A DNA stretch of 64,000 nt from Alistipes sp. (GTDB lineage: Bacteria > Bacteroidota > Bacteroidia > Bacteroidales > Rikenellaceae): assembly GCA_017398555.1 (NCBI GenBank), contig JAFQFV010000035.1, forward strand, positions 62,001 through 126,000, given 5' to 3'. Below the pieces are notes generated by a model. The model was not told where the DNA came from, searched no databases, and saw only the letters and a program-made list of their open reading frames with translations. The translations under genes were made by a program, and so were the position numbers. Shown piece by piece: positions 1 through 64,000 of the stretch. Position 1 is the stretch's first letter, and every line of letters starts with the position of its first letter.

Positions 1-1473
1 CTTAATATTACTATCCATCGCCACAATCTCCGAAGCAACCAACTCCGCATCCGACTTTGAGGCAAATGTACCGACAATAAACGCACTGCCTACACGAGAG
101 AAACGAGCGTTCTCATTTCGCAGCGAAATGTGTGCCTTAACGGCATCTGACAGGGTAGCGGTGCCGGTAATCTCGATGTTAAATCCCAAATTCTTACTCT
201 TCCACTCGGCAATATTGGAGATATACTCGCCATCCACCCACATTACAGGCTGTGGCGACTTAAAGCCGAGCTTTTTCAGATAGGCGACACCCTCCATAGC
301 CTCCTCCTCACTACGGAAACCACCCACAAAGTAGGCATACTTGCCACCATGATACTTATCTGTATATGAGAGCGGAGTGATACCCCTCAGTGCTGAGAGG
401 TTCGGTCTGTTGGTAAAGATACCTATACGGATACGATATACCGTGCCATACTCATAAATGCGAGTGTGCGGAATAGGGTTCTTCGATGTATAAATTGTCG
501 GCTTAATAACCTTAAGTGGCTCATGCTCAATAAATGAGCGGCGCACAATCTTAACCTTCGGCACGCAGTAGTTCTCACGCTTAAGAGCTCGCTGCACCTT
601 AACAAGAGAGTCCTTTGCCACCTGGAGCTCCAACACCTCTGCCACACGGCACTCGTAGCCGAGCAGTGCATTTTTACGGTAGAAATACTCGCTCAAAACC
701 GCCGACTCACACCCCTTCTCGCTCTGCTCTGCATCGCGCAGCGCCTTTGTAAGCTCCACATCTGCCGAGGTGAGAACATCGACTCTATCCTTCTGCTCCA
801 TAAGCAAGTTATAGGCATATATCTTATTATCACACAGAGTGTGCCAAGCGTCGCCAATAGCAGCCTCAACACCCCCTGCAACACCCCTTACAGAGTCGAG
901 CAGATGCAGAACACTATCGGCCGCCACCTCTGTATCCACACGCTCATACTCAAGCTGCAGAGCCACCATCTTATCATAGTGGCGGAGGTACTCCTGAATC
1001 TTCGACTGAATAACGCCTTCTGTTTTTTGTGCCTCACGCAGAGTGCGCAGGTCTGCTGCCGACATATAGTGCTTAAAGTGGTTGTTATAGACCAAATTTG
1101 CAACCTTAGGGTAGTTTGGCACCTTTGCCACAGCAGCCGTATCCTCACCCTTATATTGTTGAAGAGGGGTTGATGATTTTGCTGTATAATTCCTCTGCTC
1201 ATTGCTGATATACGCCGCTAACGCCCTATCATAGACACCTTTAAGCTCAAGAGCCTTACCCTCCATTGCAAGCAGTTGATTAGCCAGATTGGCTCTTAAT
1301 TCGGGTTTAGTCGCATACTGGCTACGCATCCTTGCAAGCTCGCCATTGAGCGAATCAAGGCTACGCTTTGCCCTCTCCACGTTGCGCTCCAAAGCACTGC
1401 CATCCGTATCTTGTGCCGAGGCTGAAAATACCACAAACAATAGGGCAAACAGATATGTCGCAAATCTCTTCAT
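1..1473 (-). CDS. Secreted coiled-coil protein with SPOR-like repeats (3' end beyond window)
   Basis: An open frame of 491 codons runs from the ATG at 1473 to base 1 without a stop, so the C-terminus lies outside the window. The N-terminus is a Sec signal peptide (about 20 residues, MKRFATYLFALL then a FSASA cleavage region). A long charged helical, coiled-coil-like stretch follows (about residues 27-330). The visible end holds two SPOR-like segments, around residues 345-403 (YAYFVGGF with EEEA) and 431-491 (FIVGTF with KSDAE). SPOR domains typically bind denuded peptidoglycan, so an envelope role is likely, but the exact function is unknown. The ATG shares one base with the trkH stop (TAATG), which implies translational coupling. 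Identity as SPOR is by motif reading only. Confidence 0.75.
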   Translation of the reverse strand, partial: MKRFATYLFALLFVVFSASAQDTDGSALERNVERAKRSLDSLNGELARMRSQYATKPELRANLANQLLAMEGKALELKGVYDRALAAYISNEQRNYTAKSSTPLQQYKGEDTAAVAKVPNYPKVANLVYNNHFKHYMSAADLRTLREAQKTEGVIQSKIQEYLRHYDKMVALQLEYERVDTEVAADSVLHLLDSVRGVAGGVEAAIGDAWHTLCDNKIYAYNLLMEQKDRVDVLTSADVELTKALRDAEQSEKGCESAVLSEYFYRKNALLGYECRVAEVLELQVAKDSLVKVQRALKRENYCVPKVKIVRRSFIEHEPLKVIKPTIYTSKNPIPHTRIYEYGTVYRIRIGIFTNRPNLSALRGITPLSYTDKYHGGKYAYFVGGFRSEEEAMEGVAYLKKLGFKSPQPVMWVDGEYISNIAEWKSKNLGFNIEITGTATLSDAVKAHISLRNENARFSRVGSAFIVGTFASKSDAELVASEIVAMDSNIK

Positions 1474-2918
1474 TATCTCCACCATTTAAGGAATAACAAC
1501 TGTATAAAACCAAATATCTCAAGACGACCCATCAACATCAAAATAGAGTCCTGAATCTTCAATATCGCAGGTATATCGGCAAAATTACTCATCGAGCCGA
1601 CCTCGCCAAAGCCCGGGCCTACATTACCTAAACAAGCTACAGTCGAGGTAAATGCTGTCAGCATATCCTGACCAAAGAGGGTATTTATAAATGTCGCCAA
1701 TAGTAGCAGCGCTATGTAAGTAACGATAAACACTACCACATTATCGAGCATATCATCATCTTGAACCACGCCATCAACGCGAATACGGATAACTGCGTTA
1801 GGGTGCTGCTGACGACGAATTCGTGCCATAAGAATCTTGCAGAATATCAACAACCTATCCACCTTCACACCACCCGAAGTAGAACCCGCACAAGCACAAA
1901 CAATAGAGATAAAAATGAGAACTACTATTGCGAACGGTGTCCAGGCATTTGTATCGGCCGTAGAATAACCCGTAGAGGACATAAGCGAGACTACTTGGAA
2001 GTAGGCATAGCGTAGTGCCTGCCAGATATCGGTGTAGATATTTGCATCGTAGATGCTTACTGTAATGAGCAGCGTTGCCACAACGACAATGGCAATATAT
2101 GTTCTGACAACCTCCGAACGGAAGATATTATTCCCCTTGCGCAGAAAGGTTGCATATATCAATCCGAAGTGCAAACTCGATATAAACATCGCCGCAGCCA
2201 AAATCATCTCGACAAGTGGGTTGTCATAGAAGGCGATACTTGCATTCTTTGTACTAAAACCCGCTGTTGCACAAGCCGACATGGCGTGGGTAAGTGCATC
2301 AAACCAACGCAAACCCGCAAGTTTGAGTGCCAAGGTGGTTGTCAGGGTAAGGCCAACATAGACAATAAGCAAGATACGCACGATAATCTGTGTACGGTAG
2401 CGATAGTTATCCTTAGCAAGGGACGAGAGTTCCACATTGGATAGCGACATTCGACTCGTACCGAGTGACGGCAGAATAATCAACGCAAACATAACAACTC
2501 CCACACCACCAAGCCAATTTGTAGATATTCGATAGAAGAGCAGGCCCTGCGGCAGATACTCTATATCGTTCAATATCGTTGCACCTGTAGCCGTGAAGCC
2601 CGAAACACTCTCAAACCAAGCATTTACCAGCGTAAACTCGCCACCCCAGATAAGGTACGGGAACATTCCCACAACACTTGCAAGAATCCACGAACCCACA
2701 ACGATTGCAAATCCCTCCTTATTGGAGATAGATTTTGCACGGGGCACAAAGAGCAGCGGAAAGGCACCCAAAGTGAGTGTAAGCATTGCCGAGAGCAGTA
2801 GGGGATAGAAGCCCGAATCGACGCTATTCATATATGAGATACCAGCCGACACCGCCATAAATGCCGACACGCACAGCATAACTGTACCTACATATCTCAA
2901 TATAACACTTACACGCAT
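1473..2918 (-). CDS. trkH: TrkH-family potassium uptake channel subunit
   Basis: A 481-residue integral membrane protein with about ten hydrophobic segments, full length for the family. The four pore-loop repeats of Trk/Ktr channels are visible: SGFTATGAT, ACATAGFST, MSSTGYST and LGNVGPGFG. The TrkH signature GSTSGGVK lies near residue 345. It forms the K+ pore of the Trk system in the inner membrane and normally pairs with the cytosolic NAD-binding TrkA. No trkA is present in the window, so the partner must lie elsewhere. It starts 5 nt after the stop of the upstream sensor-like gene and its own stop overlaps the next start, so all three form one operon. Confidence 0.93.
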   Translation of the reverse strand: MRVSVILRYVGTVMLCVSAFMAVSAGISYMNSVDSGFYPLLLSAMLTLTLGAFPLLFVPRAKSISNKEGFAIVVGSWILASVVGMFPYLIWGGEFTLVNAWFESVSGFTATGATILNDIEYLPQGLLFYRISTNWLGGVGVVMFALIILPSLGTSRMSLSNVELSSLAKDNYRYRTQIIVRILLIVYVGLTLTTTLALKLAGLRWFDALTHAMSACATAGFSTKNASIAFYDNPLVEMILAAAMFISSLHFGLIYATFLRKGNNIFRSEVVRTYIAIVVVATLLITVSIYDANIYTDIWQALRYAYFQVVSLMSSTGYSTADTNAWTPFAIVVLIFISIVCACAGSTSGGVKVDRLLIFCKILMARIRRQQHPNAVIRIRVDGVVQDDDMLDNVVVFIVTYIALLLLATFINTLFGQDMLTAFTSTVACLGNVGPGFGEVGSMSNFADIPAILKIQDSILMLMGRLEIFGFIQLLFLKWWR

Positions 2919-2923
2919 ACTCT

Positions 2924-3739
2924 TTACTGTCTATTCTGCTTTGACAAACCGATAAGTCGCTCAATATTCTCTGTCAGCTCCTTGAGCTCATCGAGCAAAT
3001 CGCCCTTCACGCCAAACGGCAGACGATAACTCAAGTAGTTTGACAATGAGCCATTTATCTTCTCGATAGGTTTAACGCAGTAGATACGGATAAAGTAGTA
3101 GAACATCAGCACTATGGCAATCATCACCACCAGCGAGATAAAGACCGGAGCCACAGAGCGATAGGCGTTCTTATTAAGCTGTTCTGCACGTGGAGCAAGC
3201 GAACTATGGGTGTGAGTCATAAAGCTCTGAATCTCCTCCACAAGCTCCTCATAAGCGGGTTTATACGACTCATCGTACCACAACTTACCACGCAAAGCGA
3301 CCAACTCACTATCCTCAATTGTCTCGGCAACACCGATAGTCTGCAACTGAATCTGTGTAGGCTGCTCGGTAAATACAAATTGGTCTGTCACCTCGCGCAG
3401 ATGTACTGCACGGAGCAACAGAGAGTCCAAACACGATACATCCAACGCCTCACTGCGAGCCGTAGCAATCTTGCCGTCAAGGTCACTCATAACCCTACGA
3501 CAGACATCCCTCTGGGCGTGCTCATCAAAGATAGCCACGTGCAGCACCGCCTGACTATGTTCGTGCGCAGACTTGAGCATATCCTTGGCAATCTCCATAT
3601 TACGACGAGATGCTGCGAGGATAACCTCCGTATCGTTACTAAGGTTACTCAACTCAAACAATGAAATAATACCCGAAGCGAACAGCAGCGCCACGATACT
3701 CAAAAATCCTATTGTTACTCTTGTGCCTAAACCTCTCAT
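2924..3739 (-). CDS. Membrane sensor-like protein (two TM segments, HAMP-like tail, no output domain)
   Basis: This 271-residue protein has an N-terminal membrane segment (about residues 8-28), a mostly helical extracytoplasmic region of about 160 residues, a second membrane segment (about 200-220) and a HAMP-like linker with a coiled-coil end. That is the sensory half of a histidine kinase or chemoreceptor, but no kinase or signalling domain follows and the next gene is trkH. A role as accessory or sensory partner of the K+ channel is inference from the operon. ATG 3739 is chosen over the in-frame TTG at 3748 because that TTG lies inside the -7 promoter box. The transcript is then almost leaderless. 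Confidence 0.6.
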   Translation of the reverse strand: MRGLGTRVTIGFLSIVALLFASGIISLFELSNLSNDTEVILAASRRNMEIAKDMLKSAHEHSQAVLHVAIFDEHAQRDVCRRVMSDLDGKIATARSEALDVSCLDSLLLRAVHLREVTDQFVFTEQPTQIQLQTIGVAETIEDSELVALRGKLWYDESYKPAYEELVEEIQSFMTHTHSSLAPRAEQLNKNAYRSVAPVFISLVVMIAIVLMFYYFIRIYCVKPIEKINGSLSNYLSYRLPFGVKGDLLDELKELTENIERLIGLSKQNRQ

Positions 3740-3745
3740 AATATG

Positions 3746-3753
3746 CAAATATA
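3746..3753 (-). promoter_or_regulatory. -7 promoter box of the sensor/trkH/SPOR operon
   Basis: TATATTTG read on the minus strand matches the Bacteroidota consensus TAnnTTTG. Only 6 nt separate it from the ATG at 3739. Confidence 0.6.
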
Positions 3754-3768
3754 TATATTTTTTCGCAA

Positions 3769-5064
3769 TTATTCGACAATTTGACCCACAACGTCACAAT
3801 TTTCCTCTATAGAGAGCAGTTTAACCCTCACTATACGGTTGATATAACTGCGGTTGTAAGGCACCTTAACCTTGATGTAATTGCTTGTAAATCCGGTCAT
3901 AAAGCCTCCTCGCTCGGTACTCTCAAAGAGCACCTCAGCCTCACTACCCACACCCTTTGAGCAGAAGTCGTAGTGCAGTCTGTCACTCAGAGCCTCAAGC
4001 TCCTTCACTCGCGCAGTAGATACCGACGACTGAACCTTGTTCGGCATATCCACAGCAGGGGTATTGGCACGCTCCGAGAATGGGAAGATGTGCAGATAGG
4101 CAGGGGAGATACTCTCCAAAAAGTTACGCGAATCCATAAAGTCCGCATCCGTTTCACCCGGAAAACCCGTGATGACATCGATACCGATAAAGGCGTCAGG
4201 CATAGCCCTTTTTACCGCCGCAATACGCTCGGCAAACTTCTCGACAGTATATCGGCGACGCATCAGTGCAAGTATCTTATTCGAGCCGCACTGAATAGGG
4301 ATATGGAAGTGATGTTGAAATTTAGGTAACCGTGCGCAAATATCTATTATCTCGTCAGTTAGCAGGTTCGGCTCTATCGAGGATATGCGGTACCTCTCAA
4401 TCCCCTCAACCTTATCCAACGCACGGAGCAAATCGGCAAAACTCTCACCCGTTGTGCGACCAAAATCGCCCGTATTGACACCCGTGATGACAATCTCCTT
4501 CTGACCGGCACGAGCAATCGCCTCCGCCTGTGCAACAACCTCGGCAATCGGGATATTTCGACTACTGCCTCTGGCGTTGTGAATAGTGCAGTACGAACAG
4601 CAGTAATCACACCCATCCTGCACCTTGAGAAAGGCTCGTGTGCGCTCACCGCTTGAGAAGGCTGCAAAGAAGTTTGTTATCTGCTCCGTTTCGCAACTGA
4701 AGACCTGCGTTTTGCCCTTCGCAGTCAGTTCAAGCACTCGTTGATATGTTTCGCCTTTGTTATTGTTACTCAATACAATATCAACGCCCTCAATCTCTGC
4801 AATCTCATAGGGTTTAAGCTGTGCATAACAACCCGTAACAGCGATAATTGCATTGGGGTTTCTGCGGTGCAATTTACGGATAATATTACGACACTTTTTG
4901 TCTGCGTGCTCGGTAACGGAACAGCTATTGATGATACATATATCGGCAGGCTCGGTAGGGGATACTCGCTCAAAACCACCCTGTTCAAATTGGCGGGCAA
5001 TGGTCGAGCTCTCCGAGAAGTTGAGCTTACAGCCGAGGGTATGGAAATTGACTTTTCTACTCAT
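3769..5064 (-). CDS. mtaB: tRNA threonylcarbamoyladenosine methylthiotransferase MtaB
   Basis: A 431-residue radical-SAM methylthiotransferase that converts t6A37 to ms2t6A37 in ANN-decoding tRNAs. The N-terminal UPF0004 domain has its three cluster cysteines in GCKLN, INSCSV and TGCYAQ. The radical SAM domain has CDYCCSYC (CxxxCxxC), and a TRAM-like RNA-binding region closes the protein. The sequence beginning MSRKVNFHTLGCKLN marks the true start at 5064. An upstream in-frame extension of 77 codons overlaps the divergent permease gene and has no family resemblance. It is transcribed away from the permease gene at 5152 and is not clearly part of the trkH operon. Confidence 0.92.
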   Translation of the reverse strand: MSRKVNFHTLGCKLNFSESSTIARQFEQGGFERVSPTEPADICIINSCSVTEHADKKCRNIIRKLHRRNPNAIIAVTGCYAQLKPYEIAEIEGVDIVLSNNNKGETYQRVLELTAKGKTQVFSCETEQITNFFAAFSSGERTRAFLKVQDGCDYCCSYCTIHNARGSSRNIPIAEVVAQAEAIARAGQKEIVITGVNTGDFGRTTGESFADLLRALDKVEGIERYRISSIEPNLLTDEIIDICARLPKFQHHFHIPIQCGSNKILALMRRRYTVEKFAERIAAVKRAMPDAFIGIDVITGFPGETDADFMDSRNFLESISPAYLHIFPFSERANTPAVDMPNKVQSSVSTARVKELEALSDRLHYDFCSKGVGSEAEVLFESTERGGFMTGFTSNYIKVKVPYNRSYINRIVRVKLLSIEENCDVVGQIVE

Positions 5065-5133
5065 TTTATACCATATTATTGTGCGAAGATACAAAAAAGG
5101 TGGTTTAAGTGGTAAAAATCCCGCAAAAAAGTG

Positions 5134-5141
5134 TACTTTTG
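5134..5141 (+). promoter_or_regulatory. -7 promoter box of the permease/lptFG/fmt operon
   Basis: TACTTTTG lies 10 nt before the ATG at 5152. It overlaps an in-frame GTG at 5131, which argues against that GTG as the start. Confidence 0.65.
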
Positions 5142-5151
5142 TGCTTTGAAT

Positions 5152-5982
5152 ATGGATTTTCTGATTGACATATTTGAGTATCGCTACCTTGCAAATGCCG
5201 TCATTGCCTGCATCCTTTCGGGCATAACTTGCGGAATTGTAGGTACTTACATTGTTGCTCGCAGGATGGTTTTCCTCTGCGGAGGTATCACTCACGCCTC
5301 ATTTGGCGGTTTAGGAATAGCCTTCTATGCAGGCATAAACCCGCTTTGGGGTGCGCTTGCCTTTGCCGTTTTGTCGGCGTTGGGCATCGAATATGCGGGC
5401 AATAAGACCAAGATACGCGAGGACTCTGCCATCGGACTTATGTGGGGTATCGGTATGGCTATCGGTGCGCTATTTATGAGCCTTAGACCCGGCTACACCT
5501 CCGGAGATTTGTCAAGTTTCCTCTTTGGAAACATCATCTCGGTAACCACAGAGGATATTATCGCCCTCGGAGCGCTCACCGTACTGCTGATTATCGGTGC
5601 TCTGCTCTTCCTCAAGCCGGTGATGTATATGGCTTTCGACAGAGATTTTGCACGCTCTGCGGGGGTTAATACGACCCTTGCGGGCTACATATTATCAGCC
5701 ATCACGGCAGTAACTATCGTGCTCTCTATCAGGGTGATGGGTATTATTCTGCTCATATCGCTGATGACCCTACCTGTGGTGATTGCGGGCACTACAACAA
5801 AGAGCTACGGCAAAATGACCATTTACGCCTCTGTAGTGGCAGCTTTCGGAGCCCTTGCAGGGGTTATTGTGAGCTACTATTTTGAGGTTCCGTCGGGCCC
5901 TGCAATAATATTTGTGCTAACTTTGGTGTTGATAATAGTAAAACTATTATCTTTGCAGCGTAAAACAGCAACTAAGAGCTAA
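5152..5982 (+). CDS. Zinc/manganese-type ABC transporter permease (ABC-3 family)
   Basis: A 276-residue polytopic membrane protein of the ZnuB/MntB (ABC-3) family with eight or nine hydrophobic segments. The family-typical N-terminal stretch GTYIVARRMVFLCGGITHAS and the cytoplasmic coupling region around MTLPVVIAGTTTKSY are visible. It would form the membrane channel for Zn2+ or Mn2+ import. The matching binding protein and ATPase are not adjacent; a compatible pair lies about 41 kb away at 46550-48101. The start is ATG 5152, because an upstream GTG lies in the promoter. The stop overlaps the next ATG (TAATG). Confidence 0.88.
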   Translation: MDFLIDIFEYRYLANAVIACILSGITCGIVGTYIVARRMVFLCGGITHASFGGLGIAFYAGINPLWGALAFAVLSALGIEYAGNKTKIREDSAIGLMWGIGMAIGALFMSLRPGYTSGDLSSFLFGNIISVTTEDIIALGALTVLLIIGALLFLKPVMYMAFDRDFARSAGVNTTLAGYILSAITAVTIVLSIRVMGIILLISLMTLPVVIAGTTTKSYGKMTIYASVVAAFGALAGVIVSYYFEVPSGPAIIFVLTLVLIIVKLLSLQRKTATKS

Positions 5983-7469
5983 TGAAGACAATATACAAAC
6001 TGATACTCAAGTCCTATCTCGGCCCGATGATTGCCACCTTCTTCATCGTCATCTTTATCCTGATGATGAACTTCGTATGGCGTTATATCGAGGATTTGGT
6101 GGGTAAGGGTCTGGATGCTGCGGTAATTATCGAGCTCATCCTCTACGCTACCGTGAATATGATTCAGATGGGTCTGCCGCTTGCCGTACTGCTGGCAACC
6201 ATTATGACGATGGGTAACTTGGGCGAGAACTACGAGCTGTTGGCTATGAAGTCGGCAGGTATGTCACTGCTAAAGATTGTCCGCCCGTTGGTGTTTGTAG
6301 TGCTGCTGATTTCTATTGGTAGTTTCTTCATTATCAACAACTTAGCACCGTACTCCAACAAGAAGATGTTCAGTATCATCCACGATATTCAGCGCCAAAA
6401 TCAGGCTTTGGAGTTCCAGGATGGCCTCTTCTTCAACGGCATTGACAATATGAGCATCCGCGTCGAGCATCAGGACCCAGAGACTATGTTGCTGACAGGC
6501 GTGCTGATATACGACAACCGTTCGGCAGGTGGAAATATGACCACAACCATCGCCGATTCGGGCTACATTCGCCTCAGCGAGGATAAGCGCTATCTGCTTG
6601 TAACTCTCTTCAACGGCTCAACCTACGAGCATACTCGCAGCAGCCAATGGTACAACAAGAGCACAATGCGCCACCACACCTTCGAGCGTCAGGATGGTCA
6701 GATACCGATGACAGGTTTTGACTTTGAGCGCACCGACGAAAACCTCTTCAGCGGCAGTAGCCAGACGCAGAACATCGTTGAGTTGCAGCACAATATCGAC
6801 TCACTCGAGATGGTGGTAAACCGCACAACCACACAGGCTTACAACCCTCTGTTGCGCGACCAGATATTTATCAAGGACCCCGATGCCATATCGCCGCCTG
6901 ATACTATTATCGTGGATCGTTCGCGCAAGGTCTATGCGAAGAATCTGCTCGACTCTATCGGCAGCCTCTCTACACGCCAAAAGCAGAAGGTCTATACAAA
7001 TGCCCGCCAGAGCGCAATCTCGGCACGAAACAGTTTCTCGTTTGACGAATCGACCTCAAAGGAGGCACTCAACCAACTCTACCGTAGCAAGAATGAGTGG
7101 CACCGCAAGTTGGCGCTGCCTGTATCTATATTTATATTCTTCCTTATCGGTGCGCCGCTGGGTGCAATTATCCGAAAGGGTGGACTCGGTATGCCGATTG
7201 TAATCTCGGTAATCTTCTTTGTCATCTACTACATCATCAGCATCTCTGGCGAGAAGATGGCAAAGGAGGGCACTTGGAGCTCGCTGCTCGGTATGTGGAT
7301 ATCGTCAATAATCCTCTTCCCGCTCGCCGTCTATCTTACAAATAAGGCGACAAATGACTCGGCTCTGCTCGATTTTGATTGGTATATAGGCCGTTACAAG
7401 CACTATAAGGAGGTTTTAATCGCAAAGTTGCCGCAATCTTGGCAGGATAAACTAAACAAGAAGAAGTAG
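5982..7469 (+). CDS. LptF/LptG family lipopolysaccharide export permease
   Basis: A 495-residue YjgP/YjgQ-family permease. N-terminal membrane segments (about residues 12-33, 55-80 and 100-122) are followed by a long periplasmic region (the jellyroll part plus a helical insert, about 125-365) and three C-terminal membrane segments (about 370-470). LptF and LptG form the inner-membrane part of the LptB2FG extractor that moves LPS to the periplasmic bridge. The protein is longer than the roughly 360 residues usual in proteobacteria, which fits the Bacteroidota form. Whether it acts as LptF or LptG cannot be decided. It is translationally coupled to the permease before it and lies 1 nt before fmt. 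Confidence 0.88.
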   Translation: MKTIYKLILKSYLGPMIATFFIVIFILMMNFVWRYIEDLVGKGLDAAVIIELILYATVNMIQMGLPLAVLLATIMTMGNLGENYELLAMKSAGMSLLKIVRPLVFVVLLISIGSFFIINNLAPYSNKKMFSIIHDIQRQNQALEFQDGLFFNGIDNMSIRVEHQDPETMLLTGVLIYDNRSAGGNMTTTIADSGYIRLSEDKRYLLVTLFNGSTYEHTRSSQWYNKSTMRHHTFERQDGQIPMTGFDFERTDENLFSGSSQTQNIVELQHNIDSLEMVVNRTTTQAYNPLLRDQIFIKDPDAISPPDTIIVDRSRKVYAKNLLDSIGSLSTRQKQKVYTNARQSAISARNSFSFDESTSKEALNQLYRSKNEWHRKLALPVSIFIFFLIGAPLGAIIRKGGLGMPIVISVIFFVIYYIISISGEKMAKEGTWSSLLGMWISSIILFPLAVYLTNKATNDSALLDFDWYIGRYKHYKEVLIAKLPQSWQDKLNKKK

Positions 7470-7470
7470 T

Positions 7471-8436
7471 ATGAATCCAAAAGATATACGTATCGTCTTT
7501 ATGGGTACGCCTGAGTTCGCTGTACCCTCACTCAAAGCCCTTGTCGAGGGCGGATATAACGTTGTCGGTGTGGTAACAACCCCTGACCGTCAGGCGGGTC
7601 GCGGACTGAAGGTGCACGAGTGCGATGTGAAGGTTGCAGCGCGTGAGCTCGGTATTCAGACCATCCTACAGCCCGAAAAGCTGCGTGATGAGGAGTTTTT
7701 ATCAGCCCTGCGTTCTCTGAAGCCCGACTTGGGTATTGTCATCGCCTTCCGTATGCTACCAGAGGTTGTGTGGGCAATGCCGCGCTTTGGAACATTCAAC
7801 CTCCACGCATCCCTGCTGCCGCAATATCGCGGTGCTGCGCCTATAAATTGGGCTATTATCAACGGTGACACAGAGACAGGTGTCACAACGTTCCTGCTCA
7901 ACCACGAGATAGACAAGGGTGCTATCATCGGTCAGGTGCGCGAGCAAATCGCTGAAAATGATACCGTTGGCTCGCTTTACGACCGTCTGATGAGAATCGG
8001 TTCCGACCTTGTTATAGATAGCGTCAATCGCATTGCCGAGGGCAATATAACCCCTATAGAGCAGCCGCAGAGCGATGAAAATCTGCGCCCTGCACCAAAG
8101 ATTTTTAAGGATGATTGCCTTATCGATTGGAGCAAAAACGGAGTGGATATCGCAAACTTCGTGCGCGGTCTTTCGCCATATCCTGCAGCCTGGAGCCGCC
8201 TTACAAAGGATGGCGCAGAGGCGGGTAGCGCAAAGATATTCGAGGTGCGCTTTGAGCCAAAATCGGGCATTGCAGAGGTTGGCAGGGTAGTGACTGACGG
8301 TAAAAAGTATATGGGCGTCACCTGCGCTGATGGCGTGGTCTATCTCGAAGACATCCAAATCGCAGGCAAAAAACGCCTCAAAATCAAGGAGTTACTTCTC
8401 GGTTTCCGTGGTGCGGAGGAGTATAAGTTTGAGTAA
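7471..8436 (+). CDS. fmt: Methionyl-tRNA formyltransferase
   Basis: A 321-residue enzyme that transfers a formyl group from 10-formyl-THF to initiator Met-tRNA. The Rossmann formyltransferase domain starts IRIVFMGTPEFAVPSL and contains the active-site region FNLHASLLPQYRGAAPI (about residues 108-124) with the catalytic His, and later EIDKGAI with the Asp region. The C-terminal OB-like domain has FVRGLSPYPAAW. Length is normal. It is the last gene of the operon and is followed at once by a perfect palindromic terminator. Confidence 0.96.
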   Translation: MNPKDIRIVFMGTPEFAVPSLKALVEGGYNVVGVVTTPDRQAGRGLKVHECDVKVAARELGIQTILQPEKLRDEEFLSALRSLKPDLGIVIAFRMLPEVVWAMPRFGTFNLHASLLPQYRGAAPINWAIINGDTETGVTTFLLNHEIDKGAIIGQVREQIAENDTVGSLYDRLMRIGSDLVIDSVNRIAEGNITPIEQPQSDENLRPAPKIFKDDCLIDWSKNGVDIANFVRGLSPYPAAWSRLTKDGAEAGSAKIFEVRFEPKSGIAEVGRVVTDGKKYMGVTCADGVVYLEDIQIAGKKRLKIKELLLGFRGAEEYKFE

Positions 8437-8474
8437 AACAATAAGCGAGAGAAATTTCTCTCGCTTATTGTTTT
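8435..8474. terminator. Perfect 20-bp palindrome, probable bidirectional terminator after fmt
   Basis: Two perfectly complementary 20-base arms (8435-8454 and 8455-8474) with A-runs on the left and T-runs on the right. It begins in the fmt stop codon. Confidence 0.85.
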
Positions 8475-8563
8475 GCTATTGGCTGTTGGCTATTAGCCGT
8501 TAGCAGCATCCGCCACAATCCACAATTTCTCGTCAGAATTTTGCACAATATACCTATATGCAC

Positions 8564-8694
8564 GCATTTGTCGTCAAAATGCGGTAGTAGGTGTGCATCG
8601 CGTAAAAAGCCCTGCGATGGATAGTACTAAAACGTACAGCCATCGCAGGGCTTTTAGGGATGTGCGGCTAATGCTGTATTTTCACGGCAAATGC
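8564..8694 (-). repeat. Structured inverted-repeat element, copy 1 (GTAC-loop family)
   Basis: Imperfect terminal inverted repeats at 8564-8582 and 8676-8694 match at 16 of 19 positions. Inside, a 16-bp perfect stem (8605-8620 with 8640-8655), flanked by A- and T-runs, encloses the conserved loop ATAGTACTAAAACGTACAG (8621-8639). Copies 2 (33808-33934) and 3 (48350-48478) share the loop and ends but have different, still perfectly paired stem sequences. The element starts about 10 nt after the stop of the minus-strand gene at 8705 and lies between tail-to-tail genes. It probably also acts as a terminator. A degenerate extra end box, TCGTCAGAAT, lies just upstream at 8531. Confidence 0.85.
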
Positions 8695-8704
8695 TCACGA
8701 GAAA

Positions 8705-10045
8705 TTAGATTTCGAGTGCGCCACCCTGACCAAATACCTTACCTACCAAAGTATCGAAGGTCTGAGTACGCTTAGCAAGGTCGAAGAGGTTTACTCTCCA
8801 GCGCATAAGCTGAACGAAGTTGGTCATATTCTTCCACTGTGCGCGAGATACACCAATCTGCTCCGGAGCTACAGGAGCGCCTGCGGTTACGAACAGGTCG
8901 CGCATCTTCTCGAATGAATAGACCTGATTGCGGAGCTTCTGGCTAAACTCTGGCCAAGTAGCCTTCACGCGGTTAAGCTGCTCGCGTACCTCCTCAGGGC
9001 TCTGCCACTTCTTACCAATCTCGGTTGGGCCGAGCTCAGGTACAGGGAAGTTCTTAAAGAGCTCTGTTGCGCGTGCAACCTCTGACTCCTTTGTAGGCCA
9101 AGCAGCAACGCAAGCATCAACGTCGAGCTTTGAGAGGTCGAGCTTAAGCAGCTCATCGAAGAATGCACACATAGTAACTGTACCAACAGATACCTGGAAG
9201 CCGTGGAGTACCATACGATCCTCAAATGTGTGGTGAGTCATATCGAGGTAGTGGCTAAAGAGGTGCTCTGCACAAGAGAGTGGGCGAGTATCGTTAGCAA
9301 TCTGCATAGCAACACCAGAGAGGGTAAGTCCTGCAAATACATTCTCTACAGCGCGTGGAGTACGGTCTGCAATACCCTGAGCATCAGCGAGTACCTCTGG
9401 GAGCATATCGTGGATAACATGCCAAGCGTCGTCACGAATAGGCTCTGTGCCGAACAGGTCAGCAATCATCCACTCACCGCCTGCAGGAACCTTAGCAGCA
9501 AGGTCAGCATAACCTGCAGTAGTAAGGCGTGCAGGAGCGTTGCAAAGGACATTAGAGTCACCGATGATTACCAGCGGAGCAGGGCAGGTGAAGGTCTGCT
9601 TTGCGCCATCCTTAACGATAGCTGAACCTGAAGCAGAGTAGCCGTCAGCAGATGCAGCAGAAGCGATACAGATGTAGCGCTGGCCAAGGCGGTGAGAAGC
9701 GAGCTTACAAACGTCGTTGATAACGCCTGAACCTACAGCGATAGCGATAGCGTCATACTTCTTCATTACCTCCTCAATCATCTCTACATACTTCCACTCA
9801 GCATGGAAGCTCTTGTCAGGAATAACGAACTTCTCGCACTCTACACCCTCGTTGTTCATGATGTTATAGACATCCTCTCCGGCAGCAGTCCAAACGAACT
9901 GGTCGGTGATAACCACAGCCTTACGGCCTGGGAAGAACTTCTTGAAGAGCACAGGAGTACTCTTAAGCGCGCCCTGAGAGATCTCAGCACCCTTAGTCTG
10001 ACCCGCCTTCTCAAGAGCCAGGTCCATTCTTTGCTTAATTGTCAT
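8705..10045 (-). CDS. sn-glycerol-1-phosphate dehydrogenase (AraM/EgsA family)
   Basis: A 446-residue protein of the iron-containing alcohol dehydrogenase / glycerol dehydrogenase superfamily. The NAD-binding GSGVINDVCK motif is around residue 103, followed by ASAASADGYSASGSA. Metal-binding positions are likely in DLAAK and in the His-rich EHLFSHYLDMTHH with a later HGFQVSVG. AraM/EgsA enzymes reduce dihydroxyacetone phosphate to sn-glycerol-1-phosphate, the stereoisomer used in archaeal lipids. It is about 50 residues longer than Bacillus AraM, with an extended C-terminus. No geranylgeranylglyceryl-phosphate synthase is nearby, so the product's fate is unknown. It is a single-gene transcript with its own promoter. 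Confidence 0.85.
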   Translation of the reverse strand: MTIKQRMDLALEKAGQTKGAEISQGALKSTPVLFKKFFPGRKAVVITDQFVWTAAGEDVYNIMNNEGVECEKFVIPDKSFHAEWKYVEMIEEVMKKYDAIAIAVGSGVINDVCKLASHRLGQRYICIASAASADGYSASGSAIVKDGAKQTFTCPAPLVIIGDSNVLCNAPARLTTAGYADLAAKVPAGGEWMIADLFGTEPIRDDAWHVIHDMLPEVLADAQGIADRTPRAVENVFAGLTLSGVAMQIANDTRPLSCAEHLFSHYLDMTHHTFEDRMVLHGFQVSVGTVTMCAFFDELLKLDLSKLDVDACVAAWPTKESEVARATELFKNFPVPELGPTEIGKKWQSPEEVREQLNRVKATWPEFSQKLRNQVYSFEKMRDLFVTAGAPVAPEQIGVSRAQWKNMTNFVQLMRWRVNLFDLAKRTQTFDTLVGKVFGQGGALEI

Positions 10046-10087
10046 AGTTGTAATATGTTTAAGATAAAACTGATTTCTTCACTCCTA

Positions 10088-10095
10088 CAAAGGTA
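10088..10095 (-). promoter_or_regulatory. -7 promoter box of the glycerol-1-phosphate dehydrogenase gene
   Basis: TACCTTTG on the minus strand, 42 nt before the ATG at 10045. Confidence 0.65.
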
Positions 10096-10189
10096 CGAAT
10101 TTTTTATATAAGGTGTACCTTTTATCTAATTTTTATTTTTTGTTCCACTTTTCCTCATCCAAACCACGCGTTCAGAGGCTATCAAAAGA

Positions 10190-11884
10190 CTACTCGACAG
10201 GTCGTGGCGGGTTGTGCTTTAGTGGACGATAATGGGTAAACTCCATCACACGCTTACCGCTATTACCCGGTGAGAGTCGATAGAGGGCGCATCCGTGCGG
10301 AGCGACGGTCGTTTCGTGAACGGCACCCAACTCAACGTGTGCAACATACTGCTGTCGCCATACATCGCGCACCATAACAGCCTTCTCCCACAATCCAAAT
10401 TCGCGTGGCGAGAACTCGATAATCAGCGGCTGCTCGGAGAGGTTAAACAGACCTACAGCAAGGTCGCCATTCTCCAGCAACTTGACATAGACAACGTGAT
10501 TTTCATCGCGATAGAACGGCATTGCGCGCATACCGAGTGGGTCTTGCAGGATGTCATTCACCTCGAAGTTACAGAGCAGACTGCGGGTAAAGTCGTCCAT
10601 CTTTGCAATATCGCAACCGATAAGCATCGGCGAGGCGAGCAGAGCCCAAAGCGAGATATGGGTAAACTGCTCATCCGGAGTCAGATGCGAGAAGTGCGAA
10701 GTCGATTTCCAACCGCCAACCATACCCACAACAAGCATATCGGCATCGCCCCAATGACCTGGGCCGTGGAATGCCGCCCAACGGTCTTGTTGGTCAAAGC
10801 CAATAGACTTTATGCTCTCCCACGTATCACGAATATCGCCCGTAGTACGCCAACACTCGGTCAGCTCCTTAATGGCGTATGCGTCTGCAAATGGTGCCGT
10901 ATTTGAGATGCTATAGACTATATCACGACCCGACTTATCGAGCGCCTCGCGCATCTCTCGCATAAAATAAATATCATTCGGCTTCCAATCATACTTCAGA
11001 TAATCAACTCCCCACTCAGCCCACTGCTTGGCATCCTGCTCTGCCCACGAATACTCGCCGTGGCGACGATAGTAGCGGCGCACAAAGCGACTTGGGTCAT
11101 CAGGCAGTGTCATTCGCATCTGCTCGTCGTGCCAATCCTCCTCAATCCACGGATAGGTACCATCGGCAGTATCGGAATGTGTTCCCACATGGCCGGCATA
11201 GGTGCTCACCCACGGGCCTGAATAGATACCGAACTTTAGACCCATCGCATGCAGTTGGTCTGCAAGTGCCTTCATATCAGGGAATTTATAGTTTGGCTGA
11301 ATGGCGTTACTCTCGCCACCGCGCTTGCCCTGCCAACCATCATCGATATTGATATATGACCAACTGTAGTCGCTCAGACCCTGCTCTACCATCGCACGTG
11401 CAGACTCAAGTACCTTCTCCTGCGTTACGGTCGGGCCCCAGCAGTTCCACGAGTTCCAGCCCATCGGAGGGGTGAGAGCTATGCGGTCGCCAACAACAAG
11501 TCGCAGCTCGCGTGAGTTGCTACCCTTGGCATTGGTTGCTGTAAGGGTGATGTTGTATGTACCCCTCTCAGCCAATCGACCTGTTATCTGTCCCGTCGCA
11601 GCATCCAGAGTCACACCCTTTGGCAGACCCTCTGCGGAGAAGGTCATCGGACGCTCTCCCGTAGCTGCAATAGTATAGAGAATTTCAGCATTTGGGCGCA
11701 CTCCAAAGACCTTTGCCGAGTTGATACGCGGAGTGAGCGGAGCAGGTGGGGTAAGGATATAAGCCGAATAGTCGGGAATCTGCGGAGCAGCAGGTGCAGC
11801 CGCCACATTTTTGTTATTTTTACCCATTGCAACAGTGGTCGCACACAGGAAAATAGTCAGTAGTATTGCAAGTCTCTTCTTCAT
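10190..11884 (-). CDS. Secreted GH27 alpha-galactosidase with N-terminal Ig-like domain
   Basis: A 564-residue glycoside hydrolase. The signal peptide (MKKRLAILLTIFLCATTVAMG) is followed by a putative Ig-like/He_PIG domain (about residues 40-130, LPKGVTLDAATGQITGRL). The GH27 catalytic barrel starts at PPMGWNSWNCWG (about 140). Visible motifs are INIDDGWQG, WGVDYLKYDW with the nucleophile Asp, and a later TTGDIRDTW with the acid/base Asp. A beta-sandwich end follows. It would release terminal alpha-galactose from plant or host glycans in the periplasm. ATG 11884 is preferred over an in-frame TTG three codons upstream. It is last in a yggS-SGNH-GH27 operon (gap of 31 nt). Confidence 0.9.
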   Translation of the reverse strand: MKKRLAILLTIFLCATTVAMGKNNKNVAAAPAAPQIPDYSAYILTPPAPLTPRINSAKVFGVRPNAEILYTIAATGERPMTFSAEGLPKGVTLDAATGQITGRLAERGTYNITLTATNAKGSNSRELRLVVGDRIALTPPMGWNSWNCWGPTVTQEKVLESARAMVEQGLSDYSWSYINIDDGWQGKRGGESNAIQPNYKFPDMKALADQLHAMGLKFGIYSGPWVSTYAGHVGTHSDTADGTYPWIEEDWHDEQMRMTLPDDPSRFVRRYYRRHGEYSWAEQDAKQWAEWGVDYLKYDWKPNDIYFMREMREALDKSGRDIVYSISNTAPFADAYAIKELTECWRTTGDIRDTWESIKSIGFDQQDRWAAFHGPGHWGDADMLVVGMVGGWKSTSHFSHLTPDEQFTHISLWALLASPMLIGCDIAKMDDFTRSLLCNFEVNDILQDPLGMRAMPFYRDENHVVYVKLLENGDLAVGLFNLSEQPLIIEFSPREFGLWEKAVMVRDVWRQQYVAHVELGAVHETTVAPHGCALYRLSPGNSGKRVMEFTHYRPLKHNPPRPVE

Positions 11885-11915
11885 AGTATGCAAAGTAGGT
11901 TAATAGGTTTTTATT

Positions 11916-13244
11916 CTACTTTTGGTTCCACTTTTCGCCATTCAGCACAACTCGTTCAGCCACAGAGCGCAGGTAGGCTGCAGTCTCGGCTTTGAGCTTA
12001 CAGTCGGCAGGATTTGAGCCAAACTTCTCGCCATAGACGGTAAGGTATGCCACCGCAGCTGCGAGGTATGAGCCCGCGTAAGATTGGTGGTGGTTATCCT
12101 TGTGGTATAGGTTTATATCCGGACGCTCGTGCATCACAATCTGCCAAGCGTAACCCACAGGTGTCACCTGCGCATCATTATGCACCGCCTCGGCTGTTAT
12201 AACCTCAATGAGTCGGTTCTGCATTGCATCGTAATCGGAGTAGAAGTGAGGGTATAGCTCGATATACTTCTCATACTTACCGAAGTTATTGTTTCCATAG
12301 CGTCTGCCCCAAGTTATCTCAAGCATTACTTTAGCATCAGGACTGCTCTTTCTAACGCGCATAATCATCTTTGTCATCTCCATTGCAGAGCCTGCATCGT
12401 CAGCCGTTCCGTTGAGTGTCGGAAGGATGCTCTGATCCTGCAACATAACATAGTCATAGCCGCCCTTATCGACCTGCTCCATGCTGTGAGGATTTGCCAT
12501 GTGCGCCTTCATCGTATAGCCGCCCGAAATGAAGATATTACAGTCAGCATAGTGACCCTCACGCCACGCAATCTCCTTAAAGATAACAGGATAGGAGTGG
12601 TAGTATGTGTAGCTGTTACCGATGAACAACATCTTGAGCGTATCTCTCGGCACGCTGTTGTCGTAGATAATAATCTGCGGTTGCTGTCCTCGTGGCGATG
12701 GGCAGGCAATGGTCGATTGCACAGTACCCTCATCCAACTGACGCAGTCGCAACGCCACCGTTTTACCCGCCTTTACAGCACGACTCAGGCGTACAGAGCT
12801 CCACAGACGCAGCGGATGCTTGAGTGACTTTGTCGAAAGAGCCTCAGTAGCCTCAACCCAACGCTTGCCGTCACGATACTCAAGAACGAAGTTGTTTTGC
12901 TCGCCCTCATTGCCGGTAAACGGAATAAAGGCATCTACCACAGTTCCCGCCTGCAGACCCTCTACAGGCACCTCAAAGAGCCAATAATCACCACACTTGG
13001 AGGTAGCAGTAGGGTAGCCCTTCTCATTCAAAGTCGGCTCTGTGAGCTTACCTTTGTGGCGGAAACTCAACTCCGCACCCTTAATACCCGCAACAGGGTG
13101 GATAACTCCTGTCTCTAAATAACACTTTGAGGGCTCAAAACCCTTACTCTTCGAGAAGCGCCACTCGGCACGATTATCCAACTGCTGGGCAAAGATTGGC
13201 AACGACACCAAGAGTCCAATCAGCGCAAAAACTACTCTTTTCAT
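11916..13244 (-). CDS. Secreted two-domain protein with C-terminal SGNH-hydrolase (DUF4886-like) domain
   Basis: A 442-residue secreted protein (signal peptide MKRVVFALIGLLVSLPIFAQ). The N-terminal half looks like a beta-sandwich or carbohydrate-binding domain (about residues 25-195). The C-terminal half begins LKMLFIGNSYTYYHSYP, the block I of SGNH esterases with GNS carrying the catalytic Ser. It continues with YDYVMLQDQS and ends with a region containing NLYHKDNHHQSYAGSYLAA, where the catalytic His is expected. A carbohydrate esterase role fits its place beside the GH27 enzyme, but the substrate is unknown. It starts 15 nt after the yggS stop. Confidence 0.75.
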   Translation of the reverse strand: MKRVVFALIGLLVSLPIFAQQLDNRAEWRFSKSKGFEPSKCYLETGVIHPVAGIKGAELSFRHKGKLTEPTLNEKGYPTATSKCGDYWLFEVPVEGLQAGTVVDAFIPFTGNEGEQNNFVLEYRDGKRWVEATEALSTKSLKHPLRLWSSVRLSRAVKAGKTVALRLRQLDEGTVQSTIACPSPRGQQPQIIIYDNSVPRDTLKMLFIGNSYTYYHSYPVIFKEIAWREGHYADCNIFISGGYTMKAHMANPHSMEQVDKGGYDYVMLQDQSILPTLNGTADDAGSAMEMTKMIMRVRKSSPDAKVMLEITWGRRYGNNNFGKYEKYIELYPHFYSDYDAMQNRLIEVITAEAVHNDAQVTPVGYAWQIVMHERPDINLYHKDNHHQSYAGSYLAAAVAYLTVYGEKFGSNPADCKLKAETAAYLRSVAERVVLNGEKWNQK

Positions 13245-13259
13245 ATCTCTGTTTTTAGG

Positions 13260-13919
13260 TTAATATTCTCTCTGACCGAAGATGTACGAGCCCACTCTGA
13301 CCATTGTCGAGCCATACTCGATAGCGATAGGGTAGTCGTCCGACATTCCCATTGAGAGGATGTTGTAGTGGCTATCGAAGTGGCTTGCAAGCTCACTCTT
13401 TATCGCCGCAATACGCTCAAAATCGGCACGAATAACAGCCTCATCGTCCGTAAATGTAGCCATACCCATCACGCCACGAATACGGACACTCTTCAGTTGT
13501 GCAACAGCACCTGAATTAAGGTACTCACGCAGTTGCGATACATCCCAACCACTCTTGCTATCCTCATCAGTTACGTGCACCTCCAGCAGACAGTCTATCA
13601 CACGACCACAACGCTCTGCCTCACGGTTGATACACTCTAAAAGTCGCTGACTATCAACAGATTGTATAAGCGACACAAATGGCGCGATAGCCCTCACTTT
13701 ATTGGTCTGCAGATGGCCAATCATCTGCCACTCTATATCCTTTGGCAGCTGTTCGTACTTTGCCACAAGCTCCTGCACACGACTCTCGCCAAAGAGCCTC
13801 TGACCCGCAGCATAAGCCTGCTCAATAGCCTCAACGGGGTGGAATTTAGATACCGCCACCAGCTCCACACCCGCAGGCAGAGCAGAGCGTACCTCCAATA
13901 TTTTAGATGCGATAGACAT
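13260..13919 (-). CDS. YggS-family pyridoxal-phosphate homeostasis protein
   Basis: A 219-residue single-domain PLP-binding protein (PROSC/YggS family). The PLP lysine is K25 in LVAVSKFHP. Other family motifs are FGESRVQE, WQMIGHLQTNK and the phosphate-binding end LSMGMSDDYPIAIEYGSTMVR (read in two parts, SMGMSDD and GSTMVRVG). The family controls the free PLP pool and has no known catalytic activity. It heads the operon with the SGNH and GH27 genes, a grouping without obvious functional logic. Confidence 0.93.
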   Translation of the reverse strand: MSIASKILEVRSALPAGVELVAVSKFHPVEAIEQAYAAGQRLFGESRVQELVAKYEQLPKDIEWQMIGHLQTNKVRAIAPFVSLIQSVDSQRLLECINREAERCGRVIDCLLEVHVTDEDSKSGWDVSQLREYLNSGAVAQLKSVRIRGVMGMATFTDDEAVIRADFERIAAIKSELASHFDSHYNILSMGMSDDYPIAIEYGSTMVRVGSYIFGQREY

Positions 13920-13941
13920 TTTCTCGAACGATTTCTCATTG

Positions 13942-13949
13942 CAAATATA
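13942..13949 (-). promoter_or_regulatory. -7 promoter box of the yggS operon
   Basis: TATATTTG on the minus strand, 22 nt before the yggS ATG. Confidence 0.6.
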
Positions 13950-13981
13950 GCTTAAATAGAGGATTATTCAAATAAAATTAC

Positions 13982-13989
13982 TATTTTTG
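13982..13989 (+). promoter_or_regulatory. -7 promoter box of the metallophosphatase/C69 genes
   Basis: TATTTTTG, 7 nt before the ATG at 13997, so the transcript is predicted to be nearly leaderless. Confidence 0.6.
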
Positions 13990-13996
13990 TAGTGCT

Positions 13997-15187
13997 ATGA
14001 GACGACTTATTTTTACACTTTTACCACTTTTTGCCGCTCTTTCTGCACACGCGGAGGAGATTAAGGCTCCGAAAATCGTTGCAGGCCCATATATCCAAGC
14101 CTGTTCAGATAGCGAATTTACCGTGGTATGGCAGACCGACAGCGATGCCCTCTGCTGGGTTGAGATTGCACCCGATGACGGCACTCACTTCTACAATACA
14201 GCCCGCAAGCAGTACTTCCAGACCATTCACGGTCGCAGACCGATAGGTCGCTGGCACAAGGTGACTGTAGATGGACTTGAGCCGAATACCGCATATCGTT
14301 ACCGCGTGCTCCACAAGGGCATTACCACCAATCAGGGCAACAAGCGTGTGCGTTACACAGAGAGCAAGGGTAGTGATGTCTATCGTCGTCAGCCCTACAC
14401 TATCCGCACATTGGGTGGTGGAGAGGATGTTACCCGCTTTGCTATCGGTAATGACTTCCACGACAAGCCGGAGCTTATCTCGCAGCTCTTCTCGAAGGAT
14501 ATTATCACCCCTCAGAGGTACGATTTCGTGCTCTACAATGGCGATATGGTTAGCAGTTTCGAGAGCGAGGAGCGCCTTGTAAACAGCGTTATAGCACCAT
14601 CTGTGGCTCAGTTTGCAACCCAAATACCGCTCTTCTTCTCACGTGGCAACCACGAGACCCGCGGTGCTGCTGCAACCACCTATACCGACTACTTCCCAAC
14701 CACTACAGCGGAGCCATACTACACCTTCAGCGATGGTCCTGCGCTCTTCATCGTGCTCGATGGTGGCGAGGATAAGCCCGATAGCGACATCGAGTATCAC
14801 GACCTTGTCCGCTACGACAACTACCGCGAGAGGGAGGCTAAGTGGCTCAAAAGCGTTGTAGAGAGCGAGCAATTTAAGGCTGCTGCCGTGAAGATTGTCA
14901 TCATCCACATCCCACCAAAGAGCAGTGGCTGGCACGGCGAGGCGGAGATTGCGCGTCTTTTTGTGCCGATACTCAACCAAGCGGGCATAGACGCAATGTT
15001 CTGCGGTCATATCCACAAGTACCGCTTCAGTGAGGCTAATGACCCGACTTATGGCTGCAACTTCCCGATTGTCTGCCTACCAAATCGCGTAAGGGCAGAT
15101 ATCGAGGTGAGCAAAGAGAGGGTCAGCTACTCAATCACAAACGCCAATGGAGAGATTACAAATAACGAAATACTTATAAGACGATGA
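13997..15187 (+). CDS. Secreted metallophosphatase (purple-acid-phosphatase-like)
   Basis: A 396-residue exported protein (signal peptide MRRLIFTLLPLFAALSAHA). A fibronectin-III-like N-terminal domain (about residues 28-135, with TVVWQTDSDALCWVEI and EPNTAYRYRV) precedes a calcineurin-like phosphoesterase domain. Metal-ligand motifs are GNDFHD, YNGDMVSS, RGNHETRG, IIHIPP and CGHIHKYRF. The layout is that of purple acid phosphatase relatives. The usual first-block Asp is replaced by N in GND, so metal ligation may differ from the standard form. The substrate is unknown. Its stop overlaps the C69 dipeptidase start by 4 nt (ATGA). Confidence 0.85.
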   Translation: MRRLIFTLLPLFAALSAHAEEIKAPKIVAGPYIQACSDSEFTVVWQTDSDALCWVEIAPDDGTHFYNTARKQYFQTIHGRRPIGRWHKVTVDGLEPNTAYRYRVLHKGITTNQGNKRVRYTESKGSDVYRRQPYTIRTLGGGEDVTRFAIGNDFHDKPELISQLFSKDIITPQRYDFVLYNGDMVSSFESEERLVNSVIAPSVAQFATQIPLFFSRGNHETRGAAATTYTDYFPTTTAEPYYTFSDGPALFIVLDGGEDKPDSDIEYHDLVRYDNYREREAKWLKSVVESEQFKAAAVKIVIIHIPPKSSGWHGEAEIARLFVPILNQAGIDAMFCGHIHKYRFSEANDPTYGCNFPIVCLPNRVRADIEVSKERVSYSITNANGEITNNEILIRR

Positions 15188-16818
15188 AAAAACTAATTCT
15201 GACTTTAGCCTTTGCAGTCGGTGCTGTAACGGCATACGCCTGTACCAACTTTATCGTAACAAAGGGTGCCTCTACCGATGGTTCGGTAATGGTTACCTAT
15301 GCGGCTGATTCACACCAGCTCTATGGTGCGCTCTACAGATATGTTCCCGCAAAGCGTGCTGCTGCAACAATGGCTGTACACGATTGGGATTCAGGCAAAT
15401 ACCTCGGCGATATTGCCCAGGCACCTGTAACCTATGCCACCGTAGGTAATATGAATGAGCACTCGGTCATCATCACCGAGACCACTTGGGGCGGACTGCC
15501 ACAGCTTGAGGACCCGAACGGCAAGATTGACTACGGCTCGCTGATTTACATCACCCTTCAGCGTGCAAAAACTGCCCGTGAGGCCATTGCAACCATCGTA
15601 GAGCTTGCAAATACCTACGGCTACGCATCTTCGGGCGAGAGCTTCTCGATTGCCGATGCTGACGAGGCGTGGATTATGGAGCTTATCGGCAAGGGTAACT
15701 CTACCAACGACCCATCTCGCAAGGGTATTGTTTGGGTAGCTTACCGCATCCCTGATGGCTATATCTGCGCACACGCAAACCAGGCACGTATCACAACCAT
15801 CAAGAAGAACGACCCCGAGAACTGCCTCTACTCTGAGGATGTTATCTCATTTGCCCGCAAGGAGGGTCTGTTCGCCGGCGATGATAAGGATTTCAGTTTC
15901 TGCGACACCTACGCACCTGCCGACTTTGGTGCTCTGCGTGGCTGCGAGGCGCGTGTTTGGAGCTTCTTCCGCACCTTTACCGAGGGTATGGACAAGTATA
16001 TCGACTACGCATTGGGAGTAAATCCTCAGAACAAGATGCCGCTCTGGGTTAAGCCTACAGAGAAGATTGCACCAAAGCAGCTCTTCGATGCTATGCGCGA
16101 CCACTACGAGGGTACACCTATGGATATGACAACCGACATCGGCGCAGGTGGCCACCATCTGCCATATCGTTGGCGTCCGATGTACTTTACTGTCGATGGC
16201 GTAGAGTACTGCAACGAGCGTGCTACAGCGACACAGCAGACCGGTTTTTGGCTCTGCGGTCAGGCTCGTAAGGATAAGGTAGGTATTCTCTGGTTTGGCG
16301 TGGATGATGCAGCTACATCAGCCCTTACACCTATATATGTAAATACTACAGAGGTTCCGTGGTGTTTGAGCGAACAGAATGGCACAATGCTCAAGTATTC
16401 GGATACATCACTCTTCTGGATTACAAACCGCGTGGCTCAGTTTGCATACCTCAGATATGATATTATCAGCAAGAAGGTGCGCGAGAGTGTAGATGCTTGG
16501 GAGAACAATATGCTTAAGGATGTCGAGGTAGTCGATAACGCTATCGCAGCTGCTCCAAACGCGAAGAAGAAGGCTAAGATTGCCACAAAATATACCCTTA
16601 ATCGAGCACAACAGCTATTCGATAAGTGGGTAGAGCTTGATAAGTATCTGATGGTCAAGTATATTGACGGAAATGTCAAGGGCGAGGATGCAAATGGCTT
16701 TATTGACAATGGCAATGGCAAGGATATCCCCGGCAAGATTGAGCAGCCCGGATACAGCGAGAAGTGGAAGAGGGCTGTCGCAAAAGACAACGGCAGAATC
16801 CTCGAAGTAGGGAAGTAA
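15184..16818 (+). CDS. C69-family dipeptidase
   Basis: A 544-residue N-terminal-nucleophile dipeptidase. The precursor segment ends at about A19, and Cys20 in AYACTNFIV becomes the N-terminal nucleophile after cleavage, as in family C69 (PepD/U34). Matching blocks include MVTYAADSHQLYG, NEHSVIITETTWGG, SSGESFSIADADEAWIMELIG and the C-terminal IDNGNGKDIPGK. Because the hydrophobic start is also a signal peptide, a periplasmic location is likely. It would hydrolyse dipeptides from dietary or wall peptides. It is translationally coupled to the metallophosphatase before it. Confidence 0.93.
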   Translation: MKKLILTLAFAVGAVTAYACTNFIVTKGASTDGSVMVTYAADSHQLYGALYRYVPAKRAAATMAVHDWDSGKYLGDIAQAPVTYATVGNMNEHSVIITETTWGGLPQLEDPNGKIDYGSLIYITLQRAKTAREAIATIVELANTYGYASSGESFSIADADEAWIMELIGKGNSTNDPSRKGIVWVAYRIPDGYICAHANQARITTIKKNDPENCLYSEDVISFARKEGLFAGDDKDFSFCDTYAPADFGALRGCEARVWSFFRTFTEGMDKYIDYALGVNPQNKMPLWVKPTEKIAPKQLFDAMRDHYEGTPMDMTTDIGAGGHHLPYRWRPMYFTVDGVEYCNERATATQQTGFWLCGQARKDKVGILWFGVDDAATSALTPIYVNTTEVPWCLSEQNGTMLKYSDTSLFWITNRVAQFAYLRYDIISKKVRESVDAWENNMLKDVEVVDNAIAAAPNAKKKAKIATKYTLNRAQQLFDKWVELDKYLMVKYIDGNVKGEDANGFIDNGNGKDIPGKIEQPGYSEKWKRAVAKDNGRILEVGK

Positions 16819-16837
16819 CTTTTAATTTATTAGTACT

Positions 16838-16999
16838 ATGAAACGGCAAAAAAACATTCACATTTATCACCATTTCGAGCCAGACCCTCTATTTTATAAG
16901 ATAAGACCGTATGTTTTGACAATGTTACTGCTAGTCTTTATTAGTGCAATAACCTTAACTATCCTTGCATTGTGTGATGCTTTACCTTGCTTAAGATAA
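16838..16999 (+). CDS. Small single-pass membrane protein (53 aa)
   Basis: A short ORF from ATG 16838, 19 nt after the dipeptidase stop, encodes 53 residues: a basic/His-rich start (MKRQKNIHIYHHFEPDP), one strong membrane segment (about residues 26-46) and a short CLR tail. No family is recognised. The dipeptidase operon, the coding-like composition and the terminator that directly follows support a real gene, but no promoter or ribosome-binding site proves it. Confidence 0.5.
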   Translation: MKRQKNIHIYHHFEPDPLFYKIRPYVLTMLLLVFISAITLTILALCDALPCLR

Positions 17000-17005
17000 C
17001 AATAC

Positions 17006-17042
17006 AAAAAGAAAGAGCAGCGATTTACTGCTCTTTCTTTTT
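17006..17042. terminator. Bidirectional hairpin terminator between tail-to-tail genes
   Basis: A 15-bp perfect stem (17006-17020 with 17028-17042) with a 7-nt loop, A-run before and T-run after. It serves the dipeptidase operon and the minus-strand gene at 17058. Confidence 0.9.
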
Positions 17043-17057
17043 GCTGTTAGCTTTTGA

Positions 17058-17240
17058 CTACTTCAGCTTGTCGCGGAGGTAGAAGTAATAAACAGCGATA
17101 CCAACCCAGCTGGTAAGGAGGATAAGAAGTGCGCTGAGAACCTTAGTTGTCATCTCTGTTGCAGTCTTCTTTGTAAAGATCTCATAAACAGCGTAAACAC
17201 CGAGTGCTACACCAAGCAGATAAATCAATGTTGAAATCAT
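17058..17240 (-). CDS. Small two-TM membrane protein (PLDc_N-like)
   Basis: A 60-residue protein with two hydrophobic segments (residues 2-20 and 32-53) joined by a short charged loop, ending YFYLRDKLK. The pattern and the WVGIAVYYFY motif resemble the phospholipase-D N-terminal (PLDc_N) membrane domain found as a stand-alone protein in many Bacteroidota. Function is unknown. It lies 23 nt after truA and is probably cotranscribed with it. Confidence 0.7.
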   Translation of the reverse strand: MISTLIYLLGVALGVYAVYEIFTKKTATEMTTKVLSALLILLTSWVGIAVYYFYLRDKLK

Positions 17241-17263
17241 AATAAAAATTTGTTTAAGTTATA

Positions 17264-18019
17264 CTATAAGGTTTGTGTAAAAACTTCTCTCTCATAGACC
17301 ACATCGCTCAAAAACAGTCCCTGCGCGGGTGCACCTGCACTTGAGAGCGAGAGGTCGCGTGCCTCAACAATGGCACAAAACTCCTCAACACTATACCTGC
17401 CACGACCCACATCTACGAGTGTTCCGACAATCGAACGCACCATATTTCTCAAAAAACGATCGGCACGAATTGTAAAAACCAGCACCCCGTCAGCCTCTAC
17501 CTGCCACTTGGCATCCATAATATGGCAGATATTGGTCTTGTTGTTTGAATTGAGCTTGGCAAACGATGTAAAATCGTTATACTCAAGCAGTTTCGCAGCA
17601 GCACGATTCATCTTCTCAACATCGAGCGGCACATAATAGAGCCACGCCGAGTATCGTCGAAACGGATTCTTCGTTGGGCAAATATAGTAGCGATACTCCC
17701 TCTGTCGGGCATCAAATCTCGCGTGTGCATCATCAGCCACAGGAGTTACCGAGAAGAGTGCAATATCCTTCGGCAACATCATATTGAGTTTATAGAGCAA
17801 CTGCTTGCAATCTACCTCAACCGCCGAATCGAAGTGCGCCACGTAGTAGGAAGCATTAACCCCCGTATCGGTACGCCCTGCACCCACAATTTCGGTCGGA
17901 GTACGGAGCAACTTTGTCAGCGCATCCTCTATAGTCTGCTGCACAGTCGGCATATCGGGCTGACGTTGCCAACCGCAGTATGCTGCACCATCATATCTGA
18001 GCTCTATAAAATATCGCAT
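17264..18019 (-). CDS. truA: tRNA pseudouridine(38-40) synthase TruA
   Basis: A 251-residue enzyme that isomerises uridines 38-40 in the tRNA anticodon stem-loop. The catalytic Asp51 lies in VGAGRTDTGVNA, and the family blocks RYDGAAYCGWQRQ and FLRNMVRSIVGTL are present. ATG 18019 is chosen because the protein then begins MRYFIELRYDG as expected, and because the upstream in-frame TTG at 18025 lies inside the -7 box. Only 3 nt separate box and ATG, so the mRNA should be leaderless. Confidence 0.95.
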   Translation of the reverse strand: MRYFIELRYDGAAYCGWQRQPDMPTVQQTIEDALTKLLRTPTEIVGAGRTDTGVNASYYVAHFDSAVEVDCKQLLYKLNMMLPKDIALFSVTPVADDAHARFDARQREYRYYICPTKNPFRRYSAWLYYVPLDVEKMNRAAAKLLEYNDFTSFAKLNSNNKTNICHIMDAKWQVEADGVLVFTIRADRFLRNMVRSIVGTLVDVGRGRYSVEEFCAIVEARDLSLSSAGAPAQGLFLSDVVYEREVFTQTL

Positions 18020-18022
18020 ACG

Positions 18023-18030
18023 CAAAAGTA
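18023..18030 (-). promoter_or_regulatory. -7 promoter box of truA
   Basis: TACTTTTG on the minus strand, 3 nt before the truA ATG. Confidence 0.6.
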
Positions 18031-18060
18031 CAAATTAAAAATAAAATCACAAAATTTTTA

Positions 18061-18068
18061 TACCTTTG
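18061..18068 (+). promoter_or_regulatory. -7 promoter box of the small lipoprotein gene
   Basis: TACCTTTG, 32 nt before the ATG at 18101. Confidence 0.6.
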
Positions 18069-18100
18069 TATTTGAGTAGTTTATATAAAAATATGCGTAT

Positions 18101-18247
18101 ATGCAGTTTCGATATATTGTAATCATACTCCTCGCCACCATTTTCACCTCTTGCACAATCACAAGGGGCAACAGCATCGGCTACTACGCAGTTGATGACT
18201 ACACCGTCTTTGACGCCGTATGCAGTGGTCGCGCAACTATAATGTAG
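18101..18247 (+). CDS. Small predicted lipoprotein (48 aa)
   Basis: A short ORF of 48 codons. It has a hydrophobic N-terminus (MQFRYIVIILLATIFTSC) ending in a lipobox-like FTSC, so Cys18 would be lipidated. The mature part is only about 30 residues and contains GNSIGYYAVDDYTVF. A consensus -7 box 32 nt upstream supports transcription. No family is recognised. The opposite-strand frame over the same bases lacks such signals. Confidence 0.55.
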   Translation: MQFRYIVIILLATIFTSCTITRGNSIGYYAVDDYTVFDAVCSGRATIM

Positions 18248-18277
18248 CTGGCACAATTATATTTGGTATTTTTTCGT

Positions 18278-18285
18278 TATATTTG
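18278..18285 (+). promoter_or_regulatory. -7 promoter box(es) before the 116-aa protein gene
   Basis: TATATTTG at 18278, with a second identical box at 18258-18265. Either gives a leader of about 130-150 nt before the ATG at 18415. Confidence 0.5.
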
Positions 18286-18414
18286 CACAGCAAAGAGATT
18301 TTTAGCCATTTTTTGCGTGATATTATACACTTTTTTGAACAGAAACGAGTGAAATTTTCGACAACAATATAGCAATAAAGTAAAGCTTGATATAAACACT
18401 AAAACATACTTATT

Positions 18415-18765
18415 ATGAAGACATTACTAACGTTATCATTACTTCTTTCGACACTCTTTGGAATTAAAGATACATATTTCATTCTCCGTTTCGACCACTT
18501 TGTGGATAAGGTGACCAACAACTACGAGTCATACGACGACGAGCAGTGGAAGACGACTTTAGACAAGTATGCCGAGTTTCGCTCTGAGTACAAGGAACTT
18601 GCGCCGAATATGTCGAGCGAGCAGCGTTCGGAGGTTAATGGGTTATTCTCGAAGGTTAATGCCGTGATTATCAAGCACAAGACCTCGAAAGCGATGGGAG
18701 CCATCGGGGATTTTGTCAATGAGGCTTCGGGAACGCTCAAGGAGTTAAAGAAGTTAGCCGAGTAG
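18415..18765 (+). CDS. Hypothetical helical exported protein (116 aa)
   Basis: Begins with a hydrophobic signal-like stretch (MKTLLTLSLLLSTLFG), followed by a highly charged, mostly helical body (residues 25-116) with aromatic positions in DHFVDKVTNNYESYDDEQW and an end in GTLKELKKLAE. It resembles small periplasmic helical proteins common in Bacteroidales, but no named family can be assigned. It is monocistronic: its own promoter lies upstream and a strong terminator follows at once. Confidence 0.7.
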   Translation: MKTLLTLSLLLSTLFGIKDTYFILRFDHFVDKVTNNYESYDDEQWKTTLDKYAEFRSEYKELAPNMSSEQRSEVNGLFSKVNAVIIKHKTSKAMGAIGDFVNEASGTLKELKKLAE

Positions 18766-18768
18766 CAG

Positions 18769-18795
18769 AGGAGGGGTTTATAAACCCCTCTTTTT
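18769..18795 (+). terminator. Rho-independent terminator after the 116-aa protein gene
   Basis: A 10-bp palindromic stem (GAGGGGTTTA with its complement, 18771-18790) followed by a T-run. Confidence 0.85.
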
Positions 18796-18815
18796 GTTTT
18801 TATACTTTTTTACTC

Positions 18816-18823
18816 TATCTTTG
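18816..18823 (+). promoter_or_regulatory. -7 promoter box of the dapB run
   Basis: TATCTTTG, 43 nt before the dapB ATG and just after the preceding terminator. Confidence 0.65.
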
Positions 18824-18866
18824 TGGTCTGTATTAACAAAATCGACAAAACAAAAACAAACAAAAT

Positions 18867-19604
18867 ATGAACGTTGCAATTATCGGCTACGGTAAAATGG
18901 GTCACGAGATTGAGAAGATTCTCGTGCAGCGCGGTCACACCGTAGGCCTTATCATAGACCAGGAGAACATTGCCGACCTCAACGCTGAGCACCTTGCAGG
19001 CATTGATGTAGCTATCGAGTTCACAACACCACAGACTGCCTACAGCAACATCCGCACCACCATTGCGGCGGGTGTAGCCATTGTCAGTGGTACTACAGGC
19101 TGGACAGAGCGTCTGCCGGAGCTTCAGGAGCTGTGCCGACAGAGGGGCGGTGCGATGATATACTCGTCAAACTACTCTCTCGGTGTAAATATCGCCTTTC
19201 GCCTCAACCGTCGTCTTGCAGAGCTGATGAACGGCTGCAACAACTACGATGTGCGCATTGAGGAGATTCACCACACCCAGAAGAAGGATGCACCGAGTGG
19301 TACAGCGATAACACTTGCGCAGGAGGCTATCGACCGTCTTGACCGCAAAACTTGCTGGAACTGCATCGAGCCACAGAAGGGGGAGAGCAGCCAGGCAACT
19401 GCCGAGAGCATCGAGATTACATCGCTCCGCGAGGGTGCTGTTCCGGGCACACACACCGTAACATACGAGTCTGCTGACGATATTTTGGAGCTCAAGCACA
19501 CACTTAAGAGCCGCAGTGCGCTTGCAACGGGTGCGGTTATTGCAGCGGAGTTTATCTGCGGCAAAAAGGGTGTATTTACAATGGATGACCTATTTAAGGA
19601 GTAG
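18867..19604 (+). CDS. dapB: 4-hydroxy-tetrahydrodipicolinate reductase
   Basis: A 245-residue NAD(P)H-dependent reductase of the diaminopimelate/lysine pathway. The nucleotide-binding motif IIGYGKMGHE opens the protein. VSGTTGWTE and the catalytic signature EEIHHTQKKDAPSGTA (about residues 131-147) are intact. It supplies diaminopimelate for peptidoglycan and lysine. It heads a tightly spaced run of plus-strand genes reaching to about 29.4 kb, and lepB starts 2 nt after its stop. Confidence 0.96.
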   Translation: MNVAIIGYGKMGHEIEKILVQRGHTVGLIIDQENIADLNAEHLAGIDVAIEFTTPQTAYSNIRTTIAAGVAIVSGTTGWTERLPELQELCRQRGGAMIYSSNYSLGVNIAFRLNRRLAELMNGCNNYDVRIEEIHHTQKKDAPSGTAITLAQEAIDRLDRKTCWNCIEPQKGESSQATAESIEITSLREGAVPGTHTVTYESADDILELKHTLKSRSALATGAVIAAEFICGKKGVFTMDDLFKE

Positions 19605-19606
19605 TT

Positions 19607-20953
19607 ATGAAGGGATTTTGGAGCAATAAATGGTTTAAGTTTTCGGTCGTTTCCGTGCTCTACATTCTGCTGTGTGTAGTCTGGACGGGAAATCTTTGGA
19701 TGTTGTTAGGTCTGCCGATTATCTACGACATCTACATCTCAAAACTCTTCTACAAGTACGTTTGGCACTACAACGACAAGTTGCGTGAGCGTTCAGCGCT
19801 CTATAACAGCATTTGGGGTTGGGTTGATGCCATTCTCTGGGCAACAGTAGCGGCTACACTGCTGCATCTGTTTGTGTTTCAGCTCTATAAGGTGCCTACA
19901 TCCTCAATGGAGAAGACAATTCTTATCGGCGACTACCTCTACGTGAGCAAGGTATCATACGGCCCGCAGGTGCCAAATACACCTATCGCTATGCCGTTTG
20001 TCTTCAACACTATGCCGTGGTCTGATAGCCAGAAGTCATACAGCGAGGCCATTCAGTGGGACTACCATCGTCTGAAGGGTCTTAAGCGCATCAAGCGTGG
20101 CGATGTAGTGGTATTCAACTACCCTGAGGGCGATACCGTTCTACAGGCAAAGAGGCTCTATCCTGCGCCTGGTGCGAGCTACTACGACGCATTGCGCAGC
20201 TATCAGCAGAGTTATGGCGAGGCTGAGGGTCGTCGTCGCCTGCTTGAGGACTATAATGTCGCAGCGCACCCCGTAGATAAGCGCGAGAACTACATCAAGC
20301 GTTGCGTGGCTATCCCTGGTGACACTATCGCAATCAAGGGCACAACCCTCTATGTAAATAGCGAGCAGCAGGTAACACTCCCTGAGCAGCAGTATATCTA
20401 CTTCGTGCAGAGTTCAGCTCCGCTTACCCAATATATGATGGACAAGGTGGGCGTAAGAGAGTGGGGTGGCAATGCGCCTTACTACTATCTGACAATGACC
20501 GACGAGGTGGCTGCAGTGGTTGAGAAGCTGCCGACCGTGCTCTCTGTGCTGAAGTACAACAATCAGGAGGTCGGTTTAGAGTTCTTCCCGAACAGTAGCA
20601 ACTACACTTGGACGCAGGACAACTTCGGCCCGCTCTACATTCCGCAGAAGGGTGCTACAATAGAGCTGACAACAGAGAATCTGCCTCTCTACCGCCGAAT
20701 TATCGAGAAGTACGAGGGTCACAAGCTCGAAGTTAGAGATGGTCAGATATTTATTGACGGAGCAGAGAGCAACAGCTATACCTTTGCAATGGACTACTAT
20801 TGGATGATGGGCGACAATCGTCACAACTCTGCCGACAGCCGTTTCTGGGGTTTTGTACCTGAGGACCACATCGTCGGCAAGGCATCATTTATCGCCTTCT
20901 CAATGGGCGAGGATGGTATCCGTTGGAACAGATTATTCAGAAAAATCAGATAA
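19607..20953 (+). CDS. lepB: Signal peptidase I, long Bacteroidota form
   Basis: A 448-residue membrane serine protease that removes Sec signal peptides. Hydrophobic segments lie at about residues 10-45 and 70-92. The catalytic Ser100 is in KVPTSSMEKTI and the likely general-base Lys231 is in YIKRCVAIPGDTI. The closing block is MMGDNRHNSADSRFWGFVP. Large insertions between these blocks explain the length, as is typical in Bacteroidota. It sits between dapB and yigZ in a packed operon. Confidence 0.94.
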   Translation: MKGFWSNKWFKFSVVSVLYILLCVVWTGNLWMLLGLPIIYDIYISKLFYKYVWHYNDKLRERSALYNSIWGWVDAILWATVAATLLHLFVFQLYKVPTSSMEKTILIGDYLYVSKVSYGPQVPNTPIAMPFVFNTMPWSDSQKSYSEAIQWDYHRLKGLKRIKRGDVVVFNYPEGDTVLQAKRLYPAPGASYYDALRSYQQSYGEAEGRRRLLEDYNVAAHPVDKRENYIKRCVAIPGDTIAIKGTTLYVNSEQQVTLPEQQYIYFVQSSAPLTQYMMDKVGVREWGGNAPYYYLTMTDEVAAVVEKLPTVLSVLKYNNQEVGLEFFPNSSNYTWTQDNFGPLYIPQKGATIELTTENLPLYRRIIEKYEGHKLEVRDGQIFIDGAESNSYTFAMDYYWMMGDNRHNSADSRFWGFVPEDHIVGKASFIAFSMGEDGIRWNRLFRKIR

Positions 20954-20959
20954 TCAGCC

Positions 20960-21580
20960 GTGGAGGAGTTATTGGACAGCTATCTGACTATTGCAGAGCC
21001 TGCAGAGTGCACTATGCGCGAGCGTAGCAGCAAGTTTCTCTCGTATGCCTATCCTGTGACAGACGAGGAGCAGATTCGCACGCACCTTGACGCCCTGCAC
21101 AAGCAGTACTATGACGCCACACACCACTGCTACGCTTGGCGTTTAGGCCCTCACGGCGAGCAGTTCCGTGCCAATGATGACGGAGAGCCGTCGGGTACTG
21201 CGGGTAAACCGATACTCGGACAGCTTCTCTCGCACAACATTACCGACTGTCTGATTGTTGTTGTGCGCTACTTCGGAGGTACAAAGCTCGGCGTTTCAGG
21301 TCTTATTCAGGCATACAAAGAGGCTGCAGCCGATGTTATCGCTGTAAGCAATGTCATTGAGCGTACGGTAGATACGGTTATCAAGGTCGATTTCTCGTAT
21401 ATGGTTATGAATGACGTTATGCGCATAATCAAGGATGAGCAGCCGCAAATCCGCGAGCAGATATTCGACAACCTCTGCACAATGACACTCGCCATTCGTC
21501 AGAGTAAGGCACAGACACTTTTAGGAAAGTTAAGCAAAGTCAGTGGAGCGACTATTGAAGTGATTGAAAATGAGTTATAA
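20960..21580 (+). CDS. YigZ/IMPACT-family protein
   Basis: A 206-residue protein of the UPF0029/IMPACT family. The core block spans HHCYAWRLG, NDDGEPSGTAGKPILGQL and VVVRYFGGTKLGVSGLIQAY (about residues 55-120), followed by a ferredoxin-like C-terminal domain. The molecular role in bacteria is not established. The start is GTG 20960, only 6 nt after lepB. The reading frame overlaps the uvrA start by 11 nt. Confidence 0.9.
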   Translation: MEELLDSYLTIAEPAECTMRERSSKFLSYAYPVTDEEQIRTHLDALHKQYYDATHHCYAWRLGPHGEQFRANDDGEPSGTAGKPILGQLLSHNITDCLIVVVRYFGGTKLGVSGLIQAYKEAAADVIAVSNVIERTVDTVIKVDFSYMVMNDVMRIIKDEQPQIREQIFDNLCTMTLAIRQSKAQTLLGKLSKVSGATIEVIENEL

Positions 21581-24362
21581 CTCGATATACATAAAGGGAG
21601 CAAGGGTTCACAACCTCAAAAATATCGAACTCGATATTCCGCACAACAAACTCGTTGTTGTGACAGGTCTATCGGGCTCGGGTAAGAGTACGCTTGCATT
21701 TGACACCATATTTGCCGAGGGTCAGCGTAGGTATGTGGAGTCACTCTCCTCTTATGCCCGCCAATTCTTGGGCAGAATGAGCAAGCCTGAGGTCGATATC
21801 ATCACAGGCATTGCCCCAGCCATAGCCATTGAGCAGAAGGTCAGCTCTCGTAACCCGCGTTCAACCGTCGGCACTACCACGGAGATTTACGACTACCTGC
21901 GACTGCTCTTTTCACGTATCGGCCGCACCTTCTCGCCCATTTCGGGTATGGAGGTCAAGTGTTACACTACGGATGACGTTGTAGAGTTTGTCACTGCACT
22001 TGGCGAGGGTAGTCGTGTTATCGTTGCCGTACCTCTGCAGTTAAGAGATGGTCAGGGGTTGATTGACAAGATGTTACAACTTGTAGCAGATGGTATTCAG
22101 CGCCTATATATAGATGGCAATACGGTGATGCTTGAGGAGTTTATCCCGACCATCACAGAGAGTACAACAACCGATGGTGTATATGTAGTCATTGACCGAA
22201 TAAGAGTCGCTACAGATGATGACACACTTAACCGTATGCGAGAGTCTATCTCAGGCGCATTTGGTTATGGCACAAATAGTTGCGTGATTATTAGCGGCAG
22301 CGAGATTACCGAATTCTCAGCGCTGATGACCACCGATGGTATTGAGTTTGAGCACCCATCCGAGCATCTGTTTGGATTTAACAATCCACTCGGAGCCTGC
22401 CCCGTATGTGAGGGTTTTGGCAGGGTAGTGGGCATTGACGAGAATTTGGTTGTGCCCGACAAGTCACGCTCTATCTTCGACAATGCCATCGCCTGTTGGC
22501 GTGGTGACTCTATGAGTCGTTTCCGCAATCAGTTAGTACAGAACGCCTACAAGTTCGACTTCCCGATTCACGAGCCATACTACAAGCTAACAGAGGAGCA
22601 GCGTCGCCTACTCTGGACGGGCAATGAGTATTTCGAGGGTCTGAATGCCTTTTTCGACTATCTTGAGCGCGAGAAGAAGAAGCACAAAACGCAGTTCAGC
22701 ATACTCAAAGCTCGCTACACAGGTAAGACACTCTGTCCCGCTTGTAATGGTGCAAGATTACGTCCTGAAGCGCTCTACGTAAAGGTCGGTGGTAAAAATA
22801 TCGCGGAGCTCTCTGCTATGACGGTCGATACTCTGCTTGAGTTTTTCGACTCTCTACAACTCGATGAGCACGACACAACAACCGCAGGGCGAGTGATAGT
22901 AGAGATTGTAAATCGTCTGAAATATCTCAGCGATGTGGGCTTGGGTTATCTGACCCTCAACCGTCTCAGTTCAACACTTTCAGGCGGTGAGAGTCAGCGA
23001 ATTAACCTCTCGACATCACTCGGAAGTAACCTCACAGGCTCACTCTACATCCTTGATGAGCCGAGCATCGGTCTGCATCCGAGAGATACAGCACGTCTAA
23101 TCTCGGTACTCAAGCAGCTCCGAGATTTGGGCAATACCGTGATTGTCGTTGAGCACGAGGAGGAGATAATTCGTGCTGCCGACTACATTGTCGATATAGG
23201 CCCTGAGGCGGGTGAGCATGGCGGTAGGGTAGTCTATAGTGGTGATTATGACAAGCTCTGCAGCAGCACAGAGAGCCTTACGGCGGACTATCTGTGTGGC
23301 AGAAAGAGCATCGATACCCCTAAAACAGTCCGTCCGTGGAGCAACTACATCCGCATAAATGGCGCAAGGGTAAACAATCTGAAGAATGTATCGGTCAAGA
23401 TACCACTTGGCGTAATGACCTGTGTTACAGGCGTTAGCGGCTCTGGTAAGAGTTCGCTTGTGAAGGGCATTTTATACCCCGCACTGCGCCGACTCATTAT
23501 GGAGAGCGGTGACAATCCTGGCGATTTTGATGGTCTTACGGGCGATTTGAAGATGATAAAGAGCGTCGAGATGGTCGATCAGAATCCGATTGGCAAATCC
23601 TCTCGTTCAAACCCTGTGACCTACATCAAGGCCTACGACGAGATTCGCCGTCTATATGCCGACCAACCCTATGCACAGCGCACCAATATCCAGCCGAGCA
23701 GCTTCTCGTTCAATATGGTTGGCGGTAGGTGCGAACAGTGTCAGGGCGAGGGTACTATCAAGATTGGAATGCAGTTTATGGCGGATGTTACCCTTACTTG
23801 CGACGCCTGCAATGGTCGAAGGTTCAAGCAGGAGATTCTCGACATCAAGTACCGCGACAAGGATATCTGCGATGTGCTCGATATGAGCATCGACGAGGCG
23901 ATAGAGTTCTTCGGTGCCGATAGCGGAACAAACAAGACCTGCCAGAGAATTGTAGAGCGACTTAAACCGCTGCAAGATGTCGGCTTGGGTTACATAAAGC
24001 TCGGACAATCATCCTCAACCCTCTCGGGTGGCGAGAGTCAGAGAGTAAAACTCGCATCATTCCTTACAAAGGATACGGGTAGGGGAAGTATCGTCTTTAT
24101 CTTCGATGAGCCTACAACAGGTCTGCACTTCCACGACATTAAGCGTCTGATTGCGGCATTTGATGCACTGATTGCCAATGGGCATACCGTTGTAATTGTC
24201 GAGCATAATATGGATATTATCAAGTGTGCCGACCACATAATCGACCTTGGCCCTGAGGCGGGAGATATAGGTGGAGAGGTGGTATTTGAGGGTACACCAA
24301 AAGAGTTATTAGACTGCAAATCAAGCTATACAGGCAGTTATCTAAAACCACACTTTAAGTAG
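21570..24362 (+). CDS. uvrA: Excinuclease ABC subunit A
   Basis: The 930-residue DNA-damage sensor ATPase of nucleotide excision repair. Both ABC halves are complete: Walker A GLSGSGKST and GVSGSGKSS, and ABC signatures LSGGESQR in each half. The zinc module CPVC in the first half, CPACNGARL, and the C-terminal zinc finger CEQC...CDAC (about 20 residues between pairs) are all present. ATG 21570 is preferred to the TTG two codons earlier. It overlaps yigZ, and the M16 peptidase gene begins directly after its stop. Confidence 0.97.
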   Translation: MSYNSIYIKGARVHNLKNIELDIPHNKLVVVTGLSGSGKSTLAFDTIFAEGQRRYVESLSSYARQFLGRMSKPEVDIITGIAPAIAIEQKVSSRNPRSTVGTTTEIYDYLRLLFSRIGRTFSPISGMEVKCYTTDDVVEFVTALGEGSRVIVAVPLQLRDGQGLIDKMLQLVADGIQRLYIDGNTVMLEEFIPTITESTTTDGVYVVIDRIRVATDDDTLNRMRESISGAFGYGTNSCVIISGSEITEFSALMTTDGIEFEHPSEHLFGFNNPLGACPVCEGFGRVVGIDENLVVPDKSRSIFDNAIACWRGDSMSRFRNQLVQNAYKFDFPIHEPYYKLTEEQRRLLWTGNEYFEGLNAFFDYLEREKKKHKTQFSILKARYTGKTLCPACNGARLRPEALYVKVGGKNIAELSAMTVDTLLEFFDSLQLDEHDTTTAGRVIVEIVNRLKYLSDVGLGYLTLNRLSSTLSGGESQRINLSTSLGSNLTGSLYILDEPSIGLHPRDTARLISVLKQLRDLGNTVIVVEHEEEIIRAADYIVDIGPEAGEHGGRVVYSGDYDKLCSSTESLTADYLCGRKSIDTPKTVRPWSNYIRINGARVNNLKNVSVKIPLGVMTCVTGVSGSGKSSLVKGILYPALRRLIMESGDNPGDFDGLTGDLKMIKSVEMVDQNPIGKSSRSNPVTYIKAYDEIRRLYADQPYAQRTNIQPSSFSFNMVGGRCEQCQGEGTIKIGMQFMADVTLTCDACNGRRFKQEILDIKYRDKDICDVLDMSIDEAIEFFGADSGTNKTCQRIVERLKPLQDVGLGYIKLGQSSSTLSGGESQRVKLASFLTKDTGRGSIVFIFDEPTTGLHFHDIKRLIAAFDALIANGHTVVIVEHNMDIIKCADHIIDLGPEAGDIGGEVVFEGTPKELLDCKSSYTGSYLKPHFK

Positions 24363-25583
24363 ATGAAGGAAGAATTTTACACATATACTCTCCCAAACGG
24401 CATTAGGGGTATTCACCGCAAAGTCAGAAGCGGTGCTGCCCGTTGTGCCCTTATTATCGGTGCAGGTAGTAGAGATGAACTACCTACAGAGCACGGTATC
24501 GCTCACTTTGTCGAGCACGGGCTATTCAAGGGTACTGAACACCGCAAATCCTATCAGGTAAATTGTCGTCTTGAGAACCTCGGAGGAGAGCTTAACGCCT
24601 TTACAACCAAAGAGGATACGACAATTCACGCAACAGTTCTTCGCAACGACTTCTCAAAGGCTGTGGAGCTGCTGTCGGATGTGGTTTTCCACTCTACATT
24701 TCCCGACAAGGAGCTGGATAAGGAGCGCGAAGTGATTATAGATGAGATAAATACATACAAAGACTCGCCGATGGATATGATTTACGACACCTTTGAGGAT
24801 ATGCTCTTTGAGGGGTCGGAGTTGGGGCACAACATACTTGGTCGCAAGCGCGATTTGATGCGTCACGACAGTGCAGCGCTCCACCGATTTGTAGATCGCA
24901 CATACACCACCGACCAGATGGTCTTTGCCTCTATCGGAAATATCTCCGAGAGCCGTATCGAGCAGATAGCAAACCGCTACTTCGCCCAATATCCCGCAAC
25001 AACACGCAGCTATACCCGCACCACACCGGGGCTCTACACCGCCTTTGACCGCGAGCAGATAAAGCACACGCATCAGGCGCACTGCATCATCGGCAACCGT
25101 GCCTACAGCATAAATGAGGATAAGCGTCTGCCATTTCTGCTGCTGATAAATATTTTGGGAGGCCCTACAGCAAACTCCCGCCTCAATGTGAGTGTTCGCG
25201 AGCGCAACGGACTTTCGTACAACATCGAGGCAAATTACACCGCATACAACGACTGCGGTATGGCTGTAATATACTTCAGTTCAGAGCATTGCAACTCCGA
25301 CCACTGCCGTCAGATTATCGCCGACGAGATAAAGAAACTACAGACCGTACGCCTTACAACCCGCCAATTAGCAATGGCAAAACGCCAATATATCGCCCAG
25401 ATGACCATCTCTACCGAGGGAAATGAGGGTTATATGCTCGGCGTGGGTCGTAGTCTGCTTGTGCATGGCGAGGTAGATACACTTGAAGAGGCTTACAAAA
25501 AGATTAACGCCGTTACTGCCGACCAGATTATGGAGGTGGCAAACGAGATATTTACAAACAACTCAACACTTATATATCGATGA
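24363..25583 (+). CDS. M16-family zinc metallopeptidase
   Basis: A 406-residue pitrilysin-type peptidase. The inverted zinc motif HFVEH (His48, Glu51, His52) is followed by the distal Glu region in DKEREVIIDEI, and the C-terminal half has NGLSYNIEANY. The length matches single-chain M16B processing peptidases. No signal peptide is visible, so it is probably cytoplasmic. The substrate is unknown. It overlaps the methyltransferase gene by 4 nt (ATGA). Confidence 0.92.
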   Translation: MKEEFYTYTLPNGIRGIHRKVRSGAARCALIIGAGSRDELPTEHGIAHFVEHGLFKGTEHRKSYQVNCRLENLGGELNAFTTKEDTTIHATVLRNDFSKAVELLSDVVFHSTFPDKELDKEREVIIDEINTYKDSPMDMIYDTFEDMLFEGSELGHNILGRKRDLMRHDSAALHRFVDRTYTTDQMVFASIGNISESRIEQIANRYFAQYPATTRSYTRTTPGLYTAFDREQIKHTHQAHCIIGNRAYSINEDKRLPFLLLINILGGPTANSRLNVSVRERNGLSYNIEANYTAYNDCGMAVIYFSSEHCNSDHCRQIIADEIKKLQTVRLTTRQLAMAKRQYIAQMTISTEGNEGYMLGVGRSLLVHGEVDTLEEAYKKINAVTADQIMEVANEIFTNNSTLIYR

Positions 25584-26215
25584 GCGCATTAGACCAATAT
25601 ATCGAGAATATGTCCTCGCCGGAGGATGCTCTGCTGCACGAGCTTGAGCGTGAAACATACCTGCGAGTACTCAATCCACGTATGATTTCGGGCCATGTAC
25701 AGGGGAAGCTCCTTGAGATGATTGTCCGTATGATTCGTCCGCAGAGGGTGCTTGAGATTGGCACTTTTACGGGTTATTCGGCTCTATCTATGGCGGCAGG
25801 ACTGCCTGAGGGCGGAGTGATTGACACCTGCGAGGTGGATGATGAGTTGGAGATGTTTATCCTCGACTTCTTCGAGCGTTCACAGTACGCAGAGCGACTA
25901 AATCTGCATATCGGCTCGGCATTAGAGACGATGACAACCCTCAACAAGGTCTATGACCTCGTATTTATTGATGGCGATAAGCGCGAGTACACTGCCTACT
26001 ATAACATGCTCTTTGACAAGGGTTTAGTGAGCAGTGGCAGTTGGATTATGGCAGACAATATCCTCTGGTACGGCAAGGTGGTTGAGCCTGTGGCAAAGGG
26101 CGACAAGCAGACTCAGGGCATTATCGACTTTAACAACGCAGTGGCTGCCGACCCTCGCGTGGAGAATGTTATTCTGCCTATTCGTGACGGCATTAACCTG
26201 ATAAGAGTGAAGTAA
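25580..26215 (+). CDS. SAM-dependent O-methyltransferase (Methyltransf_3 family)
   Basis: A 211-residue class I methyltransferase resembling catechol/caffeoyl-CoA O-methyltransferases. The SAM-binding motif is VLEIGTFTGYSALSMA (about residues 56-71). Metal and substrate motifs DLVFIDGDKREY and ADNILWYGKVV follow. It is likely a divalent-cation-dependent enzyme acting on a small hydroxylated substrate or a tRNA. Its stop shares one base with the next ATG (TAATG). Confidence 0.9.
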   Translation: MSALDQYIENMSSPEDALLHELERETYLRVLNPRMISGHVQGKLLEMIVRMIRPQRVLEIGTFTGYSALSMAAGLPEGGVIDTCEVDDELEMFILDFFERSQYAERLNLHIGSALETMTTLNKVYDLVFIDGDKREYTAYYNMLFDKGLVSSGSWIMADNILWYGKVVEPVAKGDKQTQGIIDFNNAVAADPRVENVILPIRDGINLIRVK

Positions 26216-27318
26216 TGAAGGCGGCGGGCACATTGATACCCATACTATTCCTTGCTATCATTACGGTTGCCGTATGGTACATCTCTCGCCGCAGTGCGTG
26301 GATGTTTAACATAAGGCCGCTGTGGTGTTATATCTTCTTTGCAATTCTGACCTTTTGCTCGTTCTCTGCCGTGCTGGGCTATGGCAGCAGTTCAACAAGC
26401 GGAGAGTTTATGCACTATGTAACCGTGACACTCTGCTACATCTGCGGAGTACTGATTATTCTGCTGCTCGCGTTGCTGTTTACAGATTTGGTAAACCTTA
26501 TCTACCCGCTCTCCAAGCGTTTTTTTGCAAGTTCAACAATAGTCCTAACAACGATTGTAGCTCTCTACGGCTTTTTACATGCGGCAAATCCGAAGCTAAA
26601 GAGTGTCGAGATTGAACTGCCGAAGTTAAGCGAAGAGATTTCGGTCATTCAGCTCTCTGACATACATTTAGGCCACTTCCGCAGCGGGGCACACCTGCAA
26701 AAGATTGTAGATATTGTGAATAGCACAGATGCCAAGATAGTGCTTATCACGGGAGATCTGTTTGACAGCCACTACAACCTTTCTCCAGCCACACTTGAGC
26801 CCTTCAAATCGCTCAAGATGCCGGCATTTTTCGTTGATGGTAACCATGACGGATATACAGACATCAAACGCATCAAGCAGATGGTTGCCGATTGCGGCGT
26901 TACTGTGCTCAACAATCAGGCTGTAGAGTGTTGCGGAGTGGAGATTACCGGCTTTGCAATGCCACCGATTACAAGTGCGACAATGCACGCAGTGCAAGGA
27001 GATAGTATTATCAGAGGATATCTTGACTCTGTAGAGTTATCGAAAGAGCTGCCATCTATCGTACTCCATCACAGCCCCGTAGGTGCCGAGCATATTGCCA
27101 AGGCGGGTGCAGACCTCTATCTGTCAGGGCATACTCACGGTGGGCAATTCTTCCCGATGACGCTCTTTAACTCGCACTTCTTTGACTACAATCGCGGACT
27201 GTACCGATTGGGCAACCTGCAGATATATGTCAGCGAAGGCTCCGGGACATTCGGTATTCCGATGCGATTTGGTACCGACAGCGAAATTACACTGCTTAAA
27301 CTAAAACCTAAACAGTAA
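26215..27318 (+). CDS. Membrane-anchored calcineurin-like metallophosphoesterase (YkuE-like)
   Basis: A 367-residue protein with four N-terminal hydrophobic segments (about residues 3-22, 34-57, 71-97 and 103-122), then a metallophosphoesterase domain. Its motifs are IQLSDIHLG, LITGDLFD, VDGNHDG, LHHSPVG and LSGHTHGGQFFP, a complete dinuclear-metal set. The catalytic domain resembles YkuE/LpxH-like enzymes with possible phospholipid-type substrates. It is one of three calcineurin-like proteins in the window. Confidence 0.9.
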   Translation: MKAAGTLIPILFLAIITVAVWYISRRSAWMFNIRPLWCYIFFAILTFCSFSAVLGYGSSSTSGEFMHYVTVTLCYICGVLIILLLALLFTDLVNLIYPLSKRFFASSTIVLTTIVALYGFLHAANPKLKSVEIELPKLSEEISVIQLSDIHLGHFRSGAHLQKIVDIVNSTDAKIVLITGDLFDSHYNLSPATLEPFKSLKMPAFFVDGNHDGYTDIKRIKQMVADCGVTVLNNQAVECCGVEITGFAMPPITSATMHAVQGDSIIRGYLDSVELSKELPSIVLHHSPVGAEHIAKAGADLYLSGHTHGGQFFPMTLFNSHFFDYNRGLYRLGNLQIYVSEGSGTFGIPMRFGTDSEITLLKLKPKQ

Positions 27319-27322
27319 CAAT

Positions 27323-27538
27323 ATGGCTATTATCTCAAATCTCGACATAATGCTTGCCCGTCGCAGGATGACTCTCTCGGAGCTTGCCGAAAGGGTAGGT
27401 GTATCTGTGGTCAATCTCTCAAAGCTCAAGACGGGAAAGTCACGCGCTATCCGTTTCTCGACCCTCGATGCGATTTGTGAGGTATTGGACTGCCAGCCAG
27501 GTGATATTATCGAGCATCGCAAGGGTCTTACGCTATGA
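27323..27538 (+). CDS. XRE-family HTH regulator (71 aa)
   Basis: A 71-residue Cro/C1-type DNA-binding protein. The helix-turn-helix spans about residues 17-43 (LSELAERVGVSVVNLSKLKTG) and continues with AIRFSTLDAICEVLDCQPGDII, typical of the short YozG-like stand-alone regulators. It lies 4 nt after the membrane phosphoesterase and overlaps the next gene by 4 nt, so it is probably cotranscribed. Its targets are unknown. Confidence 0.93.
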   Translation: MAIISNLDIMLARRRMTLSELAERVGVSVVNLSKLKTGKSRAIRFSTLDAICEVLDCQPGDIIEHRKGLTL

Positions 27539-29376
27539 GGCGACTGACTTATATACTCCTTCTCGCCCTTACTCTATGCGCTGCCTGCACTCAGCAGAGG
27601 GCTGTGAAGGTTGCGCTGCTTGCCGATCTGCATATCTCGCCACGGAACTACAACGATACCATTATGCAACGCGTTGTAGAGGATATCAACAGCCAGAATT
27701 TCGACCTTGTTATCGTAGCAGGCGATATTACCAACATAGGCTCGAATGATGAGCTGCGGTGTGCCTACAACCATCTAAAGAATATTCGTCACCCTCAACT
27801 TGTAACACACGGAAACCACGAAACTACTTGGAGCGAGAGTGGCGGCAAGGATTTTGAGAGGTATTGGGGGCATAACGGATGCGCTACAGCAACGGCTGGG
27901 GAGTACCTCTTTGTCGCCTATCCTGCAGGGCCTTATATCAAGATGGCTGATGGAACGATTGAGGATGGTAACCGCTTGGGTTGGATTGAAAAACAGCTAC
28001 AAAAGGCTGGCAAAAGGCGAATAATATCGGTGTGTCACTATCCCCTCAACGAGGATTTGACAAATCGCGTGGAGATAGTTGCCCTAATGAAGAGATATGG
28101 AGTAAGTGCCTCACTTTGCGGGCATTACCACGAGCCACGACTAATGAATTTCGACTCCCTGCCTGGTATTATGGGGCGTAGTCTTATGCTTCCGACAGAG
28201 AGCAGTCGCAACTACGGCTACACCGTTCTCACGTTGCAAAATGACTCGATATATGTAGCCGAAAAACTACTTGGAGCGCCTGCTGTACCAAAGTACGCCA
28301 TTTGTCAGTGCAATGACAGCTATGTGAACACTCTGCCGTGTGATCCACAGCCGGAGGCTATTGATAAGGGTAACTTTGCAGCAGAGCAAATTCTTACGGA
28401 CAACGCCGCAATATACACCGCCGCACAGGTCGAGGATGGGGTGCTATATTACGCCAACTCAGCAGGCGAGGTTAAGGCGTATAATATTGATACAAAGGAG
28501 TTTATATGGTTGCACAAATTCGATGACCCTATATATTCCACACCCGTTCTGCACAAAGATTTAATCATCGTTGCAACGCTCAGTCAAGGCATTGTAGCCC
28601 TCGATAAGAGGTGTGGCGAGGTGGTATGGCAGAATCTTGATGGCAACACCTATATCGGCAATGGAGTTGTCGAGAGCGACTATTTATATATAGGTACGCT
28701 CGGCAAAATGTTCAAAATCGATTGCAAGAGCGGCAAGAGTGAGTGGTGCAGCAACTTCGGCACGGCGCATCCGCAAGGCAGAGCGACCATTGCCGAGGGT
28801 AAAATTATCTTCGGTGCGTGGGATTGTCACCTCTACTGCCTTGATTGCAACGACGGCAAGGAGTTATGGCGCTGGGGTAACGGCTCGCAAAATCGGCTGC
28901 TATCGCCCGGCCATGTCATTCCACGCGTGGCAAAGGGTAGGGTAATGATTGTGGCTCCGGATAGGTATATGACCAACATAGACCTTGCAACCGGTCGGCA
29001 GATTTGGCGCATCAAGAGTCGCAGAGTACGTGAAAGTACAGGTTTAAGTAGTGACGGTAATACATTCTATGCCAAGACTATGGATGGCGAGATGGTGGCC
29101 GTACCTATGGCTGCTGACAGCTACACAGAGAGTTGGTGTTGCGATGTAGGTTGGGGATATGACCATAGCTTCTGCCCGCTAACAGCAGTTCAAGAGCATA
29201 TCTATATGGCAAATCGCCGTGGCAAGATTGCCGCAGTAGATAAAAACGGCAGGGTAGTGAGTGTTGGAAAGTTTGCCAACTCGGCTGCCAATGACCTAAG
29301 AGTTGATAAGGATGGCAATATATGGGTTAGCTTTATAGAGGGCACAATATGGCGTCTTAACTCCATAAAGCAGTAA
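27535..29376 (+). CDS. Lipoprotein fusing a metallophosphatase to a PQQ-type beta-propeller
   Basis: A 613-residue exported lipoprotein (MRRLTYILLLALTLCAAC, lipobox CAAC). Residues about 20-235 form a calcineurin-like phosphoesterase: LLADLHIS, VAGDITN, THGNHET, CHYPLN and CGHYHEPR. From about 280 on, repeated blades of a PQQ/quinoprotein-like beta-propeller follow (GVLYYANSAGEVKAYN, GIVALDKRCGEVVW, RMTNID-type repeats). The propeller probably binds a ligand or wall component next to the phosphatase. It is the last gene of the dapB run. Confidence 0.87.
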   Translation: MRRLTYILLLALTLCAACTQQRAVKVALLADLHISPRNYNDTIMQRVVEDINSQNFDLVIVAGDITNIGSNDELRCAYNHLKNIRHPQLVTHGNHETTWSESGGKDFERYWGHNGCATATAGEYLFVAYPAGPYIKMADGTIEDGNRLGWIEKQLQKAGKRRIISVCHYPLNEDLTNRVEIVALMKRYGVSASLCGHYHEPRLMNFDSLPGIMGRSLMLPTESSRNYGYTVLTLQNDSIYVAEKLLGAPAVPKYAICQCNDSYVNTLPCDPQPEAIDKGNFAAEQILTDNAAIYTAAQVEDGVLYYANSAGEVKAYNIDTKEFIWLHKFDDPIYSTPVLHKDLIIVATLSQGIVALDKRCGEVVWQNLDGNTYIGNGVVESDYLYIGTLGKMFKIDCKSGKSEWCSNFGTAHPQGRATIAEGKIIFGAWDCHLYCLDCNDGKELWRWGNGSQNRLLSPGHVIPRVAKGRVMIVAPDRYMTNIDLATGRQIWRIKSRRVRESTGLSSDGNTFYAKTMDGEMVAVPMAADSYTESWCCDVGWGYDHSFCPLTAVQEHIYMANRRGKIAAVDKNGRVVSVGKFANSAANDLRVDKDGNIWVSFIEGTIWRLNSIKQ

Positions 29377-29437
29377 TTTAGTCAATAAAATGTCAATAAA
29401 ATCGCCATTGTAGAGTACAACGAATTTATAAAAACAC

Positions 29438-29445
29438 TACTTTTG
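29438..29445 (+). promoter_or_regulatory. -7 promoter box of gdhA
   Basis: TACTTTTG, 25 nt before the ATG at 29471. Confidence 0.65.
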
Positions 29446-29470
29446 TAGCATCAATATCTTTTGGTTAGTT

Positions 29471-30826
29471 ATGGAAACACAAGCAAAAAAGTATGTAGAG
29501 AGTTTCATGGCGCAAGTTATCGCCAGAAATCCTAACGAGCCTGAGTTCCATCAGGCAGTTCGTGAGGTAGCAGAGTCATTAGCTCCATATATTGTGGCTG
29601 ACCCTGCACTACAGCAGCTCAAGGTTCTGGAGCGCATTGCAGAGCCGGAGCGTGTGATTATATTCCGTGTACCGTGGCTCAACGACCGCGGTGAGATTGA
29701 GATTAATCGAGGTTTCCGTGTGCAGATGAACAGCGCACTTGGTCCATACAAGGGCGGCATTCGTTTTCACGCCTCTGTAAATCTGAGCATTATGAAGTTC
29801 CTCGCCTTTGAGCAGACCTTCAAAAACAGCCTTACAACACTCCCTATGGGTGGTGGCAAGGGTGGCTCGGACTTCAACCCTAAGGGTCGCTCGGACAATG
29901 AGGTTATGCGTTTCTGCCAATCATTTATGACAGAGCTCTATCGCCATATCGGCCAAGATACAGATGTTCCTGCAGGCGATATCGGCGTTGGTGGCCGTGA
30001 GATTGGTTATATGTTCGGCCAGTACAAGCGTCTTCGTGACGAGTTTACAGGCACATTTACAGGCAAGGGTCTTGGTTGGGGTGGTTCGTTGCTCCGTCCT
30101 GAGGCTACAGGCTACGGTCTGTGTTACTTCACACAGCAGATGCTCGCAACACGTGGCGAGAGCTTCAAGGGTAAGACAGTCTGCGTATCCGGCTCCGGAA
30201 ATGTTGCACAGCACGCCGCAGAGAAGGCTATGCGTTTAGGCGCAAAGGTGGTAACTCTCTCTGACTCATCTGGTTACATCTACGACCCTGAAGGCTTTAA
30301 CGAGGAGAAGATTCAGTATGTCAAGTTACTGAAGAATGTCTATCGTGGCAGAATTAAGGAGTATGTAGAGAAGTATCCGCAGGCTCAATACTTCGCCGGC
30401 GAGCGTCCGTGGGGCGTTAAGTGCGACATTGCATTGCCTTGTGCTACACAGAACGAGCTGAATGGCCAGGAGGCACAGCTGCTTGTAGATAACGGTTGTT
30501 TCTGCGTTGCCGAGGGCGCTAATATGCCATCGACACCTGAGGCGATTGAGGTATTCCTTAACAATAAACTCCTTTATGCCCCTGGTAAGGCATCAAATGC
30601 GGGCGGCGTAGCCACTTCAGGCCTTGAGATGTCGCAGAACTCAATGCGCATCAAGTGGACAGCAGAGGAGGTTGATGAGAAGCTGCACACCATTATGCAG
30701 AATATCCACGAGGTCTGCACAAAGTACGGCACCGAGGAGGATGGTTATGTAAACTACGTCAAGGGTGCAAATATCGGCGGTTTTATGAAGGTTGCCGAGG
30801 CGATGATTGCACAGGGTTGCGTATAA
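29471..30826 (+). CDS. gdhA: Glutamate dehydrogenase, NADP-type
   Basis: A 451-residue hexameric-type glutamate dehydrogenase. Visible motifs are YKGGIRFH, LPMGGGKGGSDFNPKG with the catalytic Lys, PAGDIGVGGREIGYM and the Rossmann motif VSGSGNVAQHAAEK (about residues 239-252). It assimilates ammonia into 2-oxoglutarate, the main route in gut Bacteroidales when ammonia is abundant. It is monocistronic, with its own promoter and a terminator. Free ammonia is also the expected nitrogen source for the altered CarA described at 52783. Confidence 0.96.
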   Translation: METQAKKYVESFMAQVIARNPNEPEFHQAVREVAESLAPYIVADPALQQLKVLERIAEPERVIIFRVPWLNDRGEIEINRGFRVQMNSALGPYKGGIRFHASVNLSIMKFLAFEQTFKNSLTTLPMGGGKGGSDFNPKGRSDNEVMRFCQSFMTELYRHIGQDTDVPAGDIGVGGREIGYMFGQYKRLRDEFTGTFTGKGLGWGGSLLRPEATGYGLCYFTQQMLATRGESFKGKTVCVSGSGNVAQHAAEKAMRLGAKVVTLSDSSGYIYDPEGFNEEKIQYVKLLKNVYRGRIKEYVEKYPQAQYFAGERPWGVKCDIALPCATQNELNGQEAQLLVDNGCFCVAEGANMPSTPEAIEVFLNNKLLYAPGKASNAGGVATSGLEMSQNSMRIKWTAEEVDEKLHTIMQNIHEVCTKYGTEEDGYVNYVKGANIGGFMKVAEAMIAQGCV

Positions 30827-30851
30827 TTGAGCAACAAAAAGATACAAATAC

Positions 30852-30882
30852 AAAGAGCAGACTTGAAAAAAGTTTGCTTTTT
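30852..30882 (+). terminator. Terminator after gdhA
   Basis: A 9-bp stem (AGCAGACTT with AAGTTTGCT, one G-U pair) followed by T-rich sequence. Confidence 0.75.
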
Positions 30883-30895
30883 GTGTTTTTTTACA

Positions 30896-30903
30896 TATCT
30901 TTG
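30896..30903 (+). promoter_or_regulatory. -7 promoter box of the tandem MBL genes
   Basis: TATCTTTG, 23 nt before the ATG at 30927. Confidence 0.65.
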
Positions 30904-30926
30904 TAGCATAAATCAATTAAAACCCT

Positions 30927-32180
30927 ATGAGAATGTATCCACTAATTCTATCTACACTTGCTCTGCTGAATATTGCATGTAACGACAACAGCTACAGCAA
31001 TGTACAAATTCCGGAGCTTCCAGCAACACACTGCGAGGTGAACAAGCCACTACCCGCATGGAGTGAAGGTCATCTCGATATTCATTTTATCAACGCTGCA
31101 CGTGGCGAGTGTTGCTTCTACATCCTTCCCGATGGCACAACACTACTTGTAGATGCCGGTGAGGTTGTTGGCAGCGACATCTCTGTTCCACAGCGCCCAA
31201 ATGCACTCATCCGTCCGTATAGGGTCTATGCAAACTACATCAAGCACTTCCTGCCTAAGGGCAAAACAGCTATCGACTACTGCGCTCCATCGCACTTCCA
31301 CATCGACCATATCGGCTCTGCGGATGCTGCAACAGAGACCGCAGAGGCAGGCTATCGCAAGTCAGGACTGTTCGCGCTTTTTGACGAGGTGCCTTACAAC
31401 CACATCCTCGATAGAGCATATCCTACATACGCAGAGGACGATGTAACGCCACCACTTAGCGGAGAGCTCTCTAAGGATTGGGGCATCTTTGTAAATTGGG
31501 GTGTCAAAGAGGGTAAATTCACCGCTGAACGTTTCACCCCAGGCAAGGAGCAAATTGTTCTGGTTAATAACGCCGAGAAGTACAGCAACTTCTCCGTTTT
31601 CAACATCTGCGCCAACGGTTTTGTATGGGGCAAAGATAGCGAAGGTAACCAAACTCTGCTGGGTTCTAAGCAGAAGAGTGGCGGAAACTCCTCTTCTTGC
31701 GGTTTCCACATCACATACGGCAATTTTGACTACATCGCTTGCGGTGACTTGGTAAGTTCTCCACAGAATTTGGTTGCTTTCTACTTCCGCGACTTTATCG
31801 GCGAGGGTAATCTTGAGGCTTTCAAGTGCCACCACCACCTTGCATCAAACTCTTGGGGAACACAGATGCAGAAGTGTAATTTCAACCCACGCATTGTACT
31901 CGACCACTGCTTTACAAGCAACAAGCCAGATGTTGGAAAATTGACATCTGATTATATACTGCCTAAAATTTCTGGTTTCTTCGCGACAAATATCCACTCA
32001 GACATTGCCAATAATCAGGATGTTAAGGACAATAAGATAATGGACAAGATTACCGCATACAATGGACATATCGTGCTCAGAGTGGCTCCTGGCGGCGATC
32101 AGTTCTATGTATATATGCTTGACGACACTAATCTGAATTACAACGTAAAGTTCATCTGCGGACCTTATAAATCAAAATAA
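30927..32180 (+). CDS. MBL-fold hydrolase lipoprotein (ComEC-C-domain-like), paralog 1
   Basis: A 417-residue protein with lipoprotein signal (MRMYPLILSTLALLNIAC). The fold begins LDIHFINAARGECCFYILPDG with LLVDAGEV. The metal motif is SHFHIDHIGS (HxHxDH, about residues 121-130). Later ligand candidates lie in FDYIACGDL and FKCHHHLA. This resembles the extracellular metallo-beta-lactamase domain of ComEC-like proteins, which cleave phosphodiesters. The substrate is unknown. It is followed 11 nt later by a close paralog with a different export signal. Confidence 0.82.
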   Translation: MRMYPLILSTLALLNIACNDNSYSNVQIPELPATHCEVNKPLPAWSEGHLDIHFINAARGECCFYILPDGTTLLVDAGEVVGSDISVPQRPNALIRPYRVYANYIKHFLPKGKTAIDYCAPSHFHIDHIGSADAATETAEAGYRKSGLFALFDEVPYNHILDRAYPTYAEDDVTPPLSGELSKDWGIFVNWGVKEGKFTAERFTPGKEQIVLVNNAEKYSNFSVFNICANGFVWGKDSEGNQTLLGSKQKSGGNSSSCGFHITYGNFDYIACGDLVSSPQNLVAFYFRDFIGEGNLEAFKCHHHLASNSWGTQMQKCNFNPRIVLDHCFTSNKPDVGKLTSDYILPKISGFFATNIHSDIANNQDVKDNKIMDKITAYNGHIVLRVAPGGDQFYVYMLDDTNLNYNVKFICGPYKSK

Positions 32181-32191
32181 AAGAGAGCATT

Positions 32192-33394
32192 ATGAAAAGA
32201 TATATATTCTTAATCTCTATTTTTGCACTTCTCGGCATATCCCTATGCAATGGTCAATTTAATGCAAAGGTTGGGCAGACTCTACCAGCTTGGAGCGAGG
32301 GGTGTTTAGATATTCACTTTATCAATAGCGGTCGTGGAGAGTGCTGTTTCTACATACTCCCTGACGGCACAACACTGCTTGTAGATGCAGGTGAAGTCTC
32401 AAAGGGCAAAATTAGCACAGCTCAGCGTCCGAACGAGCAGACCCGACCATATATAACCTACGCCAAGTATATCAAGCACTTTCTACCAAAGGGAGAGAGC
32501 GAGATTGACTACTGCTTACCATCACACTTTCACACCGACCATATAGGCAGTACCAGTATGGTTATCGGCACAGCGGAGGCAGGTTATCGCAAGTCGGGAC
32601 TGTTGGCTCTGTACGACCTTGTACCATACAGACATATTCTTGACCGAGCATATCCGACATACGTCGAGGATGCGGTAACTCCGAAAATGGAGGGTCAGCT
32701 ATCGAAGGATTGGGCAAAATTTGTCACTTGGGGTGTAAAAGAGGGTAGATTTACTGCCGACCGCTTTACACCGGGCAAGGAGCAGATTGTTTTGGTTAAG
32801 AAGACCAAGAAGTACGATAACTTCTCTGTTTTCAACATCTGCGCCAACGGTTTTGTGTGGGGCAAAGATGGAGATGGCAACGGTATGTTGATTGGTGGCA
32901 AACCTCGCCGCGGCGGAAACCCTGCTTCGTGCGGTTTTCACCTCTCATACGGCGATTTTGACTATATCGCTTGCGGTGATGTATCGTGGACTTCACAAAA
33001 TATGACCGCATTCTACTTCCGCGACTATGTGGGCAACAACAACCTCGACGCCTTTAAGTGTCACCACCACTTGGCCTACAACGGTTGGGGTATAATGATG
33101 CAGGAGTTTAACTTTGACCCTCAGGTCATATTAAACCACAGTTTTGCGGCAAATAAACCCCATCCGGAGCCACTTACACGAGTACTCCCGAACTGCGAAG
33201 GCTTCTTTTCAACCAATATCCACCCGGACATTGCCGCTGCAAATAAAGAGCTCATCGAGCGCCTTAGTGGCTATGACGGCCATATCGTTCTGCGCGTAAA
33301 GCCAGGTGGCAAGAAGTTCTATGTCTATATGCTTGACGACAGCGACTTTGAGTACCGTGTAAAATCCATCCACGGCCCATACAAGTCTAAGTAG
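32192..33394 (+). CDS. MBL-fold hydrolase, secreted, paralog 2
   Basis: A 400-residue protein closely related to the preceding one along its whole length. Shared blocks include LDIHFIN, GECCFYILPDGTTLLVDAGEV, SHFHTDHIGS, FTPGKEQIVLV, NFSVFNICANGFVWGKD and YDGHIVLRVKPGG. The N-terminus (MKRYIFLISIFALLGISLCNGQF) looks like an ordinary signal peptide, possibly with a weak lipobox. A tandem duplication with likely different localisation is inferred. It shares the promoter of paralog 1. Confidence 0.82.
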   Translation: MKRYIFLISIFALLGISLCNGQFNAKVGQTLPAWSEGCLDIHFINSGRGECCFYILPDGTTLLVDAGEVSKGKISTAQRPNEQTRPYITYAKYIKHFLPKGESEIDYCLPSHFHTDHIGSTSMVIGTAEAGYRKSGLLALYDLVPYRHILDRAYPTYVEDAVTPKMEGQLSKDWAKFVTWGVKEGRFTADRFTPGKEQIVLVKKTKKYDNFSVFNICANGFVWGKDGDGNGMLIGGKPRRGGNPASCGFHLSYGDFDYIACGDVSWTSQNMTAFYFRDYVGNNNLDAFKCHHHLAYNGWGIMMQEFNFDPQVILNHSFAANKPHPEPLTRVLPNCEGFFSTNIHPDIAAANKELIERLSGYDGHIVLRVKPGGKKFYVYMLDDSDFEYRVKSIHGPYKSK

Positions 33395-33419
33395 TTGAGC
33401 TGTTGACTGTTGGCTATTG

Positions 33420-33531
33420 CGGATTTAGGATAGCCTTGAGGCTATTCAACAAAATAAACCCTTCACTTTCAAGCGAGCTTGAGTGAGGGGTTTTCTTTTC
33501 TTGCGCTATCTTCGATAGCATCCTAAATCCG
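33420..33531. terminator. Terminator hairpin nested in a 12-bp inverted repeat
   Basis: CGGATTTAGGAT (33420-33431) is matched by its complement at 33520-33531. Inside, AACCCTTCAC pairs with GTGAGGGGTT (about 33457-33494, one G-U pair) and a T-rich tract follows. It probably terminates the MBL genes. Confidence 0.7.
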
Positions 33532-33584
33532 AAAACAATTACCGATACTAATACTTTACAAAAATATTGACATTCCCCCTAAAT

Positions 33585-33603
33585 CCCCCTTTGGCAAAGG
33601 GGG
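33585..33603. repeat. C-run/G-run hairpin of a common dispersed type
   Basis: CCCCCTTT and AAAGGGGG flank a 3-nt loop, preceded by CCCCCTAAATC. Such sequences are frequent dispersed repeats in several bacterial phyla. Confidence 0.6.
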
Positions 33604-33713
33604 ACTTGGTCGCTTCGCTCCGGGTGCAAAAATCTTTCGGGTTTCCTGGCTACGCAGTACAAGATAACGGCTAAAAGCAAATCAGAGTTCGCACGCCGAG
33701 TTTCTTTTGCACA

Positions 33714-33805
33714 TTTTATCGTCAAAAGTATGCAGATGCAGTACATCGTGATATAGGCACGGATGGGACATACTATGGTGAAGGTGTGACACTATCACGA
33801 TAAAA
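33714..33805. repeat. Short inverted-repeat element (copy 2a), relative of the GTAC-loop family
   Basis: End boxes TTTTATCGTCAAAAG (33714-33728) and CTATCACGATAAAA (33792-33805) resemble the ends of the 130-bp elements. A 9-bp repeat ATCGTGATA/TATCACGAT lies inside. The conserved loop is missing, so this looks like a deleted copy in tandem with copy 2. Confidence 0.6.
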
Positions 33806-33807
33806 CC

Positions 33808-33934
33808 ATTTGTCGTCAAAATGTGTTAGAGATGGTGCATCGTGCAAAAAAAGCAACGGCGGATAGTACTAAAACGTACAGCCGCCGTTGGTTTTTAAGG
33901 GATGTGCCATATATGACACATTTTCACGACAAAT
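33808..33934 (-). repeat. Structured inverted-repeat element, copy 2 (GTAC-loop family)
   Basis: Terminal inverted repeats ATTTGTCGTCAAAATGTG (33808-33825) and CACATTTTCACGACAAAT (33917-33934) match at 17 of 18 positions. The stem CAACGGCGG/CCGCCGTTG encloses the same 19-nt loop as copy 1 (33863-33881), with T-runs for termination. The element's last base is the last base of the phosphohexomutase stop codon. Confidence 0.87.
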
Positions 33935-35676
33935 TACAGATTGAGCTCCGCCTTAATAGCCTCAAACTTCGCATCCAACTCTGCCTGCACCTTATCAAAC
34001 TGATCTACAGATGGCAGGGTAGCCTTAACGCCGAAGTAGAACTTAATCTTTGGCTCGGTACCTGAAGGACGAACAGAGACCTTTGTGCCGTCAGCGGTAA
34101 TCCACTGAAGAACATTGCTCTTATCCTCAATACCCTCGATAGGTGACTTAACGCCAGTAACTGTATCGAGCACCTCAAGGGTCTTATAATCATAAACCTG
34201 AACCACAGGCGAGCCAAGGATACTCTTTGGAGGGTTTGCGCGGAACTCGACCATCATATTCTGAATCTGCTCTGCGCCATCCTTACCCTTACGAACAACA
34301 TTTACAAGGCTCTCGCGGTAGAAGCCGAACTTAACATAGAGATCCTGCAACCACTCATAGAGGGTCATACCCTTTGTATCGCGGCACCAAGCAGCAGCCT
34401 CAGCAGCCAGTGAACAAGCCGATACACCATCCTTATCGCGTACATAAGAGCCTGCAAGGTAGCCGAATGACTCCTCACCACCACCGATATAGGTGTGCTT
34501 ACCCTCCTGCTCGCGGATAATCTTTGCGATATACTTAAAGCCTGTCAGGCAGTTGTAGCACTTCACGCCATAGTGAGCAGCAACAGCATCCGGCATCATA
34601 GAGGTAACGATAGTCTTAACAACATAGTCACCCTCCTTAATCAGACCGAGCTCTGCCCAACGAGTGAGCTGGTAGCACATAATGAGCACCAGAGTCTGGT
34701 TACCATTCAGAAGAACGTAGTCGCCCTTACCTGTACGCAGAGCAACGCCAAGACGGTCTGAGTCAGGGTCAGTAGCAAGCACGAGGTCTGCATTCTGCGC
34801 CTGTGCAAGGTCGATAGCCATCTGCATAGTCTTGCGCTCCTCCGGATTTGGAGAGGCAACGGTAGGGAAGTTACCATCAAGAACACACTGCTCCTTAACG
34901 GTAATAACATTCTTAAAACCGAAGTTTGCAAGCGAAGCAGGAACAAGATTTACACCGGCACCGTGAAGTGGGGTATAGACAATCTTCATATCTGCATTAT
35001 TAGCCACACACTCAGGAGAGAGTGAGAGAGCCTTGATAGCTGCAAGATACTTCTGGTCGAACTCCTCACCAAGAATGGTGATATTCTCAGGATTACCACC
35101 TGTGAGCACCTGGCTAACCTCGGTAATCTTCTCAACCTCCTTAATAATATTTACATCGTGTGGAGAGGTTACCTGAGAACCATCTGCCCAATAGGCCTTG
35201 TAGCCGTTGTACTCCTTCGGATTGTGCGATGCAGTAACCATAACACCCGACTGGCAGTTCAGCTCACGAATAGCAAAGCTCAACTCAGGGGTAGGGCGGA
35301 GGGCATCAAAGAGGAATACCTTAAAGCCATTGGCAGCGAAGATATCTGCAACACGCTCAGCAAATGTGCGAGAGTTGTTACGAGAATCGTGAGCGATAGC
35401 TACGCGAATCTCCTCGCCTGGGAAATTGATTTTCAAGTAGTTAGCAAGACCCTGTGTAGCAAAACCTACAGTATAGTTGTTCATACGGTTTGTACCTACA
35501 CCCATAATACCGCGAAGACCACCGGTACCAAACTCGAGATCCTTGTAAAAACTCTCGATAAGTTCGTTCTGATCATTCTCCATCAGATGGCGAACCTGCG
35601 CCTTTGTAGCCTCATCGTAATCTCCATCGAGCCACGCCTGAGCCTTGCTCTGTACTAATGCATCCAAAGTGTTCAT
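33934..35676 (-). CDS. Phosphoglucomutase/phosphomannomutase (alpha-D-phosphohexomutase)
   Basis: A 580-residue enzyme interconverting hexose 1- and 6-phosphates. All active-site loops are present: the phosphoserine loop TASHNPKEYNGYK (about residues 146-158), the Mg-binding DPDSDRLG, the sugar loop GGGEESFGYL and the phosphate-binding RPSGTEPKIKFY near the C-terminus. The length fits the larger PGM2-like group. It is transcribed alone, with its own -7 box. Substrate preference between glucose and mannose cannot be told from sequence. Confidence 0.95.
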   Translation of the reverse strand: MNTLDALVQSKAQAWLDGDYDEATKAQVRHLMENDQNELIESFYKDLEFGTGGLRGIMGVGTNRMNNYTVGFATQGLANYLKINFPGEEIRVAIAHDSRNNSRTFAERVADIFAANGFKVFLFDALRPTPELSFAIRELNCQSGVMVTASHNPKEYNGYKAYWADGSQVTSPHDVNIIKEVEKITEVSQVLTGGNPENITILGEEFDQKYLAAIKALSLSPECVANNADMKIVYTPLHGAGVNLVPASLANFGFKNVITVKEQCVLDGNFPTVASPNPEERKTMQMAIDLAQAQNADLVLATDPDSDRLGVALRTGKGDYVLLNGNQTLVLIMCYQLTRWAELGLIKEGDYVVKTIVTSMMPDAVAAHYGVKCYNCLTGFKYIAKIIREQEGKHTYIGGGEESFGYLAGSYVRDKDGVSACSLAAEAAAWCRDTKGMTLYEWLQDLYVKFGFYRESLVNVVRKGKDGAEQIQNMMVEFRANPPKSILGSPVVQVYDYKTLEVLDTVTGVKSPIEGIEDKSNVLQWITADGTKVSVRPSGTEPKIKFYFGVKATLPSVDQFDKVQAELDAKFEAIKAELNL

Positions 35677-35978
35677 TGTGTTCTGTTTTATAGTTTAGTG
35701 TTTATAAAAATTTCTTATAGTAAAAGTGTTTGCTATACTTAATTTCTCTCAATGCAAATATAGTGAAATTTTTTCTATTATTCATTATCAGCGAGTTAAA
35801 TTTTTAATCTAATTTTAGTTCCGTATTCCTATAACATAAAATTTCAAACAAACAATAGGTAAGGCATTTTTTTTAATATAAATTTATTCACAACTTTGCA
35901 TTGTCAAAACGAAAGCCGAATTTTCGAGGCTCGTCCGACACACTTACCCAAATTTATAAATAGTTGATAATCAGTAAT
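35677..35978. other. AT-rich intergenic region upstream of dnaA
   Basis: It holds the minus-strand promoter of the phosphohexomutase, a strongly AT-rich tract and one DnaA-box-like sequence TTATTCACA (35884-35892). No cluster of boxes is visible, so an origin here is not well supported. Confidence 0.5.
35755..35762 (-). promoter_or_regulatory. -7 promoter box of the phosphohexomutase gene
   Basis: TATATTTG on the minus strand, 78 nt before the ATG at 35676. Confidence 0.6.
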
Positions 35979-37388
35979 ATGCTCACTACTTCTGTCGCAT
36001 ACAAGGATGCCTGGCAAAATTGTCTAAGCCAGATTCAGGCTCAGACCTCTGCTGAGGAGTTTGCCAAATGGTTTCTGCCCATCGTACCACTTGAGTTCGA
36101 TGGTTCTAAGTTGCGTCTTAGAGTACCGAGCAAATCGTTCGTCGATAAGATTGAGGGACACTATATAAATGTACTTCGTCCGCTTATCGCCGAGTCATTT
36201 GGTTATCAGACCAGACTCTGCTATGCTGTGCCAAAGAGCGAGCAGCCGACCATCTCTTCGGCGGCTGACAGCACAAGTCAGAGCATACCGAACCGTATCG
36301 ACCCTACAAAGATACAAAATCCTGTGACAATTCCGGGCATTCCGCGACCAATTCCTCGTTTTGACCCGCAACTTAACCACAACTACACCTTCGAGAACTT
36401 CATCGAGGGCGAGTGCAACCGTTTGGTTCGTTCAGCGAGTATGGCCGTAGCAATCAATCCGGGCAGCAGCACCCCGTTCAATCCATTATATATATATGGT
36501 GATTCGGGATTGGGTAAGACCCACGTTGCACAGGCTATCGGTAACGAGATTAGTCTGCGTCATCCGGAGCTTCAGGTGCTCTATGTTGCGATGAGCAAGT
36601 TTCAGTCTCAGTTCCAGGCAGCGACTATCGAGAAGAATATTCCGAACTTCATCCACTTCTATCAGGGTGTAGATGTGCTTATTCTCGACGATATTCAGGA
36701 GCTGTCAGGCAAGCCGGGTACTCAGAACGCCTTCTTCAACATCTTCAACCACCTACAGATGTCGGGCAAGCAGCTTGTACTTATCTCTGATAAGCCACCT
36801 GTGGAGTTGAAGGATATTGAGGAGCGACTGCTCACCCGCTTTAAGTGGGGTCTGTCTGCACAGATTCGTATTCCGGACTTCCAGACCAAGATTAAGATTA
36901 TCAAGGCAAAGGCGGCGCGTTTGGGCGCAAATATCCCTGAGGATGTTATCAACTACCTTGCAGACAATATCTCGGCAAATATTCGCGAGATTGAGGGTGC
37001 AATCTCTTCACTTGTTGCAAACACCTCTTTTATGGGCAAGAAGATTACCATTTCGCTTGCAAAGGAGATTTTGAAGGGATATATCTCACTCTATCAGAAG
37101 GAGATAACCATCGAGCATATTATCGACACCGTCTGCAGCTATCTGAACATCGACAAGGAGCGACTTAACTCTGCCGAGCGTACCCGCGAGGTGGCTATTG
37201 CCCGCCAATTAGCGATGTACCTTGCCAAGCAACTGACAAAGATTCCACTATCGGCTATCGGTGCTGCGATTGGCAACAGAAACCACGCAACAGTGCTGCA
37301 CTCGTGCAAGACAATCACAAACCTGATTGATACCGACCAGGCATTCAAACTTCAGGTAGAGGAGCTCGAAAGACTCGTATCGGCATAG
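35979..37388 (+). CDS. dnaA: Chromosomal replication initiator DnaA
   Basis: A 469-residue initiator ATPase. Domain I includes FAKWFLPIVPLEF. Domain III has Walker A GDSGLGKTHVAQAIG, Walker B VLILDDIQEL and a sensor/Arg-finger region ERLLTRFKWGL. Domain IV ends with the box-binding helix IGNRNHATVLHSCKTI. ATG 35979 is chosen; an in-frame TTG five codons earlier has no support. The stop codon lies inside the stem of the terminator that follows. Confidence 0.96.
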   Translation: MLTTSVAYKDAWQNCLSQIQAQTSAEEFAKWFLPIVPLEFDGSKLRLRVPSKSFVDKIEGHYINVLRPLIAESFGYQTRLCYAVPKSEQPTISSAADSTSQSIPNRIDPTKIQNPVTIPGIPRPIPRFDPQLNHNYTFENFIEGECNRLVRSASMAVAINPGSSTPFNPLYIYGDSGLGKTHVAQAIGNEISLRHPELQVLYVAMSKFQSQFQAATIEKNIPNFIHFYQGVDVLILDDIQELSGKPGTQNAFFNIFNHLQMSGKQLVLISDKPPVELKDIEERLLTRFKWGLSAQIRIPDFQTKIKIIKAKAARLGANIPEDVINYLADNISANIREIEGAISSLVANTSFMGKKITISLAKEILKGYISLYQKEITIEHIIDTVCSYLNIDKERLNSAERTREVAIARQLAMYLAKQLTKIPLSAIGAAIGNRNHATVLHSCKTITNLIDTDQAFKLQVEELERLVSA

Positions 37389-37405
37389 TTATCTATGCCG
37401 ATTTT
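37381..37405 (+). terminator. Terminator overlapping the dnaA stop codon
   Basis: CGGCATA and TATGCCG (37381-37387, 37394-37400) form a 7-bp stem followed by a T-run. Confidence 0.75.
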
Positions 37406-37426
37406 TGTTTTCAACCAAATCTTTAC

Positions 37427-37434
37427 TACCTTTG
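37427..37434 (+). promoter_or_regulatory. -7 promoter box of the WYL regulator gene
   Basis: TACCTTTG, 5 nt before the ATG at 37440. This rules out the upstream in-frame ATG at 37395, which lies inside the terminator. Confidence 0.65.
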
Positions 37435-37439
37435 CAGAT

Positions 37440-38339
37440 ATGGATCAGCCCAAAATTGAGAGATTACTGCGTCTGATGAAGATGCTCACTGCAAATGTCG
37501 AGTACTCGGTAGATGATATTGCCGAGCGCCTCGATATGTCCCGCAGAACCATATATCGCTACATCGACACCTTCCGCGACGCCGGTTTTGTGATTAAGAA
37601 GAGTGGCAACTGCATCCGTTTGGACAAGGAGTCGCCGCACTTTAAGGATATTTCGCAGCTTGTTCACTTTACAGAGGAGGAGGCAGTTATTCTGCGACGT
37701 GCCATTGAGAGCATTGACGACACAAACCTACTCAAGCAGAACCTTAAGCGCAAGCTATACTCCGTCTATGACAGCCGAACCCTTGCCGATACAATTGTCA
37801 AGGGTCAGAATGCGAGCAATGTACACTCGCTCATCGAGGCCATAGAAAACCGTGAGCAGGTCATCCTGCACAGCTACCAATCCTCCCACTCAAGGAGAGA
37901 CCGTAGGGTAGAGCCATTTGCATTTACCACAAACTACGTCAATATCTGGTGTTACGATTTGGACGACAACTGCTGCAAAATCTTCAAAACAGCCCGCATC
38001 GGCAAGGTTGAACTTTGCGGCACAGAGTGGCAGCACAGCGACAAACACAAGGCCGACTTTATCGACATCTTCCGTATGAGCAGTTCGCACGATCAGCAGA
38101 TTATCCCGATAAAATTGCGCCTCGGACACCTCTCATATAACCTTCTGATGGAGGAGTATCCACTCTCGGAGAGGTATATTTCACAGGAGGACGACAACCA
38201 TTGGCTACTCGAAACCAATGTTGCAAATATGCAGGGTGTGGGTCGTTTCGTAATAGGACTGATGGATGATATAGAGATTATCGAATCTACTGAATTAAAG
38301 GCATATATAACAAACTACATAAATAGATACTTTAGATGA
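37440..38339 (+). CDS. WYL-domain transcriptional regulator
   Basis: A 299-residue regulator. An N-terminal HTH_11-type winged helix (IERLLRLMKMLTANVEYSVDDIAERL read in pieces, with DMSRRTIYRYIDTF at about residues 34-47) is followed by a WYL-type ligand-binding domain (about 120-205, VILHSYQSSHSRRDRRVEPFAF in parts) and a C-terminal WCX-like extension. WYL proteins respond to nucleic-acid or nucleotide ligands and are often repressors. It overlaps the CotH gene by 4 nt, so it may act on its own operon. Confidence 0.87.
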   Translation: MDQPKIERLLRLMKMLTANVEYSVDDIAERLDMSRRTIYRYIDTFRDAGFVIKKSGNCIRLDKESPHFKDISQLVHFTEEEAVILRRAIESIDDTNLLKQNLKRKLYSVYDSRTLADTIVKGQNASNVHSLIEAIENREQVILHSYQSSHSRRDRRVEPFAFTTNYVNIWCYDLDDNCCKIFKTARIGKVELCGTEWQHSDKHKADFIDIFRMSSSHDQQIIPIKLRLGHLSYNLLMEEYPLSERYISQEDDNHWLLETNVANMQGVGRFVIGLMDDIEIIESTELKAYITNYINRYFR

Positions 38340-39835
38340 AACTTCTACTAATTTTACTCTCATTTCTCCTCTCGGTTTCATGTGGAGAGTTTGGAGATGA
38401 CAGAGCAGACAACACTCCGGTAAATCCTGACAACGAGCAGAGCGGAGGTGGCGAAAATAGCGGTGACAACAGTGGTGACAACAGTGGCGACAACAGTGGC
38501 GACAACACCCAAAAGCCACCTGTAGAGTGGGGTGACGAGCGCAGTTATGTATTCGACACAACACACGTTCCGGAGATTACGATGACCGTTTCGCTTGATG
38601 AGTGGAACCGCCTACTTGCCGAGTATGACAAGGACAGCAATACCAAGGAGTATATCCATTGCGCTGTAAAGATTAAGCTGAAGGGCGATGAGTACTCAAT
38701 TACAGATGCAGGTGTGCGTCTGAAGGGCAATACTTCACGTCGTCGCCCTGAAAATGGCAATTGCAACCACGTGGCAAACAATGCCGATTGGCAGCACTGC
38801 CACTTCCAATTCAACTTCCGCAAGTACAACAAAGACGAGGAGCACACACTACGTGGCGTGCGCAAGATGTACCTTAAGTGGTTTAAGGATGATGCTGCAT
38901 ATTGCCGCGAGATTTTCTGCTACGACCTCTTCCGTCGTTTTGGCGTATGGACAGCTATAGAAAACTGCTATTGCCGTCTCTGGGTACATGTAGAGGGCGA
39001 TAATCAGCCTGCATACTACGGCGTTTATGAGATGAACGAGACCATCGACGACACCTACCTCAAGATGCGTAAGGATAAGTTTGGTAGCCACAAGGGCAAC
39101 CTTTGGAAGTGCAACTACGGTGCATCGCTCAACTACGACCGCGACAAGAACGCAAGCATGGGCGAGAGCGACGGCAGCTACGACCCTGTATATGAGGTAG
39201 AGGAGATAAACAGCGACCTGAGCGCAGCAAAGAGCCAGCTGCTCAACTTTATGAAGCAGCTTCGCGACCTGAAGGGTCAGCAGCTCCACGATTGGTTGGG
39301 CGAGGTGATTGACATCGACCTCTTCCTGCGCACATACGCGGTAAATGTAGCTGTCGGTATGTGGGATGACTATTGGAACAACACCAATAACTTCTACATC
39401 TACTTCAACTCAACCGATCCGAACAACTACAAGTTCTACCTTATTCCGTACGACTACGACAATACGCTCGGAACAAGCCACAACTGCGGTGTTCAGAGCG
39501 ACTCAGGCCGTCACGACCCACTTAATTGGGGTAATAGTGACACTTCGCCGCTTGTTTCAAAGATTTTGCAGTTTGAGGACTATAAGAAGATATATATCAA
39601 CGCCCTTAACGAGCTCTGCGCAAGCACAGGCGAGTTCTACTACACCAAATCTATCGCCCGCATTAAGGCTTGGCACGCGATGATTGGCAACTATGTCGAT
39701 AACGACACCGACGAGGACACAAAGATCAAGGATCGCCCTGCAGGTTGGGGTAACCACTCTGAATATCGCCTTTGGGAGAGTACCGACACAAATACAAACT
39801 TCTTCCGCGTCAAGGCTGCATCTATTCCAAAGTAG
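38336..39835 (+). CDS. CotH-family protein kinase-like lipoprotein
   Basis: A 499-residue lipoprotein (MKLLLILLSFLLSVSC). A Gly/Ser/Asp/Asn linker with four tandem GDNS units (about residues 42-58) separates the anchor from the CotH domain. CotH blocks are visible: VRLKGNTSRRR, KWFKDDAAYCREIFCYDLFRRFG, YYGVYEMNETIDDTYLKMR and LIPYDYDNTLG. CotH proteins are atypical kinases; spore-coat CotH phosphorylates proteins, and outer-membrane-associated relatives occur widely in gut Bacteroidota. The target here is unknown. Confidence 0.87.
   Translation: MKLLLILLSFLLSVSCGEFGDDRADNTPVNPDNEQSGGGENSGDNSGDNSGDNSGDNTQKPPVEWGDERSYVFDTTHVPEITMTVSLDEWNRLLAEYDKDSNTKEYIHCAVKIKLKGDEYSITDAGVRLKGNTSRRRPENGNCNHVANNADWQHCHFQFNFRKYNKDEEHTLRGVRKMYLKWFKDDAAYCREIFCYDLFRRFGVWTAIENCYCRLWVHVEGDNQPAYYGVYEMNETIDDTYLKMRKDKFGSHKGNLWKCNYGASLNYDRDKNASMGESDGSYDPVYEVEEINSDLSAAKSQLLNFMKQLRDLKGQQLHDWLGEVIDIDLFLRTYAVNVAVGMWDDYWNNTNNFYIYFNSTDPNNYKFYLIPYDYDNTLGTSHNCGVQSDSGRHDPLNWGNSDTSPLVSKILQFEDYKKIYINALNELCASTGEFYYTKSIARIKAWHAMIGNYVDNDTDEDTKIKDRPAGWGNHSEYRLWESTDTNTNFFRVKAASIPK
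38462..38508 (+). repeat. 12-bp tandem repeat encoding the SGDN linker
   Basis: About four copies of GGTGACAACAGT, with T/C changes at the third base of the Gly codon, encode a repetitive surface linker. Copy number may vary between strains. Confidence 0.85.
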
Positions 39836-39861
39836 TAAAAAGTAAAGTATATTTTACATTT

Positions 39862-39894
39862 ATCCCCTATAAATTTGCTTTATAGGGGATTTTT
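39862..39894 (+). terminator. Terminator after the CotH gene
   Basis: A 12-bp perfect stem (39862-39873 with 39879-39890) with a 5-nt loop and a T-run. Confidence 0.9.
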
Positions 39895-39897
39895 ATC

Positions 39898-39905
39898 TAC
39901 CTTTG
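39898..39905 (+). promoter_or_regulatory. -7 promoter box of the 132-aa lipoprotein gene
   Basis: TACCTTTG, 33 nt before the ATG at 39939 and directly after the previous terminator. Confidence 0.65.
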
Positions 39906-39938
39906 TGTCAGTAGTTTATCCACTAAAACCTCGTCGTT

Positions 39939-40337
39939 ATGAAATCATCGACAAAATCCCGTCTTAAGAGAGCCGTCCTCTACCTGCTCGGATTCTCGGT
40001 TACACCAATGTTCTCTGCCTGCTACGGAGTTCCAACATCTTATGATGATGTCTATGATTTCGACCCATTTGACGGCATCAGCGGAACTGTTGTGGACCGC
40101 AAGACCGATAAGCCTATCCCGGGCATTAGGGTAAGGGTTGCAAGCGAGGAGGATATCAGCGCAATTACAGATGCTGATGGTAAGTTCTATATCGACCACC
40201 AATTCGAGCATAACGTTGTAATATATGCCGAGGATATCGATGGTGGCGAGAATGGCTACTATTGGCGCCACAGAGAGGATGTAACAAACGAGAACAACAT
40301 CGGCTTAAATATCTCGATGCTACCGGAGGAGAAGTAG
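39939..40337 (+). CDS. Small lipoprotein with carboxypeptidase-regulatory-like domain
   Basis: A 132-residue exported protein. A basic start and hydrophobic stretch lead to PMFSACYGVPT, a plausible lipobox (Cys28). Residues about 45-100 (ISGTVVDRKTDKPIPGIRV, with TDADGKFYID) match the beta-sandwich carboxypeptidase-regulatory-like fold. The YGVPT segment after the Cys resembles the lipoprotein partner of the Bacteroidales rSAM/lipoprotein systems, but no radical SAM gene is adjacent, so that link is weak. Confidence 0.65.
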   Translation: MKSSTKSRLKRAVLYLLGFSVTPMFSACYGVPTSYDDVYDFDPFDGISGTVVDRKTDKPIPGIRVRVASEEDISAITDADGKFYIDHQFEHNVVIYAEDIDGGENGYYWRHREDVTNENNIGLNISMLPEEK

Positions 40338-40511
40338 CCAAAAATACCAATATTCAGCACTATTAGACACATATTTTAGGGTATGCGTCTATTTTTTTGC
40401 ACTTTTTTCAACAAAATTTCAAGCCTTTTTATTCTGTGTCACAAGTTGTCACAAAAGGGGTGTTATTTTGCATTCAGAAAGGAAAAACAAACAGATAAAA
40501 ACTTTACAATT

Positions 40512-40721
40512 ATGGGAGCAAGTTACACAATTAAGTGCAAGAAGTGTGGTACATCTTTTATGCACATTGCAGATGATGATTTTGGCGTTATTCGTGCCTG
40601 TGTTGGTTGTCAGTGCAGCGTTGATACAGAGGTTGCAATACTATGTCCTGCGTGTATGACGCGTGTAAATCGCAATAAGGCGGAGTTTGAGAGTCAAATA
40701 GAGAGCGTTATGACTTGGTAA
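40512..40721 (+). CDS. Small zinc-ribbon-like protein (69 aa)
   Basis: Six cysteines are arranged as CKKC (about residues 9-12), CVGCQC and CPAC, suggesting one or more zinc sites. The protein begins MGASYTIKCKKCG. The longer in-frame upstream extension (from about 40383) is not protein-like and is rejected. Function is unknown; similar short zinc-ribbon proteins are frequent in Bacteroidales. It lies between the lipoprotein gene and recA. Confidence 0.7.
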   Translation: MGASYTIKCKKCGTSFMHIADDDFGVIRACVGCQCSVDTEVAILCPACMTRVNRNKAEFESQIESVMTW

Positions 40722-40737
40722 ATTGAAAAGAAATTAT

Positions 40738-40745
40738 TAACTTTG
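40738..40745 (+). promoter_or_regulatory. -7 promoter box of recA
   Basis: TAACTTTG with CTTG at 40714-40717 as a -33-like element. It lies 8 nt before the leader ORF at 40754. Confidence 0.55.
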
Positions 40746-40753
40746 AGTGCAAA

Positions 40754-40825
40754 ATGTTGTTCGTATTGTTTTTTAGCAGTCTTTTATTGTTTTCATTGGC
40801 TGCAGAGGTTTTTGAAGTTAAATAA
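40754..40825 (+). CDS. Possible 23-aa hydrophobic leader peptide upstream of recA
   Basis: ATG 40754 opens a 23-codon ORF of mostly Leu, Phe, Ser and Val, ending EVFEVK, with its stop 20 nt before the recA ATG. The -7 box lies only 8 nt upstream, so the ORF would start at or near the 5' end of the recA mRNA. It might influence recA translation. It could also be a chance ORF. Confidence 0.3.
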   Translation: MLFVLFFSSLLLFSLAAEVFEVK

Positions 40826-40845
40826 GAATATAAATTTATAATATT

Positions 40846-41844
40846 ATGGCAGAAGTTAATTCAGAGAAACTGAAAGTATTAAAGGCGGTAATGGACAAGA
40901 TCGAGAAGGATTTCGGCAAGGGTTCCATTATGCGCATGAGCAACGAGCAGGTGACCGATATTCCGGTTATCCCGTCAGGCTCTATCACCCTTGACGTAGC
41001 ACTCGGCGTAGGTGGCTATCCAAAGGGTCGTGTGATTGAGATTTATGGCCCGGAGTCATCAGGTAAGACTACACTTGCTATTCACGCCATTGCAGAGGCA
41101 CAGAAGCAGGGCGGTATTGCTGCATTTATCGACGCAGAGCACGCTTTTGACAGCTACTATGCTCAAAAGTTGGGTGTAGATGTTGAGAATCTGCTCATTT
41201 CACAGCCGGACAACGGTGAGCAGGCACTTGAGATTGCCGACTCACTCATCCGTTCAAGCGCTATCGACATTATCGTTATCGACTCTGTTGCAGCCCTTAC
41301 TCCAAAGGCGGAGATTGAGGGCGAGATGGGCGACTCAAAGATGGGTTTGCAGGCTCGTCTGATGTCACAGGCACTCAGAAAGCTCACTGCAAGCATCTCA
41401 AAGACCAAGACCGTATGTATCTTCATCAACCAGCTGCGTGATAAGATTGGCGTTGTATATGGCAACCCGGAGACCACAACAGGTGGTAATGCCCTTAAGT
41501 TCTACGCCAGCGTACGTATCGACATCCGTCGCACATCCGTTATCAAGGATGGCGAGGAGCAGCTCGGTGCTCGTGCACGTGTGAAGGTTGTGAAGAACAA
41601 GGTGGCACCTCCATTCAAAAAGGCAGAGTTTGACATCATGTTCGGCGAGGGTATCTCAAAACTTGGCGAGATTATTGACCTTGCAGTAGATTACGGCATT
41701 ATCAAGAAGTCAGGCTCTTGGTTCTCATACGGAGAGACAAAGATTGGCCAGGGTAGAGATGCCGTTAAGGACTTCCTCACCGCAAATACAGAGGTTTGCG
41801 CAGAGATTGAGGGCAAAGTTCGCGAGGCAATGATGGCTAAATAA
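40846..41844 (+). CDS. recA: Recombinase RecA
   Basis: A 332-residue recombination and SOS-response ATPase. Walker [10 protein letters not shown] (about residues 66-74), [18 protein letters not shown], Walker [11 protein letters not shown], the L2 region [29 protein letters not shown] (in parts) and the C-terminal domain are intact. The start gives the usual N-terminus [19 protein letters not shown]. It is followed 25 nt later by rel, possibly in one transcript. Confidence 0.97.
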
Positions 41845-41869
41845 CAACTAAAGTATTACTTTATGTAAT

Positions 41870-44080
41870 ATGTACTACAGCAAAGAGGATGAAATACTTA
41901 TTGATGATGCTTGGCAAGATCTAAAGCGCTCCTGCGATAAGATTTGCAAAGGCGACGATGATCGCAACCTCATCAATCGTGCATTCTTCCTTGCCAAGGA
42001 GGCACACCAGGGGGTAAGGCGCCGTTCAGGAGAGCCTTACCTCCTGCATCCTATTGCTGTGGCAAAAATTGTCATCGAGGAGATAGGTTTAGGTGTCAAA
42101 TCGGTCGTTGCTGCGCTATTGCACGACGTTGTAGAGGATACCGACTACACCATTGAGGATATAGAGCGCATTTTCGGGCAGAAGATAGCCTCAATGGTCG
42201 ATGGACTAACAAAGATGTCGGGGGTTTTTAACGCCGACACATCTGCCCAGGCGGAGTATTTCCGCAAAGTACTGCTTACGCTTTCAGACGACGTCAGGGT
42301 TATTCTTATCAAGATTGCCGACCGTCTGCACAATATGCGTACCTTGGGCTATATGCCTAAAGATAAGCAGATTAAGATAACAGGAGAGACCATACATCTC
42401 TTCGCTCCACTTGCATATCGTCTCGGACTATTCCCGATAAAGAGCGAGCTGGAGGATTTGTGTATGAAGTACCGTTTCCCTGACGAGTACAACGAAATAC
42501 AGCGAAAAATTGAGGAGACAGAGCCCGAAAGACAGCAGTATATCAACAAGTTCTGCGCGCCAATTCACGCAATACTTCAAAAGAATGGCATTGAGTATGA
42601 GATATCAGGCAGAGTAAAGAGTGTCTATTCGATATGGTCAAAAATGCAGCGCAAACAGATATCATTTGAGGAGGTATATGACCTGTTTGCCATCCGTATC
42701 GTCTTCAAGGCGCTGCCATTCCCATCCGAAAAGACCCAATGTTGGCAGATATACTCCTCTATCACAGATATTTACGCACCAAAACCGGACCGTCTGCGCG
42801 ACTGGATTAGTATGCCGAAGGCCAATGGTTACGAGGCCCTACACTCAACAGTAATGGGCAACGATGGCATTTGGGTCGAGGTACAGATTCGCACGCAGCG
42901 AATGGAGGATATTGCCGACCGAGGTTTCGCTGCACATTGGAAGTACAAGCACGCAACACTATCTCAAAATGAGGATGCTTTTGATAATTGGCTGAGCAAG
43001 ATTCGTGATGCCCTAAGCGGCTCTACGGAGAATGCGGTTGAGTTCTTGGATAACTTTAAGTTATCGTTATATACCTCTGAAATAACAGTATTTACACCAA
43101 AAGGTGAGCAGCGCAAATTACCATTTGGAGCTACCGCCTTGGACTTCGCATACGACATCCACACCAAGATTGGAAACAAGGCTATAGGTGCCAAGATTAA
43201 CCATAAAATCGAGCCCGTCACCAAGCAAATCAACTCTGGCGACCAGATTGAGATTATCACAGCCGACAACGCCTCACCAAAGCCGGAGTGGATAGATATA
43301 GTCATAACTACAAAGGCAAAACAGGCGATTGCAAGCTACCTCAAGCGCGAGCGCGAGGACAATATAAGTCACGGACTTGCTATATTTGAGGAGAAGCTTG
43401 CTCAATTCAATATCACCCTCAGTGGCAGCGTGTTACGTAAAGTAATGCAGGCCTATGGCTGCAAATACAAGGATGAACTTTACAGCAAGATTGGCGCAGG
43501 AATTATCTCTCTTGACAACATCGAGAAGATTATCAAGTCGAGCTCTGCAAGTAAAATATTGAAATTCTGGAAGTTATGGCGCGATTCAAAGCCATCTGAT
43601 GGCAATGAAGAGGGTAGTGATACTACTGAAATCAACACCAATGACGACCAATTTGCCATCGCCAGCTGCTGCAATCCACTACCAGGCGACAGTGTTGTGG
43701 GCTTCAAGGACCCTATGACGGGTAAAATTATCGTTCATAAGGCCTCTTGTAACGAGCTCAACCGCCTTGCATCGCTCTTTGGTAAAAATATCATCCGGGA
43801 TCAGATACGTTGGTCACAACATAGAGCCGTTTCATACCTATCAACCATCGAAATACGCGGTATAGACCGCATGGGACTGCTTTTAGAGATATCCCGCATC
43901 GTCTCGGAGGACTTCAGTATAAACATCCGCGAGGTCTCAATTCGCAGCCACGATGGTATTTTTGAGGGCAATATCAGCATTTATGTACAGGATGCAGACT
44001 CGCTGAATGCCATTATGGATAAGCTCAGAAGCATTAAAGGACTCGAACGCGTAAAACGAAGCATAGATAACAAAGAGTAG
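41870..44080 (+). CDS. RelA/SpoT-family (p)ppGpp synthetase/hydrolase
   Basis: A 736-residue Rsh protein with all domains: an HD hydrolase (LLHDVVEDTDYT, about residues 83-94, with IKIADRLHNMRTL), a synthetase (GRVKSVYSIWSKM, YEALHSTVMG, VEVQIRTQRMED), a TGS domain (ITVFTPKGEQRKLP, about 405-460), a helical/zinc-finger region containing ASCCNPLPGD and HKASC, and a C-terminal ACT domain. The HD motif is intact, so it is probably bifunctional, controlling the stringent response. Three small genes follow closely. Confidence 0.95.
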   Translation: MYYSKEDEILIDDAWQDLKRSCDKICKGDDDRNLINRAFFLAKEAHQGVRRRSGEPYLLHPIAVAKIVIEEIGLGVKSVVAALLHDVVEDTDYTIEDIERIFGQKIASMVDGLTKMSGVFNADTSAQAEYFRKVLLTLSDDVRVILIKIADRLHNMRTLGYMPKDKQIKITGETIHLFAPLAYRLGLFPIKSELEDLCMKYRFPDEYNEIQRKIEETEPERQQYINKFCAPIHAILQKNGIEYEISGRVKSVYSIWSKMQRKQISFEEVYDLFAIRIVFKALPFPSEKTQCWQIYSSITDIYAPKPDRLRDWISMPKANGYEALHSTVMGNDGIWVEVQIRTQRMEDIADRGFAAHWKYKHATLSQNEDAFDNWLSKIRDALSGSTENAVEFLDNFKLSLYTSEITVFTPKGEQRKLPFGATALDFAYDIHTKIGNKAIGAKINHKIEPVTKQINSGDQIEIITADNASPKPEWIDIVITTKAKQAIASYLKREREDNISHGLAIFEEKLAQFNITLSGSVLRKVMQAYGCKYKDELYSKIGAGIISLDNIEKIIKSSSASKILKFWKLWRDSKPSDGNEEGSDTTEINTNDDQFAIASCCNPLPGDSVVGFKDPMTGKIIVHKASCNELNRLASLFGKNIIRDQIRWSQHRAVSYLSTIEIRGIDRMGLLLEISRIVSEDFSINIREVSIRSHDGIFEGNISIYVQDADSLNAIMDKLRSIKGLERVKRSIDNKE

Positions 44081-44083
44081 AGT

Positions 44084-44185
44084 ATGGATTACTTAATAAT
44101 GATTGGAGCCATAGTTGGTGTTGTGCTATTCCTCCGCAAAGCAACCTCTAACTTTATAGACAGAACTACACGCAACAATAAATAG
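44084..44185 (+). CDS. Tiny single-pass membrane protein (33 aa)
   Basis: ATG 44084, 3 nt after the rel stop, opens a 33-codon ORF: MDYLIMIGAIVGVVLFLRKA forms a membrane helix, and a polar tail ends in RTTRNNK. The tight spacing, good composition and an AGGAGG sequence at its stop suggest it is part of the rel operon. No family is recognised. Confidence 0.5.
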   Translation: MDYLIMIGAIVGVVLFLRKATSNFIDRTTRNNK

Positions 44186-44196
44186 GAGGATAATTT

Positions 44197-44499
44197 TTGC
44201 AAAATACTACAGATATGAACGATATGCAAGATATATTAAGCAAAACTTTAAGTGGTATATTGGACGACTTCCAAGTTACTACTACAGCTACACCCGGGCC
44301 AAAACCGACATATAAGTCAAAGAAAACAGCGAAGACCAAGAAGGCAAAGACCCAGGCGACACCCGCAAATACCCCTCAAAAGGCAGCAAATAGCCCTAAA
44401 ATCGCACCAAATCCCATCGATGAGGATGAGTTCGATTTAAGAAAAGCTGTCATTTATACGGAGATTTTGACCCCAAAATTCAAGAATGAAGAGTTTTAA
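44197..44499 (+). CDS. Low-complexity basic protein with conserved-looking C-terminus
   Basis: About 100 residues. The middle (about 30-70) is rich in Lys, Thr, Pro and Ala and probably disordered. The C-terminus EFDLRKAVIYTEILTPKF resembles a short motif found at the end of many small Bacteroidales proteins (from memory). A rare AGGAGG (44184-44189) sits 7 nt before a TTG at 44197, and an ATG lies at 44215. Either could be the start. The function is unknown. Confidence 0.6.
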   Translation: MQNTTDMNDMQDILSKTLSGILDDFQVTTTATPGPKPTYKSKKTAKTKKAKTQATPANTPQKAANSPKIAPNPIDEDEFDLRKAVIYTEILTPKFKNEEF

Positions 44500-44523
44500 C
44501 ACCATATTTTAACAATAAAAGCT

Positions 44524-44910
44524 ATGGCAACCATATTTTCAAGAATCATAGCAGGGGAGATTCCTTGCTATAAGGTCGCAGAAAACGACCGTTATTTCGC
44601 ATTTTTGGACATAAATCCACTCGCTAAGGGGCATACACTCGTAGTTCCTAAGTGCGAAACTGACTATATTTTTGACCTGGATGACGATACTTTGGCAGGT
44701 ATGACCATCTTCGCAAAGCAGATTGCAGCAAAAATCAAAGAATTTAGCGGATGTAAGAAGGTTGCAATGGTTGTTTTAGGTCTTGAGGTACCTCATGCAC
44801 ACATCCATTTGATCCCCATGAACACCGAAAACGACGTCGATTTCCGCAAAGAAAAGCTCAAATTAACTCCAGAAGAGTTCGTAGAAATTGCAGCAGCACT
44901 CAACCGATAG
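44524..44910 (+). CDS. HIT-family nucleotide hydrolase/transferase
   Basis: A 128-residue histidine-triad protein. It begins ATIFSRIIAGEIPCYKVAE with FAFLDINPLAKGHTLVVPK, both typical of the HINT/PKCI group. The triad HAHIHLIPM (about residues 98-106) carries the catalytic His. Such proteins cleave nucleoside phosphoramidates or adenylated compounds. It closes the recA-rel-HIT run and is followed by a long non-coding AT-rich region. Confidence 0.93.
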   Translation: MATIFSRIIAGEIPCYKVAENDRYFAFLDINPLAKGHTLVVPKCETDYIFDLDDDTLAGMTIFAKQIAAKIKEFSGCKKVAMVVLGLEVPHAHIHLIPMNTENDVDFRKEKLKLTPEEFVEIAAALNR

Positions 44911-45568
44911 GGGAGAGAGCGATAAAACGTAAAGTCCTTATATCCAACGATATAGGGACTTATTATTTGTTATTAACAATCAATATTTAACATAATATAG
45001 TAGAAATCCCAAAAATAACATCAGAAGGGGAGTATCTCTAATAGAAATATCCAAAATTTTCGCAAAAATCAGCAGTTTTACAGATGCAATTAACAAATGT
45101 AAACAAAATCTCCACTCGGTTAATTTACATTTGTAATATCAACCTCTGTTAACATCTGTTAATAACACCGTTTTGATAACATTTGTCACTACTATCAAAG
45201 GGTGGTTTTGTTATCAATTTTACCTCTAATATTGAGCAGTTCAGTTGTTGTACTTTCGTATATTATATACTAATAATCAGCAAGTTACACGTTTTAGTTG
45301 TGTAAAAATTTAACTACATAACTATTGAACTATCATTTGGGAGAGCTTGTGTATAATATAAGGTACATATTATATTTAATAGTCTTATTTTCAACTATTT
45401 ACACATTCAAACATCAAGTAGAACTATATATAAAAGTGGTTTCAAAATTTAACAAAAAGGTTATTATTAACAGTTGTAAACATTGTTAATAACTATTAAC
45501 ATCTCTACTTTTTAACAAAATAGTTGTTAATTTTGTAAAATATGTTTACCTTTGTAAAAATTGACAAA
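44911..45568. other. AT-rich non-coding region with repeated ACATYTGT/GTTAAYAAC-type motifs and DnaA-box-like sites
   Basis: No gene is seen in 658 bases. It holds an 11-bp inverted repeat (ACAAATGTAAA 45093-45103 with TTTACATTTGT 45124-45134), TCTGTTAA twice with 10-bp spacing (45145, 45155), further AACATTTGT and GTTAATAAC copies, and three sequences close to the DnaA-box pattern TTWTNCACA (complement of 45299-45307, complement of 45348-45356, and 45397-45405 with one mismatch). It could be an operator array for the HTH gene that follows, or part of an origin. Confidence 0.6.
45547..45554 (+). promoter_or_regulatory. -7 promoter box of the HTH gene
   Basis: TACCTTTG, 14 nt before the ATG at 45569. 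It overlaps codons of an upstream in-frame ATG (45542), which is therefore rejected as start. Confidence 0.65.
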
Positions 45569-46000
45569 ATGAAGGAAAAATTAGAGATTTTGATGGCAGA
45601 TACAGGTCTGCGAGTTGGAGAGATTGCAATGAAGCTCGGCGTGAAGGCTCCGGTAATCTCTCATATTCTCAGTGGTCGCAACCAACCAAATTTTGCCCTG
45701 ACCGCAAAGATCATCTCGACCTTCAACCAATACAACCCTTACTGGTGGTTGGGAAGTTCTGAGATCAAGTTGGCAATCGACTCATCTGCCCCGTCGGTCA
45801 AAGATGAAAATCAAAACTCCAACTCTTCCGACTCTTCGGCCTTAGAACAAAATGAGGAGTCGGCAATCTCGTCACTCTTTAGTCAGGTGAACAGTTCATC
45901 TACTGAAGCGTCAGCTCCGAGCAGACCATCTTCCGAGATTGAGCGAGTTGTCATCTTCTACAAAGATCACAGTTTCGAGAGTTTCACTCCGAAGAGATAG
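45569..46000 (+). CDS. HTH-domain regulator with Ser-rich C-terminal half
   Basis: A 143-residue protein. Residues 1-60 form a Cro/C1-like helix-turn-helix (LRVGEIAMKLGVKAPVISHI, then SGRNQPNFALTAKII and YWWLGS). The rest is acidic and Ser-rich, probably disordered, ending in VVIFYKDHSFESFTPKR. The repeat-rich region directly upstream is a natural candidate for its binding sites. Its own promoter and terminator make it monocistronic. Targets are unknown. Confidence 0.85.
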   Translation: MKEKLEILMADTGLRVGEIAMKLGVKAPVISHILSGRNQPNFALTAKIISTFNQYNPYWWLGSSEIKLAIDSSAPSVKDENQNSNSSDSSALEQNEESAISSLFSQVNSSSTEASAPSRPSSEIERVVIFYKDHSFESFTPKR

Positions 46001-46040
46001 AAATTTCTCTCATTGGCTCTTTTTAAGCCGTTTTACAGCA

Positions 46041-46070
46041 AAAAATCCCGACCGACAATCGGGATTTTTC
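46041..46070 (+). terminator. Terminator after the HTH gene
   Basis: AAAAATCCCGA pairs with TCGGGATTTTT around a short loop, giving an 11-bp stem with T-run. Confidence 0.85.
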
Positions 46071-46298
46071 TTTTCACGCAATTCTCAGAGGGTTGAAACA
46101 CCATTCAAATAAGTGCTAATATATTCATAATCAATATTTTACATCAATTTTACCGCAAAAACACACCTCTCTCCAATGAGAGAGCAATATTTGAAAAATG
46201 ATGTAATATGGACCTTATGTTAAATTTAGTAAAAATCACTAATAGGGGAGCTATGCTATAGCTGTTAAGGCGCTATTTGTTTATTAAGAAAAAATGCT

Positions 46299-46306
46299 TA
46301 TATTTG
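46299..46306 (+). promoter_or_regulatory. -7 promoter box of the 45-aa membrane protein gene
   Basis: TATATTTG, 4 nt before the ATG at 46311. Confidence 0.6.
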
Positions 46307-46310
46307 TGCT

Positions 46311-46448
46311 ATGATTCATTGGCACTTTCATACTAACGGTGCTCCTCGTATGCCGCGTTGGATGTATATAATGCTTTGCGTTATGTTCGTTTTGTTGTGT
46401 ACGTCCCCTCTATGGTTGTTGATTATGGCTCTTTTTGACATGCTTTAA
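46311..46448 (+). CDS. Small His/Met-rich membrane protein (45 aa)
   Basis: A 45-codon ORF begins 4 nt after a consensus -7 box, so the mRNA is predicted to be leaderless. The N-terminus MIHWHFHTNGAPRMPRW is rich in His and Trp. Residues about 18-42 form a Met/Leu/Cys-rich membrane helix. The His-rich head and the position just upstream of a zinc/manganese binding-protein gene suggest a possible metal link, but this is inference. No family is recognised. Confidence 0.5.
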   Translation: MIHWHFHTNGAPRMPRWMYIMLCVMFVLLCTSPLWLLIMALFDML

Positions 46449-46524
46449 TGTGCTACCCTCACCAAATCGTAGCATCTTTTTTCATTGTCCCAATACATAA
46501 ATTGCAGATTTGCCAATTTTGCAC

Positions 46525-46532
46525 TACCTTTG
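46525..46532 (+). promoter_or_regulatory. -7 promoter box of the znuA-like/znuC-like genes
   Basis: TACCTTTG, 17 nt before the ATG at 46550. It excludes a longer in-frame start at 46448. Confidence 0.65.
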
Positions 46533-46549
46533 TAGAAACATTGGTTGTG

Positions 46550-47398
46550 ATGAAAAAGATTTTATACCTATTTATATATATAGCGCTTGCGGTAAGTTGC
46601 ATCGGTAAAAATCAGAGTACCGAGGATGTTATCGTAGTCTCTATTGCTCCAATCAAGCCGATTGTCGAGGCGATTGTCGGAGATGATTTCAAGGTTGAAG
46701 TTTTAGTTCCTGCAGGGGCCTCTCCGGAGAGTTTCGAGCCAACGCCAAAGCAATTTATCACGCTCAACAAGGCTAAACTTGTCTTGGGAACAGGTCTATT
46801 GGACTTTGAGCAGCAGCTGTTAAAGCGAGTGCACGACCAGAGTAAGGTTATTGACCTGAGTCACGGAATTATCACAATATCAGGCAGTTGCAGCCACACG
46901 CACCACGGCAAGCATTGTCATCACGGAGTTGATCCACACATCTGGTGTTCGCCAAAATCGCTGAAAGTAATGGCAAAAAATGCACATACTGCCATCGTGG
47001 CAGCAATGCCCGATTCATTGCAATACACAGAGGCATATAATGCTCTGAATGAGCAGATTGCAGCGCTTGACAATGAGGTTGCAGAGTTGGCAAGCAGAGC
47101 ATCACTCCCCTACTTTATCATCTACCATCCGGCTCTGACATATTTGGCTCGAGACTACGGTTTGGAGCAGGTTTCAATCGAGAATGACGGCAAGGAGGCA
47201 AGCGCAAAACGCATTGCGCAAATCATCTCTGCGGCACGAGCTGATGGCATAAAGAGCGTGTTTTATCAGAGCGAGTTTCCTGAATCGAGCGTGCAGGTTA
47301 TCTGCGAGGACATTGGGGCTAATGCTGTAGAAATCAATCCGTTAGACGAGGATATATTCACAAACATACGCGAAATTGCACGCCTTATAACCGAGTAG
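46550..47398 (+). CDS. Zinc/manganese ABC transporter substrate-binding lipoprotein (ZnuA-like)
   Basis: A 282-residue cluster A-I binding protein. The signal MKKILYLFIYIALAVSC ends in a lipobox. Metal ligands are expected at His in the HGI region, at VDPHIWCSPKS and at FIIYHPALTYLARDYG, with a C-terminal Asp/Glu. The His-rich loop CSHTHHGKHCHHG (about residues 112-124) is typical of zinc-specific members. It delivers metal to the permease; the ATPase gene begins 1 nt later, but the permease lies at 5152. Confidence 0.92.
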   Translation: MKKILYLFIYIALAVSCIGKNQSTEDVIVVSIAPIKPIVEAIVGDDFKVEVLVPAGASPESFEPTPKQFITLNKAKLVLGTGLLDFEQQLLKRVHDQSKVIDLSHGIITISGSCSHTHHGKHCHHGVDPHIWCSPKSLKVMAKNAHTAIVAAMPDSLQYTEAYNALNEQIAALDNEVAELASRASLPYFIIYHPALTYLARDYGLEQVSIENDGKEASAKRIAQIISAARADGIKSVFYQSEFPESSVQVICEDIGANAVEINPLDEDIFTNIREIARLITE

Positions 47399-47399
47399 T

Positions 47400-48101
47400 A
47401 TGGAGAGCATAGTTTCACTGAGCAATGTTACGGTTCGTTACGACGACTATGTGGCGATAGATAGCGTAAATTTGGAGATTTTCGCCGATGATTTTATCTG
47501 CATAATCGGCCCGAATGGAGGTGGTAAGACTACCCTAATCAAGGCTATCTTGGGCACGCTTCCGCATAGCGGAGAGGTGCGACTATCGCCAACTCTCTTT
47601 AACGGCAATAAGCGACTTATCGGATATCTGCCGCAGCACTCTACTTTTGACCGCAACTTCCCTATTTCAGTTCTTGAGGTGGTGATGTCAGGCCTACAGA
47701 GTGAGCGAGGATTTGCAACAAGATATAGTCGAGCAGACAGAACCAAAGCGATGCAACTACTTGACAAAATGGGTATTAGCGCAATCTCAGAGCGACAAAT
47801 CGGCGAGATATCCGGTGGACAGATGCAGCGCACATTACTCTGTCGTGCCGTGATTTCAGAGCCGAAGTTGTTAATTCTCGACGAGCCGACCAACTTCATC
47901 GACAAGCAGTTTGAAAACGAGTTATACAACATCCTGCAACAACTCAACAAACAGATGGCAATCGTGATGGTTTCGCACGAGGTAAATAATATCTCCCCTG
48001 CCGTCAAGAGCATCGTCTGCATTAATCGCACACTCCATCGTCACAACACCAACACCCTATCCCACAGCGAGTTGCGCGAATACTGCAGCGTAAATAGATA
48101 G
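47400..48101 (+). CDS. Zinc/manganese ABC transporter ATPase (ZnuC-like)
   Basis: A 233-residue ABC ATPase. Walker A GPNGGGKTTLIKA (about residues 37-49), Q-loop YLPQHSTFDRNFPISV, signature ISGGQMQR, Walker B LLILDEPTNFID and the switch His in VMVSHEVN are all present. It energises metal uptake with the binding protein upstream. No permease follows; the ABC-3 permease at 5152-5982 is the obvious partner in this window. Confidence 0.93.
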   Translation: MESIVSLSNVTVRYDDYVAIDSVNLEIFADDFICIIGPNGGGKTTLIKAILGTLPHSGEVRLSPTLFNGNKRLIGYLPQHSTFDRNFPISVLEVVMSGLQSERGFATRYSRADRTKAMQLLDKMGISAISERQIGEISGGQMQRTLLCRAVISEPKLLILDEPTNFIDKQFENELYNILQQLNKQMAIVMVSHEVNNISPAVKSIVCINRTLHRHNTNTLSHSELREYCSVNR

Positions 48102-48124
48102 ATTTTAGTTTGCACATAATTTAC

Positions 48125-48367
48125 TCTATGCACCGTTTTATCGTCAGAACGCTGCGATTCAGCCGAGAGCAATAGCGGTCGCACAACGAAGTTGCAAAGG
48201 GTAAAATCTGCAAATGGAAACTTGTTTACAAATTTGCGGATTTTAACATTTAGAGTGCACAGCACTGCGACCGCTATTGCCGAGGCGTAGCAGTGAAGAG
48301 CCACCGCAGGTGGGTCAACGCGGTAGATTCTCCGCTCAATCTATGCACCGTTTTATCGTCAGAACGC
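48125..48367. repeat. 28-bp direct repeats flanking nested inverted repeats
   Basis: The two 28-bp copies contain the element end box TTTTATCGTCAGAAC. Between them GCAATAGCGGTCGCA (48169-48183) pairs with its exact complement at 48266-48280. Inside, AAAATCTGCAAAT pairs with ATTTGCGGATTTT at 12 of 13 positions. The layout suggests a second, differently filled element in tandem with copy 3. Confidence 0.75.
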
Positions 48368-48478
48368 GGTAGTAGGTGCGCATCGTGAAAAAAAATCAGC
48401 GACGGATAGTACTAAAACGTACAGCCGTCGCTGATTTTTAAGGGATGTGCAGCTAATGCTGCGTTATCACGGTAAAAC
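48350..48478 (-). repeat. Structured inverted-repeat element, copy 3 (GTAC-loop family)
   Basis: Terminal inverted repeats 48350-48367 and 48461-48478 match at 15 of 18 positions. A 15-bp perfect stem (48391-48405 with 48425-48439) carries the identical 19-nt loop (48406-48424). The element ends 5 nt from the purA stop codon and reads as its transcription terminator. Confidence 0.87.
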
Positions 48479-48483
48479 CAAAA

Positions 48484-49749
48484 TTAGCGAACAATAGTCT
48501 CCTCACGATCCGGACCCACCGAAATAATCTTCACCGGTACGCCGCACTCAGCCTCGATGAATGCTACATAGTCCTTGAACTGCTGAGGGAACTCGTCATA
48601 ACTACGAACGTTGCAGATATCGCAATTCCAACCCGGAAACTCGCGGTAGATTGGCTCGATAGAGTCATCTGCCTCGTATGGGAAGTAATCAACCTGCTTG
48701 CCATTCATCTGGTAGCCAACAGCAACCTTGATAGTATCGAAGTCATTGAGAATATCTGACTTCATCATAATAAGACCTGTTACGCCATTCATCATCACTG
48801 CATACTTAAGTGCAACGAGGTCAAGCCAACCGCAACGACGTGGACGACCTGTAGTGGCGCCGAACTCGTTACCTACCTGACGGAGAGTCTCGCCTGTAGC
48901 ATCGAAGAGCTCTGTTGGGAATGGGCCGCTACCTACGCGGGTGCAGTAAGCCTTGAAGATGCCGAATACCTCACCGATACGTGTAGGAGCAACACCAAGA
49001 CCTGTACAAACGCCTGCACAGAGGGTATTTGAAGAGGTTACATACGGATATGTACCGAAATCAACGTCGAGCAGTGAGCCCTGTGCACCCTCAGCAAGAA
49101 TTGCAACATCATCCTTAAGGTAGTTATTTACAGTAATCTCGCTATCTACGAACTCAAAACGCTTGAGTGACTCAACGCCTGCAAACCACTCCTTCTCATA
49201 AGCAGTTACATCTACCTGATAGTCATACTGACGCAGCTGGAAGAAGTGCTTCTCCTTCAGAGCCTCGTAGCGCTCCTTGAAGTCCGGAAGCAGGATATCA
49301 CCCACACGCAGACCGTTACGACCTGTCTTGTCCATATAAGCAGGACCGATACCCTTCAGAGTAGAACCAATCTTGGTCTTACCCTTAGCAGCCTCAGATG
49401 CAGCATCCAGAGCGCGATGTGTAGGAAGGATGAGGTGAGCGCGCTTTGAAATCTTCATACGAGATACTACATCTACGCCTGAAGCCTCAATCTGAGCAAT
49501 CTCCTCTGCAAGAATTACAGGGTCGATAACCACGCCATTACCGATAATGTTCATCGAGCCATCACGGAAGATACCAGACGGAACGGTGTGGAGCACGAAC
49601 TTCTCGCCACCGAAGTGGAGCGAGTGACCGGCATTAGGACCGCCCTGGAATCGAGCAATAACATCGTAATTTGGGGTCAAAACATCGACCACCTTACCTT
49701 TACCCTCATCTCCCCACTGGAGACCGAGTACCACGTCAACTTTCTTCAT
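48484..49749 (-). CDS. purA: Adenylosuccinate synthetase
   Basis: A 421-residue enzyme making adenylosuccinate from IMP, aspartate and GTP. The P-loop-like QWGDEGKGKVVD (about residues 11-22), GGPNAGHS, KIGSTLKGIGPAYMDKTGR (in parts) and EGAQGSLLDVDFGTYPYVTSS (in parts) are present, as is the GRPRRCGWLD block. The start at MKKVDVVLGLQWGDEGKG is chosen over 14 upstream in-frame codons. It is divergent from purT, another purine gene. Confidence 0.97.
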   Translation of the reverse strand: MKKVDVVLGLQWGDEGKGKVVDVLTPNYDVIARFQGGPNAGHSLHFGGEKFVLHTVPSGIFRDGSMNIIGNGVVIDPVILAEEIAQIEASGVDVVSRMKISKRAHLILPTHRALDAASEAAKGKTKIGSTLKGIGPAYMDKTGRNGLRVGDILLPDFKERYEALKEKHFFQLRQYDYQVDVTAYEKEWFAGVESLKRFEFVDSEITVNNYLKDDVAILAEGAQGSLLDVDFGTYPYVTSSNTLCAGVCTGLGVAPTRIGEVFGIFKAYCTRVGSGPFPTELFDATGETLRQVGNEFGATTGRPRRCGWLDLVALKYAVMMNGVTGLIMMKSDILNDFDTIKVAVGYQMNGKQVDYFPYEADDSIEPIYREFPGWNCDICNVRSYDEFPQQFKDYVAFIEAECGVPVKIISVGPDREETIVR

Positions 49750-49829
49750 ATATAGTTTGTTAAGTTTATTGTCATTTAGGCATATACCCACAATTCGAGT
49801 GTAAAATTACATCACTTTTCCCGAACAGC

Positions 49830-49837
49830 CAAATATA
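49830..49837 (-). promoter_or_regulatory. -7 promoter box of purA
   Basis: TATATTTG on the minus strand, 80 nt before the purA ATG. Confidence 0.5.
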
Positions 49838-50034
49838 GTCACCGTTTTTTTCAACAAATTTTCGACAAGAGTTTTATCGGGATTGACTAAGGCTATACCT
49901 ATCAATCCGCCAACGAGTAAAAATATCTATATTTACCAAATATAACTATCTGATAATCAGTATATATCCATTTACATACATATCAATTGCAATACAACTC
50001 TCTACAATATTTACGAATTGTGCTAAAAAATTAC

Positions 50035-50042
50035 TACCTTTG
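50035..50042 (+). promoter_or_regulatory. -7 promoter box of purT
   Basis: TACCTTTG, 24 nt before the ATG at 50067. It contains the in-frame TTG at 50040, which is rejected as a start. Confidence 0.65.
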
Positions 50043-50066
50043 CCAAAATTTAATACCCAAAAAGAT

Positions 50067-51257
50067 ATGATAAAGATTGGTACACCGATGACTTCGGTTG
50101 GTAAGAAGGCTCTGCTTTGTGGTTCCGGCGAGCTGGGCAAGGAGGTTGCAATAGAACTGCAACGATATGGTATTGAGGTAGTTGCATGCGACCGCTACCC
50201 TAACGCTCCGGCTATGCAGGTTGCAAATCGCTGCCACGTTCTCAATATGTTGGACGGCGAGGCACTTAGAGCCGTTATTGAGGCAGAGAAGCCTGACTAC
50301 ATCATCCCTGAGGTTGAGGCTATCGCTACACCTACACTCGTAGAGCTTGAGAAGGAGGGCTACAGCGTCACTCCGACAGCTAAGGCAGCTTGGCTGACAA
50401 TGAACCGTGAGGGTATTCGTCGTCTTGCTGCCGAGGAGCTCGGTCTGCCAACATCTTTCTATCGTTTTGCAGAGACTAAGGAGGAGTATCTTGCAGCTAT
50501 TGCTGAGGTTGGTATCCCTTGCGTAGTTAAGCCTATTATGTCATCTTCAGGTCACGGTCAGAGCACAGTAAAGTGCGAGGCTGATATTGAGAACTCTTGG
50601 ACTATTGCTCAGGAGGGTGGCCGTGCAGGTGCTGGTCGAGTAATTGTTGAGCGTTTTGTAGATTTCGACTACGAGATTACCATGCTCACAGTGCGTCACA
50701 GTGCAGGTACTACAATCCTTGAGCCTATTGGTCACCACCAGGTAGATGGCGACTATCGTGAGTCTTGGCAGCCACAGCCTATGAGCGAGGTTGCAAAGGC
50801 AAAGGCAAAGGAGATTGCGCACAAGATTACAGGTGCGCTTGGCGGTTACGGCATCTTCGGTGTAGAGATGTTCATCAAGGGTGATGAGGTTATCTTCAGC
50901 GAGGTTTCACCACGTCCGCACGATACAGGTATGGTAACTATGATTTCGCAGGATTTGTCGGAGTTTGCACTCCACGCTCGCGCAGTGCTCGGTCTGCCTA
51001 TTCCATCTGTTCGTTTCTATGGTGCAAGCGCTTCAAAGGCGATTGTAGTCGAGGGCAATACAGACAAGGTTGTATTTGAAAATCTCGACCAGGTAGTTGC
51101 TGAGGAGGGTGTTCAGATTCGTATTTTCGGCAAGCCGGAGGTTGTTGGCCACCGTCGTTTCGGTGTTATTCTCGCAACTGACCAGACCGTTGAAAAGGCG
51201 CTTGAGAAGGCTGAGCGTGCATACGCAAAACTCTCATATAGCGTACTTCCGCGATAA
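50067..51257 (+). CDS. purT: Formate-dependent phosphoribosylglycinamide formyltransferase
   Basis: A 396-residue ATP-grasp enzyme that formylates GAR using formate and ATP in purine synthesis. Visible blocks are [26 protein letters not shown]-like [26 protein letters not shown] (ATP-grasp) and [26 protein letters not shown] (in parts). The length is normal. It allows purine synthesis without 10-formyl-THF at this step. It is a single gene, ending before the pyr leader. Confidence 0.96.
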
Positions 51258-51326
51258 ATTGCAGATTTTGTCTGTAAAATTGCACTTTTTACGGCAAAAA
51301 CCTTTGGTTGTTTGGCAAAATTTCAC

Positions 51327-51334
51327 TAATTTTG
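51327..51334 (+). promoter_or_regulatory. -7 promoter box of the pyr operon
   Basis: TAATTTTG, with TTTG at 51303-51306 as the -33 element (20-nt spacer). It gives a leader of about 150 nt before pyrC. Confidence 0.6.
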
Positions 51335-51360
51335 TCACCAATATAAACGAACAGAAGAGT

Positions 51361-51441
51361 ATGATGCTTTCAAACAACATATTGTCAGCATACGGGCCTC
51401 AGGATTGGGGTTACGAGGTTTCTGTTTCACATTTTGTTTAA
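51361..51441 (+). CDS. Putative pyr leader peptide (26 aa)
   Basis: ATG 51361 opens a 26-codon ORF (MMLSNNILSAYGPQDWGYEV then SVSHFV) ending TAA 4 nt before the leader terminator. Its last codons and the stop lie in a stretch rich in T (17 of 27 bases, about 51418-51444). It lies wholly inside the pyr leader and matches no protein family, which fits a regulatory leader peptide. Confidence 0.5.
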   Translation: MMLSNNILSAYGPQDWGYEVSVSHFV

Positions 51442-51444
51442 TTT

Positions 51445-51474
51445 ACAGGCGGCCTACGGGTCGCCTGTTTTTTT
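51445..51474 (+). terminator. Attenuator-like terminator in the pyr leader
   Basis: ACAGGCG (51445-51451) pairs with CGCCTGT (51462-51468), extended by three inner pairs around a TACG loop, and is followed by seven Ts. It lies 12 nt before the pyrC ATG with no promoter in between, so it must be read through for pyr expression. Confidence 0.75.
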
Positions 51475-51486
51475 ATATAAGCAGTT

Positions 51487-52764
51487 ATGAACAAAGGCAA
51501 GTTACTGATACGTGGCGGATTGGCTGTAGGAATGGGCAAATCCCGCATCGCCGATATCCTTATTGAGGATGGTATTATTGCGGCTATCGGCACCGATATT
51601 TCAGCAGACAATCAGACCGAAATATTCGATGCTACAGGATGCGTTGTCACCTACGGACTTGCCGATGCACACGTACATCTTCGCGAGCCGGGCTACTCCG
51701 AGAAGGAGACCATCGCTACCGGTACTGCGGCAGCTGCACATGGTGGCGTAACCACAGTACTATCGATGCCAAACCTCAACCCCGCACCCGATAGTGTTGA
51801 GAATATCGCCATCCAGCAGGCGATGATTGATGAGCAAGCGGTAATCGAGGTTCGCCCTTATGCGACAATTACCAATCGCCGTATAGGCAAGCAGATTGTC
51901 GATGCAGCAGCACTTGCACCACACTGCGTAGGTTTTTCGGATGACGGCAGTGGCGTGCAGAGCCGCGAGGTTATGCTCGAGGCGATGAAGAGCATTGCCG
52001 CTGTAGATGGTATTATTGCGGCACATTGCGAGGATGAGAGTCTGCTCGCCGGTGGTTATATCCACGCAGGCGACTATGCGGCACTGAACGGACACAAGGG
52101 TATCCCTGCCTGTTCGGAGTATATGCCGTTTATTCGTGATATAGATTTGATAGCCCAGAGCGGCTGTCGTTACCACTTCTGCCATATGTCGGCACGCAAC
52201 AGCGTTATCGCTCTGCGCAACGCCAAGCGTATGGGTCTGCCCGTTTCGGGAGAGACAGGTCCGCACTACCTGACTATGGTCGATTTGGATATTATGAACG
52301 AGGGTCGATTCAAGATGAACCCGCCAATTCGTAGCGAGGCTGACCGCGATGCACTTATCGAGGGTATTATAGACGGCACTATCGAGGTTATCGCCACCGA
52401 CCACGCACCGCATACAGCCGAGCAGAAGAGCAAGGGTCTTGCGGGCAGTGCTATGGGCGTTGTGGGTCTTGAGACCTCATTTGCAGTATGCTACACCAAA
52501 CTTGTTCGCACAGGTATTATCACCATCGAGAAGCTCATTGAGCTGATGTGTGACAATCCACGTCGCATCTTCCGCCTCGGTGGAGGTTTGGAGGTTGGAC
52601 AAAGGGCCGACATTGCGGTATTTGACACCACTACCCCATTCAAGGTTGATAGCAGCACCTTCTTATCAAAGGGCAAGGCGACACCATTTGAGGGTTGGGA
52701 GTTGCTTGGCCGTTGCCGACTAACACTCTTTGGAGGCAAGGTGGTTTGGAGAGAGAACGAATAA
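51487..52764 (+). CDS. pyrC: Dihydroorotase
   Basis: A 425-residue class I amidohydrolase that closes carbamoyl aspartate to dihydroorotate. The metal-binding DAHVHLREPGYSEKETI (about residues 59-75) has the HxH pair. Later come a His in CHMSARNS, the catalytic region IEVIATDHAPHT and the end with GRRADIAVFD-like GQRADIAVFD. It is the first structural gene of the pyr operon, placed directly behind the leader terminator. Confidence 0.95.
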   Translation: MNKGKLLIRGGLAVGMGKSRIADILIEDGIIAAIGTDISADNQTEIFDATGCVVTYGLADAHVHLREPGYSEKETIATGTAAAAHGGVTTVLSMPNLNPAPDSVENIAIQQAMIDEQAVIEVRPYATITNRRIGKQIVDAAALAPHCVGFSDDGSGVQSREVMLEAMKSIAAVDGIIAAHCEDESLLAGGYIHAGDYAALNGHKGIPACSEYMPFIRDIDLIAQSGCRYHFCHMSARNSVIALRNAKRMGLPVSGETGPHYLTMVDLDIMNEGRFKMNPPIRSEADRDALIEGIIDGTIEVIATDHAPHTAEQKSKGLAGSAMGVVGLETSFAVCYTKLVRTGIITIEKLIELMCDNPRRIFRLGGGLEVGQRADIAVFDTTTPFKVDSSTFLSKGKATPFEGWELLGRCRLTLFGGKVVWRENE

Positions 52765-52782
52765 AATAATTATATAAATTGT

Positions 52783-53871
52783 ATGAAAGAGAAGAGACTT
52801 GTACTGAGTAATGGCAAGAGTTTTTCGGGCTACGGCTTTGGTGCCGACCGTCAGGCTGTTTGCAACATTGCATTTAACACCTCGGTAGTGGGTTATCAGG
52901 AGATTATCTCCGACCCAAGCAACTACAATCAGATTGTGGTTATGACCTACCCTACTATCGGAAACTACGGTATCAATGATGAGGACTTCGAGTCACGCAT
53001 CGTCAGCATAGGCGGTCTTGTGGTTCGTGAGTACTGCACAATGCCGAGCAACTTCCGCTATACCAAGACCATTGACGAGATTATGGAGGAGAACTCTATC
53101 CCGGGTATCTATGGCGTTGATACTCGCGCACTGACACGTGCTCTGCGTGATGGTGGTGTAACTCGCGCAGCTATCGTAGATGCCGATATGAGCATTGAGG
53201 ATGCAGTAAAGCTTATCGAGAGCACCCCTGCTGAGAAGGATGTGGTTTCAAAGGTTAGCTGCCGTAAGCGTTGGTACTCTCGTACCCCTAACCACAAGTA
53301 CGATGTTGTGGTTGTCGATTGCGGTGTTAAGCGTGCAATTATCGAGGAGCTTAACCGTCGTGAGTGCAACGTAATTATCGTGCCTTACAACACACCTATC
53401 GAGGAGATTCGTGCATTCAATCCGCACGGTATCTTTATCTCGAATGGTCCGGGCTCTCCTACAGACCTTCCGCAGGTTATTGAGCTTATCAAGGCTCTGC
53501 GTGGTGAGCTTCCGATGATGGGTATCAGTCTCGGTCACCTGCTTATCGGTATGGCATACGGTGCTACTGTCGAGAGCGTTGAGGGCGGAAATCGCGCAAG
53601 TGCACGTCCTATCCGTAACGCCATTACAAACCGTATTGAGATGACCGGTATGAGTATGGAGTACACCATAGCAAAGGATGTTGAGAGCAAGACAAACCTC
53701 ACCGTCACCCACACCAACGTTCTTGATGGCAGCGTAGTAGGCGTTGAGTGCCGCAAGGACAAGGTCTTCTCAGTACAGTTCCATCCCGAGGGCGCTCCGG
53801 GAGCTACAAATGACAGCGCATACCTTTTCGATAAATTCATTAAACTGATGGAGGATAACAAAAATGCCTAA
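52783..53871 (+). CDS. carA: Carbamoyl-phosphate synthetase small subunit with a degenerate glutaminase site
   Basis: A 362-residue small subunit. The N-terminal CPSase domain is well preserved ([34 protein letters not shown] in parts). The C-terminal class I glutamine amidotransferase domain keeps NGPGSPTD and the HPE pair (His334, Glu336), but the nucleophile motif GICLGHQ reads GISLGHL: Ser249 (codon AGT at 53527-53529) replaces Cys, and Leu253 replaces Gln. The QNHGF glutamine-binding motif is also lost (TGMSMEY). Glutamine hydrolysis is predicted to be absent, leaving a structural subunit for an ammonia-using enzyme. It overlaps carB by 8 nt. Confidence 0.92.
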
Positions 53872-56800
53872 GAGAACAGATATCAAGAAAGTGATGGTTA
53901 TTGGCTCCGGCCCAATCGTTATTGGCCAGGCAGCCGAGTTCGACTATGCAGGTACCCAGGCGTGCCTTGCACTCAAGGAGGAGGGTTACGAGGTTATTCT
54001 CGTGAACTCTAACCCTGCAACCATTATGACCGACACCTTCATTGCCGACAAGGTATATATGGAGCCGCTGAAGTTGGAGTATGTCGCAAAGATTATCCGC
54101 TACGAGCGTCCTGACGCTATCGTTCCGGGTCTTGGTGGTCAGACAGGTCTTAACCTCGCAGTTCAGCTCGCCAAGAAGGGTATTTTGGAGGAGTGTCAGG
54201 TAGAGATTCTCGGTACATCTTTCCAGAGCATCGAGCAGGCTGAGGACCGCGAGATGTTCAAGGAGCTCTGTATCAAGCTCGGCGAGCCGGTTATCCCGTC
54301 AGAGATTGTATATTCGGTAGATGAGGCTGTTGAGGTGGCAAAGAAGATTGGCTACCCTGTAGTTCTCCGTCCTGCCTTCACCCTCGGTGGTTCAGGTGGT
54401 GGTTTTGCCGACGATGAGCAGCAGTTGCGCGAGATGATGCGTAATGCGCTGGCCGTATCTCCTGTACACCAGGTGCTTGTAGAGAAGAGTATCAAGGGTT
54501 ACAAGGAGATTGAGTTCGAGGTGATGCGCGATAAGAACGACACTGCAATCGCCATCTGTAGTATGGAGAATGTGGACCCTGTAGGTATCCACACAGGCGA
54601 TAGTATCGTTGTTGCACCTGCACAGACCCTCTCAAATAAGGAGTTCCAGATGTTGCGTGACAGCGCACTCAGACTCATTCGTGCACTCAAGATTGAGGGT
54701 GGTTGTAACGTGCAGTTTGCACTCGACCCACTCTCATTCAAGTACTATATTATCGAGGTAAATCCTCGCGTATCTCGTTCATCTGCCCTTGCATCTAAGG
54801 CGAGTGGTTTCCCTATCGCCCGCGTAACTGCAAAGGTGGCTATAGGTATGACCCTTGATGAGATTTTGTTGGAGGGTACCCCTGCTTGCTGCGAGCCTGC
54901 TATTGACTACGTAGTGACAAAGGTGGCACGCTTCCCATTCGATAAGTTCAGCGAGGCTTCAAACGAGCTGGGAACGCAGATGAAGGCTACAGGTGAGGCA
55001 ATGAGTATCGGTCGTACTATCGAGGAGAGCTTGCTCAAGGCTCTGCGCTCACTTGAGACCGGTGTATGCCACATCCACCACAAGAAGTTCGACGAGATGT
55101 CCACACAGGATATGCTCGTATATATCACTCGCGGTACTGACGACCGCATCTACGCCATTGCAGAGCTGCTGCGTCGTGGCATAGACCGTTCGCTGATTTA
55201 TGACCGCACAAAGATTGATATGCTCTTCCTTGAGAAGTTCAAGAATATCGTTCGTATGGAGCGTCGTCTTGCAGAGGCTAAGGGCGAGAAGGAGGCACTC
55301 TATGAGGCTAAGCGTATGGGCTTTGGCGATAAGTTTATCGGCCAGCTCTGGGGTATGACCGAGCGCGAGGTATTCGAGCTGCGTGAGAGTTTCGACATCA
55401 AACCTGTATATAAGATTATCGACTCTTGCTCAGGCGAGTTCGACCGCTATATCCCATACTTCTACTCTACATACGAGCAGGAGAATGAGTCTATCGTATC
55501 CAATCGCAAGAAGATTGTCGTTCTGGGTTCAGGTCCTATCCGTATCGGTCAGGGTGTAGAGTTCGACTACTCGACCGTACACGCTATTTGGGCTATCCGC
55601 GAGGCGGGTTATGAGGCGATTATCATCAACAACAACCCTGAGACCGTATCTACAGACTACACTATCTCCGATAAGCTCTACTTCGAGCCGCTGACCGTTG
55701 AGAATGTGATGAACATCATCCACCACGAGCAGCCGGAGGGCGTAATCGTTACCCTCGGTGGTCAGACAGCTATCAACCTTGCCAAGCCGCTGGTTCAGAT
55801 GGGCGTGAAGATTATCGGTACCGACCTTGAGGCTATCGATAAGGCTGAGGACCGTAAGCTCTTCGAGGCTATTATGCGCGAGGTGGGTATTCCACAGCCA
55901 CAGGCAAAGGCCGTAACCGAGATTGAGGATGGTGTTGCAGCGGCAGAGACTATCGGCTACCCTGTGCTTGTTCGTCCAAGCTTCGTGCTCGGTGGTCGTG
56001 CTATGCAGATTGTAGGTAACGAGCAGGCTCTGCGTCACTATCTGCACAATGCGGTAGAGATTAATGAGGACTCCCCTGTACTTGTCGATAAGTACATTAT
56101 GGGTAAAGAGGCTGAGGTAGATGCTATCTGTGACGGCACAGATGTATTTATTCCGGGTATTATGGAGCACGTTGAGAGAACAGGTATCCACTCCGGCGAC
56201 TCAATCAGCGTATATCCATCATTCAGCCTTAGCGACGATGTTAAGCAGAAGATGATTGACTACACCGTACGTCTGGGTAAGGCTATCGGCATTGTCGGTC
56301 TGTACAATATTCAGTTTATCGTGGATAACGAGGATAAGGTCTATGTTATCGAGGTCAATCCGCGCTCTTCACGTACCGTACCGTTCCTCTCAAAGTCTTG
56401 CAATGTCCCTATGGCAAAGATTGCAACCCGAGTAATGCTCGGTCACTCTCTTAAGGAGCAGGGTATTACAGAGGTTTATGGTCGTGAGCGCAAGCGTTTC
56501 TTCGTCAAGACCCCTGCATTCTCATTTGCAAAGATTAAGGGTATCGATACATACCTCTCTCCTGAGATGAAATCTACAGGTGAGGCTATCGGTTACGACA
56601 ACTCTATGACCCGTGCACTCTACAAGTCACTTCAGGCATCGGGTATGGATGTGGTAAACTACGGTACCGTGCTTGTAACCCTTGCCGATAAGGATAAGCA
56701 GGCTGCCCTGCCACTTATTGAGCGCTTCTACAACCTCGGTTTCAACATCGAGGCGACAAAGGGTACTGCCGATTTCCTTCGTACTCACGGCATCCGCACC

Positions 56801-57055
56801 CGTAAGCTGAGTAAGCTCATTGAGGGTAGCGACGATATCTATCGTTCACTCTCCCGTGGCCACGTAAACTACGTTATCAACACCATTGACCTTAACCAGC
56901 ACAGCGCACGTCTTGATGGTTACGAGATTCGTCGTGCAGCGGTTGAGAATAATGTTACCATCTTCACATCCCTTGAGACTGTAAGCGTACTGCTTCAGGT
57001 ACTTGAGGAGATTACACTCGGCGTTTCAACAATTGACGCAGATTACGACAAATAG
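53864..57055 (+). CDS. carB: Carbamoyl-phosphate synthetase large subunit
   Basis: A 1063-residue protein with two homologous ATP-grasp halves. The first (carboxyphosphate) half starts [21 protein letters not shown]. The second (carbamoyl phosphate) half starts [20 protein letters not shown] near residue 549. [20 protein letters not shown] and its counterpart [15 protein letters not shown] are intact, and the C-terminal MGS-like domain is present. It synthesises carbamoyl phosphate from bicarbonate, 2 ATP and ammonia, the latter normally from CarA glutaminase. With the altered CarA, free ammonia is the likely donor. It is translationally coupled to carA. Confidence 0.97.
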
Positions 57056-57056
57056 T

Positions 57057-57794
57057 ATGAAACAAACTGTTTTTGAGATAGTTACAAACAGAGCTCTTAC
57101 CGAGAGCGTCTATGAAATGACTCTCGCGGGTGATACTTCGGCCATCACCCGCCCGGGTCAATTTGTAGAACTCTCGCTTGAGGGCTACTTCCTTCGCCGT
57201 CCGATATCTGTCTGCAACTATGACGAGGGCAAACTGACCCTCATCTACAAGGTTGTAGGTAAGGGTACGGCGCAGATGGCTACCCTTGCTGCAGGAGTCA
57301 AGATTGACACGCTGACAGGTCTTGGTAACGGCTTTGACACCACAGTTGAGCACAACCACGCTCTACTTGTTGGTGGTGGCGTAGGTGTTCCACCGCTCTA
57401 TCGTCTTGCTCGCAACCTTATTGCAGAGGGTAAGCAAGTTACCGTCGTGCTTGGCTTTAATACCGCTGCAGAGATATTCTATCGTGAGCAGTTTGAGGCT
57501 TTGGGCGTTAAGGTTATCATCGCCACTGCAGATGGCAGTGTAGGTGTGAAGGGTTTTGTTACCGACGCTATAGCACAGCAGGTGACAGATGCCGACTACT
57601 TCTACTCTTGTGGCCCGCTGCCTATGCTCCGCGCACTGACTCAGAACCTTACAATTCCCGGTCAGATTAGCCTTGAAGAGCGTATGGGCTGTGGTTTTGG
57701 TATATGTATGGGTTGCTCTATCCAGACCGTTAATGGTGCAAAGAGAGTGTGTAAAGAGGGCCCTGTATTCAGAAAGGAGGAGGTACTATGGTAA
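57057..57794 (+). CDS. pyrK: Dihydroorotate dehydrogenase electron-transfer subunit
   Basis: A 245-residue flavin/iron-sulfur protein. The FAD motif RRPISVCNY (about residues 46-54), the NAD-binding region LLVGGGVGVPPLYRLA and the C-terminal cluster CGFGICMGCSIQTVNGAKRVC (C-x4-C-x2-C-xn-C, read in parts) bind FAD, NAD and a 2Fe-2S cluster. It transfers electrons from PyrD to NAD+. The start is ATG 57057, directly after carB, rather than an upstream frame overlapping it. It overlaps pyrD by 7 nt. Confidence 0.95.
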   Translation: MKQTVFEIVTNRALTESVYEMTLAGDTSAITRPGQFVELSLEGYFLRRPISVCNYDEGKLTLIYKVVGKGTAQMATLAAGVKIDTLTGLGNGFDTTVEHNHALLVGGGVGVPPLYRLARNLIAEGKQVTVVLGFNTAAEIFYREQFEALGVKVIIATADGSVGVKGFVTDAIAQQVTDADYFYSCGPLPMLRALTQNLTIPGQISLEERMGCGFGICMGCSIQTVNGAKRVCKEGPVFRKEEVLW

Positions 57795-58702
57795 GAGATT
57801 TATCGACAACCCTTTGTGGTGTAGAGCTTGACAACCCGATTATTCCTGCAAGCGGCACATTTGGCTTTGGTGCAGAGATGTCAGAGGTCTATGATCTTGA
57901 TATCCTCGGCTCTATATCGTTCAAGGGCACTACCCTTGAGCCACGTTTTGGTAACCCTACGCCGAGAATTGCGGAGTGCCGTTCGGGTATGATTAACTCG
58001 GTAGGTCTGCAAAATCCGGGTATTGATGCCGTTATTGCTCACGAGCTTCCGGAGCTTCGCAAGCGTTTCCATAAGCCGATTATCGCAAACATCAGCGGTT
58101 TTTCTATCGAGGAGTACACCGAGTGCTGCCGAAAGATTGACAAACAGGAGCAGGTAGAGATTATCGAGGTAAATGTCTCTTGCCCTAATGTTCACAATGG
58201 CGGCATGGCATTTGGCACCTCACCTGAGAGTGCTGCTGCGGTAACTGCTGCGGTAAAGGCGGTGACAACAAAGCCCGTATTTATCAAGCTCAGTCCGAAT
58301 GTTACAGATATAGTATCTATCGCCCGCGCGTGCGAGGATGCCGGTGCTGACGGACTTACGCTGATTAATACTATGCTCGGTATGAGGATTGACATTGCTC
58401 GCCGTCGCCCTGTAATTGCCAACAAGATGGGTGGTTTCTCGGGTCAGGCAATCTTCCCTGTGGCAGTAAGAATGGTCTATCAGGTGGCAAATGCCTGCAA
58501 GATACCCGTTATCGGTTGCGGTGGTGTAGCCACTGCCGAGGATGTTATCGAGATGATGATGGCAGGTGCAAGTGCAGTTCAGGTGGGTGCAGAGAATCTG
58601 CGTAACCCATTTGCTTGCAAACAGATTATTGAAAATCTGCCAAAGGTTATGGAAAAGCTTGGCATTGAGCGACTACGAGATATTATTGGAATAGTTAAAT
58701 AA
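57788..58702 (+). CDS. pyrD: Dihydroorotate dehydrogenase, class 1B catalytic subunit
   Basis: A 304-residue FMN enzyme. The catalytic Cys is in [13 protein letters not shown] (about residues 128-140). [21 protein letters not shown] and the phosphate-binding [25 protein letters not shown] (in parts) are present. Together with PyrK it forms the NAD-linked class 1B enzyme oxidising dihydroorotate to orotate, suited to anaerobic life. Confidence 0.97.
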
Positions 58703-58710
58703 AAATAGAT

Positions 58711-59409
58711 ATGAGAGATGTAATTATCGCTTGTGATTTTTCAAGCAAAGAGCAGACATTGGCATTCCTTGACCGCTTTACCGGTCGTAAGCCATTTGTA
58801 AAGATTGGTATGGAGCTCTTCTATGCCTGTGGTCCGGATATCGTACGCGAAATTAAGGCTCGTGGTCATAAGATTTTCCTTGACCTTAAGTTGCACGACA
58901 TTCCAAATACAGTTCGCAAGGCTATGAGCGTGCTTTCAAACCTTGACGTGGATATGACAAACGTTCACGCTGCCGGTACTGTTGATATGATGCGTGCTGC
59001 CCTTGAGGGTCTTACTCGTCCTGATGGTACACGTCCGCTGCTTATCGCCGTGACACAGCTCACATCTACAAGCCAGGAGCGTATGCAGCGCGAGCTTCTT
59101 ATCAGCGCTACAATCAACGACACTATTGCAAAGTATGCCGAGAATGCAAAGGTTGCAGGTCTTGATGGCGTAGTTTGTTCACCTCTTGAGGCTGAGCTTG
59201 TTAAGGAGCACTGCGGCGCAGAGTTTATGACCGTTACCCCAGGTATCCGCTTTGCAGATGCTGCGGCAGACGATCAGGTGCGTATCACAACCCCTGCTCG
59301 TGCACGCGAGATTGGCTCTGACTACATCGTTGTAGGTCGTCCTGTAACTGCTGCAGAGGACCCTGTAGCGGCTTATGAGCGTTGCTGTCGCGAGTTTATT
59401 GGCGAGTAA
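58711..59409 (+). CDS. pyrF: Orotidine 5'-phosphate decarboxylase
   Basis: A 232-residue TIM-barrel enzyme converting OMP to UMP. The catalytic motif [13 protein letters not shown] (DxKxxD, about residues 54-66), an early [23 protein letters not shown] and the closing [12 protein letters not shown] are all present. This is the PyrF type of about 230 residues, not the long Bacteroidota/mycobacterial type. Confidence 0.96.
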
Positions 59410-59436
59410 TCTAAAAACCTTAAAACATATACGATA

Positions 59437-60066
59437 ATGGAGAAAATCATTGCAAAAGAGTTGCTCAAAATCAGCGCAGTATTCCTTCGCCCTGAGCAGC
59501 CGTTTACTTGGGCAAGCGGCATTAAGAGCCCTATATATTGCGACAATCGTCTGATTCTTACCGCACCATCTGCTCGTGAGAAGGTGGAGGCAGGCCTTGC
59601 GGAGCTCGTTCGCAAGCACTTCCCTGAGTGTGAGTGTCTTATGGGTACATCAACTGCGGGTATTGCTCACGCAGCTATCGTAGCGACAATTCTCGATATG
59701 CCTATGGGTTATGTTCGTAGCGGCGCAAAGGATCACGGTCGCACAAACCGCATCGAGGGTAAGCTCGAGCCAGGTACAAAGGTTGTTGTTGTAGAGGACC
59801 TTATCTCTACAGGTGGCAGCTGCATCGAGGTTGTTGAGGCTCTTCGTGAGGCTGGTGCAGAGGTGCTCGGTATCGTGAGCATCTTCACATACGGAATGAA
59901 GCGTGGCGTTGAGAGAATCGCTGCTGCAAATACCGTAAACTACTCACTCTCTAACCTTGACTCACTTGTTGAGGTGGCTGCAGAGGAGGGTTACATCGCC
60001 CCTGAGTGGAAGGATAGAATCCTCGCCTTCCGCAACAACCCATCAGACGAGAGCTGGATTAAATAA
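59437..60066 (+). CDS. pyrE: Orotate phosphoribosyltransferase
   Basis: A 209-residue type I phosphoribosyltransferase joining orotate and PRPP to OMP. The PRPP motif [12 protein letters not shown] (about residues 110-121), the flexible loop [11 protein letters not shown] and the N-terminal [14 protein letters not shown] are intact. It sits between pyrF and pyrB. Confidence 0.97.
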
Positions 60067-60090
60067 AGTAACATATAAAACACTACCCCT

Positions 60091-61161
60091 ATGAGGCACC
60101 TAATTGACCCTACAGACCTGACTCGCAAGGAGACTGACGACATCGTTGCTCTTGCACTCGATATTATCGCCAATCGCGAGGCTTACAGTGAGAAGATGAA
60201 GGGCAAGAAGCTCGCTACCCTATTCTACGAGCCAAGTACCCGTACTCGTCTGAGCTTTACATCGGCTATGATGGAGCTTGGTGGTAATGTTCTCGGTTTC
60301 TCGGATGCTGCATCATCATCTGTAAGCAAAGGTGAGACCGTGGAGGATACCGTGCGTGTTGTCGGCTGCTTTGCAGACATTATCGCGATGCGCCACCACA
60401 TTGAGGGTGCACAGCTCGCTGCATCTGCAGTATCTCCTGTGCCGATTATCAATGCCGGTGACGGTAGCCACTCTCACCCTACACAGACACTTACCGATTT
60501 GCTTACAATCACTCGCGAGTTGGGACATGTTGATAACATTACTATCGGCTTCTGCGGCGATTTGAAGTACGGACGTACCGTTCACTCGCTTATCAAGGCA
60601 CTTGTTCGCTACTCAGGCATTAAGATTGTGCTTATCTCTCCGGAGGAGCTTCGCCTGCCTGACTATATCAAGACCGACATCTGCGATAAGTTCGGCATTG
60701 AGTACACCGAGGCTGGCAGCATCGAGGAGGTTATGGGCGAGCTCGACATTCTCTATATGACCCGCGTACAGAAGGAGCGTTTTACTGACGAGGCTGAGTA
60801 TGAGAGAGTTAAGAACTGCTTTGTGCTCGACGCCGAGCGTATGAAGCTTGCAAAGGAGCGTATGGCTGTTCTCCACCCACTGCCACGTGTGAACGAGATT
60901 ACCCGCGAGGTTGATGCCGACCCACGCGCCGCATACTTCCGTCAGGTTGAGAATGGTAAGTTTGTCCGTATGGCACTTATCCTCTCGCTTATGCGCTGGA
61001 AGGGCGAGCAGATGGTAGAGCGCCACGAGAAGGGCGAGATAGATGGTCTGCGCTGCCCTAACCATAAGTGCATCACAAACAATGAGCCTATGGAGCGCTA
61101 CTTCTACACTGCCGACAACGGCGTTCACCGCTGCTACTACTGCGACACCAAGGCGGAGTAA
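60091..61161 (+). CDS. pyrB: Aspartate carbamoyltransferase with a C-terminal PyrI-like zinc domain
   Basis: A 356-residue protein, about 45 residues longer than ordinary PyrB. The catalytic part has the carbamoyl-phosphate site YEPSTRTRLSF (about residues 50-60), SHSHPTQTLTDL and LHPLPRVNEI. After about residue 310 the tail carries CPNHKC (Cys322, Cys327) and CYYC (Cys348, Cys351), the same C-x4-C...C-x2-C pattern and CPN-C-I-EP context as the zinc domain of the regulatory subunit PyrI. The nucleotide-binding half of PyrI is absent here, and no pyrI gene is in the window. It ends the pyr operon. Confidence 0.95.
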   Translation: MRHLIDPTDLTRKETDDIVALALDIIANREAYSEKMKGKKLATLFYEPSTRTRLSFTSAMMELGGNVLGFSDAASSSVSKGETVEDTVRVVGCFADIIAMRHHIEGAQLAASAVSPVPIINAGDGSHSHPTQTLTDLLTITRELGHVDNITIGFCGDLKYGRTVHSLIKALVRYSGIKIVLISPEELRLPDYIKTDICDKFGIEYTEAGSIEEVMGELDILYMTRVQKERFTDEAEYERVKNCFVLDAERMKLAKERMAVLHPLPRVNEITREVDADPRAAYFRQVENGKFVRMALILSLMRWKGEQMVERHEKGEIDGLRCPNHKCITNNEPMERYFYTADNGVHRCYYCDTKAE

Positions 61162-61178
61162 TAGTAATACAATGTTAA

Positions 61179-61222
61179 ACCTACGCTGCTCACAATAGTG
61201 TGTGGCGTAGGTATTTTATTTT
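61179..61222 (+). terminator. Terminator after the pyr operon
   Basis: ACCTACGC (61179-61186) pairs with GCGTAGGT (61205-61212), followed by a T-rich tract. The next gene starts 10 nt later with no clear promoter, so some read-through is possible. Confidence 0.7.
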
Positions 61223-61231
61223 ACAACCACT

Positions 61232-61870
61232 ATGAAGATTATTCTTACAGGTACAACGGGATTTGTTGGCGAAGGAGTACTGCTTGCCTGCCTTGATAGA
61301 CCGGAGGTTGAAAAGGTGCTGAGCGTAAGCCGTCGTCCGTGTGAGATTGCACACCCAAAGCTTGAAGAGTATATCGTGGAGGACTTTATGACCTTGCCCA
61401 CAGATGATCCGAAGTTGCAAGGTTATGACGCCTGCTTCTTCTGTGCAGGCAAGAGTAATATCGGTATGTCGAAAGAGGATTACTACCACCTCTCATACGA
61501 GATTACGATGCACTTTGCTGCGACTATCGGTCCGAAGCGAGAGTTTGTCTTTATCTATGTCAGCGGTGCTGGAACAAGTGAAACATCTCGTCAGTTCTGG
61601 TCGCAGACAAAGTCGAAGACCGAGCGAGAGCTACGCGAATTGCCTTTCAAGGCGGCATACGGTTTTCGTCCTGCAGGTATGAAGCCATACAAAGGTCAAA
61701 AGCGACTGCAAGGCTGGGGCAAGTATCATTGGCTCTTCACTTGGATACCGGGGTTCTCAAATACTATCGAAGAGGTTGCAAAGGCAATGATAAGTTGCGT
61801 AAAACACGGTTACTCCGAGCCTATTGTTGGAGTAAAGGATATTGATACGCTATCGAAACTGTGTAAATAG
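61232..61870 (+). CDS. NAD(P)-binding atypical SDR protein
   Basis: A 212-residue Rossmann-fold protein. The N-terminal glycine motif GTTGFVGEGVLLACL (about residues 7-21) binds NAD(P). A short central region with FIYVSGAGTSE follows, and there is no clear catalytic YxxxK (SKTERELRE occupies that place). This fits the atypical, HTATIP2-like SDR group. Its role is unknown. It lies just behind the pyr terminator and may be expressed by read-through. Confidence 0.8.
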   Translation: MKIILTGTTGFVGEGVLLACLDRPEVEKVLSVSRRPCEIAHPKLEEYIVEDFMTLPTDDPKLQGYDACFFCAGKSNIGMSKEDYYHLSYEITMHFAATIGPKREFVFIYVSGAGTSETSRQFWSQTKSKTERELRELPFKAAYGFRPAGMKPYKGQKRLQGWGKYHWLFTWIPGFSNTIEEVAKAMISCVKHGYSEPIVGVKDIDTLSKLCK

Positions 61871-62047
61871 TTCTCTAAAAGTAAGCTCTATAGCACTTTT
61901 CGGCTTGCAAATTTGGGAATTTAGCAGGAGAGCAAACACAGATAGCCTGAATACGGTAAATTCAGGATATAAACTTCAATTATAACTGCATAAAATATTT
62001 CAATATAGTTTTCCCTTATAATATTTGCGATATTATAATCTAATCAT

Positions 62048-62055
62048 TATCTTTG
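62048..62055 (+). promoter_or_regulatory. -7 promoter box of the rhodanese gene
   Basis: TATCTTTG, 32 nt before the ATG at 62088. Confidence 0.65.
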
Positions 62056-62087
62056 TATAGAAATTAAAACTATTAAAGAGAGATACT

Positions 62088-62462
62088 ATGAGAAAGATGT
62101 TGTATGTATTGTTTGCTGCTACGATATTAGTTAGCTGTAGCGCAAATAGCAATAAGGGTTACGAGTCGGTAGATGCCGATAGTTTTGCGAAGTTTATTGC
62201 CAACGAGCAGGTGCAACTTATTGATTCGCGCACACCTGAGGAGTTCAATTCTGGACATATTCCAGGTGCGGTAAATATCAATATTGATGATGAGAATTTC
62301 AGAGCTAAAGTTAATGAGCTCGACAAATCACGCCCTATTGCAGTATATTGTCGTGGTGGTCGTCGTAGCAAGGAGGCTGCTGATATAATGGTAGGATGTG
62401 GCTATGATGTTACAGAACTTTCAGAGGGCATTATCTCGTGGAAAGGAGAAATAGAACAGTAG
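62088..62462 (+). CDS. Rhodanese-domain lipoprotein
   Basis: A 124-residue exported protein (MRKMLYVLFAATILVSC, lipobox VSC). The single rhodanese domain (about residues 28-122) has IDSRTPEEFNSGHIPGAVNI and the active-site loop VYCRGGRRSKEAA with Cys88. It would transfer sulfane sulfur, or bind it, in the periplasm. It is monocistronic. Confidence 0.92.
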   Translation: MRKMLYVLFAATILVSCSANSNKGYESVDADSFAKFIANEQVQLIDSRTPEEFNSGHIPGAVNINIDDENFRAKVNELDKSRPIAVYCRGGRRSKEAADIMVGCGYDVTELSEGIISWKGEIEQ

Positions 62463-62802
62463 ACAAATATATTGCTGCGACAAGCAATAAAAAAGCACCC
62501 AAATTGAAGTGACCCCAAAAGTTTTTTATCCAAACTTTTGGGGTCACTTTATAGTCGTTTCATATTGATTTTATCTATTTACTCTATAGCACAAAATTAA
62601 TCAAAAATCCAACAAATAAGAATTTTTATCCGTTTTATGTGCGCCCTATTTTGTCGTCAGAGTGTGTCATTAGAGTAACTATTTTAGCGTGATAGCGGGG
62701 CAGATACTCCGCTCGGCATATAAAGCAGCGAAGGGCTGTACTTATGCGTACTGCCCTTTGCTCGATTTATATGTTAGCGGAGATAGGTGCCCCGCTATCA
62801 CG
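62463..62802. other. Non-coding region between tail-to-tail genes
   Basis: It holds an 18-bp hairpin (62507-62549), an element end box TTTTGTCGTCAGAG near 62650 and the nested palindrome that overlaps the purB stop. No gene is seen. Confidence 0.75.
62507..62549. terminator. Long perfect hairpin after the rhodanese gene
   Basis: 18-base arms 62507-62524 and 62532-62549 pair perfectly around a 7-nt loop. It works as a terminator. The TGACCCC-AAAAGTTT motif also resembles ends of some insertion sequences, but no transposase remains. Confidence 0.75.
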
Positions 62803-62810
62803 CTAAAATA
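62680..62810 (-). repeat. Nested palindrome (copy 4, divergent GTAC-loop element) overlapping the purB stop
   Basis: Perfect 23-bp outer arms (62680-62702, 62788-62810) enclose CTCCGCT/AGCGGAG, CATATAAA/TTTATATG and a near-perfect GCGAAGGGC/GCCCTTTGC stem. The apex GTACTTATGCGTAC (62738-62751) matches the loop core GTACTAAAACGTAC of copies 1-3 at 11 of 14 positions. The right arm encodes the last codons and the TAG stop of purB. Confidence 0.8.
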
Positions 62811-64000
62811 CGCGGTTGAAGATATAATCTACGTTTTTAAGATAATACTCCAGCGTAAAGCAACTATCAAGCTCCTCGCGGGTAAGGAGTGAAGATACCT
62901 TCTCATTCTGGGCGAGAAGTTCCTGATAGTCAGCTCGCTCTGCCATAGCGCGCATAGCTACAGGCTGCACGGTGTCGTAAGCCTCCTCGCGAGAAAGGCC
63001 CTTATCAATCAGGGCGTTCATAACTCTCTGTGCGAAGATAACCTTGCGAGTGCGGTAGATATTCTCCATCATCACATCCTCAAATACTACGAGGTTGTCA
63101 AGGATACCCTTGAAGCGACAGAGCATATAGTCAAGCAGCTCTGTTGCATCTGGCAGGATAATACGCTCGGTAGCAGAGTGTGAGATGTCGCGCTCGTGCC
63201 ACAGGGCCACATTCTCGCAAGCGGTAGCCATATAGCCACGCATCACGCGAGCGCAGCCGCAGATATTCTCACTACTGATTGGGTTACGCTTGTGCGGCAT
63301 AGCACTTGAGCCCTTCTGACCCTTGCCAAATGACTCCTCAACCTCGTGTACCTCTGTACGCTGAAGGTTGCGCACCTCCATAGCCATCTGCTCAAGAGTT
63401 GATGCGATTACTGCCAAAGTTGCGATATAGTATGCGTGGCGGTCGCGCTGGATAACCTGTGTAGAGATATCTGCGCTATCGATGCCGAGCTTCTCGCATA
63501 CATAGTCCTGAATTACAGGAGGGATATTTGCGAAGTTACCCACAGCACCGCTCATCTTACCAACCTCAACACCGCGTGCAGCTGTGCGGAAACGCTCAAG
63601 GTTGCGGCTCATCTCCTCATACCACAGCGCCCATTTAAGACCAAAGCAGGTGATATCTGCGTGAATACCGTGTGTACGACCAATGCAAGGTGTGCTCTTA
63701 AACTCGTAAGCACGACGCTTGAGCACCTCAAGGAAGTCAATCAAATCCTGCTCAAGAATTGCATTTGCCTGCTTGAGGAGGTATCCGTTTGCTGTATCAA
63801 CAACGTCTGTAGAGGTAAGGCCGTAGTGTACCCACTTACGCTCCTCGCCCAGAGTCTCTGAAACGGCACGGGTAAAGGCTACAACATCGTGGCGGGTCTG
63901 CTCCTCAATCTCCTTGATGCGGTCGATAGAGAACGATGCCTTCTCCCAGAGTTTTGCAACATCCTCCTTTGGCACTACGCCAAGTGTGCTCCACGCCTCT
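62803..64000 (-). CDS. purB: Adenylosuccinate lyase (5' end beyond window)
   Basis: The frame stays open to the right edge of the window. Before the GTG at 63973-63975 it reads [14 protein letters not shown], which matches the normal PurB N-terminal region, so the start lies outside and this GTG is internal. Signature blocks are [26 protein letters not shown], the GRTHG block and the flexible loop [17 protein letters not shown] with the catalytic Ser. It acts twice in purine synthesis. The C-terminus (NRVF and stop) is encoded within the repeat element at 62680-62810. Confidence 0.95.

Follow-up and report, generated by a model that had tools for sequence, protein, structure and literature searches.

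Glutamine is regarded as the standard nitrogen donor of bacterial nucleotide synthesis, and the pyr operon described here raises the question of whether its carbamoyl-phosphate synthase can still draw on it. The window, by which we mean the whole analysed stretch of 64,000 nucleotides from Alistipes sp., holds a cluster ordered pyrC-carA-carB-pyrK-pyrD-pyrF-pyrE-pyrB, in which the small subunit gene carA has lost the codon for its glutaminase nucleophile. The features of the locus are as follows.

51487..52764, plus strand: pyrC, dihydroorotase, upstream of carA (TIGR00857, 360 bits)
52783..53871, plus strand: carA, carbamoyl-phosphate synthase small subunit without the glutaminase nucleophile (open reading frame of 362 aa)
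52798..53175, plus strand: CPSase small-chain domain of CarA, residues 6-131, intact (PF00988, 159 bits)
53308..53844, plus strand: class I glutamine amidotransferase (GATase) domain of CarA, residues 176-354, dead as judged by its residues (PF00117, 133 bits)
53527..53529, plus strand: CarA codon 249, AGT, Ser replacing the nucleophile Cys (E. coli position 269; from the alignment)
53539..53541, plus strand: CarA codon 253, Leu replacing Gln (E. coli position 273; from the alignment)
53581..53613, plus strand: CarA residues 267-277, [11 protein letters not shown], replacing the GHxGGNHPV segment
53644..53664, plus strand: CarA residues 288-294, TGMSMEY, replacing the T(A/S)QNHGF loop (E. coli 308-314)
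53782..53790, plus strand: CarA His334-Pro-Glu336, the two triad residues left (E. coli 353 and 355)
53864..57055, plus strand: carB, large subunit (profile match and PDB alignment; 14 checked positions all conserved)
57051..57794, plus strand: pyrK, dihydroorotate dehydrogenase electron transfer subunit (NF000799, 244 bits, below the cut-off of 314; PF10418)
57788..58702, plus strand: pyrD, dihydroorotate dehydrogenase (NF005574, 441 bits)
58711..59409, plus strand: pyrF, orotidine-5'-phosphate decarboxylase (NF001273, 298 bits)
59437..60066, plus strand: pyrE, orotate phosphoribosyltransferase (NF001729, 157 bits, below the cut-off of 245)
60091..61161, plus strand: pyrB, aspartate carbamoyltransferase with a C-terminal PyrI metal-binding domain (TIGR00670, 346 bits; PF02748)

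The C-terminal PF02748 domain of PyrB looks as if the PyrI regulatory chain had been cut down to its zinc domain and fused.

CarA residues were mapped by aligning the protein with PDB sequences of E. coli CarA. The best match, 1c30, also has Ser at 269; we take this entry to be an engineered mutant of an otherwise normal E. coli CarAB, and position 269 to be the nucleophile Cys in the wild type. Gln273 and the loop 310-314 of the E. coli protein presumably bind glutamine. In the window CarA the nucleophile region reads GISLGHL (residues 247-253) and the region of His334 and Glu336 reads QFHPEG. A preliminary description of this DNA had named Ser249 for Cys, GISLGHL, the altered 267-277 segment, TGMSMEY and the retained His334 and Glu336. 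Codon, translation and alignment bear out each of them, and the loss of the glutaminase active site in this CarA is confirmed as far as its residues go. The protein nevertheless matches TIGR01368, the glutamine-hydrolyzing CPS small subunit, over its full length (385 bits against a cut-off of 307), with both the CPSase and GATase domains, an adjacent carB and the His and Glu, but without the nucleophile Cys (Ser249) and the glutamine-binding residues (Leu253, TGMSMEY). Profile annotation therefore conceals the loss of the glutaminase.

The preliminary description had considered a sequencing error at codon 249 and thought it unlikely. We likewise rejected such an error as unlikely, given the identical residue in separate MAGs: the nearest of these, L106 (92% identical), has the same GISLGHL, which is also present in L035, L036, L037, L038, L040 and L041. 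A hidden, Cys-bearing CarA was rejected as well. No second CarA of any kind was found in the genome to which the window belongs (89.4% complete), and only three class I GATases were found there, namely CarA, CTP synthase and GMP synthase. Genome G021 does have a second, partial CarA at a contig end, which contains an in-frame stop and has Asp at the nucleophile position.

The synthetase, on the other hand, appears to be intact. As had been claimed, the CPSase domain and the overlap of the carA end with the carB start at 53864 are undamaged, and the window CarB aligns to E. coli CarB along nearly its whole length. Among 117 CarB rows, which include redundant rows and outgroups, 13 of 14 positions that we assume to be catalytic or to line the ATP sites (two of them placed approximately) are invariant, and the remaining one is E in 115 rows and D in two. 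With the catalytic Cys missing and the synthetase intact, the enzyme has the residue pattern expected of an ammonia-type CPS. The CarB proteins of the genus are distant from those of other Bacteroidales; closest to them are L088 and L097, which are labelled Clostridia and Oscillospiraceae. The carAB locus was thus probably acquired from Firmicutes before the losses, unless these labels are wrong. In the order outgroup G038 (L017/L336), a single open frame of 1457 aa covers both carA and carB, an apparent CarA-CarB fusion.

How far the loss extends was read from CarA in 53 of 61 genomes (the window's own and 60 relatives; the other eight had no match over the cut-off) and from 79 loci taken from GTDB genomes, for the most part MAGs that bear the name Alistipes sp. 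or Rikenellaceae bacterium, with many labelled as ruminant-derived. Merging proteins that were identical over shared columns left 119 distinct CarA, 25 of the outgroup (L017 and L336, the same gene, counted once) and 94 of the lineage, a term that covers all rows outside the two outgroup lists and may include a few non-genus rows. Cys-His-Glu was found in 25/25 outgroup CarA (18 of the order and seven labelled Firmicutes or Omnitrophota) compared to 13/94 in the lineage. The Cys was missing in the other 81, where it was replaced by Asp (31), Ser (24), Gly (20), Asn (2), Glu (2) or Ala (2). The whole triad was altered in 38 of these 81, 29 times to Asp-Gln-Asp, and the D clade retained neither the triad His nor the Glu. 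Among the 37 genus genomes (G000-G036), 26 had a CarA without Cys and nine an intact one, while carA was absent from G031 and was not found in G018. The preliminary description was therefore right about the loss of the glutaminase and too narrow in confining it to one CarA, since it is widespread in the genus and, as described below, also concerns CTP synthase, GMP synthase and PurF.

In the genome search, G031 (85% complete) yielded a full CarB but no match to CarA. When its locus L353 was searched by tblastn with the eight pyr proteins of the window, seven were found within 16 kb, in the order pyrC, carB, pyrK, pyrD, pyrF, pyrE, pyrB and in that orientation, but carA was not; pyrC is followed directly by carB, with about 100 bases between them. 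In the CarB tree the branch of G031 measures 0.20 compared to 0.035 and 0.057 for its sisters. This long branch, in one genome, fits what would be expected if the subunit interface had been released. In the outlier of the genus, G018 (locus L354), the CarB belongs to another type and is 39% identical to that of the window; no CarA was found beside it or elsewhere in that genome.

On the CarB tree of 36 genus genomes and five named loci, presence of the CarA Cys requires at least four changes, one of these being the absence in G031, and the residue itself requires eight. These counts apply to the carAB locus, assume no recombination between carA and carB and by themselves give no direction; loss is the likely direction because all outgroup CarA have the Cys. 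The Cys-bearing loci L047, L056 and L074 nest between clades with a dead CarA. G031 in the PurF and GuaA trees, and the window clade in the PyrG tree, are placed otherwise than in the CarB tree. Since the CarB, PyrG, PurF and GuaA trees disagree in places, we do not offer the CarB tree as a species tree, and the losses may partly have spread by transfer.

One explanation is that CarA is decaying towards loss because pyrimidine salvage has made carbamoyl phosphate synthesis dispensable. The absence of carA in G031, the in-frame stop in the partial second CarA of G021 and the failure to find pyrG in nine genomes agree with this. So does the faster change of CarA relative to CarB: the ratio of dN in the GATase half to dN in CarB, taken from medians, is 3.4-6.1 in the dead clades compared to 2.4 in the intact clade. 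However, the median omega of the GATase half is 0.106, 0.074, 0.119, 0.103 and 0.116 in the five dead clades compared to 0.191 in the intact clade, and that of CarB is 0.030-0.047 in every dead clade compared to 0.115. The CPSase part of CarA (residues 4-165) has an omega of about 0.1 in the window clade. These are pairwise Nei-Gojobori medians from which pairs with dS of at least 2.5 were dropped (in the window clade 7/36 for the CPSase part and 1/36 for the GATase half), and they are rough, as dS was often above 1. The values show no relaxation in the dead clades, the intact clade having the higher one. Moreover, none of the 53 CarA matches that scored above the family cut-off contained an in-frame stop, and CarB and the remaining pyr operon persist even without carA. 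We therefore consider decay very unlikely, in line with the earlier view that this is not simple decay. Purifying selection instead acts on the GATase half of the dead CarA, in keeping with a protein that serves CarB as a structural or allosteric partner.

A constrained GATase domain could also mean that glutamine is still hydrolysed by other chemistry, with Ser249 as the nucleophile or with a separate glutaminase docking on CarB. Ser accounts for 24 of the 81 replacements, and His and Glu are kept in 19 of these 24. Yet 51 of the 57 CarA in which the site holds Gly, Ala, Asp, Asn or Glu are also without the His or the Glu, the window clade has lost its glutamine-binding loop, and G031 has no CarA at all. 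In addition, vertebrate CPS I without the Cys is described, in a passage of PMC7657897, as using only free ammonia. Other chemistry is thus very unlikely, and a CarA without glutaminase function remains our preferred reading.

The same kind of loss was found in CTP synthase. The PyrG of the window's own genome (539 aa, G000:C34:73875-75449) reads FFGIGLGMHC where intact relatives read GICLGMQC, so that the Cys is replaced by Gly, and it retains the His and Glu. Across the 37 genus genomes, PyrG is without Cys in eight, keeps the Cys with His changed to Asn in three, and is intact by motif in 17; the match in G014 is additionally split by a stop near the N-terminus. It was not found in the other nine (G001, G005, G008, G020, G024, G027, G030, G031 and G034), of which six are at least 91% complete and four more than 93%. 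The PyrG proteins that have lost function by their residues form two clades, each beside intact PyrG of the genus, and hence look like in-place changes. The genomes without PyrG must salvage cytidine or have another route to CTP.

GMP synthase was changed in a different way. The GuaA of the own genome, encoded about 13 kb past the window end, has 435 aa and keeps the synthetase half, but the catalytic half of its GATase domain is missing; this short form still exceeds the cut-off of the profile named glutamine-hydrolyzing GMP synthase. GuaA is short in 17 of the 37 genus genomes, full with GVCYGAQ in 14, and not found or partial in six. Four changes on the CarB tree might have meant four independent truncations, but this was ruled out, as all 17 short forms are one clade (100/100) on a very long stem in the GuaA tree. 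They are 87-91% identical to one another (six pairs) and 46-47% identical to the full GuaA of the genus (three pairs). Short GuaA was also found in nine of 392 further genomes of the order, with 86-93% identity across the 183 residues used as query, and five of these nine have a second GuaA match. Replacement of the GMP synthase of the genus by the short form through horizontal transfer is the most likely origin, judging from this tree and these identities.

Several families of the order have this short GuaA in common (L379-L387), and in L383 the short form has a full-length GuaA as its neighbour (742-2049 and 2105-3547). On the IMG/VR contig L408, a 74% identical short GuaA adjoins an ORF that by eye is integrase-like (671-1987 and 2109-3194), perhaps a prophage inserted at guaA. 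GuaA-like matches at G214:C37:79954-80127 (L389) and G244:C38:61986-62165 lie in frames of 332-335 aa, as if they were the synthetase domain alone.

Among the class II enzymes, the PurF of the own genome starts MSVLGVYGV and has Met in the Cys column of the alignment. Eight of the 37 genus genomes have this Met, 20 have Cys, six have only a paralog, and in three PurF was unreadable, not found or of another type. The Met forms, including that of G031, are one clade in the PurF tree. The paralog is a Bacteroidales PurF-like protein with an MSGFFG start and no N-terminal Cys (L368 of G041, L246, L251-L253, L262 and L264). It also occurs outside the genus and is the sole PurF-type match in the six genomes. 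PurL, found in most genus genomes, kept its Cys in 20/20 read (GICNGFQ in the own genome), and the MCGIVGY of GlmS was kept in 9/9 N-termini read (MCGIVGYIG in the own genome). NadE is present as one or both of two forms of about 530 and 645 aa. A PF01182 (NagB-like) match is absent in seven genus genomes, of which six have GlmS and G009 has neither, and GlmS and PF01182 occur together in at least three others. PF01182 covers other enzymes as well, and that a gene of this family is present wherever GlmS was not found, except in G009, is only suggestive of NagB replacing GlmS. Glutamine synthetase matches in 34/37 genus genomes indicate that glutamine is still made. G013, G023 and G032, all with intact CarA, are the only genus genomes with a frame of 559-582 aa, the size of asparagine synthetase B, that has a class II GATase match.

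To see whether the losses go together, we cross-tabulated the 36 genus genomes other than G018, each of which has a CarB row; the GuaA state is known in 30 of them. CarA and PyrG were both changed or missing in 20 genomes and both intact in nine; in seven a dead CarA was combined with an intact PyrG, and the reverse did not occur. Likewise, a dead or absent CarA went with a short GuaA in 17 of the 30 genomes and with a full one in six, both were intact in seven, and again there was no reverse case. PyrG and GuaA agreed in 30/30, with 17 changed in both, 13 in neither and none mixed. PyrG was thus changed or missing in 0/9 and GuaA short in 0/7 of the genomes with intact CarA. On independent branches, PyrG and GuaA changed in the same direction in 4/4 pairs (p 0.125), and CarA changed with PyrG or GuaA in two to three of three pairs each (p 0.25-0.5), which is too few for significance. 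In the seven genomes of the D clade CarA is changed, whereas PyrG is intact in 7/7, GuaA is full in 6/7 (one not found) and PurF keeps its Cys. The PurF Cys is also kept in the five genomes of the G008 clade. As the D clade has changed only CarA among the enzymes read, and the G008 clade keeps the PurF Cys, the suggested order is CarA first, then PyrG and GuaA, then PurF.

Residues, domains and genes have been lost together, while the catalytic residues of CarB were kept and carAB stayed under purifying selection. The explanation we favour is that de novo nucleotide synthesis in this genus has been converted stepwise from glutamine to free ammonia, with CarA as a pseudo-glutaminase, and we consider this probable. 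CarA would be a structural partner of CarB that does not hydrolyse glutamine, and CarAB would make carbamoyl phosphate from ammonia, bicarbonate and ATP. It would be one part of a wider syndrome of ammonia-capable CPS, CTP synthase, GMP synthase and PurF without glutaminase function. Three routes would have led there. In CarA, PyrG and PurF, residues would have been substituted in place; whole genes would have gone, namely carA in G031 and pyrG in the nine genomes where it was not found; and the GMP synthase would have been replaced horizontally by a short GuaA whose glutaminase domain has no catalytic half. We infer that cells use ammonia as the donor, and that selection for glutamine hydrolysis was relaxed or reversed in a gut rich in ammonia. 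In its widest form, the proposal is that most nucleotide synthesis was moved to ammonia through convergent events of inactivation, deletion and horizontal replacement in four different glutaminase modules, that the enzymes least capable of using ammonia keep glutamine hydrolysis, and that CarB alone is the end state; on balance we lean towards this as well.

To our knowledge ammonia is no substrate for GlmS and reaches millimolar levels in ruminant guts; both points would make it easier to see why some enzymes and not others retained glutamine hydrolysis. Passages of PMC10526850 state that most amidotransferases, GMPS among them, can use exogenous ammonia, and CTPS is reported to do so in a passage of PMC9138612. 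The Km values of GMPS for NH4Cl reported in PMC10526850 reach 174 mM, so that gut ammonia may not be used efficiently. By the residues read, the conversion is also incomplete, since the G008 and D clades keep the PurF Cys and the D clade has an intact PyrG. What the nine genomes without PyrG need is cytidine salvage and not ammonia.

The selective force may have been plentiful ammonia, saved ATP or escape from glutamine analogues. If the driver was escape from Cys-trapping analogues of the DON or azaserine kind, ammonia use would be a by-product. This would agree with the loss of the Cys from unrelated amidotransferases (class I CarA, PyrG and GuaA and class II PurF) in the same lineages, and that a single short GuaA has spread horizontally is in keeping with a trait under selection. 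However, GlmS and PurL, which are also targets of glutamine analogues, keep their Cys where read, and the D clade changed CarA only. We know of no glutamine-analogue compound that acts here, and we regard this driver as unlikely. If the conversion to ammonia is correct, the role of glutamine as donor has been undone repeatedly, by different genetic routes and perhaps where ammonia is plentiful. The lineages and their intact sisters would then be natural replicates for asking why amidotransferases channel ammonia, how synthetases adapt to ammonia from solution and how CarB works without CarA. They would also bear on the nitrogen economy of ruminant guts. Names such as "glutamine-hydrolyzing" that rest on a profile score can mislead, as the dead CarA and the short GuaA both pass.

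Searches of an open-access library showed no report of a glutaminase loss of this kind, and the nearest known systems resemble it in part. In land-vertebrate CPS I the catalytic Cys is missing and free ammonia is needed, as passages of PMC7657897 and PMC6022934 describe. It is by analogy with this enzyme that CarAB, as the preliminary description proposed, would depend on ammonia, and that PyrG and PurF with dead glutaminases and the short GuaA should also run on it. Apart from the E. coli enzyme, no PDB family but CPS1 (5dot/6uel) was matched with the thresholds used for CarA and CarB, and like the window CarA it keeps a GATase domain without the catalytic Cys. It differs in being a single fused chain that is mitochondrial, NAG-activated and part of the urea cycle, whereas here carA and carB are separate bacterial genes of a pyr operon, the Cys position also shows D, G, N, E or A, and carA is absent once. 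Because carA and carB are separate, we do not file the enzyme as a CPS I, which makes it less likely to be one but not less likely to work like one. E. coli CarAB, including 1c30 with Ser at 269, has the same subunits, and Ser249 aligns with this position; here, however, the Ser is natural and the glutamine-binding loop and Gln273 are lost too. The CPS III of Alcolapia, according to a passage of PMC7657897, has likewise shifted naturally towards ammonia and lost a glutamine-binding residue, but it retains the Cys-His-Glu triad and is a eukaryotic single gene. The single-domain, ammonia-dependent NAD synthetases resemble the present case in having glutamine and ammonia forms, lineage loss and horizontal transfer, although PMC3376133 takes their ammonia form to be the ancestral one and a single enzyme is concerned there, compared to four enzymes losing their glutaminase here. 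Finally, the anabolic carbamate kinase of Pyrococcus, as described in a passage of PMC6022934, also makes carbamoyl phosphate from ammonia without a glutaminase, but with an unrelated fold, whereas the enzyme of this genus has a canonical ATP-grasp CarB.
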